A DNA stretch of 41,433 nt from Paenibacillaceae bacterium (GTDB lineage Bacteria; Bacillota; Clostridia; Lachnospirales; Lachnospiraceae). The notes under the pieces are model-generated. The model saw nothing but the letters and a program-made list of their open reading frames with translations, was not told the origin of the DNA and did no database searches. Position numbers and translations under genes: made by a program. This document shows, one piece after another, positions 1 to 41,433 of this stretch. Where the stretch lies: contig SVDS01000026.1 in the NCBI GenBank assembly GCA_015057715.1, positions 1-41,433 on the forward strand. Direction: 5' to 3'. Positions within the stretch are counted from its first letter, which is position 1. Each line of letters begins with the position of its first letter.

Positions 1-1298
1 TCATCTGAAGCGTATATGTAATTACCAAGGGAAGCAAGGGTTCTGGCAATATTGGGCGGACAGCATGCCACTCCGAACCAAAGCTGTCTGGTGGTTTTTA
101 TATGCCGGTATGTGGGATTTTTTTTCGCCACCTCAGGCACCACCTCCAGTGGATTTACGTAGAAGAAATGTGTTCCATCCATGGCGATTCCTGCAAGAAG
201 GGTATTATATAGGGCTTTCTCCACGATGTCCATGTATTTTCCATCTCTGGTGAGATGAAACATCCGGTTGGAGAACATGGCAAGACCTACCGTCGCACAG
301 GATTCTGAATAATTGGTATCATTGGGAAGGTCATAGTCTGCTGTAAACCGTTCGCCATAGGCGGCTGATCCAATGCTGCCGGTTATGTACATCCGCCTGT
401 TCACAATATTTTCCCACAGCGTTTCACACTGGCTGGTAAGGGCTCCGTCCTGATATTCATAAGCCAGGTCTGCCATTGCACTGTAAAGATAAACAGCCCG
501 GACACAATGACCTTCTGCTGTCTCCTGTTCCTTCAAAGGCATATGGGACTGATTATAATCCAGATCAAAATCTTTAAATTCAGGAAATATATAATTTCCG
601 TTCTTGATACAGTCCTCATTTAAGAAATAGCAGGGCTTCTCTCCTCTTGTTCTTACAAAATAATCGGCAAGCCAGAGATAATTTCTCTTTTCCGTCACCC
701 GGTATAATTTCACCAGTGCCAGCTCCACTTCCGGATGTCCCGGATAGCCATGAATTTTTCCTTCCTCCGGTCCAAAAACAAGGCAGAGATGATCTGCAAA
801 TTTACACATTACATCGAGAAACTTTCTTTTCCCGGTGGCCTGATAATATGCGACTGCTGCTTCAATCATATGACCAGCTGTATAAAGCTCATGTCCTTCA
901 AATAAGTCAGACCATCTTTTATTTCCCGTAATTGTATAATAAGTGTTTAAGTATCCGTCCTCGCACTGGGCAGCTGCAATCAGATCAATGGCCTGATCCG
1001 CCGCTTCTTCAAGATTCTCATTTCTGTTTTTATTGAGGGAACAGGCAACTGCCTCCAGCCATTTTGCTGCATCGGTATCCTGAAACACCATGCCCTTATG
1101 CTCTCCTGTCTCCTTCCCGGCTGCAATACGGAAATTTCTGATGCAGTAGCTTTTTTCCGCTCCTTCAACCCGGTCATTAATCAGGTCCCATTGAAATGGC
1201 AGAATTACCTCATCCACCAGATCTATATATTTACCCCAGAATGCATCCTGAATTGTAACATGTTTTAAATCTGCACCTGTCAGTTTATTTCCCACCAT
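1..1298 (-). CDS. GH127 family beta-L-arabinofuranosidase-like glycoside hydrolase (3' end beyond window)
   Basis: The frame is open from the ATG at 1298 to the window edge, giving about 432 residues of a family that is usually about 650 long, so the C-terminal third is missing only because of the window boundary. Family hallmarks seen are the YSESCATVG stretch, which holds the expected acidic residue, and ACCPPN at residues 411-416, which matches the cysteine-rich catalytic site of GH127 (DUF1680), where a cysteine acts as nucleophile in the characterised enzyme HypBA1. No signal peptide is visible, so it should act in the cytosol on imported oligosaccharides or glycosides. It starts 17 bases after the LacI gene, with a purine-rich GAGGAAAAGG ribosome site, and is probably the last known member of the ABC importer operon. 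Beta-L-arabinofuranoside is the best-known substrate of the family, but other GH127 activities exist, so substrate is uncertain. Confidence 0.85.
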   Translation of the reverse strand, partial: MVGNKLTGADLKHVTIQDAFWGKYIDLVDEVILPFQWDLINDRVEGAEKSYCIRNFRIAAGKETGEHKGMVFQDTDAAKWLEAVACSLNKNRNENLEEAADQAIDLIAAAQCEDGYLNTYYTITGNKRWSDLFEGHELYTAGHMIEAAVAYYQATGKRKFLDVMCKFADHLCLVFGPEEGKIHGYPGHPEVELALVKLYRVTEKRNYLWLADYFVRTRGEKPCYFLNEDCIKNGNYIFPEFKDFDLDYNQSHMPLKEQETAEGHCVRAVYLYSAMADLAYEYQDGALTSQCETLWENIVNRRMYITGSIGSAAYGERFTADYDLPNDTNYSESCATVGLAMFSNRMFHLTRDGKYMDIVEKALYNTLLAGIAMDGTHFFYVNPLEVVPEVAKKNPTYRHIKTTRQLWFGVACCPPNIARTLASLGNYIYASD

Positions 1299-1315
1299 AC
1301 CTTTTCCTCGCTCTG

Positions 1316-2359
1316 CTATCTATTTTCCTGATTCAGTTTTTTTACCGACTCCCCTTCAATCAGAGTACAGGGAAGTGTGATGCTCACATCTCCAACGCTG
1401 ACTCCGCTTACATTTTCAAGCAGCAGCTCCATAGCGCGGTAGCCCATCTCCTGCAATGGCCGTTCCACGGTTGTAATCCTTGGCGTTACGTATTGAATAA
1501 TATCGGAATTGTCAAAGCCTGTTACAGAAACATCATCAGGTACCTTCAGTCCCAGCTCTCTTGCTGCATCACAGACACCCACTGCCATATCATCATTCAT
1601 TGCCACAATAGCCGTGGGGTGACCGCTTTTATTCAATAGTTTTTTCGCAGCTTCTTTTCCTTCCCGGTACTTCCAGTTCCCACAGGTTATATTCTCCTCT
1701 TTCATGGTAATACCGGCCTCGTTTAAAGCTTTTAAAAACCCATTGTATCTTAATGCGGCGGGTTCTGACTCCTTTAATCCATTAATAACCCCAAACTCTC
1801 TATGTCCGTTTTCAATGAGCATTTTTGTCATATGATAAACTGTCTTTTCATTGCTATAGCGAACCGATGATCCTTCTCCGTCTGTGTAACAGTAACAGTA
1901 AACCACCGGTTTTTTAATATTGCCCAGGATATGACTGATTTTCCGGTCATGCATTCCTACATAAATAATGCCGTCCACCTGCATTCCGATCATTACATCC
2001 AGTGCCTTATCAATATCCTTCTGATAGTTGGAAATGTGATCAAACTGGGATTCAATTTTATTTAACAGCCTTAAATTGCTCAGTATGGTGTTATAGCCTC
2101 TTGCTTCTGCAATCTCATTGATTCCGTCAATAATATAAGCCGTATGCCATACTGTTACATCCTCTACAATCACTCCTACCAGAAAGGATTCATTCCTTCT
2201 TAAGCTCTTTGCCAGGATATTGGACCGATAACCGGTTTCCTTGATAATCTTCTCTACCTTTTTTCTGGTTTCATCACTGACCTGTGCCGTATTATTTAAA
2301 ACATACGATACCGTTGCCACGGAAACTCCTGCCATTGATGCAATTTCCTTTAGTGTCAT
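1316..2359 (-). CDS. LacI family transcriptional regulator of the sugar ABC operon
   Basis: A 347-residue protein with a LacI helix-turn-helix at residues 2-22 (TLKEIASMAGVSVATVSYVL), the hinge region up to about residue 55, and a periplasmic-binding-like effector domain ending in the usual TTVERPLQEMGYRAMELL segment. It sits between the downstream permease (32 bases away) and the GH127 gene, all on the minus strand, so it is very likely co-transcribed with the transporter and controls it. The TTTAAACGTTTAAA palindromes in front of the binding-protein gene (5505-5721) have the form expected for a LacI family operator and are its most likely targets. The effector sugar cannot be told from sequence. 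Confidence 0.93.
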   Translation of the reverse strand: MTLKEIASMAGVSVATVSYVLNNTAQVSDETRKKVEKIIKETGYRSNILAKSLRRNESFLVGVIVEDVTVWHTAYIIDGINEIAEARGYNTILSNLRLLNKIESQFDHISNYQKDIDKALDVMIGMQVDGIIYVGMHDRKISHILGNIKKPVVYCYCYTDGEGSSVRYSNEKTVYHMTKMLIENGHREFGVINGLKESEPAALRYNGFLKALNEAGITMKEENITCGNWKYREGKEAAKKLLNKSGHPTAIVAMNDDMAVGVCDAARELGLKVPDDVSVTGFDNSDIIQYVTPRITTVERPLQEMGYRAMELLLENVSGVSVGDVSITLPCTLIEGESVKKLNQENR

Positions 2360-2391
2360 GTATTCTCTACTCTCTCTTTCCTTTTCCCTGT

Positions 2392-3243
2392 TTAGCCCTT
2401 CAGCCCGGACGTTTTAATTCCTTCCACCAAAAATCTGGATCCGAACAGATAAAGCAGCATGGGAGGCAGAATCATGAGCGTGGAGGCAGCCATTATGGAA
2501 GGCCAGTTAATTACAAACGCATTACCTGAAGTATACATAAATGTAGTCATAAGTGCAATGGTCAGAGTCCTCCATTTATCACTGTTTATGTAAAAAACCG
2601 GCTGGGTCAGTTCATTCCACCAGAAGACGCAGGATAACACCCCAATTGTGGTAAAGGTTGACTTTGATAAAGGTATCAGCACCCGGAAAAAGATACCGAT
2701 TCTGCTGCAGCCATCCATGGTAGCAGCCTCATCCAGTTCCTTCGGGATAGAACGGAAAAACTGCCGGAACAAAAATACGTTATAGGGATAGGCAAAAAAT
2801 GCAGGTACAATCATGGGAAACAGGGAATCCAGCCAGCCAACTTTTCCAAACATGATATACTGGGGAACAATGAGTGCGATATTGGGAATCATCATTGTTC
2901 CCACGATCAGGGAAAAAATCAGATTTTTCCCCGGAAACTCCATTCTAGCCAGAGGATAGGCAACCAGTGAGGAGGAAATTAAAGTTCCCGCCGTGGTTCC
3001 CGCCATCAGAAGAACTGTGTTTCTGACATAAAGCACATAGTTGGAGTGATAAAAAATATACTTATAGTTTTCTAAGGTCCCTTTTTGGGGGAAAATATCA
3101 GATGATGAAGTAAACTCAGTTAAGGTCTTAAAAGAACCGGTGAGAACCCAGATGATCGGAGAAAACATGATTATTCCGACCAGAATTTTCATCATAAAAA
3201 CCAGAATCCGGCTGGTTCTTTTTTTCGTTTTTGCTGATTTCAT
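2392..3243 (-). CDS. Sugar ABC transporter permease, MalG type
   Basis: A 283-residue inner membrane protein with about six hydrophobic segments, beginning with the positively charged start MKSAKTKKRTSRI and a first segment around residues 12-35. The EAA loop that contacts the ATPase is visible as DEAATMDGCSRIGIFFRVLIP near residues 170-190. Family knowledge places it as the second membrane subunit of a CUT1 (carbohydrate uptake 1) importer. It follows the MalF-type permease by 12 bases. No ATPase gene is present in the window; in Firmicutes such importers often share an MsmK-like ATPase encoded elsewhere, which is inferred here. Confidence 0.93.
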   Translation of the reverse strand: MKSAKTKKRTSRILVFMMKILVGIIMFSPIIWVLTGSFKTLTEFTSSSDIFPQKGTLENYKYIFYHSNYVLYVRNTVLLMAGTTAGTLISSSLVAYPLARMEFPGKNLIFSLIVGTMMIPNIALIVPQYIMFGKVGWLDSLFPMIVPAFFAYPYNVFLFRQFFRSIPKELDEAATMDGCSRIGIFFRVLIPLSKSTFTTIGVLSCVFWWNELTQPVFYINSDKWRTLTIALMTTFMYTSGNAFVINWPSIMAASTLMILPPMLLYLFGSRFLVEGIKTSGLKG

Positions 3244-3255
3244 GTCTCTCCCCCT

Positions 3256-4185
3256 TTAATTTTCATAGTAAACAATCTTTTTTGAGATTGCAAATATACC
3301 GATGCCAAAACAACACGTAATCAGAAAAAGTATGACAGACATGGCACAGGCATAGCCTACCTTCATATTGCTGAACGCTTCTTTATAGATCAGAAGGCTG
3401 AGTACCTGTGACATTCCGTTTGGATCGCCATTTTCTCCAGTCAGTGGATATAAAAGAGCAAATGAGCCATTCAATGCACTGATACAACCCATAACCGCAT
3501 TAAACAGGATAATGGGTGATATCATGGGAAGGGTAATCCGAAAGAATTTTTTTAACGGACTGGCTCCATCAATTTCACATGCCTCATAAAGCTCTCTGGG
3601 CACATCATTTAAACCAGATCGGAATATCAGCATCATTTGTCCTGTATTGTACGTAAACAGGGTGATAAAAAACAGAGCCAGATAGACGGTACGGCTGTCG
3701 TACAGCCAGTTAATCATCACATTCTTACCTGTTAATGCAGAAATAATCCCATTCAAAAGCCCTGCTTCCTTTCCAAATATGGTTCGGAACGTATAGGCAA
3801 GTGCTACCGTCGGGATAACCGACGGTAGAAAATAACAAAACTGAAAGAGACCATTGAGCCTTTGCCTGTAATTTAACAGCAGCGCCATAACTACAGCCCA
3901 TACAGTAGTTACGACCATCATAACAATTGTGAAAAACAAGGTTACACGAATGGAATTCCAAAACGTGGCACTTTGAAACATCGTTACATAATTAGCCAGG
4001 CCTATGAACTGGGAAACACCACTCAGTTTCCGGTTTGTCAGACTGACAGCAAATAAAAAGGCAATGGGAAACAGGGTGAAGCATACAAATCCTATCATCC
4101 ACGGAGCGCAAAAAGCATAGGCTGTCAAATGATTCATAAGCTTTTTCTTCTTCGCCGTCTTACTGCTTTCTTTTTCCATTATCAT
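3256..4185 (-). CDS. Sugar ABC transporter permease, MalF type
   Basis: A 309-residue membrane protein with about six transmembrane segments and a lysine-rich cytosolic N terminus (residues 1-18). The EAA loop reads YEACEIDGASPLKKFFRITLP at about residues 200-220, the ATPase contact of CUT1 permeases. The chosen start has an AAGGA ribosome site; an internal Met at residue 3 is an alternative. It lies 23 bases after the solute-binding protein gene and 12 bases before its partner permease, in the order binding protein, MalF-type, MalG-type that is typical of clostridial oligosaccharide importers. Confidence 0.93.
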   Translation of the reverse strand: MIMEKESSKTAKKKKLMNHLTAYAFCAPWMIGFVCFTLFPIAFLFAVSLTNRKLSGVSQFIGLANYVTMFQSATFWNSIRVTLFFTIVMMVVTTVWAVVMALLLNYRQRLNGLFQFCYFLPSVIPTVALAYTFRTIFGKEAGLLNGIISALTGKNVMINWLYDSRTVYLALFFITLFTYNTGQMMLIFRSGLNDVPRELYEACEIDGASPLKKFFRITLPMISPIILFNAVMGCISALNGSFALLYPLTGENGDPNGMSQVLSLLIYKEAFSNMKVGYACAMSVILFLITCCFGIGIFAISKKIVYYEN

Positions 4186-4208
4186 TCACTTTCCTTCCAG
4201 CTTACCTT

Positions 4209-5477
4209 TTAGTAGCCAATGGTTTCCCGGGCATAGGCATCGGCTTTTTTTACAGCTTCTTCGGGTGTCTTCTGGCCAAGTACTGCCGCGTTAAATTCGC
4301 TGACTGCATTGTTGGTAACTCCGGAAGGAAGACAGGTGTATCCAAATACACCAGCTTTTAACGAATCGGTCATTGCATCCCAGTTTTTAATGGTAGTGGC
4401 ACTTTCCACCTTCCATGCACCTTTTTCAGCAATGGATTTGACAGCAGATGGATTGCCGCTGGACTTAGAATTAATGGTCTGCCCCTCTTCTCCCATCAGA
4501 TATTCAATTACCTTAAATGCGGCATCCTGGTTCTTACTTTTTGCGTTAATGCTGTAAAAGCCGGTATGAAGGGTGTTGTATTTTACCTTATCTGTAGGTA
4601 TGGTAGCAATATCCCACTGAAAGGGAAGGCTGCTTCCATAAGTTCCGATATTCCAGCTTCCCTGCCAGCTCATAGCCGCCTTACCAGAAGCAAATAAATC
4701 TGCCGTATCGGAAGATGGTTCCGGCATCACCCCGTTTTTGGCCATAGCAGCCACGTCTGAGACAAAGGATATTGCTCCGTCACCAATGACCATCTGGCCC
4801 TTGGAAGGGTCATATACCTGATCGCCTGCACCGCCAATTCCCGCCCACCAGGTCTGGGTATTGGGAAGTGTACAGCCATACTGTTTTGTTGTACCATCAG
4901 CCGCCTTTTGGGTCAGCTTTTCTGCAGCGGACTTATAATCCTCATAGGACCAGTTGTTGTCTGGATAAGAAATCCCGGCAGCATCAAACATATCTTTATT
5001 ATAGAAAAGAAGCTCAGTCGCAGCACACCACGGCAGACCGTATGTACCTCCAAGCCCGGCGGACAGTGAGGAAACTGCGTCAATAAAATCTTCTGTTTTG
5101 ACGGTTGAATTTTTCAGGTAATCATCCATGGGAATGATGCCTTTCGCCTTGGCAAAATTGGCAATATCATTCTCCCAGATCACATAGATATCAGCAGAAT
5201 TATCCCCTGTGGAAACCATCTGATTTAACTTGGAAGAATAGTCGCTTTCCGGAATCACCGTTACTTCCACTTTAATCCCGGTTGCCTTTTCTGCCTGGGC
5301 ATACATATTCAGCGCCTCATCCTTATTGGGTTCATTCCAGACAGCGATGGTAACCTTCTGACCTCCGTCTTTTTTTGTACCCCCGGCTGTCTCTCCTCCC
5401 TTTGTGCTGCAACCGGCCAGCATTCCCACTGCAGCCGCTGTCAGAAAAAGTAATCCCCATAATTTCTTCCTTCTCAT
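4209..5477 (-). CDS. Extracellular solute-binding lipoprotein of a sugar ABC importer
   Basis: A 422-residue family 1 solute-binding protein. The N terminus MRRKKLWGLLFLTAAAVGML is a lipoprotein signal peptide, followed by the lipobox LAGC with lipidated Cys at residue 23 and a Gly/Lys-rich linker to about residue 42. The mature part starts with VTIAVWNEPNKDEA and contains the aromatic-rich segments usual for carbohydrate binding (for example TQTWWAGIGGAGDQVYD and FGYTCLPSG). It captures the substrate outside the cell and hands it to the two permeases that follow. It is the first gene of the operon; promoter and three operators lie upstream. The ligand is unknown; the GH127 enzyme in the same operon hints at arabinose-containing or other plant-derived glycosides. 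Confidence 0.93.
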   Translation of the reverse strand: MRRKKLWGLLFLTAAAVGMLAGCSTKGGETAGGTKKDGGQKVTIAVWNEPNKDEALNMYAQAEKATGIKVEVTVIPESDYSSKLNQMVSTGDNSADIYVIWENDIANFAKAKGIIPMDDYLKNSTVKTEDFIDAVSSLSAGLGGTYGLPWCAATELLFYNKDMFDAAGISYPDNNWSYEDYKSAAEKLTQKAADGTTKQYGCTLPNTQTWWAGIGGAGDQVYDPSKGQMVIGDGAISFVSDVAAMAKNGVMPEPSSDTADLFASGKAAMSWQGSWNIGTYGSSLPFQWDIATIPTDKVKYNTLHTGFYSINAKSKNQDAAFKVIEYLMGEEGQTINSKSSGNPSAVKSIAEKGAWKVESATTIKNWDAMTDSLKAGVFGYTCLPSGVTNNAVSEFNAAVLGQKTPEEAVKKADAYARETIGY

Positions 5478-5504
5478 AAAATTTTCCCTCCAGATTATTT
5501 TTTA

Positions 5505-5518
5505 TTTAATCGTTTAAA
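5505..5518. promoter_or_regulatory. LacI-type operator, proximal copy
   Basis: TTTAATCGTTTAAA, one base off the perfect palindrome TTTAAACGTTTAAA found at 5575. It lies in the 5' untranslated region just upstream of the binding-protein ribosome site. Inferred target of the LacI regulator of this operon. Confidence 0.6.
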
Positions 5519-5574
5519 CTACCATGTTTAAGAATAGCTAAAAGATAATATAGAATCCTTCAGCATAAGTGTTG

Positions 5575-5588
5575 TTTAAACGTTTAAA
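5575..5588. promoter_or_regulatory. LacI-type operator, central perfect palindrome
   Basis: TTTAAACGTTTAAA is a perfect 14-base palindrome with a central CG, the classic form of a LacI family site. It lies about 37-50 bases downstream of the predicted transcription start. Confidence 0.75.
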
Positions 5589-5630
5589 TTGTAAATTACA
5601 GAACTTTTGTTACACATATTAACTAATCTA

Positions 5631-5659
5631 ACTATATAATATAATTTTTATTTTGTCAA
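5631..5659 (-). promoter_or_regulatory. Sigma-A-type promoter of the sugar ABC operon
   Basis: On the minus strand TTGACA (5654-5659), 17-base spacer, TATAGT (5631-5636). The start of transcription would be near 5624, between the operators. Confidence 0.75.
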
Positions 5660-5707
5660 TTATGCATTACAATTTTATTTTCATATCATATAAATTCTAT
5701 TATTTTA

Positions 5708-5721
5708 TTTAAAGGTTTAAA
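5708..5721. promoter_or_regulatory. LacI-type operator, upstream copy
   Basis: TTTAAAGGTTTAAA differs from the perfect palindrome only in its centre. It is about 50 bases upstream of the -35 box, and its centre is 133 bases from the central operator, so DNA looping between copies is possible. Confidence 0.6.
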
Positions 5722-5753
5722 TTCATTACAGGATGAATACAATAATATTAAAT

Positions 5754-5790
5754 CAGGCGGAGCAGGATTTTCATTATCCTGTTCCGCCTG
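5754..5790 (-). terminator. Terminator hairpin after the second KDG kinase
   Basis: Arms CAGGCGGAGCAGGAT (5754-5768) and ATCCTGTTCCGCCTG (5776-5790) pair over 15 positions with one mismatch around a 7-base loop. On the minus strand the hairpin is followed by an A/T-rich stretch (ATTTAATATTATT) and not a pure T run, so termination may be moderate. Confidence 0.7.
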
Positions 5791-5808
5791 TCAAAAGATC
5801 TTATTTAC

Positions 5809-6834
5809 CTACCTGCTCATCTCGCTTTGAGGTCCCTTATCATTATGTTCCCGAATTACAGTATTCACTTCACTTAAATCAGAGGTTGGAAGATCACCTG
5901 GTATGGTGTTCTTTAAAGCCGCAGTGGCATTGCCGTACTGAACTGCTTTCATGCAGTCACCGCCAGTGCTTAAAAGGCCATAAAGTGCACCTGCTATATA
6001 AGCATCTCCGCTTCCAATCCGGTCAACAACATCAATATTATGGTATGGTTCTTCCTCATAATATTCGTTTCTTGCAGCATCGTAAATAATGGAACCGAAC
6101 GTATGGCTTTTCGGGCTATGTACGATTCTCTGCGTAGAAGCCACGATGGAAATGGGATAGTCTTTTGTAAAGCTCTTCATCATTTCTTTGGCTGTTCCTT
6201 CTTTTTTGAAGGTCAGCCTTGCTGTATCTTCCGAACAGAAGAAAATGTCCACAAAGGGAAGGATCTGCTCGATGCAGGCTCTTGCTTCCTCTCCTGTCCA
6301 TAAATTACCGCGGAAATTTACATCAAAAGAAATAATGGTGCCGCTCTCTTTGAATTTGCGTATCATATCAATGGCAGTCTTTCTCGTATTCTCACACAGA
6401 GCAAGGGTAATGCCGGTGGTATGAAAGCAGGTGGTTGCTTTGTACATGTCCTCTGGAAAAGAGGCTTCACTGATATTATAGAAAGAACTGTTCTTTCTGT
6501 CGTAAATTACCTTGGGTTTTCTCGGATATGCACCATATTCGTAATAATAAAGTCCAAGTCTGGCATTGGAGCTGTTATCATAAACAAAATAATCATCACT
6601 GATTCCATAGGAACGCACTTTGTTCTTTACAAAATTTCCCATATCATTGGCTGGAAGCTGGGTTACCACACCGGTATGAAGCCCTAAAAGAGCCGCTCCT
6701 ACCGCAACGTTTAACTCTGCTCCACCAACCTGTTTCTGAAAGGAATCTCCCCGGACCAGTCTTTCCACTCCGTCCGGAGACAGACGTAAAAGCAATTCTC
6801 CCAGGCTTAATAAATCAAATGGTCTGTCACTCAT
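5809..6834 (-). CDS. kdgK: PfkB family sugar kinase, probable 2-keto-3-deoxygluconate kinase (second copy)
   Basis: A 341-residue ribokinase-fold kinase. The N-terminal substrate region carries GGAELNVAVGAALLG (residues 37-51), and the C-terminal PfkB signature DRIGSGDAYIAGALYG holds the catalytic base Asp277. It should phosphorylate 2-keto-3-deoxygluconate to KDPG with ATP. The start at 6834 is preferred because GGAGG lies 9 bases upstream; an in-frame ATG at 6873 would sit inside a terminator hairpin and lacks a ribosome site. It follows a clearly related kinase (343 residues) and KDPG aldolase on the same strand. The two kinases differ in length and detail, for example DRIGSGDAY against DRVGGGDSF, so this copy may accept a related ketodeoxy sugar acid. 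Confidence is high for family and moderate for substrate. Confidence 0.85.
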   Translation of the reverse strand: MSDRPFDLLSLGELLLRLSPDGVERLVRGDSFQKQVGGAELNVAVGAALLGLHTGVVTQLPANDMGNFVKNKVRSYGISDDYFVYDNSSNARLGLYYYEYGAYPRKPKVIYDRKNSSFYNISEASFPEDMYKATTCFHTTGITLALCENTRKTAIDMIRKFKESGTIISFDVNFRGNLWTGEEARACIEQILPFVDIFFCSEDTARLTFKKEGTAKEMMKSFTKDYPISIVASTQRIVHSPKSHTFGSIIYDAARNEYYEEEPYHNIDVVDRIGSGDAYIAGALYGLLSTGGDCMKAVQYGNATAALKNTIPGDLPTSDLSEVNTVIREHNDKGPQSEMSR

Positions 6835-6854
6835 CTTGATCGTTCCTCCATAGA

Positions 6855-6887
6855 TTTTAAAAAAGGGGGTCATGCATAATGACCCCC
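6855..6887 (-). terminator. Intrinsic terminator between the two KDG kinase genes
   Basis: A 9-bp stem GGGGGTCAT (6865-6873) / ATGACCCCC (6879-6887) with a 5-base loop, followed on the minus strand by TTTTTTAAAAT. It ends just before the ribosome site of the second kinase, so it should reduce or gate read-through from the upstream genes. Confidence 0.85.
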
Positions 6888-6948
6888 GATGTCTTTCCTC
6901 GTTCAGTTAGAGGCAGTTATATCTACTGCCGAAAACAGTTCAGACTGA

Positions 6949-7980
6949 TTATCTCTGAACACGTCCTGATCCGTCACCGCCAGCAAGGCTGTCAACATCT
7001 TCTCTGGATACCAGGTTAAAGTCGCCAGGAATGGTGTGCTTTAATGCGGAAGCAGCTACTGCATATTCCAGAGCAGCCTTGAAATCTTTCTTATCAGCCA
7101 TACCGCAGATCACGCCTGCTGCGAAGGAATCTCCGCCGCCTACACGGTCTACGATTGGTGTGATATGATACTTTCTGGAGTGATAGAATTCACGGGTAGC
7201 TCCATCCATAATACATGCAGACCAGCCGTTATCGGAAGCGGAATGGCTTTCACGTAAAGAGCTGATTACATATTTGAAGTTGAACTTGTCAACCATCTGA
7301 TTGAAGATATCAACATATCCCTGTAATTCCAGTTCTCCGGAAGTAACATCAGTGTTGCCTGGCTTGAAGCCAAGTACTTTCTCTGCATCTTCTTCGTTAC
7401 CGATACATACATCAACATACTGCATTAAGTTGGTCATAACCTTCTGAGCTTTCTCGGAAGACCATAATTTCTTACGGAAGTTTAAGTCAACGGATACAGT
7501 TACGCCATGAGCCTTAGCTGCTTTTAAAGCTGCCTCAGTCAGTTCAGCTGCACTGTCGCTGACAGCAGGAGTGATTCCTGTAAAGTGGAACCAGTCTGCA
7601 CCCTCGAAGATCTCATCGAAGTTAAAGTCTGCTGCTGTTGCAGTAGAGATAGAGGAATGTGCTCTGTCATATACAACAGTAGAAGCTCTCATAGCAGAGC
7701 CTGTCTCTAAGAAGTAGATACCAAGTCTTTCACCAGTCTTTGCAATGTGCTTTGTTCCAACATTGTATTTTCTTAATGCTGCAACTGCGCAATCACCGAT
7801 TGGGTTCTTTGGAACTGCAGAAACGAATTCTGCTTCATGTCCATAATTTGCAAGAGAAACAGCAACGTTTGCTTCGCCGCCGCCGTAATTTACATCAAAC
7901 TCATCTGCCTGAATAAACTTTTCATTGTTCGGGGTAGATAATCTTAACATGATCTCGCCCATGGTTACGATCTTTGCCAT
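6949..7980 (-). CDS. kdgK: 2-keto-3-deoxygluconate kinase (first copy, PfkB family)
   Basis: A 343-residue PfkB kinase starting MAKIVTMGEIMLRLSTPNNE, the usual opening of clostridial KDG kinases. It has the GGGEANVAVSLANYG substrate motif at about residues 33-47 and the signature DRVGGGDSFAAGVICG with catalytic Asp284. It makes KDPG, the substrate of the aldolase encoded 34 bases upstream, and the two genes are clearly one operon. A small hairpin (6912-6930) and the strong terminator at 6855-6887 follow it, separating it from its paralogue. Control is probably through the TTCGCATATACGAA site in front of the aldolase gene. Confidence 0.93.
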   Translation of the reverse strand: MAKIVTMGEIMLRLSTPNNEKFIQADEFDVNYGGGEANVAVSLANYGHEAEFVSAVPKNPIGDCAVAALRKYNVGTKHIAKTGERLGIYFLETGSAMRASTVVYDRAHSSISTATAADFNFDEIFEGADWFHFTGITPAVSDSAAELTEAALKAAKAHGVTVSVDLNFRKKLWSSEKAQKVMTNLMQYVDVCIGNEEDAEKVLGFKPGNTDVTSGELELQGYVDIFNQMVDKFNFKYVISSLRESHSASDNGWSACIMDGATREFYHSRKYHITPIVDRVGGGDSFAAGVICGMADKKDFKAALEYAVAASALKHTIPGDFNLVSREDVDSLAGGDGSGRVQR

Positions 7981-8014
7981 TTTGTATTCTCCTTAATTCT
8001 CAAGTTGTTTTCTA

Positions 8015-8665
8015 TTATTTGCGAGCTGCTGCTACTGCTTCAACAAATTCTTTTGCTTTTGCTGTAACTGCTGCAAAATCGCCTGTGTTAGCGCCCTTTG
8101 TCAGGCTGCTGCCTGTACCAACGGCATATGCACCTGCCTTGATCCACTTATCAACGTTATCAACGTCAACACCGCCGGATGGCATGAAATCACCCTGAGG
8201 AAGGGGTCCTTTAAAGGAGCTGATCGCTGCTGGTCCCATGATGTTGCCTGGGAAGATCTTGATGATGTCACAGCCGCACTCCAGTGCAGTGATTGCTTCG
8301 GTAGGAGTCATAACACCTGGAAGCATCGGTACTCTGTAACGGTTGCAAAGCTTGATTGTCTCTACGTTTAAGCCTGGGCTTACCACATAGTTTGCTCCTG
8401 CAAGGATTGCTGCTCTTGCAGTTTCAGGATCAAGTACGGTACCTGCACCGATTACAACATCTTCATTGGTGCTATATTTTTCAGACATTTTAGCGATGAA
8501 TTCAATTGGGTTTCCTTCATCCATAGTCATAGTAATTTCAATAAAATTAATTCCGCCTGCAATGATTGCATCAACGACTTTCTCGCCCTGTTCCAGGCTT
8601 TTTGCACGAACAACAGCAACCAGACAGTCTTTTTTCATCTTTGATAAAACTTGTTCTTTTTTCAT
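8015..8665 (-). CDS. eda: KDPG / KHG aldolase
   Basis: A 216-residue class I aldolase of the KDPG/KHG family (TIM barrel). It splits 2-keto-3-deoxy-6-phosphogluconate into pyruvate and glyceraldehyde-3-phosphate. The expected active-site residues are present: Arg20 in VAVVRAK, Glu43 in FIEITM, and the Schiff-base Lys136 in DIIKIFPG, followed by the phosphate-binding MPSGGVD segment. Length is normal. It is the first gene of the aldolase-kinase operon, with a strong promoter (8737-8765), operator candidates between promoter and gene, and a good GGAG ribosome site. Confidence 0.95.
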   Translation of the reverse strand: MKKEQVLSKMKKDCLVAVVRAKSLEQGEKVVDAIIAGGINFIEITMTMDEGNPIEFIAKMSEKYSTNEDVVIGAGTVLDPETARAAILAGANYVVSPGLNVETIKLCNRYRVPMLPGVMTPTEAITALECGCDIIKIFPGNIMGPAAISSFKGPLPQGDFMPSGGVDVDNVDKWIKAGAYAVGTGSSLTKGANTGDFAAVTAKAKEFVEAVAAARK

Positions 8666-8690
8666 GATTGTTCTTCTCTCCTTTTTTAAA

Positions 8691-8704
8691 TTCGCATATA
8701 CGAA
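8691..8704. promoter_or_regulatory. Candidate IclR operator in front of KDPG aldolase gene
   Basis: TTCGCATATACGAA, an inverted repeat (TTCG-N6-CGAA, with GCATATAC near-symmetric inside). The identical 14-mer occurs at 9600-9613 upstream of the IclR gene. A degenerate copy TTCATATTTACGAT lies at 8710-8723, 19 bases away. Both are just downstream of the promoter, fitting repression. Confidence 0.7.
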
Positions 8705-8736
8705 TTAACTTCATATTTACGATTCTTATACTTGAA

Positions 8737-8765
8737 ATATTAATCGCTTCCAGGCATTTTGTCAA
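8737..8765 (-). promoter_or_regulatory. Promoter of the KDPG aldolase - KDG kinase operon
   Basis: On the minus strand TTGACA (8760-8765), 17-base spacer, TAATAT (8737-8742). It starts only 11 bases past the end of the IclR gene, so the operon can be expressed independently of the regulator. Confidence 0.75.
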
Positions 8766-8775
8766 TAAGTATTCC

Positions 8776-9537
8776 TCATATTTTTCCAAGAAAGCCTAAT
8801 AACCTGGAAACCTCCATACCCTTTCTGGAAACCAGCGTTCCAAGAGCCTCATAATCTTCCGCCGGCTTATATAAGCTGGAAATGCTGATCGCTCCCAGTA
8901 CGTTGCCATCCCGGTCAAAAACCGGAGCTCCCACGCACTGCATATGCTCTTCCATCTCTCTTGCATCAAAGGCGTATCCTCTTTCTCTGACCTGTTCCAG
9001 TTCAGCAAGTAGGCCTTCTCTGTTTTCAATGGTTCGTTCTGTATACCGGGTAAATCGGATACGGCTGATGATCTGATCTCTGTTTTCTTCATCACTGTAT
9101 GCAAGAATCACCTTCCCAAGGGAAGTGCAGTACATAGGATTTTTCGATCCCACCGTAGCGGTTGTAATGATAGGATTCTCCGGTTCGAACTTACATATGT
9201 ATACAACATGATGATCCGACGGAACTCCAAAGAAAACAGTTTTTCCTACTTCTTTGGAAAATGCCTTCAGTACCGGTTCAATAATTCCGATGAAGTTCAG
9301 ATTATTGGTATAATTTACTCCGATTCTGTATGCCATTAAGCCAATGGTATAATTCTGCTTCTGCCCCCGTGTCACATTGACCATGCCCATCTCTCCCAGA
9401 GTGGTGACAATATCATAGGCACTGGTCTTTGGTAAATCCAGTTTCTGACAGATATCATCTAACGTTGCGCCTTCCGGTGTTTTCGAAATAAGCTTCAGGA
9501 TTTCTACTGTACGTTGTGTGGTTCTGTTAAGTTTCAT
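8776..9537 (-). CDS. IclR family regulator, KdgR-like
   Basis: A 253-residue protein with an N-terminal winged helix (about residues 1-70, including TLDDICQKLDLPKTSAYDIV) and the IclR effector-binding domain (about 75-250), with the conserved GAPVFDRDGNVLGAISIS region. IclR family members next to KDG kinase and KDPG aldolase genes commonly sense KDG or related intermediates; that role is inferred here from context. It has its own promoter (TATACT at 9563-9568), and a TTCGCATATACGAA palindrome just upstream of the -35 box suggests autoregulation as well as control of the aldolase operon. Confidence 0.9.
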   Translation of the reverse strand: MKLNRTTQRTVEILKLISKTPEGATLDDICQKLDLPKTSAYDIVTTLGEMGMVNVTRGQKQNYTIGLMAYRIGVNYTNNLNFIGIIEPVLKAFSKEVGKTVFFGVPSDHHVVYICKFEPENPIITTATVGSKNPMYCTSLGKVILAYSDEENRDQIISRIRFTRYTERTIENREGLLAELEQVRERGYAFDAREMEEHMQCVGAPVFDRDGNVLGAISISSLYKPAEDYEALGTLVSRKGMEVSRLLGFLGKI

Positions 9538-9562
9538 GGTATAGCCTCCGTTTCTAGGCTCT

Positions 9563-9592
9563 AGTATACTCCCGGGATCTACAAAAAAGCAA
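9563..9592 (-). promoter_or_regulatory. Promoter of the IclR gene
   Basis: On the minus strand TTGCTT (9587-9592), 18-base spacer, TATACT (9563-9568), followed by CGGAGG ribosome site and the ATG at 9537. Confidence 0.55.
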
Positions 9593-9599
9593 GATTATT

Positions 9600-9613
9600 T
9601 TCGCATATACGAA
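9600..9613. promoter_or_regulatory. Candidate IclR operator, second identical copy
   Basis: TTCGCATATACGAA, identical in all 14 bases to 8691-8704. It lies 7 bases upstream of the predicted -35 box of the IclR gene, within the divergent intergenic region. Confidence 0.7.
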
Positions 9614-9618
9614 GTATT

Positions 9619-9632
9619 TGTAAGTGTTTACA
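9619..9632. promoter_or_regulatory. Candidate LacI-type operator, upstream copy
   Basis: TGTAAGTGTTTACA, inverted repeat TGTAA-N4-TTACA. The same form recurs at 9721-9734, with a centre-to-centre distance of 102 bases. Likely bound by the divergent LacI regulator encoded at 9752. Confidence 0.65.
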
Positions 9633-9681
9633 GGATTATACTGATTTTGTGGATTATTTTGCAAAATTAATAAATGGGGGA

Positions 9682-9710
9682 TTGTAATATATATCATAAT
9701 TATGTATAAT
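9682..9710 (+). promoter_or_regulatory. Promoter of the LacI regulator - uxaC operon
   Basis: TTGTAA (9682-9687), 17-base spacer, perfect TATAAT (9705-9710). Transcription would start near 9717, directly in front of the operator at 9721. Confidence 0.75.
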
Positions 9711-9720
9711 AACTTAGGAA

Positions 9721-9734
9721 TGTAAATACTTACA
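9721..9734. promoter_or_regulatory. Candidate LacI-type operator at the transcription start
   Basis: TGTAAATACTTACA (TGTAA-N4-TTACA). Its place at about +5 to +18 of the regulator-uxaC promoter fits direct repression and autoregulation. Confidence 0.7.
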
Positions 9735-9751
9735 ATTACGGAGGGATGCTT

Positions 9752-10753
9752 TTGAATATTTATGATGTTTCCGAACATGCTCATGTTTCAATCGCCACCG
9801 TTTCCCGCGTGATTAACGGGAATCCCAATGTCAGTGAGAAGACCAGAAAGCGGGTTCTCGCTGTCATGGACGAGCTGGGTTATACACCGAATGTGTTCGC
9901 CAGAAGTCTGGGGCTTAACACCATGAAGACCATTGGAATCATGTGTGCGGATTCCTCTGACCCATGGCTTGCAGAGGCTGTCTATTTTCTGGAAAAGCAA
10001 CTGAGAAGCAGCGGATATGATTCCATCTTATGCTGCAGCGGCTATCTTCCCGAAACCAAAAAGAAGTATCTGGAACTGCTGCGTTCCAAGCGGGTGGATG
10101 CCATAATCCTTGCCGGCTCCCATTATGTGGAAGCCAGAGAAAAGGACAATGCCTATCTTTTGGAAGCTGCAAAGGACATCCCTATTATGCTGGTCAATGG
10201 CTGTCTGGAGGGCGGACAGATTTACAGCACAGTCTGTGACGATCAGGCCGCTGTCTATTCTGCTGCTGCAAAGCTTTACGAATCAGGCCGGTCAGCACTG
10301 TTATATCTTTATTCCGGCACTTCTTACAGCAATTTACGGAAGCTCTCCGGTTATCGTCAGGCCACTGCTGCTGCCAGTTTACCGGTTCGGGACGAACTTA
10401 TGGTTCTCTGTTCCAAAGATCCGGATCTTGCCATGGAGCAGCTTAAGGAACTGTCTGATTCCGGAATAAAATTTGATTCCGTTTTAGCTGCTGAGGATAT
10501 TTTGGCCGTTGGTGCGGTAAAATATGCGAATCAGACCGGAATTTCCATCCCTGAGGGCTTAAGCATCATCGGATACAATAATTCCATATTGTCCCGTTGT
10601 ACAACACCCGAAATCACTTCCGTGGACAACAAGGTTGAAGCTCTCTGCACCACTACTGTCAATACTTTGATGAAGGTGCTGGAAGGAGGCAATGTGCCTG
10701 CAAAGACCACCATTACTCCAGAGCTCATAAAGCGAGGTACTACTAATTTCTAA
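9752..10753 (+). CDS. LacI family regulator of uronate isomerase operon
   Basis: A LacI family repressor of about 333 residues. The helix-turn-helix is IYDVSEHAHVSIATVSRVIN at the N terminus, followed by a hinge helix and a sugar-binding-like effector domain. The TTG at 9752 is preferred as start because GGAGGG then lies 7 bases away; the ATG at 9746 abuts the ribosome site and would be poorly initiated, though it adds only two residues. It is 31 bases upstream of uxaC on the same strand, so it is probably a local repressor responding to a uronate or its product. Palindromes TGTAA-N4-TTACA flank its promoter. Confidence 0.9.
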   Translation: MNIYDVSEHAHVSIATVSRVINGNPNVSEKTRKRVLAVMDELGYTPNVFARSLGLNTMKTIGIMCADSSDPWLAEAVYFLEKQLRSSGYDSILCCSGYLPETKKKYLELLRSKRVDAIILAGSHYVEAREKDNAYLLEAAKDIPIMLVNGCLEGGQIYSTVCDDQAAVYSAAAKLYESGRSALLYLYSGTSYSNLRKLSGYRQATAAASLPVRDELMVLCSKDPDLAMEQLKELSDSGIKFDSVLAAEDILAVGAVKYANQTGISIPEGLSIIGYNNSILSRCTTPEITSVDNKVEALCTTTVNTLMKVLEGGNVPAKTTITPELIKRGTTNF

Positions 10754-10784
10754 TCACATATATTTTTAAGGAGGACTCACCAAC

Positions 10785-12182
10785 ATGAAACAGTTTATGG
10801 ACAAGGACTTTTTACTGTCTACCCAGTCTGCAAAAGATCTTTATCACAATTATGCGGCAAAGATGCCTATCGTAGACTATCACTGCCACATCAATCCACA
10901 GGAAATCTATGAAGACCGCAAATTTGATACCATTACACAGGTATGGCTGGGCGGCGATCATTATAAATGGCGTCAGATGCGTTCCAATGGTGTAGAGGAA
11001 AAATACATTACTGGAGATGCCACTGACAGAGAAAAATTCCAGAAATGGGCAGAAACTATGCCAAAGCTCATCGGAAACCCTCTTTATCACTGGAGCCATC
11101 TGGAACTTCAGAGATATTTTGGTTACACCGGCTACTTAAACGGCGATACAGCAGAAGAAGTCTGGAATTTATGCAACGAAAAGCTGCATCAGGATTCCAT
11201 GAGTGTACGCAATTTAATCAGACAGTCCAATGTAACCTTAATCTGTACTACTGATGATCCTGCTGATACACTGGAATGGCATCAGAAAATTGCTGCAGAT
11301 TCTTCATTTGAGGTAAAGGTTCTTCCAGCGTGGAGACCAGACAAAGCCATGAATGTTGAAAAGCCTGATTTTGCAGCTTATATTGCAAAGCTGTCCGCAG
11401 CAAGCGGCATGGAAATCAAAGACTTCGCTTCTTTAAAGGCTGCTTTAAAGAACCGTATGGAATTCTTTACAAGCCAGGGCTGCTGCGTTTCCGACCATGC
11501 CCTTGAGTACGTAATGTATGTACCTGCAGATGATGCAGAGCTTGATGCGATCTTTGCAAAGAGCGTTTCCGGAAAAGCTGTTACGAAAGAAGAAGAACTG
11601 AAATACAAAACTGCATTTATGATTTTTGCAGCAAAGGAATACAATCGTATGGGATGGATCATGCAGCTTCATTACGGCTGCAAGAGAGATAACAATGCGT
11701 TTATGTTTGAGCAGTTAGGACCTGATACCGGATTTGACTGTATCAACAACTACGCTCCTTCCGCACAGATGGCTGATTATCTTAACGCTTTAAGCGCTAC
11801 TGATGAGATTCCGAAGACAATTATCTACTCCTTAAACCCCAATGATAACGCTTCCATCGGAACAATCCTTGGCTGCTTCCAGAGTCAGTACCCTGGAAAG
11901 ATCCAGCAGGGTTCTGCCTGGTGGTTTAATGATCACAAAACCGGCATGACAGACCAGATGACTTCTCTTGCCAACTTAGGATGCCTTGGAAACTTCATCG
12001 GAATGCTTACCGACTCCAGAAGCTTCTTATCTTATACCAGACACGAATATTTCCGCAGAATTCTTTGCGAGCTGGTAGGCGGCTGGGTAGATAACGGAGA
12101 ATATCCAGACGACCAGAAGGCTTTAAAAGAAATTATCGAAGGCATTTCTTATAACAATGCCATGAAATATTTTGGATTCTAA
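10785..12182 (+). CDS. uxaC: Uronate isomerase (glucuronate isomerase)
   Basis: A 465-residue protein that opens with MKQFMDKDFLLSTQSAKDLY and has the metal-binding motif VDYHCHINPQEI at about residues 30-41, as in UxaC of the amidohydrolase superfamily. It converts D-glucuronate to D-fructuronate and D-galacturonate to D-tagaturonate, the first cytosolic step of uronate breakdown. Length matches the family (about 465-470). An AAGGAGG ribosome site lies 10 bases upstream. It is co-transcribed with the LacI regulator. The following reductase and dehydratase genes are not in the window, while the KDG kinase and KDPG aldolase for the end of the pathway lie across the divergent promoter region. 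Confidence 0.97.
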   Translation: MKQFMDKDFLLSTQSAKDLYHNYAAKMPIVDYHCHINPQEIYEDRKFDTITQVWLGGDHYKWRQMRSNGVEEKYITGDATDREKFQKWAETMPKLIGNPLYHWSHLELQRYFGYTGYLNGDTAEEVWNLCNEKLHQDSMSVRNLIRQSNVTLICTTDDPADTLEWHQKIAADSSFEVKVLPAWRPDKAMNVEKPDFAAYIAKLSAASGMEIKDFASLKAALKNRMEFFTSQGCCVSDHALEYVMYVPADDAELDAIFAKSVSGKAVTKEEELKYKTAFMIFAAKEYNRMGWIMQLHYGCKRDNNAFMFEQLGPDTGFDCINNYAPSAQMADYLNALSATDEIPKTIIYSLNPNDNASIGTILGCFQSQYPGKIQQGSAWWFNDHKTGMTDQMTSLANLGCLGNFIGMLTDSRSFLSYTRHEYFRRILCELVGGWVDNGEYPDDQKALKEIIEGISYNNAMKYFGF

Positions 12183-12201
12183 ATTATAAGAATAAAGACA
12201 G

Positions 12202-12252
12202 GGTGCCGCGAAGCATAGCTGATTTCAGCTGCTTGACGGCATCCTTTCTTTT
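12202..12252 (+). terminator. Terminator after uxaC
   Basis: A long hairpin: GGTGCCG pairs with CGGCATCC at the base, and AGCTGA with TCAGCT at the top (12202-12244), followed by TTTCTTTT. It stands between two convergent genes and may act weakly in the other direction. Confidence 0.75.
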
Positions 12253-12259
12253 CCCTTCA

Positions 12260-13378
12260 CTATTTATCGTTATCTGTGGGAATCAGATATACCGTTTCAC
12301 TGCCGTCATGATCAGAATCCGGCTGTTTGACAATTAATAGATTATCCCCATAAGACAGCATGACACGAATATTTGATGAATCATTATCTAAATCAAAATT
12401 TTGAAGCTCAATTTTTCCTGTAACCTCATCCATTTTGTAAATCTGATTGGTATTTCTTTTATACAAGTATTTATTAGTAGTAAGACCGGAAAAATCGCGA
12501 ACATACTCAACATCATTTTCATATAAAAGAGCCTGATTATCCCCTCTGTCGAAATCACCCACAATGGTATTATTGGAATAATCCGTAATGGTAAAATAGT
12601 GACTGAATACACTGAAAGAACCTATTCCACTGGTTAATTCGTAGGTTTTTAACAGACTGGTTATATCTGTTTCACTTATAAAAGCAAAATCAGAATTGTA
12701 CCTGGTGATAAAGCAATTGAAACTGAAACCAGACTTGCTTTTTTCTAAAGCATATAGACAGCTCCCATCACTGGTTATATATATAATTTGACGGGGTGGG
12801 TTTATCTTATCAGAATCCAGTTGCACCTGCTCCATGTTCTGGTTACTGTTCATTGTTTCCATAAAAGAATAAAAGGCACCATTATCCGTATTATTACCTT
12901 GAAGAGATACCAGGCTGCCCCCTAAGACTGTTAATGGAATAAGCTTCTGGGAATACATATTTTTAGATACTGCATACATCTTATCTTCCATATAATTTAC
13001 AGCATATAAGTCATTCTCAAGTTCAGATCCATTATAAAGACTTAAATAGAAATAGAGCGTGTCATTGATCAATGCATTGCTCATCCCTTTCAAAGCAAAA
13101 TTATCTACGGTCAAAATCTTTTGATTACTTCCATCCTTAAAATTGTAAATATAAAAAGCAGCCTCCGACTCACTCATCTCCATATATAATAATTTGGTTT
13201 CATAAATATCTATATAGGTTCTCAGAGCAGAATCATCAAAGGTCACATTGTATGCCTGGACTTCATTTGATGTGGATTCACCGGTATTGCCATGATCCGC
13301 CTGAATATGGCATCCTGACAGGAATATGATGCATACCATGATCAGCGGCAGGATAAAGACTTTGATTTTCTTATTCAT
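12260..13378 (-). CDS. Lipoprotein of unknown function, possibly propeller-like repeats
   Basis: A 372-residue predicted lipoprotein. The signal peptide MNKKIKVFILPLIMVCIIF is followed by the lipobox LSGC with Cys23. The mature part has repeated short stretches of the type YxYNFKDGSNQKILTVDN, LYAVNYMEDKMYAVSKN and IYKMDEVTGKIELQN, each about 45-60 residues apart, which resemble blades of a beta-propeller in which displayed values alternate with hydrophobic strands. I do not recognise the family with confidence. It would be anchored on the outer face of the membrane. It lies downstream of a secreted C39-like peptidase gene, but a strong hairpin between them (13404-13446) argues for largely separate transcripts. 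Confidence 0.8.
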   Translation of the reverse strand: MNKKIKVFILPLIMVCIIFLSGCHIQADHGNTGESTSNEVQAYNVTFDDSALRTYIDIYETKLLYMEMSESEAAFYIYNFKDGSNQKILTVDNFALKGMSNALINDTLYFYLSLYNGSELENDLYAVNYMEDKMYAVSKNMYSQKLIPLTVLGGSLVSLQGNNTDNGAFYSFMETMNSNQNMEQVQLDSDKINPPRQIIYITSDGSCLYALEKSKSGFSFNCFITRYNSDFAFISETDITSLLKTYELTSGIGSFSVFSHYFTITDYSNNTIVGDFDRGDNQALLYENDVEYVRDFSGLTTNKYLYKRNTNQIYKMDEVTGKIELQNFDLDNDSSNIRVMLSYGDNLLIVKQPDSDHDGSETVYLIPTDNDK

Positions 13379-13403
13379 ATATTCAGGAACTCCCTCTTAT
13401 TGC

Positions 13404-13446
13404 CTTAAAAAGACCAAAGGGAACATATCCCCTCAGTCTTTTTAAG
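13404..13446 (-). terminator. Terminator between the C39-like peptidase and lipoprotein genes
   Basis: Perfect 11-bp outer arms CTTAAAAAGAC (13404-13414) and GTCTTTTTAAG (13436-13446) with an inner GGGA/TCCC pair. The symmetric A/T ends make it usable in both directions. Confidence 0.8.
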
Positions 13447-13466
13447 AATTCTTGCATTCTATAAAT

Positions 13467-14231
13467 TTAATACATAAATCCAATATTTACCCGGTTGTAT
13501 GCTTTATATAAAGTAGATGCAGACTTCGTATATGTCCAGGATTCTCCATCCAATCCTGAACCAGAGTATCCAATCCATGGATCACCCAGGGCAAATGCGG
13601 ATTTATCACTTTTCGCTCCATACACGGACATGAAATGACCATTTGTTGAATAGAGCCAGCCGTCACTGGTTGAAAAGGTCACTCCTATAATGGGAGCCGC
13701 TTTCGAAGTGGAAACACCATTGTATAATAGTCTGCACATCTCAGAGGAGGATTCATTGTATCTTCCTACGTATCTGTTCCTCGTCTGCTGACCGTTAATA
13801 TAGTTTATCATATCCGCGAGATAGGAGCCGTTGGTGGTAGTCCGGCATCCTCTTGCAATGTCCGACTGATTGCGAGAAACGCCGAGATAATTTAATGCAG
13901 CCTGAACAGTTGCCGGGCCGCAATTATAGTTAGTGATCTGGCTGTATACAGTATATCCATTTAGGTACTTCCAGGAAGTGGCTGCCTGGCGTGAAAGGCT
14001 TTGATTCAGTAAATCATCCTTCTTAACGCCTGATTTATCCTGTGGTCTTGCAGATCGGGCGCCTTTGGGAGCTTTCAGGGAATCCCCGTTTACAGGGCTG
14101 CTCTCACCACTTACAGATACTGTTTTCGCTTCTATAAATTCTTTTGTGGAATCCTCTTGTGCAGCAAAGGAGATGCTATTGGCTGACAACGCTATCGTTA
14201 AAGTCAGAAACAATAAAAGTAGCTTTTTCAT
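13467..14231 (-). CDS. Secreted C39-like cysteine peptidase domain protein
   Basis: A 254-residue secreted protein. The signal peptide MKKLLLLFLTLTIALSANSI ends near SFA-AQ (residue 24). A low-complexity, charged stretch follows (about 25-85), then a papain-like C39 fold: catalytic Cys104 in YNCGPATVQAAL, His199 in NGHFMSVYG and Asp217 in LGDPW. C39 domains of ABC exporters cut double-glycine leaders, but here there is no transporter part, so this is a free extracellular member (Peptidase_C39_2 type). The long stretch before the catalytic domain could be a propeptide. No bacteriocin or leader-peptide gene was seen nearby, so the substrate is unknown. The ribosome site is GGAGG. Confidence 0.85.
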   Translation of the reverse strand: MKKLLLLFLTLTIALSANSISFAAQEDSTKEFIEAKTVSVSGESSPVNGDSLKAPKGARSARPQDKSGVKKDDLLNQSLSRQAATSWKYLNGYTVYSQITNYNCGPATVQAALNYLGVSRNQSDIARGCRTTTNGSYLADMINYINGQQTRNRYVGRYNESSSEMCRLLYNGVSTSKAAPIIGVTFSTSDGWLYSTNGHFMSVYGAKSDKSAFALGDPWIGYSGSGLDGESWTYTKSASTLYKAYNRVNIGFMY

Positions 14232-14357
14232 AATAATTATCCTCCATTATCTTTTGTAACCAGATTCTTTTGATTAAATTACCGGATATTCGGCGACCTG
14301 ATGCAATACTTAATACGAAATGACACTCACCTCCCCCTCGGTCTGTTTTCCAATATA

Positions 14358-14375
14358 CTACAAAATTCTACAAAA
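14358..14375. repeat. Direct repeat CTACAAAA x2 upstream of the C39-like gene
   Basis: CTACAAAA at 14358-14365 and 14368-14375, exactly one helical turn (10 bases) apart, in the upstream region of the C39-like peptidase. Possible regulator site. The 287-base gap 14232-14518 otherwise holds only the hairpin at 14442-14491. Confidence 0.4.
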
Positions 14376-14441
14376 AACGGAACCATGTTGAAAATAGAAG
14401 TTTATATGTAATAAAATACTGGTTTTATGCTCCAATAAATT

Positions 14442-14491
14442 GAACAGACCCACACAGGTTCGATTTTTACTCTACCTGTGTGGGCCTGTTC
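14442..14491 (-). terminator. Terminator after the membrane cytochrome-like gene
   Basis: 18-base arms (14442-14459 and 14474-14491) with a single mismatch around a 14-base T-rich loop. It lies 27 bases past the stop codon of the gene at 14519; the T run after it on the minus strand is weak. Confidence 0.7.
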
Positions 14492-14518
14492 AGCCTGATA
14501 AAATGTAACGCTCTTCTT

Positions 14519-14911
14519 TTAAAATCCAATGTAATAAAGCGCACCTGGTACCAGCAGATGCAAAGCGATAAAAAGAATGGCCAGTAATGCAATTCTCCTG
14601 TGCCATACTAAGATTACAGCTTTTTTCTTTATGGAAAAGAGTACTCCAAGAATTACCGCCGCAATACTGACAATCCAGGCAAGGGTACCTGTATGAAGCC
14701 GGATTGAACCAAGCGCCAGGTATCCATGAATCAGGGCAATCACTGCCAGACTAAACCCGGCAGGTTTATGAATCTTTCTAAACCTCATTCTCCAACTGGA
14801 AATCATATGATTTTTCCCTTTGTAGAATATCCGGTTAAAATGCCTCAGTAAAAACGGCATCATAACAATTGCAAACAAAACTGCGCTTATAATACCTAAC
14901 ACTTCATACAT
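14519..14911 (-). CDS. Four-helix membrane protein with two H-x13-H pairs, predicted bis-heme cytochrome b-like
   Basis: A 130-residue protein with four hydrophobic helices (about residues 4-22, 50-68, 75-94, 103-127). Histidines sit at 48 and 62 at the edges of helix 2 and at 104 and 118 of helix 4, two pairs spaced exactly 14 residues apart. Family knowledge: this spacing on two helices is how ferric-reductase and cytochrome b type proteins hold two stacked hemes across a membrane. The prediction here is therefore a small bis-heme electron carrier. The gene lies 15 bases downstream of a cytochrome b5-like lipoprotein gene, so the two probably work together to move electrons across or at the membrane. 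No flavin or NAD domain is present. Heme binding is inferred, not shown. Confidence 0.8.
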   Translation of the reverse strand: MYEVLGIISAVLFAIVMMPFLLRHFNRIFYKGKNHMISSWRMRFRKIHKPAGFSLAVIALIHGYLALGSIRLHTGTLAWIVSIAAVILGVLFSIKKKAVILVWHRRIALLAILFIALHLLVPGALYYIGF

Positions 14912-14926
14912 ATTATCGCCTCCGGT

Positions 14927-15253
14927 TTATTCCACAATTTTTCCTACTTCTTTCATCTTCTTTAAAACAGAAGTTCCGTGAGGAGATACTTTCTTAATCT
15001 CTTCTGTCAGATCCTTACCTGCCGTGTAGCCATTGTGTTCTCCGTCCTTCCACATCTTGCTTTCAGTAACATCATAGATCACGCCATCAACCGCGATATA
15101 AGCAGGATTTCCGTCTTTGCCATTATATTTTGAAAGTTCATCCAATGTAAGCTCCAGTTTTTCTGAGGATTCAGTGGTATTGTCCTGTACTTTTGAACCG
15201 GCACAGCCCGCAAGCAGGAATATAATCATGAATGAAAGTACATAAATTATCAT
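14927..15253 (-). CDS. Cytochrome b5-like heme-binding lipoprotein
   Basis: A protein of 108 residues from the ATG at 15253. A hydrophobic stretch and lipobox (LLAGC) lead into a cytochrome b5-like domain: TLDELSKYNGKDGNPAYIAV, YDVTESKMWKDGEHNGYTAG and SPHGTSVLKKM, with two histidines (GEH and SPH) in the places of the axial heme ligands. It should be anchored outside the cell. The start is odd: an AAAGGAG ribosome site is correctly placed for an upstream ATG (15265) followed by seven A residues, but that ATG runs out of frame and stops after MKKT. With eight A residues it would give MKKNMIIYVL, a proper positively charged signal-peptide start. The listed start overlaps the TGA of that minigene (ATGA). 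Confidence 0.85.
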   Translation of the reverse strand: MIIYVLSFMIIFLLAGCAGSKVQDNTTESSEKLELTLDELSKYNGKDGNPAYIAVDGVIYDVTESKMWKDGEHNGYTAGKDLTEEIKKVSPHGTSVLKKMKEVGKIVE

Positions 15254-15299
15254 GTTTTTTTCATAGAACGATCTCCTTTGTATCCTTTTTGTATTTGCT

Positions 15300-15328
15300 A
15301 TTATATCAGTATATTTGCTTTTTATCAA
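15300..15328 (-). promoter_or_regulatory. Promoter of the cytochrome b5-like lipoprotein / membrane cytochrome pair
   Basis: On the minus strand TTGATA (15323-15328), 17-base spacer, perfect TATAAT (15300-15305). It shows that the pair is transcribed independently of rnf and excludes an upstream start codon at 15328. Confidence 0.75.
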
Positions 15329-15390
15329 GAATTAATCTAAATTATAAATCATTTTTTTAACATTTTCTGTTAAATTGCTAGAAAATTAAC

Positions 15391-15441
15391 AAAAAAATGC
15401 TGTAACACAAGACTGTTAAGAAACAAGCCTGTATTACAGCA
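15391..15441 (-). terminator. Terminator of the rnf operon
   Basis: Arms TGCTGTAA (15398-15405) and TTACAGCA (15434-15441), with further pairing inside, followed on the minus strand by a run of seven T. Confidence 0.85.
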
Positions 15442-15460
15442 CTCTTATACCTATAACATT

Positions 15461-16249
15461 TTATATAATTACCTTAACCGGGCACTTGGCGGCACATTTA
15501 CCGCAATTGGTGCATTTGTCATAATCAATAATCGCAACATTATTGTCCATATGGATGGCATCAAATTCACACTGTTTGATACACATGGTACATCCAATAC
15601 AGCCCACATCGCATTTAGCCTTTACATCTTTTCCCTTATCATGGGAGTTACACTGAACTAAATACTCTGCTTTATATGGAACCATATCAATTAATGCATT
15701 GGGGCAGGAAGCCACACATTTGCCACAGGCAACGCACTTCTCCTTATCAACTACTGCAATACCGTCCACAACATGGATCGCATCAAATTCACATGCTTTC
15801 ACACAGGATCCGTATCCCATACAGCCATAAACACATGACTTCTCACCAGATCCAGGTACGACTGAAATCTTACGGCAGTCATCAATACCATAATAATTAT
15901 ACTGAACTTTCGTTTTATCACAGCTGCCTTTGCACTTAACAAAAGCGACCTTCTTCTCAGCTGAACCTGCAGCTACTCCCATGATTTCACTGATCTTTTC
16001 AGTCACAGAAGCACCACCAACCGGACAGGCACCAACATCAGCCTGACCTGCAGCAATGGCTTTTGCAAGAGCATCACACCCTGCATAGCCGCAACCGCCG
16101 CAGTTGTTGCCTGGCAGCTCATTTCTGACCATGATCTCCTTCTCGTCAACCTCAACTTTAAATTTCTCACTTGCAATGCCGAGGAATACTCCAATCAGAA
16201 TACCGATAATGCCAACAACGGCCGCCGCAAAAATAATTCCTGTTATCAT
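15461..16249 (-). CDS. rnfB: Rnf complex subunit RnfB, polyferredoxin
   Basis: A 262-residue iron-sulfur protein. One N-terminal membrane helix (about residues 3-25) is followed by an Fe-S domain with Cys50, Cys53, Cys58 and Cys75 (NNCGGCGYAGC...ACP). The C-terminal part has ferredoxin repeats with CxxCxxC...CP type motifs: around residues 143-153, CVACGKCVASCP at 172-182, CIGCTMCIKQC at 217-227 and CTNCGKCAAKCP at 246-256. RnfB takes electrons from reduced ferredoxin and passes them to the rest of the complex. It is the last gene of the operon, 18 bases after rnfA. Some clostridial RnfB are longer; the cluster motifs here look intact. Confidence 0.96.
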   Translation of the reverse strand: MITGIIFAAAVVGIIGILIGVFLGIASEKFKVEVDEKEIMVRNELPGNNCGGCGYAGCDALAKAIAAGQADVGACPVGGASVTEKISEIMGVAAGSAEKKVAFVKCKGSCDKTKVQYNYYGIDDCRKISVVPGSGEKSCVYGCMGYGSCVKACEFDAIHVVDGIAVVDKEKCVACGKCVASCPNALIDMVPYKAEYLVQCNSHDKGKDVKAKCDVGCIGCTMCIKQCEFDAIHMDNNVAIIDYDKCTNCGKCAAKCPVKVII

Positions 16250-16267
16250 ATTCTTTCGTCTCCTCCC

Positions 16268-16843
16268 TTAAATTAATCCGGAAAATCCGAAAAATGCAAT
16301 TGCCATCAGGCCAGAGGTAATCAGAACAATTGGTGATCCCTTAAAGGAATGAGGAACGTCATTATATTCGATTCTTTCACGGACACCAGCCAGCATAATA
16401 ATGGCAATGGTGAAACCAACGGAAATACCCACACCGTTTACAACGCTCTCCAGAATGTTATAGTCCTTCTGAACATTGGTCAGTGCCACACCTAAAACAG
16501 CACAGTTTGTTGTAATCAGAGGCAGATATACACCAAGCGCGTCATAAAGAGCAGGCATGGATTTCTTTAAAAACATTTCTACAAACTGTACCAGCGCTGC
16601 AATTACAAGAATAAATACGATCGTCTGTAAAAATTCCAGATGAAGACCGACCAATACACTCTTATAAATTAAGCTGGTAACAAATGATGCAATGGTAATT
16701 ACAAAGATAACAGCCGCGCCCATGCCGGCAGAAGTTTTCACATTTTTGGAAACTCCAAGGAATGGACAAAGGCCGAGGAACTGACTGAGCACTACGTTAT
16801 TAACCAGTGCGGAGCCAATGGCAATTAATAATAATTCTTTCAT
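16268..16843 (-). CDS. rnfA: Rnf complex membrane subunit RnfA
   Basis: A 191-residue integral membrane protein with about six helices. Conserved Cys26 (FLGLCPFLGVSK) and Cys114 (TTNCAVLG) are the positions that, with the matching pair in RnfE, hold a membrane-embedded [2Fe-2S] cluster in Rnf and NQR complexes. Length is normal. It lies 12 bases after rnfE. Confidence 0.97.
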   Translation of the reverse strand: MKELLLIAIGSALVNNVVLSQFLGLCPFLGVSKNVKTSAGMGAAVIFVITIASFVTSLIYKSVLVGLHLEFLQTIVFILVIAALVQFVEMFLKKSMPALYDALGVYLPLITTNCAVLGVALTNVQKDYNILESVVNGVGISVGFTIAIIMLAGVRERIEYNDVPHSFKGSPIVLITSGLMAIAFFGFSGLI

Positions 16844-16855
16844 CGATCCACTCTC

Positions 16856-17650
16856 CTATTCGTCTTTCTTGGAAGTTGCAGTTTTTAATTCTGCTTCTTT
16901 TCTGGCTACTTCTGCTTTTTTCGCTGCAAGAGCTTCTTCCTCTGCCTGTCTTTTTCTGGTCTCTAAAACTTCATGGTTTGACATGCAGGAAGAACCGGTA
17001 CAGGACATGCAGTTGCCTCCGCAGGCTAACTTAGACTGTGGAACAGAGCCGTTGGTTGCAGACGGAGCTTTAAATTTATTCTGCAAAGCAGTTAAAATTG
17101 AAAGCACAAAGAATGCACCAGGAGCCAGAACAAAAATAGCAATGTGGTAATTCTCCGGAATGATGGTGTGTCCGAATACGGCACCGGAACCCAGGATCTC
17201 ACGAACAAGTCCGATACAGGTTAAAGCTACCGTGAAGCCAAGTCCCATACCGATTCCGTCAAAGGTGGATTCTGCCACTCCGTTCTTGGAAGCATAGGAT
17301 TCTGCACGACCTAAGATAATACAGTTAACTACGATCAGCGGAATGTAGATTCCAAGAGCTGAATAAAGGCTGGGCACGTATGCCTGTAAAAGCAGCTGCA
17401 CGATGGTAACGAGAGTTGCTACAATAACAATGTAAGCCGGAATTCTGACACGATCCGGAATAATCTTACGCATAGCAGAAATAATCATATTAGAAAATAA
17501 CAGTACCACAGTTGTGGAAAGTCCCATACCTGCTCCGTTTACTGCAGATGTGGTAACAGCCAGAGTCGGACACATACCGAGCATCAGCACGAAGGTCGGG
17601 TTCTCTTTTACGATACCGTTAAATAAACGTTCTGTACATTTGTTGTTCAT
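16856..17650 (-). CDS. rnfE: Rnf complex membrane subunit RnfE with a cysteine-rich C-terminal tail
   Basis: A 264-residue protein. Residues 1-200 form the usual RnfE fold with six helices and the conserved Cys27 (LGMCPTLAV) and Cys110 (VVNCIILG), which pair with RnfA for the intramembrane cluster. RnfE is usually about 200 residues; here there is an extra tail of about 65 residues. It begins with four cysteines, Cys210, Cys214, Cys217 and Cys222, and goes on as a charged, Ala/Glu/Lys-rich helix (about 228-260), probably a coiled coil. The tail could bind metal or an Fe-S cluster or help dock RnfB; this is inference. It lies 11 bases after rnfG in the operon. Confidence 0.96.
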   Translation of the reverse strand: MNNKCTERLFNGIVKENPTFVLMLGMCPTLAVTTSAVNGAGMGLSTTVVLLFSNMIISAMRKIIPDRVRIPAYIVIVATLVTIVQLLLQAYVPSLYSALGIYIPLIVVNCIILGRAESYASKNGVAESTFDGIGMGLGFTVALTCIGLVREILGSGAVFGHTIIPENYHIAIFVLAPGAFFVLSILTALQNKFKAPSATNGSVPQSKLACGGNCMSCTGSSCMSNHEVLETRKRQAEEEALAAKKAEVARKEAELKTATSKKDE

Positions 17651-17661
17651 CTTCCCACCTC

Positions 17662-18276
17662 CTACTGATTCATATAGTGATGCACATAATACAATGCTGC
17701 ATTAACCGCATTGGTAGTAGCGCTTGATGTAATGGTTGCACCGCTGATGGCGTTGATTTCAGCATCGCCTGCATTACCTGATTTGGTTACCGTAAGTGAC
17801 TCCGCACTCTTTCCATTGTACTGATCTTTAAATGCCGGTTCTTTGGCCTTAAGACCCAAACCTGGAGTATCGCTGATTGCAAGAAACTCAATTCCGCTTA
17901 TGCTTCCATCGGCTTTAATTCCTACAGACAGTTCGATTGTACCACCGTAGCTGTCATCGGAATGGGAAGTGATGACATAACCAAGCAGTGTACCGCTTCC
18001 ATCTACCGCCTGAAGCGCATTGTTCACACCAACTTTACCAAAGTTCTGTGTGGTAAGATCTGTATTGCAGGTTTCAATGGCTGCCTTCATCTTATCATCT
18101 GACTTAAAATCAGCTGCTTCCGGAAACACTGCCTTATATGCCACAATATTTGCAGCAAGAGTTGCTTTTTCAATGGGAGCTTTCGTAATCTGATAAGCAC
18201 CGCCTAACAGGAAACCGGAAACCAGAGTAATGACAAATAAAATTAACGCGTCTTTCATATATCCGCCACTCTTCAT
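17662..18276 (-). CDS. rnfG: Rnf complex flavoprotein subunit RnfG
   Basis: A 204-residue protein with a single N-terminal membrane helix (about residues 9-30) and an extracytoplasmic FMN-binding domain. The flavin attachment motif is seen as AISGATITSS, with Thr181 the expected site of covalent FMN. The start at 18276 is chosen because the AGGAGG ribosome site sits at the end of rnfD and the ATG lies one base after the rnfD stop; longer in-frame starts would run inside rnfD. The tight spacing suggests translational coupling. Confidence 0.96.
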   Translation of the reverse strand: MKSGGYMKDALILFVITLVSGFLLGGAYQITKAPIEKATLAANIVAYKAVFPEAADFKSDDKMKAAIETCNTDLTTQNFGKVGVNNALQAVDGSGTLLGYVITSHSDDSYGGTIELSVGIKADGSISGIEFLAISDTPGLGLKAKEPAFKDQYNGKSAESLTVTKSGNAGDAEINAISGATITSSATTNAVNAALYYVHHYMNQ

Positions 18277-18277
18277 C

Positions 18278-19201
18278 TTATTTGCCCTCCTTTCCAAATG
18301 CTTTTGGAAGTGAAATCTTCTCAATCAGCGGAACCAGAATATTGCTGATGATGATTGCATAAGAAACTCCCTCTGCAGAACCTCCGAAAAGACGGAACAG
18401 ACCGGTAAGCACACCTAACAGAATTCCAAAATAGATCTGCCCCTTTATTGTAACAGGACTTGTTACATAATCGGTTGCCATAAAGAATGCACCAAATATG
18501 ATACCGCCGCCGCATAAGTGAGTCAGGACGTACATCAGGTCATGCTGTCCAAACACAAATACAAACAGAGAAAATGTAATTAAATAGGCAGCCGGAATAC
18601 GGATTGATATTACTTTTCTTGCAATTAAATATGCTGCACCAATCAGAAGGGCGATAACGGAAACTTCTCCGATTGTTCCAGGAATTTTTCCGATAAACAT
18701 AGCAGCCACATCAACTGACTGACCAGCTTTAAACGCTGCAAGAGGAGTAGGACTTACAACCGCGTCATTGTATGTAAACGTGGTCATAGGACCTGCAAAT
18801 GAGATCAGAAGAAAACATCTTGCCGCAAGGGCAGGGTTCATAAAGTTCTGTCCCAGACCGCCGTAAAGCTGTTTTACAACAATAATCGCAAACACACCGC
18901 CTAAAAATGGCATCCATAGCGGAATTGCCGGAGGCATGTTAAGTCCAAGAATCATTCCGGTTACAAGTGCACTGCCGTCACTGACAGTTACTGGTTTCCC
19001 CATAAGGGATTCAAAAACATATTCACTTAATACACAGGATAAAATGCTGACAAGTAACACCAGTGCAGCTTTTACTCCAAACTGATATACACCATACGCA
19101 GTAGCCGGGATCATGGCAATTGCAACATCCAGCATAAGATTCTGTGATGTTACCTGGTCCCTGACATGAGGTGATGATGATACGTTTAATAATTTACTCA
19201 T
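18278..19201 (-). CDS. rnfD: Rnf complex membrane subunit RnfD
   Basis: A 307-residue membrane protein with about eight or nine helices, homologous to NqrB. Conserved blocks include SDGSALVTGMILGLNMPP (residues 74-91) and GGLGQNFMNPALAARCF (114-130). The region expected to carry covalent FMN reads NDAVVSPTPLA with Thr152; in many relatives this is SGATPL, so the threonine is kept while the preceding residues differ. It lies between rnfC (11 bases) and rnfG (1 base). Confidence 0.96.
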   Translation of the reverse strand: MSKLLNVSSSPHVRDQVTSQNLMLDVAIAMIPATAYGVYQFGVKAALVLLVSILSCVLSEYVFESLMGKPVTVSDGSALVTGMILGLNMPPAIPLWMPFLGGVFAIIVVKQLYGGLGQNFMNPALAARCFLLISFAGPMTTFTYNDAVVSPTPLAAFKAGQSVDVAAMFIGKIPGTIGEVSVIALLIGAAYLIARKVISIRIPAAYLITFSLFVFVFGQHDLMYVLTHLCGGGIIFGAFFMATDYVTSPVTIKGQIYFGILLGVLTGLFRLFGGSAEGVSYAIIISNILVPLIEKISLPKAFGKEGK

Positions 19202-19212
19202 ACTTCACTCTC

Positions 19213-20535
19213 CTACGCTTTTTTTCTGCTTGCGATAACTGTTTTGCGCATCTCTTTAAACGCCTGGGTTAATGGCAGTTTCGCCGGACAGGCATATGCA
19301 CAGCAGCCGCATTCGCAGCATTCCATACCATCTAATTTTACAAATGTATCTATGTCAGATCTCATAGCTGCCTGCATCATCATCTGTGGAACCACGCGGC
19401 TTGGACATACATTGACACATCTGCCGCAACGGATGCAGGCAGTAGGTGCATTTAGTGCAACCTCATCCTTTGACATGCAGGTAAGCGCAGAGGAGGTTTT
19501 GGTAACAGGAATATTCATGTTAAACAATGCCTGCCCCATCATGGGTCCTCCGGAAATTACTTTCTCCGGTTCTGTTTTAAATCCGCCGGAAGCCTCTAAC
19601 AGCTCGGCATAATTTGTTCCTGTTCTCACATTATAGTTCTGTGGGTTTGCAATCGCATCGCCGGTAACTGTTACAATTCTTCTGATTAATGGAGTGGAAT
19701 TTGCAACAGCATTGTAAATGGATATCACCGTATCCACGTTATCCACGATGCAGCCTGCATCAGCCGGAAGCATGGAAGAGTTGATCTTTCTTCCTGTTAC
19801 CGCATAGATTAAAGCACGCTCTCCACCCTGTGGATATTTTGTCTTTAAGGGGCAAACCGTGATTCTTGGCTCATCTTTTACAAGCTCCGTCATCACTTTA
19901 ATTGCCTCTGGTTTATTGTCTTCAATTCCGATCACACCTTTTGCATTATCAAACAGCTGAAGAATGATATTCAGACCTTTAATAATACTTTCCGGCTCTT
20001 CCAGCATCATCCGATAATCGGAAGTCAGATATGGTTCGCATTCTGCTCCGTTAACGATAATCGTATCAATCTTTGACTCATCCTTTGGTGTAAGCTTTAC
20101 ATGTGTAGGAAAACCTGCACCGCCAAGTCCTACAATGCCGGATTCCTTTACGATATCACGTATCTCCTCTTTTGACAGGGATTTGGGATCCCGCTGTTTT
20201 CCAAAACCTTCCGCTTCCTGATATTTGCCATCATTATCAACAATGATTGACATTACCATGGAGCCGTTGGCAACCATTCTTGGTTCAATGGTTTTTACTG
20301 TTCCTGAAACAGAACTGATCACACAGGCAGAAATAAAACCGCCTGCTTCTCCGATCTTCTGACCAACTAATACCTGATCACCTGCTGCCACCAGAGGCTT
20401 CGCAGGAGCACCGATATGCTGGGATAGCGGGAACACCATCTCGCCTTTTGGCTGCAGTACCTGCACAGGTTTATTTTCCGACAATTCTTTTCCTTCATAG
20501 GTGTGAATGCCGCCTTTAAATGTAGCCAAACCCAT
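19213..20535 (-). CDS. rnfC: Rnf complex NADH-binding subunit RnfC
   Basis: A 440-residue peripheral protein that connects the complex with NAD. It has the nucleotide/FMN region VGLGGAGFPTHVKLTP at about residues 134-150 and VNGAECEPYLTSDYR, as in RnfC and NuoF, and two C-terminal [4Fe-4S] motifs: CIRCGRCVNVCP at about 367 and CCECGCCAYACP at about 406. It is the first gene of rnfCDGEAB, the clostridial gene order, with promoter at 20606-20634. Confidence 0.97.
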   Translation of the reverse strand: MGLATFKGGIHTYEGKELSENKPVQVLQPKGEMVFPLSQHIGAPAKPLVAAGDQVLVGQKIGEAGGFISACVISSVSGTVKTIEPRMVANGSMVMSIIVDNDGKYQEAEGFGKQRDPKSLSKEEIRDIVKESGIVGLGGAGFPTHVKLTPKDESKIDTIIVNGAECEPYLTSDYRMMLEEPESIIKGLNIILQLFDNAKGVIGIEDNKPEAIKVMTELVKDEPRITVCPLKTKYPQGGERALIYAVTGRKINSSMLPADAGCIVDNVDTVISIYNAVANSTPLIRRIVTVTGDAIANPQNYNVRTGTNYAELLEASGGFKTEPEKVISGGPMMGQALFNMNIPVTKTSSALTCMSKDEVALNAPTACIRCGRCVNVCPSRVVPQMMMQAAMRSDIDTFVKLDGMECCECGCCAYACPAKLPLTQAFKEMRKTVIASRKKA

Positions 20536-20605
20536 TAGACTAACCCTCTTTCTCTACAATTCTTTATCTCTCCCGACAAAATCTTCTCACTTTGTCACCG
20601 GAGTA

Positions 20606-20634
20606 AGTATAACACAATCTGTAGGCCGAAACAA
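20606..20634 (-). promoter_or_regulatory. Probable promoter of the rnf operon
   Basis: On the minus strand TTGTTT (20629-20634), 17-base spacer, TATACT (20606-20611), about 65 bases before the rnfC start. The -35 box is weak. Confidence 0.5.
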
Positions 20635-20944
20635 TCCGAAATTACATATTGTATACTGTGTTCCGATTGTAATTCTTACCATTGGTGGGAGGAACCACCT
20701 GCCTTAAGTTGTAATTTATTGTTAAATTTTAGACAATTAAACTTTGTAACCAATGACTTTGTTTTCCAAAAAAAACAATCATTTCTTCTTGTATACATAA
20801 AAAAACAAAATAATCAGTTTTTTTAATTATTGTTTTTATTTTTATACATTCTTCTTTGTTAAATTTTTGTTAATTTTTTCTTTTTGTTTAAAAATTCTCT
20901 TTATTATTAATAAATATTTTTCATTAATCAGCCCATTTATTTAT
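20635..20944. other. AT-rich intergenic region upstream of rnf
   Basis: About 310 bases with long A and T runs and no convincing ORF. It holds one imperfect Rex-like palindrome TTGTTAAATTTTAGACAA at 20719-20736. Otherwise no clear element was found. Confidence 0.5.
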
Positions 20945-21028
20945 TAAAAAAAATAATAACAAAACAGGAGCATCCGGCTTGCCATGAGCAGAAATCCCTT
21001 CCCATTCATAGCTTTGCCCAATGCTCCC
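20945..21028 (-). terminator. Terminator after the ABC exporter genes
   Basis: Outer arms GGAGCAT (20968-20974) and ATGCTCC (21021-21027) close a long hairpin with partial inner pairing; on the minus strand it is followed by TGTTTTGTTATTATTTTTTTT-like T-rich sequence. Confidence 0.7.
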
Positions 21029-21057
21029 TCACTAAATTAACTGTTAAAAACCATGGA

Positions 21058-22929
21058 TTAATCCAGTTCTGCTGCTCCGGTGTAAAGTTGATAATATCGT
21101 CCTTTATGATTTAAAAGTTCCTCGTGATCACCCCGTTCGATGATCTCACCATTTTCCAGTACCATAATGGCATTGGCATTTCTGACTGTGGACAGCCGGT
21201 GAGCGATTACAAAGGTGGTCCGGTTGGTCATAAGGCGGTCCATACCCCGTTCAATATGCTTTTCTGTTCTTGTATCTACCGAACTTGTTGCCTCGTCAAG
21301 AATTAAAATGGGGGCTTTGGAAATAGCTGCTCTTGCTATGTTAAGTAGCTGTCTCTGACCCTGGCTTAAATTAGCTCCATCTCCTTCTAAAACCGTCTCA
21401 AATCCGTCATGCAGTCTCGTGATAAAGGAGTAGGCAGACGCTGTTTTTGCTGCCTCGATCACTTCTTCATCTGTCGCATCCAGTCTTCCATAACGAATAT
21501 TCTCCATTACAGTTCCTGTAAACAAATGGGTGTCCTGGAGCACCATGGCAATGTTTTCCCGAAGATTTTCTCTTTTTATATTTCTGATATTCACTCCGTC
21601 AATGGTAATTTCTCCGCCCTGTATATCGTAAAAACGATTTAACAAATTGGTAATTGTTGTTTTACCCGCTCCGGTTGAACCTACAAAGGCAATCTTCTGA
21701 CCTGGCTTTGCATAAAGGCTGATATCTTTTAAAATCACTTTATCCGGATTATAGCCAAAGGTCACGTTCTTCAATTCCACAAAACCATTCATTGGATCCA
21801 GCACGTTTGCATCTTCCCCGTCTGCAGGCTCCGGACTCTCATCCATAATTGCAAATACCCGCTCTGCTCCTGCAAGAGCAGAAAAAACGTTGCTGATCTG
21901 CATGGAAATTTCATTAATTGGCCGGCTGAACTGTCTGGAAAAGTTTAAAAATACTGTCAGTCCGCCAACATCAAAGCCTTTTATTACACATAAGAGCGCT
22001 CCGATACAGGCAGTTAAAATATAATTTAACTGACTTAGGTTAAACATGATCGGCATCATGACGCCGCCAAAAAACTGGGCTTTTATCATGTTATTCTTCA
22101 AATCATCATTGAGAATTCCAAATTCCTCTTCTGCATCATTTTCATGGCAGAATACTTTTACCACTTTCTGTCCGCTGATTGTCTCTTCAATATATCCATT
22201 CACTGCACCCAGAGAGCTTTGCTGGGCGCTGAAATACTTCTGGCTTCTCCCACCAATCATTCCTGCTGCCTTTATCATAACCGGTATCAGCACCAGTGTC
22301 ACCAGTGTCAGCCAGATATTCGTATAGATCATAAGAAACAGCGTTCCCACAATACTTAATGCTCCTGAGAAGAGCTGGATTAAGGTATTGCTTAACATCT
22401 GACCGATGGTATCCACATCATTGCTGAAACGGCTCATTAAGTCTCCGGTATTGTTGGTATCATAAAAACGTACCGGAAGGGTCTGCATCTTTTTAAATAA
22501 ATCATCTCTTATTTTTTCAAGAGCATTCTGGGCAACCGATATCATGATTCTTGACTGGGCATAGTTAGCCGCTACTCCCACAAGGAAAACCGCCGCCATA
22601 ACTGCAAGCCCTTTTGCAAGACCTGCCACATCTCCCCTGCTTCCGTCTAATGGTGCAATAAACTGATTCATAATGGGCCTCAGCATATAAGAGCCGCCCA
22701 AATTAGAAAGAGTTCCTATTACAACACAGACTAATGCGATTGCCATCTGGGGTCTGTACTCTCTTAAATAAGACAGTAGGCGTCTGGCAGTGGCATTGGC
22801 ATTCTTGGGAGTGCCTTTTTTCATGGGTCTTCCATGCCCGGGACCTCCGGGACCTCTCTCGCCTTTTTGAGCTGAGGCAGACCGGCCGTAACGCCTTTTT
22901 AAGCTTTCTATCTTCTTTTGTTCTTCCAT
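21058..22929 (-). CDS. Heterodimeric ABC exporter, subunit with consensus Walker B
   Basis: A 623-residue half-transporter: a charged, Gly-rich N terminus (residues 1-45), six-helix membrane domain (about 50-340) and ATPase domain (about 380-620). Walker A is GSTGAGKTT, the signature is LSQGQRQ and Walker B is ILILDEATSSVD, so the catalytic Glu is present while the signature deviates from LSGGQ. The partner gene upstream shows the opposite pattern. This is typical of heterodimeric exporters such as TM287/TM288 or LmrCD with one weak ATP site. Expected role is export of drugs or other amphipathic compounds. Its ATG overlaps the stop of the partner by one base (TAATG). Confidence 0.92.
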   Translation of the reverse strand: MEEQKKIESLKRRYGRSASAQKGERGPGGPGHGRPMKKGTPKNANATARRLLSYLREYRPQMAIALVCVVIGTLSNLGGSYMLRPIMNQFIAPLDGSRGDVAGLAKGLAVMAAVFLVGVAANYAQSRIMISVAQNALEKIRDDLFKKMQTLPVRFYDTNNTGDLMSRFSNDVDTIGQMLSNTLIQLFSGALSIVGTLFLMIYTNIWLTLVTLVLIPVMIKAAGMIGGRSQKYFSAQQSSLGAVNGYIEETISGQKVVKVFCHENDAEEEFGILNDDLKNNMIKAQFFGGVMMPIMFNLSQLNYILTACIGALLCVIKGFDVGGLTVFLNFSRQFSRPINEISMQISNVFSALAGAERVFAIMDESPEPADGEDANVLDPMNGFVELKNVTFGYNPDKVILKDISLYAKPGQKIAFVGSTGAGKTTITNLLNRFYDIQGGEITIDGVNIRNIKRENLRENIAMVLQDTHLFTGTVMENIRYGRLDATDEEVIEAAKTASAYSFITRLHDGFETVLEGDGANLSQGQRQLLNIARAAISKAPILILDEATSSVDTRTEKHIERGMDRLMTNRTTFVIAHRLSTVRNANAIMVLENGEIIERGDHEELLNHKGRYYQLYTGAAELD

Positions 22930-24662
22930 TATGCACCTGCCTCCTTTTCCCGGTCTTTTTGTGAATAATAAATTTCCTGATAAGCATCACAGGTTTCCAT
23001 CAGTTCTTGATGCGTTCCAATCCCTGCAATTTTCCCTTCGTCAAGAACGATTATTTTATCTGCATTTTCCACTGACCCAATTCTCTGGGCAATGATAAAT
23101 TTTGTGGTATCTTTCAGTGTGGTTGTAAAACTCTGTCTGATCTTTGCTTCAGTTGCTGTATCTACTGCAGAAGTGCTGTCATCAAGAATGAGAATTTTAG
23201 GCTTCTTTAAAAGGGTTCTGGCAATACACAGCCTTTGCTTTTGTCCGCCTGAGACATTGGAGCCGCCCTGCCCCAAATCGGTATCATACCCGTCTTTGAA
23301 GCTGGAGATGAATCCATGAGCCTGAGCGCTTTCTGACATCAGGACTATTTCATCCAGATCGGCCGTTTCATTTCCCCAGCGTAAATTTTCTTCAATGGTT
23401 CCGGAAAAAAGAACATTTTTCTGAAGCACCATACCTACGCTTTCTCTTAAATGCCGGATGGAATAATCTTTTACATTAATCCCGTCTACCAGTACTTCGC
23501 CTTCCCCAGCATCGTAAAGGCGGGGGATCAGCTGAACCAGGGAGGTCTTGCCGCTTCCGGTCGCACCGATAATACCAATGGTCTCGCCTGGATTTGCAGT
23601 GAAACTGATATGATCCAGAACAAGATCGTCCTCAGCATATTGGAAGCAGACATTACGAAACTCCACTTTTCCGGCAGTAATCTGTGCGGATTTTTGAGAA
23701 GCATGTTCATCTGTCAAGTCAATTTCCGTATCTAAGACCTCTTTTACTCTCTTTAAAGAAGCCATGGCACGGGAGGCCTGCAAAAACACCATGGATAGCA
23801 TCATCAGAGACATGAGAATCTGAACAATGTATATGGTAAATGCGGTTAAGTCTCCTACAGGCATTTTGCCTGCGATAATTAAATTTCCTCCATACCACAC
23901 GACAGCGATGGTGGTGATGTTCATCATCAGCATCATTAAGGGCATGGAAGTGATCACTACCTTCATGGCATTTAAGCTGCCTTCTTTTAAGTCCCGGTTG
24001 GTGGCCTGAAACTTTTCTTCCTCATGGCTTTCCCTGACAAAGGATTTTATTACCCTGACATTGGTTAATGCCTCCTGTACGCCGGAGTTTAAACGGTCGA
24101 TCTTCTTTTGCATGACCTCGAACCGCGGAAATGCTATGATCAGTATAATGGCAATTATAATGACCAGCACCGGAATCACCACAAGTAGAATGCTGACCAG
24201 CTGCCTGTTCATTAAATATGCCATGATTAATCCGCCAATCAGCATGCCCGGAGCCCGAAACATCATACGAAGGGTTAACATTACTACGTTTTGAATCTGC
24301 TGAATGTCATTGGTCAGCCTGGTTACCAGTGATCCGGTACTGAAATCATCAATATTTTTAAAAGAAAATTCCTGAACCTTATGAAAAACATCTTTTCTTA
24401 AATCAGTGCTGAAGCTGATGGAGGCCTTTGCCGAGAAATAAGCGGCTCCGATCCCACCGATTGCCATGAATACAGCAATGAGAATCATGATAAAGCCCAT
24501 TTTTACAATGTATGTTTCATCTCTTGCCAGCACTCCGTTATTGATAATCAGGGAAGTCATCCTGGGCAGCAATATCTCGCCGAACACTTCCGTGAGCATC
24601 AAAACAGGAGCCAGAATAAAGGCACCCAGATAGGGTCTTATATATTTCCAGTATCGTTTCAA
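22929..24662 (-). CDS. Heterodimeric ABC exporter, subunit with degenerate Walker B
   Basis: A 577-residue half-transporter with six N-terminal membrane helices (about 15-310) and an ATPase domain (about 335-570). Walker A is GATGSGKTS and the signature VSGGQKQR is canonical, but Walker B reads ILILDDSTSAVD with Asp in place of the catalytic Glu. In heterodimeric ABC exporters this makes the composite site formed with the partner's signature non-hydrolytic. It is four bases downstream of the MarR regulator and translationally coupled to the second subunit. Confidence 0.92.
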   Translation of the reverse strand: MKRYWKYIRPYLGAFILAPVLMLTEVFGEILLPRMTSLIINNGVLARDETYIVKMGFIMILIAVFMAIGGIGAAYFSAKASISFSTDLRKDVFHKVQEFSFKNIDDFSTGSLVTRLTNDIQQIQNVVMLTLRMMFRAPGMLIGGLIMAYLMNRQLVSILLVVIPVLVIIIAIILIIAFPRFEVMQKKIDRLNSGVQEALTNVRVIKSFVRESHEEEKFQATNRDLKEGSLNAMKVVITSMPLMMLMMNITTIAVVWYGGNLIIAGKMPVGDLTAFTIYIVQILMSLMMLSMVFLQASRAMASLKRVKEVLDTEIDLTDEHASQKSAQITAGKVEFRNVCFQYAEDDLVLDHISFTANPGETIGIIGATGSGKTSLVQLIPRLYDAGEGEVLVDGINVKDYSIRHLRESVGMVLQKNVLFSGTIEENLRWGNETADLDEIVLMSESAQAHGFISSFKDGYDTDLGQGGSNVSGGQKQRLCIARTLLKKPKILILDDSTSAVDTATEAKIRQSFTTTLKDTTKFIIAQRIGSVENADKIIVLDEGKIAGIGTHQELMETCDAYQEIYYSQKDREKEAGA

Positions 24663-24666
24663 GTTG

Positions 24667-25191
24667 TTATTCCTCTCTTTCTGCCATGTCTCTTTCTGCC
24701 ATGTCCTTTTCTACAGGTATTTGGGATAAATTATCATAAATACGGTCCAGAACCTTGCCCATATTCATTAAATCTTCATCGGAAAAGCCCTGAAACATCT
24801 TCATTTCTACATTATGGAAATATTCCCGGCTTTTGCTTACCATATCCATCCCTTTCTCTGTCAGGCACAATTGGTTCATCCGATTATCCTCTTTGTCGAC
24901 GATCCGGGTAATGTAACCTCCTTTTTCCAGTTTCTTTACTGATACCGCTATGGTGGCAGTGGAAACGTAAAGGCGTTTTGCGATCTCCTTTTGTGACACA
25001 TTGGAATGTTCATAAAGCATCATTAAAATCTGATGCTGGCTTCGGTATACTCCCGTCTGCTTACCCTGTTCATCTAAAATACATCGGTGCATCTTCATGA
25101 TCCGCATATATTTTGTCATAACGCTGTGCATCGGTGAGCTCATTCCCATTGGTCCTTCCGCTCCAAAATGGCACATCGGTTTCATTTTCAC
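24667..25191 (-). CDS. MarR family repressor of the ABC exporter
   Basis: A 174-residue winged-helix protein. A Met/Gly-rich N terminus (1-25) precedes the MarR core: MLYEHSNVSQKEIAKRLYVS, the recognition helix STATIAVSVKKLEKGG and the wing IVDKEDNRMNQLCLTEKG. The C terminus ends with a duplicated DMAER made by a perfect 15-base tandem repeat (24674-24703). MarR proteins in front of ABC exporters generally repress them until a toxic ligand binds. A 20-base inverted repeat over the transcription start (25214-25233) fits autorepression of the whole operon. Confidence 0.92.
   Translation of the reverse strand: MKMKPMCHFGAEGPMGMSSPMHSVMTKYMRIMKMHRCILDEQGKQTGVYRSQHQILMMLYEHSNVSQKEIAKRLYVSTATIAVSVKKLEKGGYITRIVDKEDNRMNQLCLTEKGMDMVSKSREYFHNVEMKMFQGFSDEDLMNMGKVLDRIYDNLSQIPVEKDMAERDMAEREE
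24674..24703. repeat. 15-base tandem repeat in the MarR gene
   Basis: TCTCTTTCTGCCATG occurs twice in a row without mismatch (24674-24688, 24689-24703), coding for DMAERDMAER at the protein C terminus. Confidence 0.85.
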
Positions 25192-25213
25192 GCCTCCTTT
25201 TGTTAGCTTGTTA

Positions 25214-25233
25214 ATAGTTAGCTAATTAACTAT
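25214..25233. promoter_or_regulatory. Probable MarR operator
   Basis: ATAGTTA-N6-TAACTAT inverted repeat of 20 bases, from about -1 to -6 below the -10 box and over the transcription start of the MarR-ABC operon. Confidence 0.7.
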
Positions 25234-25238
25234 ATAAA

Positions 25239-25267
25239 ATTATAACACCGCCTGATTCCCTTTACAA
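25239..25267 (-). promoter_or_regulatory. Promoter of the MarR - ABC exporter operon
   Basis: On the minus strand TTGTAA (25262-25267), 17-base spacer, perfect TATAAT (25239-25244). Confidence 0.75.
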
Positions 25268-25293
25268 TCCTTTTTTTAATGGAATTCAGGCGG
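25248..25293 (-). terminator. Hairpin after the SRAP gene that overlaps the MarR promoter
   Basis: Arms CCGCCTGATTCC (25248-25259) and GGAATTCAGGCGG (25281-25293) pair with one bulge. It lies downstream of the SRAP gene as a terminator would, but lacks a clean T run on that strand. The -35 box of the MarR promoter lies in its loop. Confidence 0.55.
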
Positions 25294-25341
25294 CTAAACC
25301 TATTTTTTTTGTAAGTTTTTGATATAAATTCTCAATTAAGG

Positions 25342-25929
25342 TTAAAATAACTTAAGCTGCTGCTGCTCATATTCCTGACGCCGCTTCAGCGGAATCTGTC
25401 TTTCCTCCAGCATATCCCGGAACGCTTCTTTGTCAGAAAGCCAGTCCCTGATCTCGTCCTTTTCCAGTATCAGCGGCATCCGGTCATGAACCGGTGCCAC
25501 AAAAGAATTGGCATTGGTTGTAAGAATTACGAAACGTTCTTCCTCAGCCCGCTGATAAAAGCCGGCCAGAAACATGGTGAGATGATGTTCTCTATAAAAG
25601 GCCGCTTTTTCCTTGTTTTTACTCCATTCATAAAATCCGCTGCATGGAATGACTGCCCTGCGTAAGAGAATGCTTTCACGAAACATGGGCTTTTGAAGTA
25701 CAGACTCTGATCTGGCATTAAAAATCACACCTTTTTTCTGAAAGTTCTCAAATCCGAAGCGCTGCCAGACAGGCATCACCTGACGATCCCTGCTGATAAG
25801 AACCATTGCCTGGCTGGTGGGATAAACGTCACCGGTCAGGCGGTCTCTGTTTATTTTGCTGTCAATTTCCCTTACCAGCTGTTCAATCTCCCGTGCTGTC
25901 TCATCATCCACATAATACCTTCCGCACAT
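25342..25929 (-). CDS. SRAP (SOS response-associated peptidase) family protein, YedK/HMCES-like
   Basis: A 195-residue protein starting MCGRY. Cys2, exposed after Met removal, is the residue that forms a thiazolidine crosslink with abasic sites in single-stranded DNA. The other key positions are present: Asn71 in FNARSES, Glu101 in CSGFYEW and His148 in HDRMPLIL. It protects abasic sites during replication. It is the third gene after dinB and a small unknown gene, with 21 bases of spacing, behind a likely LexA box, which fits the family name directly. Confidence 0.95.
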   Translation of the reverse strand: MCGRYYVDDETAREIEQLVREIDSKINRDRLTGDVYPTSQAMVLISRDRQVMPVWQRFGFENFQKKGVIFNARSESVLQKPMFRESILLRRAVIPCSGFYEWSKNKEKAAFYREHHLTMFLAGFYQRAEEERFVILTTNANSFVAPVHDRMPLILEKDEIRDWLSDKEAFRDMLEERQIPLKRRQEYEQQQLKLF

Positions 25930-25950
25930 GCCATTCTCCCTCCCTTTATT

Positions 25951-26268
25951 TTATTTTGGTAATATCATAACCCATTTGCAGGCTTCCATGTAAAAAATCA
26001 GCTTAAATTCATGGCGTATACCTCCGATTATGGCTTCGCATCCATATTCTTTGGAAGGAATTCCTGAATAAATTTTATTTTCGCTATGTTTTACCGTGAT
26101 TTCCCTTACCGTCTGGATCTCTCCGTCATCGCCTTCAAATTTAAAGCTTAACGGTCTTAAATTACAGCTGGCTGTAAACCACGCCTTACAGGCTATATGA
26201 TACATTTTACCTTTTATTTCTCCGCTGTCAATCGCCTCTGCATTGATCCCGATTCCAAAAGTGGACAT
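25951..26268 (-). CDS. Uncharacterised small protein between DinB and SRAP
   Basis: A 105-residue protein that I do not recognise. The ATG at 26268 has AGGAAG 8 bases upstream; a GTG at 26277 would add three residues but has no suitable ribosome site. It is mostly beta-strand-like with alternating hydrophobic residues, contains four cysteines (including HIACKAWFTASC and EYGCEAI) and has no membrane helix or signal peptide, so it should be cytosolic. It starts 18 bases after dinB and ends 21 bases before the SRAP gene, so it is co-transcribed with both and probably belongs to the DNA damage response. Confidence 0.75.
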   Translation of the reverse strand: MSTFGIGINAEAIDSGEIKGKMYHIACKAWFTASCNLRPLSFKFEGDDGEIQTVREITVKHSENKIYSGIPSKEYGCEAIIGGIRHEFKLIFYMEACKWVMILPK

Positions 26269-26286
26269 CCTTCTCACTTCCTGTTT

Positions 26287-27567
26287 TTATAAAATAGTCT
26301 GTCTGCTGTAATCCACAGTCCTTTTTTCCCTGCTGATTCCGCCTCCCATATGATCCAGACAGCGTGCTGCCGTATTCTGTGGTGATGTTAAAAAAGAGGC
26401 TCTTATAATAGAATCATTGCCAAACCGTTTTCTGATTTCATCCACGGTCTCATCAAGACGCTGCTGCTTTTCATAATCTCCTGTGTCAAACAGGCCAAGC
26501 TGCCGGTCACTCCCCTTCGTAATCCGGGTTGTGTGAATTCCAAGGTGACGGACCGGCTGTTCATCCCATGCCTCATCAAATACCTGGCAGGCTGTCTGAA
26601 AGATCTCTTCTGTTATATTGGTCGGGGAAGAAAGAATGGTCTGATGGCTGTAATAGTGAAAATCCCAGTCCTTGATTCCCACGGCTAACACTCCGGCACG
26701 GACGTTATCCGACCGAAGTCTTGCAGCCAGGGTTTCCGTAAGAGATAACAGTACCAGATGGGCATGTTCCTTATCTGCTACATCAAAGGCGATGGTGGTG
26801 CTGTTGCCATATCCTTTGTTGGGCGGCGGAACTGGTTCTACCGCTGAAAAATCCAGTCCATTGGCAAAGCACCAGATCACCTCTCCCATTTTGCCAAAAT
26901 GGCTTTTTATGAGTCCAGGGTCGGTTTCCGCCAGATCTTTGATTGTTTTTATTCCCAGCTGGCTAAGTTTGCGAAACGTGGCCCTGCCTACAAAAAACAG
27001 TTCACTGACCGGCAATGGCCAGAGTTTTTCCTGGATTTCTCCGGTCCACAGCGTATGAACCCGGTCTGGCTTTTTAAAATCCGAAGCCATCTTTGCCAGG
27101 ACTTTATTATCAGCAATACCAATATTAACGGTAAAGCCCAGTTCTTCTCTGATTCTCCTCCCGATTTCCAAAGCTGCTTTCTGTGGCTCTCCAAATAGTT
27201 CTTCCATTCCTGTCATATCCATGTATGCCTCATCAATGGAATATTGCTCTACTGTGGGAGAATACTCTTTCAAAATGCGGATAAAACTCTCCGAAGACCG
27301 CTGATACAGATTATAGTTGGGCGGAACCAGTAAAAGTTTTGGACACTTCTGGAGCGCCTCCGTAACGGATTGACCAGTGTGGATGCCATATTTCTTTGCC
27401 GGGATGCTCTTAGCCAGAATAATTCCATGGCGCATGGTCACATCTCCCCCCACTGCAGACGGCACCAGCCGCAGATCCAGATTTCCCGAAAGATGCTTTA
27501 AACGATAAACCGCTTCCCAGCTTAAAAACGCAGAATTTACATCAATATGAAAAATAACCCGATTCAT
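26287..27567 (-). CDS. dinB: DNA polymerase IV (Y family)
   Basis: A 426-residue Y-family translesion polymerase. Catalytic residues are visible as Asp9 in FHIDVNSAF and Asp112-Glu113 in YSIDEAYMDM; the little-finger domain occupies roughly residues 240-370. The C terminus from about 375 (DETVDEIRKRFGNDSIIRA) is slightly longer than in E. coli DinB and is common in Firmicutes relatives. It bypasses damaged bases during replication. The gene is first in an operon with a small unknown gene and SRAP and has a likely SOS box just upstream. Confidence 0.95.
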   Translation of the reverse strand: MNRVIFHIDVNSAFLSWEAVYRLKHLSGNLDLRLVPSAVGGDVTMRHGIILAKSIPAKKYGIHTGQSVTEALQKCPKLLLVPPNYNLYQRSSESFIRILKEYSPTVEQYSIDEAYMDMTGMEELFGEPQKAALEIGRRIREELGFTVNIGIADNKVLAKMASDFKKPDRVHTLWTGEIQEKLWPLPVSELFFVGRATFRKLSQLGIKTIKDLAETDPGLIKSHFGKMGEVIWCFANGLDFSAVEPVPPPNKGYGNSTTIAFDVADKEHAHLVLLSLTETLAARLRSDNVRAGVLAVGIKDWDFHYYSHQTILSSPTNITEEIFQTACQVFDEAWDEQPVRHLGIHTTRITKGSDRQLGLFDTGDYEKQQRLDETVDEIRKRFGNDSIIRASFLTSPQNTAARCLDHMGGGISREKRTVDYSRQTIL

Positions 27568-27593
27568 ACACTCACCTCTGAGTATATGATAAC

Positions 27594-27607
27594 CGAATGT
27601 ATGTTCG
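27594..27607. promoter_or_regulatory. Likely LexA (SOS) box in front of dinB
   Basis: CGAATGTATGTTCG (minus strand CGAACATACATTCG) agrees with the Gram-positive LexA consensus CRAACRNRYGTTYG at 13 of 14 positions. It ends 27 bases before the dinB start, in the promoter area. Confidence 0.75.
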
Positions 27608-27622
27608 ATTAATAGTGGAAAT

Positions 27623-27656
27623 AAAAGGATGTATTTTTATCGGAATACATCCTTTC
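27623..27656 (-). terminator. Terminator after the RelA/SpoT-like gene
   Basis: Arms AAAGGATGTATT and AATACATCCTTT (about 27624-27655) with an 8-base loop, followed on the minus strand by TTTTATTT. The hairpin begins within the stop codon region. Confidence 0.8.
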
Positions 27657-28437
27657 ATTTTTTATCCAGAAGCCGTTTTGCCTTTGTTTCTGTAATGACT
27701 TCATAGCAGTCAAATTCCGGGGCATCGGGATAAAAATATCCCAGAGACAATCCCTGTCTCACCCATTCCCCGTTCTCATATCCGAAGAACTGCACTTTTT
27801 CTATGCCCTTGGGAATTTCCATAGAATCAGAAAGTTCAAACATCTGATCCCCCAGTTCTATGTATTCCCTGCTGCTGACATCCTTTATCAGCCTTTGTTT
27901 CTCATAAAGTTCATGGATTTTTCCGTTCTTTACACCGAAGCTTTCCGGTGTATGATACTGAAGCTCAAACGCCTGCCCTTGTGGTGACCGCAGTATGGTA
28001 TTGATTCCATTATAAGGATTTTGATTATCAAGCCAGTAATTCTCAATTTCAACCGTATTATAACCAGAATTTTTGTAGATCTCAATAATTTTTAATACTT
28101 TTTCTGAAAGCACTTCCGGAGAAATGGTGTAGGTGTAGCGCAGGATGTCTTTAATTTCACACGCCTGCCCTGTCTGGCTGTATTTACGGTAGAATTTTTT
28201 TAAATAAGTGCTGACTGACTTGATCCGGCACTGAGTACCAACCATATCCACACCAGTCTGCTGTGCCACACATTTTACTTTTGTTGTAATAAGCGGTTCC
28301 TGCTTTAGTGCCTGTTTATACCACATTATGCCTTTTATCCACGCTCTTAGTACGTTTCTTTCTTTCCTGACTGCTTTCAGGCAGTAATATGGTTCCCTTA
28401 CCGGCAGGCAATCCCGGTAGTATTTCCCCCTTTGCAT
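27655..28437 (-). CDS. Orphan RelA/SpoT-like nucleotidyltransferase-fold protein
   Basis: A 260-residue cytosolic protein. Residues about 65-200 look like the synthetase fold of RelA/SpoT proteins: RIKSVSTYLKKFYRKY (basic nucleotide-binding region), KDILRYT (Asp in the place of the metal ligand), PYNGINTILRSPQGQAFELQYHT, where Glu and Gln-x-x-Thr match the E-x-Q-x-x-T motif, and a following LYEKQRL. There is no HD hydrolase, TGS or ACT domain. Similar domains occur in small alarmone synthetases, in toxic toxSAS proteins and on phage or polymorphic-toxin proteins. It appears to be a single-gene transcript between hairpins and no antitoxin was recognised. The ATG at 28437 has an AAAGGA 11 bases upstream. 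Fold call moderate, activity unknown. Confidence 0.75.
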   Translation of the reverse strand: MQRGKYYRDCLPVREPYYCLKAVRKERNVLRAWIKGIMWYKQALKQEPLITTKVKCVAQQTGVDMVGTQCRIKSVSTYLKKFYRKYSQTGQACEIKDILRYTYTISPEVLSEKVLKIIEIYKNSGYNTVEIENYWLDNQNPYNGINTILRSPQGQAFELQYHTPESFGVKNGKIHELYEKQRLIKDVSSREYIELGDQMFELSDSMEIPKGIEKVQFFGYENGEWVRQGLSLGYFYPDAPEFDCYEVITETKAKRLLDKK

Positions 28438-28530
28438 CGCTCTGAATTTCCTTTAATATTTTTATAGTACCATTCAGAATATGCTGCCTGCCCTTTAATT
28501 GTGTCTGTTTTCTGTTTTTGTTCATGTGAA

Positions 28531-28562
28531 AAGCGGAAGCCCATACCACCTGACTTCCGCTT
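28531..28562. terminator. Hairpin upstream of the RelA/SpoT-like gene
   Basis: Perfect 9-bp arms AAGCGGAAG (28531-28539) and CTTCCGCTT (28554-28562) with a 14-base loop. T-rich sequence follows on both strands (TTATTTT on plus, TTTTC on minus), so direction is unclear; it may insulate the gene from the operon upstream. Confidence 0.55.
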
Positions 28563-28798
28563 ATTTTAACTACAATCGTCGCCGCTGCAGTTCCCATTAC
28601 AGTTATTCCAGCAAGATTCGAAAAAGCAGTTCAACGTTCACACCTTTTAGTTAATACACTTAGGTATTTAAATGTTCCTGACAGCAAAGAGCTTTCTGCG
28701 ACGTAAAAGTTTCACTAGCCATTTGTGTATTTTTGATTTATCTGCTGTACACTTTATTATATGGAATGCAGAGACAAGATGTGAACTGCCCCAAAAAC

Positions 28799-28810
28799 GG
28801 AGCCGGCTCC
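28799..28810 (-). terminator. Weak terminator after GtrA
   Basis: GGAGCCGGCTCC, a 12-base perfect palindrome 13 bases after the GtrA stop, followed on the minus strand by GTTTTTGGGG. The stem is only four pairs if a loop is required. Confidence 0.4.
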
Positions 28811-28823
28811 TGCAAATCCCCCT

Positions 28824-29417
28824 TTAATCTTCCTTATTTTTAAAAATAATACGAAAAATGGGAAAAAAGACCCAGAATGAAACAGCTGAATTAATCAGCA
28901 TTGTGATCACATCTGCCATGGTTTCACCGCTCCTGCCTAAATGAAACCTGTTCATAAAGAGATCATAGACCGGAGCCTTATAAAGTCCCTGCAGGGCAGC
29001 TGCACCGATAGTAATGATCACATAGGCGATCACATACCACACGGCTGCCTTAAAAATACTGTTACTGGCTTTGAATGTCACATTTCTCTGAAGAAAGAAA
29101 TTGATCACCTGTGCGATTGCCATGGTAATTTCCACTGCCAGAAAGTACGCAAGTCCTCCGCCTCCGCCCATGGAAAGAGTTCCTGCCCCGTAATTAAAGA
29201 TATAGTAAGGAGAGCCATCTAAGTTGGAGCCGATGTGACCGATCTGGAAATTGGTATTTACAAGAGCGGTCATTTCAAATACATTCCTGAAAACCGGCAT
29301 TAAAATCATCTGCAACACCGTAACCCCGTTGGATACCATAAAAAATATTATAAATTGTGCCATTGCGGGATGTCTGTCTGTAAACGACTTCCACCCTTTT
29401 TTTAAACCTGTCAGCAT
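28824..29417 (-). CDS. GtrA family membrane protein
   Basis: A 197-residue protein with four hydrophobic helices (about residues 17-40, 85-108, 125-147 and 168-192), the layout of the GtrA family. GtrA proteins help move lipid-linked sugars, such as undecaprenyl-phosphate-glucose, across the membrane. A Gly/Tyr-rich loop between helices 1 and 2 (NLDGSPYYIFNYGAGTLSMGGGGG) is longer than usual and should be exposed. It is the last gene of an operon with two GH3 enzymes, 14 bases after the second, so it may act on a glucose-bearing lipid or wall polymer related to their substrate. Confidence 0.88.
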   Translation of the reverse strand: MLTGLKKGWKSFTDRHPAMAQFIIFFMVSNGVTVLQMILMPVFRNVFEMTALVNTNFQIGHIGSNLDGSPYYIFNYGAGTLSMGGGGGLAYFLAVEITMAIAQVINFFLQRNVTFKASNSIFKAAVWYVIAYVIITIGAAALQGLYKAPVYDLFMNRFHLGRSGETMADVITMLINSAVSFWVFFPIFRIIFKNKED

Positions 29418-29431
29418 TCCATCACTCCAAT

Positions 29432-31855
29432 CTATTTCCCGGACAGCTTCTTTTCATAAATCTTATTCGCTTTTGCATTGGAGAAAAAGCCTCCGATCAC
29501 TTTTTTTATCCCTTTCAGGAAATGGCCATTAACAACAAGAACCATTCCCTCTGCCATTTCCATGCTGACCACGCCATTTGTCATTTTTGCAATTCCCCGA
29601 AACGGCATGCTGTAAATAAAAAGGAGGTTCAAATCCGGTTTCCCCTTTGCTTCACTTTTATTTTTCAGTCCCGTCAAAATGGCGTAAATAAGTCTGGCCA
29701 GCCGGCTCTTTGCATAGTACATCTGGCAGAATGCATCATTGATTCCCAGTTCTCCGCTCCATTTCCCGTTGGGAATGGGGCGTCCTAGCAGCGTCTCAAA
29801 TTCTTCTGCGGATACATCAGCAATTTGCCCGGAATAATAAGATTTCATCTTTTCCGGTACATATGGCAGTACATCGGTGCTGCCCGAAAGAGTCAGCGTC
29901 CCGCTTAATCTTAAATCTTCCACGCTGGCTCCAATGGATATGGTATAATCTCCGTTTTCCACTTCAAAGCGTTCTGTCACCACATTCCAGTACCGGAACG
30001 TCTTGTCGTCAAAGAGGATCTCCACCGTCTTACTCTCTCCTGCTTTTAAATCAACCTTTACAAAGCCTTTTAATTCTTTTACCGGACGGAAAATTGTTTT
30101 CTCAGGCCCGCCTACATAGAGCTGGGCCACCTCTTTCCCATCCCGGTCCCCCTTGTTGCTGATGGTAAAACGAACACGGTCTTCCAATAACTGCAGACCG
30201 GAATAATCAAATGTTGTGTAGGACAATCCGAAACCAAAGGGATAACGGACTGGGATCCCTGCCGTATTGTAATACCGGTAACCCACAAAGATCCCTTCTC
30301 TGTATTCTGCACACCGTTCCTTCCCCGGAAAATAACGATATGCCGGGGTATCCGAAAGGTTCATGGGATAGCTTTCTGCTAACCGGCCGGAGGGATTGAC
30401 CTCACCGGTTATAACTGATATCATGGCTCCGGCTCCGGCCTGACCGCCTAAGTAACCATGGAGAATGGATTTGCAGCAGGACTGCCACGGCAATTCTATT
30501 ACAGATCCTGCACTTAAAACTCCCACAATGTTAGGATTGACCCTGGCCAGATCTTTCAGCAGGCTGATCTGGTTGCCTGGTATTTCCAGATGGGTCCGGT
30601 CCTGCCCCTCGGATTCACTGAGTTCATCAAGCCCGAAACAGTAAAGAACTGCATCGGCTTTTGCAGCCAGGGCAAGTGCCTGATTTTTCAGCGCTTCATT
30701 CTCTTTGCCGTTTCGTTCATATCCTTTGGAGCATCCCACCAGATTTAAGGGGGCTCTCTTTATTACCGACTCAATGGTCTCCAGAGCCAGTGGATTTACA
30801 ATGGAAGATCCTGCCCCCTGATAACGGGGGATAAATGCAAAATCTCCGATTATGGCTACCTTACAACCGGAATTTAACGGAAGCAGACCATCGTCATTTT
30901 TAAGAAGTACAATGCTTTCCAAGGAGGCCTTTCTTGCCAGTTGATGATGGGCTTCTTTGTCAAAGGATTTCTTTTTATTTTGAGGAGCTGCTGTAAGATC
31001 CAGAACAGCATCTAATAAATCATCCACACAGGTATCCAGTTGCTCCATAGTAAGTGTGCCGTTTTCTACTGCTGTTAACAGTTCTCTTGCAGAACCCAGC
31101 CCGGGTGCCGGCATCTCTAAATTAGAACCGGCCAGAACTCCCTCCACATGGTTGTTGGAACCGCCCCAGTCTGTGATGACAACTCCGTCAAATTTCCAGT
31201 CAGTGCGCAGAATATCCTTTAGCAGATGTTTATTCTCATTGGCATAAACCCCATTGACTGCGTTGTAGCTGGTCATGATGGATTTTGCGCCGCCCTCTTT
31301 TACCGCAATTTCAAAGCCTTCCAGATAAATCTCTCTGAGCGTCCGTTCGTCAAGGACGGAGTCAACGGACATCCGAAGCCGCTCCTGGCTGTTGACTGCA
31401 AAATGCTTGGGGCAGGCGTAAACCCCTTCACTTTGGATTCCCCTGATATAAGCCGCAGCCATCTTACCGGATAAAAGAGGATCTTCTGAAAAATATTCAA
31501 AATTTCTTCCGCAAAGAGGGCTTCGCTTGATATTCAGCCCTGGCCCCAGCAGGACATTTACGTCCTGGCTGGAAGCCTCTTCTCCAAGGGCCTTTCCGAT
31601 TTCCTCTGCAAGTTCCTCATCCCAGCTGTTTGCCACGGTAGCAGCCGTAGGGAAACAGGTCGCCGGCAGGGAGGCATTGAGTCCTAAATGATCCCCTGCA
31701 CCGGCCTGTTTACGCACTCCATGGGGTCCATCCGCACAAAATATGGAAGGAATTCCAAGCCGGTCGATATTTCTGGACTGCCAGACGTTTTTTCCGCTTA
31801 AGAAAGCCGCCTTTTCCTCCATTGTCATTTTTCGGATGATATCCTCATGTTTCAT
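29432..31855 (-). CDS. Cytosolic GH3 glycoside hydrolase (beta-glucosidase type)
   Basis: An 807-residue GH3 enzyme in normal domain order: catalytic barrel (about 1-290) with CGRNFEYFSEDP, KHFAVNSQE and the nucleophile Asp229 in VITDWGG; alpha/beta sandwich (about 310-520); fibronectin III-like domain (about 565-665) including YPFGFGLSYTTF; and an extra C-terminal region of about 135 residues beginning near PYVPEKMKSYYSG, which is not part of the core GH3 fold. No signal peptide is present, so it acts in the cytosol. Beta-glucosidase is the commonest activity for this layout, but xylosidase and others occur. Its ATG overlaps the stop of the preceding GH3 by four bases. Confidence 0.93.
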   Translation of the reverse strand: MKHEDIIRKMTMEEKAAFLSGKNVWQSRNIDRLGIPSIFCADGPHGVRKQAGAGDHLGLNASLPATCFPTAATVANSWDEELAEEIGKALGEEASSQDVNVLLGPGLNIKRSPLCGRNFEYFSEDPLLSGKMAAAYIRGIQSEGVYACPKHFAVNSQERLRMSVDSVLDERTLREIYLEGFEIAVKEGGAKSIMTSYNAVNGVYANENKHLLKDILRTDWKFDGVVITDWGGSNNHVEGVLAGSNLEMPAPGLGSARELLTAVENGTLTMEQLDTCVDDLLDAVLDLTAAPQNKKKSFDKEAHHQLARKASLESIVLLKNDDGLLPLNSGCKVAIIGDFAFIPRYQGAGSSIVNPLALETIESVIKRAPLNLVGCSKGYERNGKENEALKNQALALAAKADAVLYCFGLDELSESEGQDRTHLEIPGNQISLLKDLARVNPNIVGVLSAGSVIELPWQSCCKSILHGYLGGQAGAGAMISVITGEVNPSGRLAESYPMNLSDTPAYRYFPGKERCAEYREGIFVGYRYYNTAGIPVRYPFGFGLSYTTFDYSGLQLLEDRVRFTISNKGDRDGKEVAQLYVGGPEKTIFRPVKELKGFVKVDLKAGESKTVEILFDDKTFRYWNVVTERFEVENGDYTISIGASVEDLRLSGTLTLSGSTDVLPYVPEKMKSYYSGQIADVSAEEFETLLGRPIPNGKWSGELGINDAFCQMYYAKSRLARLIYAILTGLKNKSEAKGKPDLNLLFIYSMPFRGIAKMTNGVVSMEMAEGMVLVVNGHFLKGIKKVIGGFFSNAKANKIYEKKLSGK

Positions 31856-34728
31856 TCTGTCATTCCTTCCTTTTCCAGCCGCTTTTTGTAGTTTTTAATA
31901 ATTCTGATTTCTAAAATAATGATTCCTGCTGCCAGAACTATATCAATGATAATTGCTGCAATCTGCCACATCAGCAGGCTCACATTTGCATTGTTTCCTT
32001 CATAGGCACGGCTGTTTACTACTGTATACATAATATTTTTACTGGACTTTCTCATGGCATTTAAGCTGGTAGCGCTGGTCTTGTCTTTTACATGATTTGT
32101 TTCCGTATCATAGGCAACTAACATGGCGTCATTGCCGTTGCGGATCTCCTGATCTGCATTCTGGAATCCGTAACCTCCAAAATAATCGGTAAGAACAAAT
32201 CCCTGAAATCCCCATTCATCACGCAGAACTGTATTAAGCAGCGTATTATTGGCACCGGAATACACAGTACCTATATAATTAAAGGAGGACATAACTGCCT
32301 TTGCGTGACCTTCTTTTACCGCGATTTCAAAAGGCTTTAGATAAATCTCACGGATTGCCTGCTCATTGGACCAGGTACAAAGCATATTAAGACGGTTGGT
32401 CTCCTGGTCGTTTAATGCAAAATGTTTGATATAAGCATAAACTCCGTGCTTTTCGGCTCCAGCTACCGCTCTGGCTGCCATCTGTCCGGAAAGTACACCG
32501 TCCTCAGAATAGTACTCAAAGTTGCGGCCTGCAAATGCACAGCGGTGGATATTCATGGCCGGTGCATACCAGCCGGATACCTTCATTTCATCCGCCATCT
32601 TACCGATCTTCTCTCCAAAAGCCTCTGCAATATCATGATTCCAGGTGCTGGCAATCATAACAGCAGACGGAAAACCGATGGACCCGGTTCCGGTAAAGTT
32701 GTTATTGATGGAAGCAGGGCCGTCACAGTCTACGGTTCCAACTTTATTTACACTTTTTGCCTCTGAGGTCTGATAACCTCCGATTGCAGTCAGCGCATCC
32801 ATATCACTCACCGTCAGCTGGTCAAGCAGTTTCTCCCACTTGGGATCATCAAAGGACAGTCCACGCATATCAGCAAGCTTTATCCCGTTTTTCGCTCCTG
32901 TCACCGGCATGGGATCACTGTCATTGTTGTGGGCTGCCGGATCGTAATTACTATTGTTTACAAAGGTTTTTTTGTATTTCTCCGGCATGCTCATATTTTT
33001 TGGCGCTGCCGTTGCTTTTTCATAGTTGGCAAATCCATCTGCTCGGGAAAGATAGGTCAGATCTCCGCTGGCATCTTTAAACTGATTTACTGCAACTGCC
33101 TTATCTGAAGTACGTGGTGCAGACTCATTATATATCACAGTTTCTGGTACGTGATACTTCTGTTCTGCAATGATATTGTGGGAATCAGACCGGATCGATA
33201 TGCCATAATCACCGGATTCCAATACATAGCAGCCATTTACAGCCTCATCAAAGGAAGCCATGTCTTCCGCCTGAACGGATATCTTGATGGTCTGGGAGTC
33301 CCCTGGTTTCAAAATATCGGTTTTATCAAATGCGATCAGGTTTGCGGAAGCTTTTTCAATTCCCTTATTGGTATAAGGCGGATTGTAATAGACCTCCACT
33401 ACATCCTTACCCGGATTATTCCCTGTGTTGGTTACTGTCACATCAAATGAGATTGTTCCGTCCTGCTCTGTTAATTGTCCCATTTCCTGCTGAAAGGACG
33501 TATAGGACAATCCATAGCCAAAGGGATAGATGACCTCTTTTTTATAATCAATCAGTCCTTCTGCTGCTGCCGTCTCGTAGAAACGATAGCCGGTGTAAAT
33601 GCCTTCCGTATAGTTGACAAAGCTGGGATAGGTATCCGCTCCTTTAAATGCCTTGCCTTTGAATTCATTCATGTTGTCGTAGGTGAAACTTCCAAAGTTA
33701 TTGTAATTGGGTGCTTTTGTCAAATCAGCCGCAAAGGTATCACTTGTTTTTCCTGATGGATTGACAGCTCCGCTCATAATCTCACCCAGTCCTTTAAAAC
33801 CGGACTGACCGGTACCCGGGCACCAGAGAGCACCTTTTATCTGGCTGTAATCATTAACAAAGCCAAGTTCCATGGCGTTGGCACCGTTGTATACCACAAT
33901 GACATTGTCAAAGCTTGAACATACCAGATCCATCAGATTTTTCTCTGTCCGGCTTAACTGCAGATAATGTTCCCCTGGTTCAAAATCCTTGTAATCCTTG
34001 GAGTTATCTGTGTATGTAACCTTGCTTACATCTGTGGGAAGATCAGCCCCCTCTCCGCCAACGCGGGTAATGACTACCATAGCCGTATCGGAAAAAGCTT
34101 TGGCATCTTCCATAAGCTTATCGCCATAGGTATCTGCTGCAGGCTCCGGCAGCGTCCAGTCCTGATCCCACATACCAACGCTTGGGCGGTCTGTCCGGTA
34201 TGCCGTATAGAAATCAGTCAGACTGGTATTCAGTTTAAAGCCTGCATCCGTAAGCCCCTGAAGCAGTGACTCCGTCTCATATGCCTTTGACAAAGATCCG
34301 GAACCCGTTCCTCCATAACACGGGTTTGTAGATGCCCATCCAAATACGTTTAAATTAGAATTATTCTTTAAGGGAAGAAGGTCTGCATCATTTTTTAAAA
34401 GAACAATCCCTTCCCTGGCAATCTCGGTACAAAGAGCGGTTGCCTCGTCAGATGTTTCCTGTGAAATAGTTCCGCTGCCGGTTGCCAGTGAAATTAAATT
34501 GGACATCGGTCCCCAGCAGATTAAGTTTACAACCACTACCAAAGCAAGAAGCATAGCCATAAGACTATTTTTGCGGATCAGATATTTTGTAGACCCCTTC
34601 CTCTTTTGGCATACCACCATGACTACGACCGCAGCTGCCAAAACTACGGCAAAGCCAATGAGATATGGTACACACAGCTTGACGATTTTTAACACATCAT
34701 CAATATTAATCTGTAACATTTCTTTCAT
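31852..34728 (-). CDS. Membrane-tethered GH3 with reversed domain order
   Basis: A 958-residue GH3 protein. Two helices near the N terminus (about 17-40 and 55-80, with a lysine-rich loop between) and one at the C terminus (about 921-945, followed by a Lys/Arg-rich tail) anchor it at both ends with the enzyme outside. The order of domains is inverted: alpha/beta sandwich first (about 95-400, IVLLKNDADLLPL), then the fibronectin-like domain (about 405-560, with YPFGYGLSYTSF), then the catalytic barrel (about 620-870) with GRNFEYYSED, KHFALNDQE and nucleophile Asp848 in VLTDYFGG. Reversed GH3 enzymes are known in rumen bacteria such as Ruminococcus albus. It is the first gene of the GH3-GH3-GtrA operon. 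Confidence 0.93.
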   Translation of the reverse strand: MKEMLQINIDDVLKIVKLCVPYLIGFAVVLAAAVVVMVVCQKRKGSTKYLIRKNSLMAMLLALVVVVNLICWGPMSNLISLATGSGTISQETSDEATALCTEIAREGIVLLKNDADLLPLKNNSNLNVFGWASTNPCYGGTGSGSLSKAYETESLLQGLTDAGFKLNTSLTDFYTAYRTDRPSVGMWDQDWTLPEPAADTYGDKLMEDAKAFSDTAMVVITRVGGEGADLPTDVSKVTYTDNSKDYKDFEPGEHYLQLSRTEKNLMDLVCSSFDNVIVVYNGANAMELGFVNDYSQIKGALWCPGTGQSGFKGLGEIMSGAVNPSGKTSDTFAADLTKAPNYNNFGSFTYDNMNEFKGKAFKGADTYPSFVNYTEGIYTGYRFYETAAAEGLIDYKKEVIYPFGYGLSYTSFQQEMGQLTEQDGTISFDVTVTNTGNNPGKDVVEVYYNPPYTNKGIEKASANLIAFDKTDILKPGDSQTIKISVQAEDMASFDEAVNGCYVLESGDYGISIRSDSHNIIAEQKYHVPETVIYNESAPRTSDKAVAVNQFKDASGDLTYLSRADGFANYEKATAAPKNMSMPEKYKKTFVNNSNYDPAAHNNDSDPMPVTGAKNGIKLADMRGLSFDDPKWEKLLDQLTVSDMDALTAIGGYQTSEAKSVNKVGTVDCDGPASINNNFTGTGSIGFPSAVMIASTWNHDIAEAFGEKIGKMADEMKVSGWYAPAMNIHRCAFAGRNFEYYSEDGVLSGQMAARAVAGAEKHGVYAYIKHFALNDQETNRLNMLCTWSNEQAIREIYLKPFEIAVKEGHAKAVMSSFNYIGTVYSGANNTLLNTVLRDEWGFQGFVLTDYFGGYGFQNADQEIRNGNDAMLVAYDTETNHVKDKTSATSLNAMRKSSKNIMYTVVNSRAYEGNNANVSLLMWQIAAIIIDIVLAAGIIILEIRIIKNYKKRLEKEGMTE

Positions 34729-34785
34729 CCTCCTCCATACATCGTTTTTGTATTCTTACTTTAGCACAGTTATGGCGGACCGGAC

Positions 34786-34791
34786 TGTCAA
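34786..34791 (-). promoter_or_regulatory. Possible -35 box of the GH3 operon
   Basis: Perfect TTGACA on the minus strand, 58 bases before the GH3 start; no good -10 is found at 17 bases (TGTGCT), so an activator may be needed. Confidence 0.35.
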
Positions 34792-34825
34792 TTGCACAAG
34801 TGGTCGGTTTTTCTGCATGAAAAGC

Positions 34826-34857
34826 AGTGCCGCCTGTCCGGGTGGATGGGCGGCACT
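34826..34857 (-). terminator. Hairpin between the two-component system and the GH3 operon
   Basis: Perfect 9-bp GC-rich arms AGTGCCGCC (34826-34834) and GGCGGCACT (34849-34857); on the minus strand a short TTTT run follows after GC. Confidence 0.65.
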
Positions 34858-34871
34858 GAAGGATTATTTAC

Positions 34872-36182
34872 TTAATCTTCTCTGGGAAGGGGAATGACCA
34901 CATTTAGTTTAAACCAGTTATCCTTTGTATCAATGGTCACCCAGCCATTGTATTTTTTAACCGTATATTTAATGCTTTTGATGCCATATCCATGATATTC
35001 CTTATTGGCCTTAGTCGTGGCTGGCTGATTATTCTCAAACTGAATATTTCCTTCAAAATAATTCTCGAACCGCAGAACAACAAAGTCTTTTTTGGATAGG
35101 ACTTCCACGTGTATCAGCCGCTTTTCCTTTTCTTCGATTTGTATGGCACATTCAATGGCGTTATCCAACGCATTCCCAAGAATGGTGCAAATGTCCATCA
35201 CGTGGATGAAATTTAACAGCTTCCCATCCACCACAGAGGTCAGCTCGATCTCATGTCTCTGACAGGTCATACTTTTACCGGTGAGTATGGTGTCCACCAC
35301 GGAATTACCTGTTTTGTTCTGGGCCTCATAGGTACGGATTTCGCTTTCCATTTCGTCTAAGAATGCCAGACGTTTCTCCGAGTCCTGCTCTGCTCTTAAA
35401 ACGGCGATCTGATGTTTTAAATCATGGTATTTCCGGTTGACCATCTCGATGCTTTCCCCGGATTTGCGGTACTGGGAATACTGGCTCTGCAGGATATTAC
35501 GCATAGCCTCTAAATCGTATTTTACCTGCATCTCCTGTCTTAATATGTGATATGCAAAAAGGATGACAAGACCGCTTAGATCCACCAGAGTCCTGATGTT
35601 AAAGATCTCTTTTGTAATCTGGCTGCTGAATGGGGAATTGGAATATACAAAGCTTAAATTGCTGACGAAAAATACAGTTGCACCGGTAGCGGTCACAAAC
35701 AGCAGTTCTTTCAGCGTAATCGTTTCCTTCCGGATATGTTTTCTTTCCAAAAAATAAGCGCCTCCAAATACAGCTACGAAGACGGTAAAAAAAACAAGAA
35801 TATCCAGCCACATCTCCGATATCTGGGTACTTAATACGGCATTATAATAAAGCTGCCACTCTAAAGATGCCGTAAATTCTGCCAGAATAAAAGACCGGAC
35901 ACAGTAATACCCTGCACTGCCCGCCGTTACCTCACAGGTGATCATAAAATATATCTGCATCAGTCCGATTGCCAGAAGCATTCCGGGAATCCACAGTGAC
36001 TTGGGAAATGTACCTGCTGCCAGCTGTACTCCGCATTGCAAAAGGCAGGCAGCACACATAACCGCAGCCAGGGAAGGCCCTTTCAATTTCCTTTTCAGAT
36101 TCAAAACATAGATGGTGCATGCAGCCCATTCCGCGATCCCCGTGTACAGCCTTGGAATCTCTGTCAGCGCAATATGGTTCAT
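34872..36182 (-). CDS. Sensor histidine kinase, AgrC-like GHKL type
   Basis: A 436-residue membrane kinase. Six or so hydrophobic helices fill residues 10-215, followed by a coiled linker (about 220-250), the phosphoacceptor region YHDLKHQI (His253) and a GHKL ATPase domain with N box GNALDNAIECA and G box GYGIKSIKYTVKKYNG. This layout matches the LytTR-linked kinases of Gram-positive bacteria, whose membrane part often senses peptides or cell-surface signals. Its start overlaps the stop of the response regulator by four bases. The GH3 operon follows on the same strand, so it may be the target, but no peptide precursor (AgrD-like) or AgrB gene was seen nearby. Confidence 0.9.
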   Translation of the reverse strand: MNHIALTEIPRLYTGIAEWAACTIYVLNLKRKLKGPSLAAVMCAACLLQCGVQLAAGTFPKSLWIPGMLLAIGLMQIYFMITCEVTAGSAGYYCVRSFILAEFTASLEWQLYYNAVLSTQISEMWLDILVFFTVFVAVFGGAYFLERKHIRKETITLKELLFVTATGATVFFVSNLSFVYSNSPFSSQITKEIFNIRTLVDLSGLVILFAYHILRQEMQVKYDLEAMRNILQSQYSQYRKSGESIEMVNRKYHDLKHQIAVLRAEQDSEKRLAFLDEMESEIRTYEAQNKTGNSVVDTILTGKSMTCQRHEIELTSVVDGKLLNFIHVMDICTILGNALDNAIECAIQIEEKEKRLIHVEVLSKKDFVVLRFENYFEGNIQFENNQPATTKANKEYHGYGIKSIKYTVKKYNGWVTIDTKDNWFKLNVVIPLPRED

Positions 36183-36889
36183 GATAAAGCCCCTCCCAGA
36201 TAGTTGGTTAGTTCCTCCATAAACTCCTTTTTCCTGGTTCTGCTGATGGTCAGCCGGGCTCCCTTCATCAGCACACAGCCCTCCTGCACGCTTTCCACAT
36301 GTTCCAGGTTTAAAAGATATCCCTTACTGCAGCGGAAGAAATTTAACCCCTTCAGCCTTTCCTCCACCTCCTTCATTGCCCCAAAGGTCACATATTCCCC
36401 TGTCAGCGTATGAAAAATAAGCCGGTGTCCCAGACTCTCAATATAATAAATATCCGGCAGATACAGCTTCACCGTACCTCCCTTTATATTAACTGCCATA
36501 TATTTTTTCACATTCCGGTTGATACGCCCGATTACCTTATCAAGTCTCTGGGAAAAAGAAAAATAGGAAACTGGTTTTAACACATAATCGGTTGCCCGGA
36601 CGGTGTAACCTTTAATGGCATACTGTGCCATATTGGTGATAAAAATGAGAATCACCTCCGGATCTTTTTCCCGGATCAGCTGTGCTGCCGTCATCCCGTC
36701 CATAAATCTCATTTCTATATCCAGCAAAATAATATCGTACTCTGCTTTATAATTTTCAACGATTTCATCTCCGTCAGAAAAAGTGAGAATGCTAAACATC
36801 TCATTTCGTTCGTTCTGATACCGGAGTAAATATTCCTTTAGCTGTAATACACTTCCTGCATCATCATCCACGATTGCAATTCGAATCAT
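36179..36889 (-). CDS. LytTR family response regulator
   Basis: A 236-residue regulator with a receiver domain (about 1-120; acidic pocket VDDD at residues 8-10, phosphorylation site Asp57 in IILLDIEM, Lys106 in VLKPV) and a LytTR DNA-binding domain (about 135-236, ending RKKEFMEELTNYL). It works with the kinase encoded directly downstream and would bind short direct repeats in front of its target genes. It has a GGAG ribosome site and is the first gene of the pair. Confidence 0.93.
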   Translation of the reverse strand: MIRIAIVDDDAGSVLQLKEYLLRYQNERNEMFSILTFSDGDEIVENYKAEYDIILLDIEMRFMDGMTAAQLIREKDPEVILIFITNMAQYAIKGYTVRATDYVLKPVSYFSFSQRLDKVIGRINRNVKKYMAVNIKGGTVKLYLPDIYYIESLGHRLIFHTLTGEYVTFGAMKEVEERLKGLNFFRCSKGYLLNLEHVESVQEGCVLMKGARLTISRTRKKEFMEELTNYLGGALS

Positions 36890-36980
36890 AACTCTCCTCC
36901 AGTGGGGTAATCAATACATATCTTTAAGGATACACCAATTTTTTCCAGCTGGCAATCAATTTGAATTTTGATTCATTGGC

Positions 36981-37011
36981 AAAAAAATAAGAGATACCAA
37001 TCGGTACCTCT
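36981..37011 (-). terminator. Terminator after the small coiled-coil gene
   Basis: 9-position arms around 36990-36998 and 37003-37011 (one G-T wobble) with a 4-base loop, followed on the minus strand by TATTTTTTT. Confidence 0.85.
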
Positions 37012-37024
37012 CATAAAATTCTTC

Positions 37025-37255
37025 TTATTTTGTTCTGGATATCAGGAATTCTTTTAAATCGGAGATAGACATCTTCTGCTGATCCAGAATGGAAGATACT
37101 TCCTTAAACTGTTCCAGACTGATCTTTTCCTGGATTTCCTTTTCTTTTTCTATTAATTCAGTAATTGAATTCTTATGCTGCTGAATTGATTCCTGTACGT
37201 CTGCCAATTCCTTCTGAAGCTTTTCAAGTGATGATTTTCTTACTCCTCTAGCCAT
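37025..37255 (-). CDS. Small coiled-coil protein
   Basis: A 76-residue protein beginning MARGVRKSSLEKLQKELADV. The start at 37255 has an AAGGAG ribosome site 8 bases upstream and lies after a good promoter; a longer in-frame ORF upstream would include that promoter and is rejected. Residues about 8-55 form a heptad-like helix rich in Lys, Glu and Gln, followed by a short C-terminal helix (ISDLKEFLISR). It resembles small DUF4315-like coiled-coil proteins of Firmicutes in size and shape, but I cannot assign a function. It is transcribed alone. Confidence 0.75.
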   Translation of the reverse strand: MARGVRKSSLEKLQKELADVQESIQQHKNSITELIEKEKEIQEKISLEQFKEVSSILDQQKMSISDLKEFLISRTK

Positions 37256-37292
37256 ATTTAAGTCTCCTTGCTGATTCTGGTATTCTGACCAT

Positions 37293-37321
37293 ATATTAGC
37301 AATTATTGAAGTAAAAATCAA
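37293..37321 (-). promoter_or_regulatory. Promoter of the small coiled-coil gene
   Basis: On the minus strand TTGATT (37316-37321), 17-base spacer, TAATAT (37293-37298). Confidence 0.65.
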
Positions 37322-37381
37322 TATTATTTCCATAAAATGGAATTGGTAATTTTTTCCATATTGCTTTGACATAATGTACTT

Positions 37382-37834
37382 TTAACAATTAGGATCGGAT
37401 GACCATGTTTCATCTAGTTGATTTCCTTTAAATACACGTCTTAAACCATTGGACTTTTGCATATAAACATCCTCATCGGGATAATAACAGGTATCCTCAT
37501 TCTCCTTTGTTCCCACATCAAGAATTACCAACGCTTCATTACCGGAATTAAAGAATGTATGAGCGATGTTTTTTCCTGCCGGTTTTGCGATAAAATCATC
37601 TTTCCCTACTTCCTGTTCCTGTCCATTTAACCGTAAAGTTCCTTTTCCGGACAAAATCAGAAAAAACTCCTCCTGTTGTGAATGGCTATGGTATTTTGTG
37701 CTGAATGCCCCGGGAGGAACGGAATCAATATTTACATAAAGCTTCTGGCTTCCTGCTGCCTCCCCTAATGATTTGGTAACCAGTCCGGCTTCATCGCTCC
37801 AAATAAACTGCTTTGATAATGTTTCTATATTCAT
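37382..37834 (-). CDS. Cupin domain protein
   Basis: A 150-residue single-cupin protein. Motif 1 reads YHSHSQQEEFFLILSGKG (two His and a Glu as metal ligands), and motif 2 contains KPAGKNIAHTFFN with the last His. The start at 37834 overlaps the stop of the glycosylase gene (ATGA), which supports this start and translational coupling; the longer in-frame start lies inside that gene. Proteins of this type bind a metal and may be small-molecule isomerases, dioxygenases or sugar-binding proteins; the substrate cannot be told. Confidence 0.85.
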   Translation of the reverse strand: MNIETLSKQFIWSDEAGLVTKSLGEAAGSQKLYVNIDSVPPGAFSTKYHSHSQQEEFFLILSGKGTLRLNGQEQEVGKDDFIAKPAGKNIAHTFFNSGNEALVILDVGTKENEDTCYYPDEDVYMQKSNGLRRVFKGNQLDETWSSDPNC

Positions 37835-39036
37835 TTTTGTATTTCCCCATTCTGACCTGATTTTTCCATTATAATATCTTTGCATTGATTAAACAATGAA
37901 AACCTCCTAATTGCCGCATTAATGGCTTCATCCATCCTCTTCGTCCGTTTCACATCTGGCTCAAACCATATATTTTTTACCAGCAATGTCTGTTTTTTCG
38001 TATCAGCAGATGCCTCAATTCTGCCAATAAAACGATCACCGTAAATGACTGGCAGCACATAGTGTCCGTATCTGCGTTTGTCTGCCGGTGTGTAAATCTC
38101 CCATTTATAATCAAATCCAAAAAGCGCCTGTATTAACTTTCGATCCCACAATAAATTATCCAATGGTGCAATGAATTCGCATCTTTTTCTCCAGCTCGTG
38201 TGATCTTCACACTGTCTGGCGAGGGGAATGTCCTCCACCAGCATGTAAAGTTCTTCTTTCATTCCCTCTACATGGACCGTTTCTATCTTCCCTTCTTTAA
38301 GAAGCCGGGTAAATGCAGCATTTCTCTCCGATGATTTTAGTCCACCGATGTTCAGCCATGCATCCGAAGCCCTGTTCCATAGCAGACCCACTGAGCCAAT
38401 TCTGCGCAAAACACGCCATGTCTGATGGTCATGCTCATCCGGGTAAGGCTCAGGGTCTGATAAGATTGTCCTGGGAATGCAGTTTTCAATCAGATCATAG
38501 TACTTGATGGATCCCGCTTTATGATGAACAGCCAGCTCACCGGTAAAATACATATGCTCAAGCACTGCCCTGGAAAGTTTGGTACGGCTCCAGTACCAGT
38601 CCACCTTATCCGGCATATCAAGATCCCCGGAACACACCGGACCGTGATCTGTGATATGTTTTCTCACCTGACTCCGTGCCCCACGAACTGCCTCATGACT
38701 TCTCTCCCACTTCCGGTGCTGCTCCCGGAAGCGTTCAAAATACGGCCAGTCACCAACTGGAATAATTGAAAGGTTCTTATCGAAATAATCGACTAGTACC
38801 CGGTCCTCATATAAGAGATCAGAAAGCATCTCTTTGGTAAATCTTTTTATCCGTGACTGCAAAACCAACTCAGCATTTTTACCGCACACATCCACAGGAT
38901 CAAACTGGATACAGCCTGCCTGACGGATAAATTCCATAATTCCCTGCTTTCCCTCAAACAGGTAGTCTCCAAGCAGTCCCTGCTTTCGAAGCAGAAAACA
39001 GCATGCCTGTCTCTTTGTAAAAGATATCATTTCCAT
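37831..39036 (-). CDS. Winged helix DNA glycosylase family protein, YcaQ/AlkX-like (HTH_42)
   Basis: A 401-residue protein. The N terminus has the family segment AGCIQFDPVDVCGKNAELVLQSR, which corresponds to the catalytic Q-x-D region of E. coli YcaQ, followed by winged helix units (about 130-260) and the conserved FIAPLDNLLWDRKLIQALFGFDYKWEIYTPADKRRYGHYVLP block (about 285-326). Family members remove alkylated bases and unhook DNA interstrand crosslinks. The gene is coupled to a cupin gene by a 4-base overlap, an unusual partner. Confidence 0.88.
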   Translation of the reverse strand: MEMISFTKRQACCFLLRKQGLLGDYLFEGKQGIMEFIRQAGCIQFDPVDVCGKNAELVLQSRIKRFTKEMLSDLLYEDRVLVDYFDKNLSIIPVGDWPYFERFREQHRKWERSHEAVRGARSQVRKHITDHGPVCSGDLDMPDKVDWYWSRTKLSRAVLEHMYFTGELAVHHKAGSIKYYDLIENCIPRTILSDPEPYPDEHDHQTWRVLRRIGSVGLLWNRASDAWLNIGGLKSSERNAAFTRLLKEGKIETVHVEGMKEELYMLVEDIPLARQCEDHTSWRKRCEFIAPLDNLLWDRKLIQALFGFDYKWEIYTPADKRRYGHYVLPVIYGDRFIGRIEASADTKKQTLLVKNIWFEPDVKRTKRMDEAINAAIRRFSLFNQCKDIIMEKSGQNGEIQK

Positions 39037-39150
39037 CTCTTCCCTCTCTTTGCAAATGTCCCTTATTTATGTATTACTCTCAGAAAATACCAGTGTACTT
39101 CACGTAATTACTGATGTAATATAGTAAAAAAACGTAAGGGGTAATATAGA

Positions 39151-39321
39151 ATGCCAAATTCATATTTTAACAAAAATAACTCTGACCAGAACGGCCTGGT
39201 ACTGGGGATCAGCGTTGGTTTGATCTGCGCTTCAGTAATTAATAATCTTTTAATCGGATTAGCAATGGGAATTGTCTTTGGTATGTTATTTCAAAAGGGA
39301 TTTTTTAGAAAAAAACTGTAA
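39151..39321 (+). CDS. Small hydrophobic membrane protein
   Basis: A 56-residue ORF, MPNSYFNKNNSDQNGLVLGI..., ending FRKKL. After a polar N terminus of about 14 residues there are two short hydrophobic segments (about 15-30 and 33-48) and a basic end, so it is a small membrane protein, probably a hairpin. AAGGGG lies 11 bases before the ATG. It is one of the few plus-strand genes here, and its last 31 bases overlap the end of the DUF1801-like gene on the other strand. Function unknown; resembles glycine-zipper-like small proteins only loosely. Confidence 0.65.
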   Translation: MPNSYFNKNNSDQNGLVLGISVGLICASVINNLLIGLAMGIVFGMLFQKGFFRKKL

Positions 39322-39575
39322 TACATAGAATCAGGATTATTTCCCCCCAGCTCGGTCTTATGGGACAATAATGCGAAAGCCTCAACATTGATATGATCCT
39401 TAAACGGGATAAGACGGACAAACTTATCTTCCACATAATAGCTTGGTAATTTAGCCCACAGCCGCTCCTCTGTTTCACATGGTATGCTTTCCATAATCTG
39501 TTCTCTTATTTTCATAAAGAGCTGTTTTAATTCGTCACTGTATTTATTCAAACAATTTTGTACGTCTTCACTCAT
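39291..39575 (-). CDS. DUF1801 / YdhG-like protein, apparently truncated at the C terminus
   Basis: A 94-residue protein starting MSEDVQNCLNKYSDELKQLF, with the family segment LWAKLPSYYVEDKFVRLIPFKDHINVEA. Relatives are around 110-130 residues and continue, after a segment like AFALLSHKTEL, with a Lys/Pro-rich end; here the frame instead runs into GGNNPDSMYYSFFLKNPF, which does not look like the family and overlaps the small plus-strand gene. The gene is therefore probably 3'-truncated, perhaps non-functional. The start at 39575 has an AGGGGG ribosome site; a GTG three codons upstream is less well placed. Confidence 0.7.
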   Translation of the reverse strand: MSEDVQNCLNKYSDELKQLFMKIREQIMESIPCETEERLWAKLPSYYVEDKFVRLIPFKDHINVEAFALLSHKTELGGNNPDSMYYSFFLKNPF

Positions 39576-39694
39576 AAGAAACACCCCCTTTTTAAGTATA
39601 TTAACTTAAACGCCTCCCTCAGTCAAGAAGAGTAACCAGAGCGGTCATCTCCATTTATCTTGTACCCATAGATAGAGAGAATTTAAAATACCTT

Positions 39695-40069
39695 TCATAA
39701 AATCGGCATGCCTAATTTCATGTTCCGGCGCCATTCAGGAATTTCACAATCATCGCCCCAATACTCATCCAACTGTATAATCTTACCTTGTTCCACTTGA
39801 AAAAATGAAACAACATGGAAGGATACCTCAGAAGACCAGATATGGGCTGCAGTAATAATCTGATCACTATTCTGCTCCATTCGTTCCATTGCACCATTCC
39901 ATTTCCCCGGATATTCACAATTGGCTTTTATAAATTCAGGAACAGTGAACTGTTCATTTGTACAATGCCAGCGGATTACCCCATCCTTATGAAAAAATTT
40001 CAAAAGTTCATCTGCATTTTGTTCCGCCACATACTTCCAATAGAGATTCATTCTTTTTCTTTCATTCAT
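39695..40069 (-). CDS. SnoaL-like / NTF2-fold protein
   Basis: A 124-residue protein with the NTF2-like cone pattern: N-terminal helix MNERKRMNLYWKYVAEQNAD, then LLKFFHKDGVIRWHCTNEQFTVPEFIKANCEYP, and C-terminal strands SFHVVSFFQVEQGKIIQLDEYWGDD. Such proteins are often isomerases, dehydratases or ligand-binding proteins of unknown role. It stands alone; no operon partner. Confidence 0.8.
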   Translation of the reverse strand: MNERKRMNLYWKYVAEQNADELLKFFHKDGVIRWHCTNEQFTVPEFIKANCEYPGKWNGAMERMEQNSDQIITAAHIWSSEVSFHVVSFFQVEQGKIIQLDEYWGDDCEIPEWRRNMKLGMPIL

Positions 40070-40284
40070 ACTTCATTCCTCCAGTATCAGACTGCGCAAA
40101 ATTCATTGAACGCAAAAACATCCTATCACAGAAAAAAAGACAGCTGTATGTCATGTTTTGTAAAGAAAAGGTATTAAAATATTTCAGTAAAACATCATAT
40201 AAAATATTTTATTTTATGTATAGGTCAATTTCACAATAATACGTTTTATTCACAAAAATTCCACACTTCTTACATATTTTCAGC

Positions 40285-40369
40285 TTTACATAATGATGTT
40301 TTTAGGTTATACTTACTATAACTCTTCTTTGGAGCATCGTTTCCCCAATTTCTACGGTGCTCTTTTTTT
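40285..40369 (+). ncRNA. Possible orphan short RNA: promoter plus terminator
   Basis: TTTACA (40285-40290), 17-base spacer, TATACT (40308-40313), then about 20 bases, then a hairpin GAGCATCGT (40332-40340) / ACGGTGCTC (40354-40362) with a run of seven T (40363-40369). The predicted transcript is about 50 nt. No plus-strand gene lies upstream to need this terminator. It could also be an attenuated leader of the gene at 40469, but that gene has its own promoter. The rest of the 40070-40468 gap is AT-rich with no gene. Confidence 0.5.
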
Positions 40370-40409
40370 GTCCTCATTTCGTTATGAATCATAATACGCA
40401 GAGAACTTC

Positions 40410-40438
40410 TTGAACCTTTCTGCATGAAATGTTATAAT
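40410..40438 (+). promoter_or_regulatory. Promoter of the GNAT-like gene
   Basis: TTGAAC (40410-40415), 17-base spacer, perfect TATAAT (40433-40438); a ribosome site AGGAGG follows before the ATG at 40469. Confidence 0.75.
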
Positions 40439-40468
40439 CATTTCATTACAAGACAGGAGGTATTATAT

Positions 40469-40741
40469 ATGAACTTTACCTACACCCCTAATAAGATTGC
40501 ACTTTATCATTCAGACAGTAATCTGCTGGCTGAAGTTACATTTCCAGACGTAGATGACAACACGGTTAATATTAATCATACCTTTGTAGATGATTCTCTC
40601 AGAGGACAGGGTATCGCAGGTCAGCTGATGAAAGCTGCGGCAGATCATCTGCGCTCGGAAGGAAAAAAAGCAGTTCTGACATGCTCCTATGCTATCACCT
40701 GGTTTGAAAAGCATCCGGAATATCAGGATTTGCTGAAATAA
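40469..40741 (+). CDS. Small GNAT-like N-acetyltransferase, YjdJ type
   Basis: A 90-residue protein of the short GNAT group (COG2388). The acetyl-CoA-binding segment DDSLRGQGIAGQLMKAAADHLRSEG is intact, followed by the typical TCSYAITWFEKHPEYQDLL end. The start at 40469 has AGGAGG 8 bases upstream; the longer in-frame start at 40424 overlaps the -10 box and is rejected. Substrate unknown. Confidence 0.92.
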   Translation: MNFTYTPNKIALYHSDSNLLAEVTFPDVDDNTVNINHTFVDDSLRGQGIAGQLMKAAADHLRSEGKKAVLTCSYAITWFEKHPEYQDLLK

Positions 40742-40746
40742 ATAAT

Positions 40747-40786
40747 AAAAAAATTGCAGGTCTGAAACAACAGATCTGCAATTTTT
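40747..40786. terminator. Bidirectional terminator between convergent genes
   Basis: AAAAATTGCAG / CTGCAATTTTT arms with an inner TCTG/CAGA pair and a 6-base loop; T runs are present on both strands, serving the GNAT-like gene (plus) and the YcxB-like gene (minus). Confidence 0.85.
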
Positions 40787-41294
40787 ATGTTATGCCTTTA
40801 TTTTTTATTTTACCATCTATAAATTTTCTGAAGCTTTCTGCATCTCCTTCAATAAAACCATTTTTATCGAGAGGAATAAACATTCGCCCTTCTAAAATAA
40901 GTATAATCAAATTCTTAGTCTCTATATATTTTAAAATGTGTTGATAGGAAATCTCCCGTTGATTTTTATTTTCTGTAGTCATCAGGATGAGATTCTTAAA
41001 CTCAACCATGCATTCACAATCTGATTTCCCGTACATCACCTGCATGCGCCGCTGATTTAATCGAATCACTTTTTCCAGCTTGGCAATCAATACTCCCGCA
41101 AGAAAAACTGGAGCTGCCACATTAAATATAGTCAACACTCCAATGTCGTGCTTCATAAATTTCATAACAAAATTAATAATAATCAATAAGTACACAATTA
41201 AAAACGGGATTATCAGCTTCCGGTAATAATCCAGTATCACTGCATAATGGTATTCCTTCATGACCTTTTCAGTATGTATACATCGGTTTTTCAT
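40785..41294 (-). CDS. YcxB-like membrane protein
   Basis: A 169-residue protein with two membrane helices (about residues 27-45 and 52-70) and a C-terminal soluble part of about 95 residues with the pattern NQREISYQHILKYIETKNLIILILEGRMFIPLDKNGFIEGD, as in the YcxB-like domain. These are common Firmicutes membrane proteins without a defined role. AAGGGGAG serves as ribosome site. It is convergent with the GNAT-like gene. Confidence 0.75.
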   Translation of the reverse strand: MKNRCIHTEKVMKEYHYAVILDYYRKLIIPFLIVYLLIIINFVMKFMKHDIGVLTIFNVAAPVFLAGVLIAKLEKVIRLNQRRMQVMYGKSDCECMVEFKNLILMTTENKNQREISYQHILKYIETKNLIILILEGRMFIPLDKNGFIEGDAESFRKFIDGKIKNKGIT

Positions 41295-41433
41295 CTTTCT
41301 CCCCTTGAATCTATATTTTACCTTTTCATTCTATCAACTGAATCATCAACAATCAATGATAAAATGGGACAAAGATAACTCTTTTTCCGCCCTATGCCTC
41401 ATTTCTCCGATTTTCCAAACTTTTCTATCCCTA

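Follow-up and report, generated by a model that had tools for sequence, protein, structure and literature searches.

What is a small membrane protein with two evenly spaced histidine pairs doing beside an exported cytochrome b5-like lipoprotein, directly downstream of an rnf operon? The question arises from a stretch of 41,433 nucleotides (the window), which is contig C278 of genome G000, an assembly of 5.40 Mb in 283 contigs. A first-pass annotation had read the two genes at 14519..15253 as a module that carries electrons from the membrane to an external acceptor. Both open reading frames were confirmed as given, and the reading itself is supported in silico. The two-gene unit consists of the b5 gene and the gene for the four-helix membrane protein (4TM), with 15 nt between them on the minus strand, and, as had been claimed, it lies directly after the rnf operon on the same strand. 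The features of the region are as follows.

14519..14911, minus strand: 4TM, a predicted bis-heme b cytochrome (ORF of 130 amino acids, invariant histidines, AlphaFold2 model)
14927..15253, minus strand: cytochrome b5-domain lipoprotein, extracytosolic (PF00173, lipobox LLAGC, His 73 and His 92 of P0002)
15254..15264, minus strand: ATG followed by an A run of 7 bases, not in frame with the lipoprotein (sequence compared with relatives)
15273..15279, minus strand: Shine-Dalgarno sequence AAAGGAG of the b5 gene (sequence)
15300..15328, minus strand: promoter of the b5-4TM pair, TTGATA-17 nt-TATAAT (11 of 12 consensus positions)
15393..15446, minus strand: Rho-independent terminator of the rnf operon (folding energy and T run)
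14442..14491, both strands: long near-perfect hairpin 3' of the 4TM gene (folding energy)
15461..20535, minus strand: rnfCDGEAB operon, a neighbour outside the module (C, D, G, and B identified by profiles, A and E from sequence and position alone)
13467..14231, minus strand: Peptidase_C39-like secreted protein, the next gene downstream, outside the module (PF13529, E 2.2e-9)

The b5 gene is 97 to 98% identical in the named relatives L. xylanisolvens and L. defluvii, which places the window in Lacrimispora; a MAG labelled Paenibacillaceae SIG288 has the b5 gene at 100% identity and is probably mislabelled. The 4TM gene is full length and open in six other Lacrimispora genomes, showing 82 to 99% identity, and is truncated by a contig end in a seventh. 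The b5 gene is found in the same seven genomes at 90 to 100% identity, cut in one of them.

The pair had been described as having its own promoter and as separated from rnf by a terminator, and both elements were found. The promoter at 15328-15300 has a TG in front of its TATAAT, and it was the best of eight promoter-like sites in the region, against 5.7 expected from the shuffle mean. The hairpin 3' of rnfB (15446-15393 on the minus strand) folds at -30.4 kcal/mol, with a z score of -6.3 and none of 200 shuffles as good, and is followed by a T run; a consensus terminator scan missed it because its loop falls outside the limits of that scan. The hairpin between the 4TM and C39 genes (14491-14442) is stronger in folding energy, at -37.5 kcal/mol on the minus strand and -31.4 kcal/mol on the plus strand, with 0 of 200 shuffles as good on either. 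It lacks a strong T run and is possibly the transcript end for the pair. A terminator-like site at 14540-14562, within the 4TM gene, was dismissed as chance (one found, against a shuffle mean of 0.7).

Read from 15253, the b5 protein lacks the Lys-Lys n-region of its relatives, in which it begins MKKNMIIY. An ATG at 15264 is well spaced from the Shine-Dalgarno sequence, and it is out of frame because the A run has 7 bases, versus 8 in the relatives; the shorter run is either a real variant or an assembly error. On the sequence as given, translation would have to begin at 15253. The TTG at 15328 that the ORF caller proposed as a start for the b5 gene was rejected, as it belongs to the promoter.

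The b5 protein itself (P0002) matches PF00173 with an E value of 1.1e-9 and 38.7 bits against a cut-off of 23.7, and its lipobox is recognizable by eye. It aligns with the solved archaeal b5 chains 6nzx_A (1.3e-16) and 6vz6_A (2.5e-16), including both histidines (in EH and PH), which bears out the claim that the neighbour of 4TM is an extracellular lipoprotein with both likely axial histidines of a b5 fold. H73 and H92 are invariant in a 4-row alignment, and H73 is invariant in 15 rows; in the b5 alignment A5, both histidines are kept in 13 non-hydrogenase rows and the second is displaced by one position in two hydrogenase-type rows. The same chains, from Methanococcoides burtonii (6vz6) and a member of the Hadesarchaea (6nzx), match the b5 part of a modelled 4TM-b5 fusion protein (L090) with an rmsd of 1.0 Å and 48 to 49% identity. 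They are lone domains of 78 residues, whereas here the domain comes with a lipid anchor and a membrane partner.

Domains of the b5 type also occur in other settings. In several Lacrimispora and in other Clostridia, genes for b5 proteins without a signal peptide (by eye) immediately precede those for [NiFe]-hydrogenase subunits (L035:1042-2647, on G000:C13 of the own genome, and L021, L022, L028, L031, L066, L070, L176, L178, and L109), with the hydrogenase small subunit confirmed by Pfam at L035 and L109 only; such b5 proteins are possibly redox partners of the hydrogenase. In L017, L019, L020, and L030, the b5 gene has neighbours other than hydrogenase. Tandem b5 genes, the first without the usual heme-ligand histidine and the other normal, are found in Limosilactobacillus and Lactobacillus (L087, L089, and L091), and a Clostridium MAG encodes a 404-residue protein (L099:3234-4448) with apparently four b5-domain repeats, several of them without a ligand histidine. 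Sulfurovum (L100 and L104) and Geoglobus (L111) have a membrane protein with an embedded b5 domain and a CxxCH c-heme motif near the N terminus. At L064:1-1806, a b5 lipoprotein gene is divergent to that of an apparent (by eye) ferric reductase with a flavin/NAD domain, possibly another membrane partner for an exported b5.

The 4TM protein (P0001) has histidines at positions 24, 35, 48, 62, 73, 104, and 118. Two pairs, 48/62 and 104/118, had been said to lie 14 residues apart on different helices, and sequence and model agree: each pair is spaced as H-X13-H, on predicted helices 2 and 4. The spacing by itself is only mildly unusual, because two or more H-X13-H pairs arose in 2704 of 100000 shuffles of P0001 (2.7%). 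The pattern gains its significance from conservation. In an 11-row alignment of P0001 and ten relatives, 24 to 82% identical, the only invariant columns are H48, H62, H104, and H118, and H24, H35, and H73 of P0001 vary. Of 26 further loci from other genomes, 25 likewise keep two H-X13-H pairs, L139 being the exception. The idea of a bis-heme protein has thus survived the comparison with homologues.

An AlphaFold2 model of 4TM (pLDDT of 85.5) gives helices at residues 2-30, 35-67, 74-95, and 98-120, and hydropathy indicates four helices in the Lacrimispora copies. Many of its top structural neighbours are membrane proteins with heme b, such as SpNOX, STEAP, superoxide oxidase, and b6f, and the designed diheme bundle 4D2 is also one of the best matches. 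A positive-inside charge pattern was observed in 11 of 11 rows and therefore points to a C terminus on the outside, consistent with the lipobox on the separate b5 protein. This charge pattern would place either kind of head domain, b5 or FMN, outside.

None of the families compared accommodates the protein. NCBIfam had no fitting family for P0001, and a search of solved chains with 4TM gave one irrelevant match with phmmer (E 1.5) and none with a profile. P0001 scored 13.8 bits with PF01794 (Ferric_reduct), against a cut-off of 28, and four relatives scored 13.6 to 22.6 bits; weak matches to this family occurred in 11 of 11 rows, with a best E value of 7.6e-4. The sequence pattern of PF01794-type proteins is present, in that two predicted bis-His sites, which would hold heme, are formed from two helices with a spacing of 13 to 14 residues. 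The model gives four long helices, however, and not the six of Ferric_reduct and MsrQ-like proteins. With PF14358 (DUF4405), P0001 gave no match at E ≤ 1 and 7 of 11 rows matched weakly, the best at an E value of 0.005, or 17.8 bits against 26.7. With PF01292 (b561/superoxide oxidase), P0001 again gave none at E ≤ 1, and four relatives scored 9.0 to 17.5 bits against 30.1. Because the scores are below the cut-offs, and because the helix count differs from the six of PF01794 and PF14358, 4TM is placed outside all three families.

The co-occurrence of the two genes, a check that the first-pass annotation had suggested, was followed across the Bacillota, and the pair was found adjacent or fused in several lineages. 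A family scan with P0001 gave matches in 19 of 397 genomes at E ≤ 0.01, of which the own genome and G392, G093, G313, and G299 were kept; among the other 14, eight loci were judged unrelated (L041-L046, L052, and L053) and six, which have stops inside the match, were left out (L047, L048, L050, and L054-L056). The order scan gave matches in at least 10 of 295 genomes, the phylum scan in at least 16 of 398, with the own genome counted in both; these are lower bounds because the best 14 and the best 10 candidates per genome, respectively, were scored. In Lacrimispora, the b5 lipoprotein gene adjoins the 4TM gene in 8 of 25 genomes, two of these being cut by contig ends. A separate pair is also present in G392, from another genus of the family, and at L079, L081, and L082, with divergent orientation at L106. 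Single proteins that join 4TM to b5 are encoded in two MAGs, at L058/L092 (one Lachnospiraceae MAG) and at L090. In all 13 non-Lacrimispora pairs, the separate b5 partner has a lipobox, as judged by eye.

The order and phylum scans yielded 26 loci outside the own genome. Eight, from four genera, have a same-strand b5 gene next door (L114-L118, L125, L126, and L128), six encode a fusion in which an FMN-binding domain comes after helix 4 (L119-L121, L132, L135, and L138), and 12 have neither b5 nor FMN_bind within 1.5 kb on either side. For L119, L132, and L138, and for L059 from the family scan, FMN_bind is a confirmed Pfam match; in L120, L121, and L135, it was called from the flavinylation-site motif. 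The presence of FMN_bind after helix 4 in 6 of the 26 loci therefore marks the outer slot as a slot for a redox domain.

Relatives of b5 are rare in the family, occurring in 12 of 397 genomes at E ≤ 1e-6. A scan of genome contigs gave 39 loci that encode a b5 relative, 14 of them lipobox proteins (by eye), and at nine of these 14 the 4TM gene is the direct neighbour, five of the nine being Lacrimispora or near-copies. Among the remainder, a contig end truncates L076 and L096, whereas L080, L085, and L098 are without 4TM. With one to two b5 genes among a few thousand genes, chance adjacency is roughly estimated at one in a thousand per locus. Strict pairing is another matter: in the 18 genomes with 4TM alone (12) or FMN-fused (6), b5 proteins occur in four (E ≤ 1e-5), which counts against it. 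Among the three of these that were viewed (L175, L176, and L178), the last two are hydrogenase linked and only L175 appears exported.

A tree of 4TM was built from 36 rows, comprising 17 b5-associated, 7 FMN-fused, and 12 lone proteins; L139 (a second G818 locus, without H-X13-H), the G019 protein (4TM cut), and near-copies of the window 4TM were kept out. The partner labels need six changes on this tree, against a mean of 15.9 for shuffled labels, with 0 of 200 shuffles as low, although near-copies promote such clustering. The tree tends to separate b5 from FMN types, the b5-paired and FMN-fused forms falling on opposite sides of the midpoint, across a dividing branch that is weak (74/80). 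The fusion proteins of L058 and L090 share a branch with three stand-alone forms.

The conservation of the four histidines, the co-location and fusion of the genes, and the occurrence of FMN_bind in the b5 position all support a module that leads electrons from the membrane to an external acceptor, as first proposed. We give a probability of about 0.78 to the reading that the two genes encode a minimal conduit for electrons across the membrane, with 4TM as its diheme membrane part and b5 as its outer head. The gene pair, the histidine conservation, the fusion and co-location, the charge topology, and the b5 fold are established parts of this picture, and we infer the heme occupancy, the outward direction, the donor, and the acceptor. 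4TM would span the membrane with both termini outside and hold two b hemes stacked across the bilayer, each bound by a histidine from helix 2 and another from helix 4. The predicted ligands H48 and H104 would bind the inner heme, near the cytosol, and H62 and H118 the outer heme, near the outside. The inner heme would probably be reduced by a cytosolic low-potential flavoprotein or iron-sulfur protein rather than by quinol, and the electron would pass to the outer heme and on to the heme of the lipid-anchored b5 outside. There b5 would hand it to an acceptor outside the cell, for which a soluble electron acceptor or an extracellular reductase of the flavin type is most likely.

The genomes give some guidance as to the donor. 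UbiA is required for menaquinone, and it was absent from the matches in four Lacrimispora genomes (G000, G003, G017, and G023) and in G392, with a control that was positive in 14 of 14. Because UbiA was not found in the four genomes tested, quinol, menaquinol included, is an unlikely donor in Lacrimispora and was rejected there; the donor in this genus is probably a cytosolic protein. Of the 15 genomes tested, 6 do have UbiA, including three of the same order with a separate pair. At L059, in a single case, a gene for an FMN_red flavoprotein precedes the FMN form of 4TM, making this flavoprotein a plausible donor.

With regard to the acceptor, b5 might feed an extracellular flavoprotein reductase of the fumarate or enoate reductase kind, taking the place of the flavinylated domain used in other Gram-positive bacteria. 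At L079, a gene for an FAD_binding_2 flavoprotein (PF00890, 74.5 bits) ends 10 nt before b5 on the same strand, so that its product is a plausible acceptor, and reductases of this kind are known to be wired through FMN-binding domains (PMC8238504). This locus is the sole case, however, its protein has lost the N terminus, and hence any signal peptide, at a contig end, and no such gene was seen by eye beside the pair in Lacrimispora or G392. We regard this acceptor as a real possibility that falls well short of even odds.

The conduit could instead serve as an assimilatory surface iron reductase, reducing Fe(III) outside the cell for uptake as Fe(II). A surface site on b5 could reduce ferric chelates, and the MsrQ-like, PepSY, and FezC relatives are tied to iron reduction or storage (PMC8238504; PMC11334425). 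Against this, a non-systematic look noticed no iron transporter near the viewed pairs or among the scanned part of the window genes, and the neighbour at L079 is a flavoprotein. A role in iron reduction thus appears unlikely.

More doubtful still is an accessory outlet of Rnf, by which electrons would exit that complex through 4TM and b5 to an outside acceptor. The pair lies directly 3' of rnfB in each Lacrimispora locus viewed with both visible. In Methanosarcina acetivorans, the gene of the cytochrome MmcA lies near rnf, and an outlet of this kind from Rnf has been proposed for MmcA. It participates in external electron transfer in that organism (PMC6703419), a function that resembles the one proposed here. 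It is a multiheme c cytochrome, whereas the window pair is b type, has its own operon, and lies in an rnf neighbourhood that is not conserved. Besides the pair's own promoter and the strong terminator in between, synteny speaks against a partnership. In Lacrimispora, rnfB is present in 19 of 25 genomes (E ≤ 1e-60), and the pair follows it in 7 of the 19 (G000, G003, G004, G017, G018, G019, and G023, with the G019 4TM cut by a contig end). The other 12 have no pair after rnfB; in 11 of them, C39, UxaC, or other genes follow rnfB, and in G010, a genome without the pair, the C39 gene does so directly. In G020 (L158, G020:C116:24895-24990), a b5 remnant lies between rnfB and the C39 gene and 4TM is gone, which is a recent loss of the module. 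Outside Lacrimispora, the pair was not beside rnf in the stretches viewed by eye, and the adjacency is confined to a Lacrimispora clade. As 12 of 19 genomes have no pair there and none was beside rnf in the stretches viewed elsewhere, rnf is a neighbour and not a demonstrated partner, and the status of the pair as an Rnf partner or subunit was rejected because the association is not constant. The link to Rnf had been called positional only, and so it appears.

The main weak point of the conduit reading is heme supply. A search for ferrochelatase (PF00762) found none in any of 12 genomes, comprising eight with a separate pair, one with a fusion, and three Lacrimispora without the pair; of 14 known genomes used as a control, 8 were positive. 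In the own genome, AhbA, AhbB, and NirJ1 are encoded together (L145:4130-6326, G000:C89), all above cut-offs, and NirJ2, also above cut-off, beside an iron-type ABC transporter gene (L144:2305-4268, G000:C87); this set of genes suggests that heme or a d1-like heme is made from siroheme. AhbA was above cut-off in only 3 of 34 genomes (G000, G001, and G1067) and in 1 of the 16 with a separate pair, and was not found in six other pair-bearing Lacrimispora genomes tested. The AhbD model TIGR04545 was uninformative at E ≤ 0.001, since it matched all 14 controls, and no test genome was above its cut-off; the strong match in the own genome is NirJ2 by best fit (TIGR04055, 527 versus 500 bits). Contig C89 may be foreign, because the own assembly is marked as 4.42% contaminated, and the pattern in Lacrimispora would reflect either variable heme synthesis by the siroheme route or contamination.

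Neither ferrochelatase nor AhbA was above cut-off in the seven non-own pair-bearing genomes tested for both (G003, G004, G017, G023, G392, G453, and G533; for the remaining eight, the test covered AhbA only), and these would need heme import or an unrecognised synthesis route. It is this result that makes a role in heme import conceivable, with b5 as a MAPR-like carrier of heme or another ligand and 4TM as a transporter or chaperone for heme or a small molecule, and the fusion model is distantly similar in structure to PGRMC1. Two bis-His pairs across a bilayer are a typical feature of electron conduits, however, and the FMN_bind in the same slot is a redox domain and not a heme carrier, so that we consider such a non-electron role very improbable. 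The least likely reading of all is a superoxide oxidase-like enzyme, or a defence against oxygen or peroxide, in which a CybB-like 4TM would take electrons from superoxide: E. coli CybB (5oc0) reduces ubiquinone, whereas G392 and the four Lacrimispora genomes gave no UbiA match, 4TM and four of its relatives fall below the PF01292 cut-off, and the b5 or FMN partner would be left unexplained, no b5 partner of CybB or of bacterial b561 being known to us.

A transmembrane electron conduit with b5 as its head thus remains the preferred reading, and its nearest kinds are the MsrQ-like, PepSY, and DUF4405 cytochromes; the window module works like the MsrQ-like, DUF4405, and FezC systems. MsrQ-like proteins have six helices, two hemes, and flavinylated partners, in clusters described as mainly actinobacterial (PMC8238504). 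They share with 4TM two heme sites, predicted in 4TM, in a membrane protein, a partner redox domain outside, and a weak PF01794 similarity, and they differ in that 4TM has four helices, no NAD-binding domain, a b5 rather than an FMN_bind partner, and a home in the Bacillota. DUF4405 and FezC proteins are reported to bind heme, heme b in the case of DUF4405, and as small membrane cytochromes with four central histidines they resemble 4TM; DUF4405 is described as having six helices and as tied to apbE or ferrosomes (PMC11334425), whereas the 4TM rows match it weakly. The FMN_bind protein near the window pair is RnfG of the rnf operon, and the pair itself has neither an FMN_bind domain nor such a partner. 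The 4TM-FMN_bind fusions (L059, L119-L121, L132, L135, and L138) have a homologous 4TM with the same four histidines and a redox domain outside after helix 4. Their outer cofactor would be covalent FMN, versus the heme of b5, and they lie on the other side of the tree, across the weakly supported branch. The novelty lies in combining a minimal four-helix scaffold with an outer head formed by an exported b5. In the open-access literature (titles and abstract openings, with subscription papers largely outside the scope), no description of a b5 lipoprotein paired with a small diheme membrane protein was found; the term in PMC8578096 was cytochrome b559/b554 and not b5.

The known routes of electron export in Gram-positive bacteria use mainly flavins or multiheme c cytochromes. 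We suggest tentatively, at somewhat less than even odds, that the pair represents a distinct class of electron export on b hemes alone in fermenting Firmicutes, which would have no evident quinone synthesis and, in several cases, no recognised heme synthesis, and which would rely on heme imported from the environment and use b5 and covalent flavin as interchangeable heads on one scaffold. If this is true, a two-gene module of about 240 residues would export electrons with no cofactors but b hemes, in a genus that gave no UbiA match in the genomes tested, and it would be a natural heme wire across the membrane, very small and with an outer head that can be detached. The exchange of flavins and cytochromes occurs in extracytosolic systems according to Meheust et al. 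(PMC8238504), and a scaffold on which both b5 and FMN domains are usable would be a direct test case for that idea. It would also explain a set of unannotated small membrane proteins.
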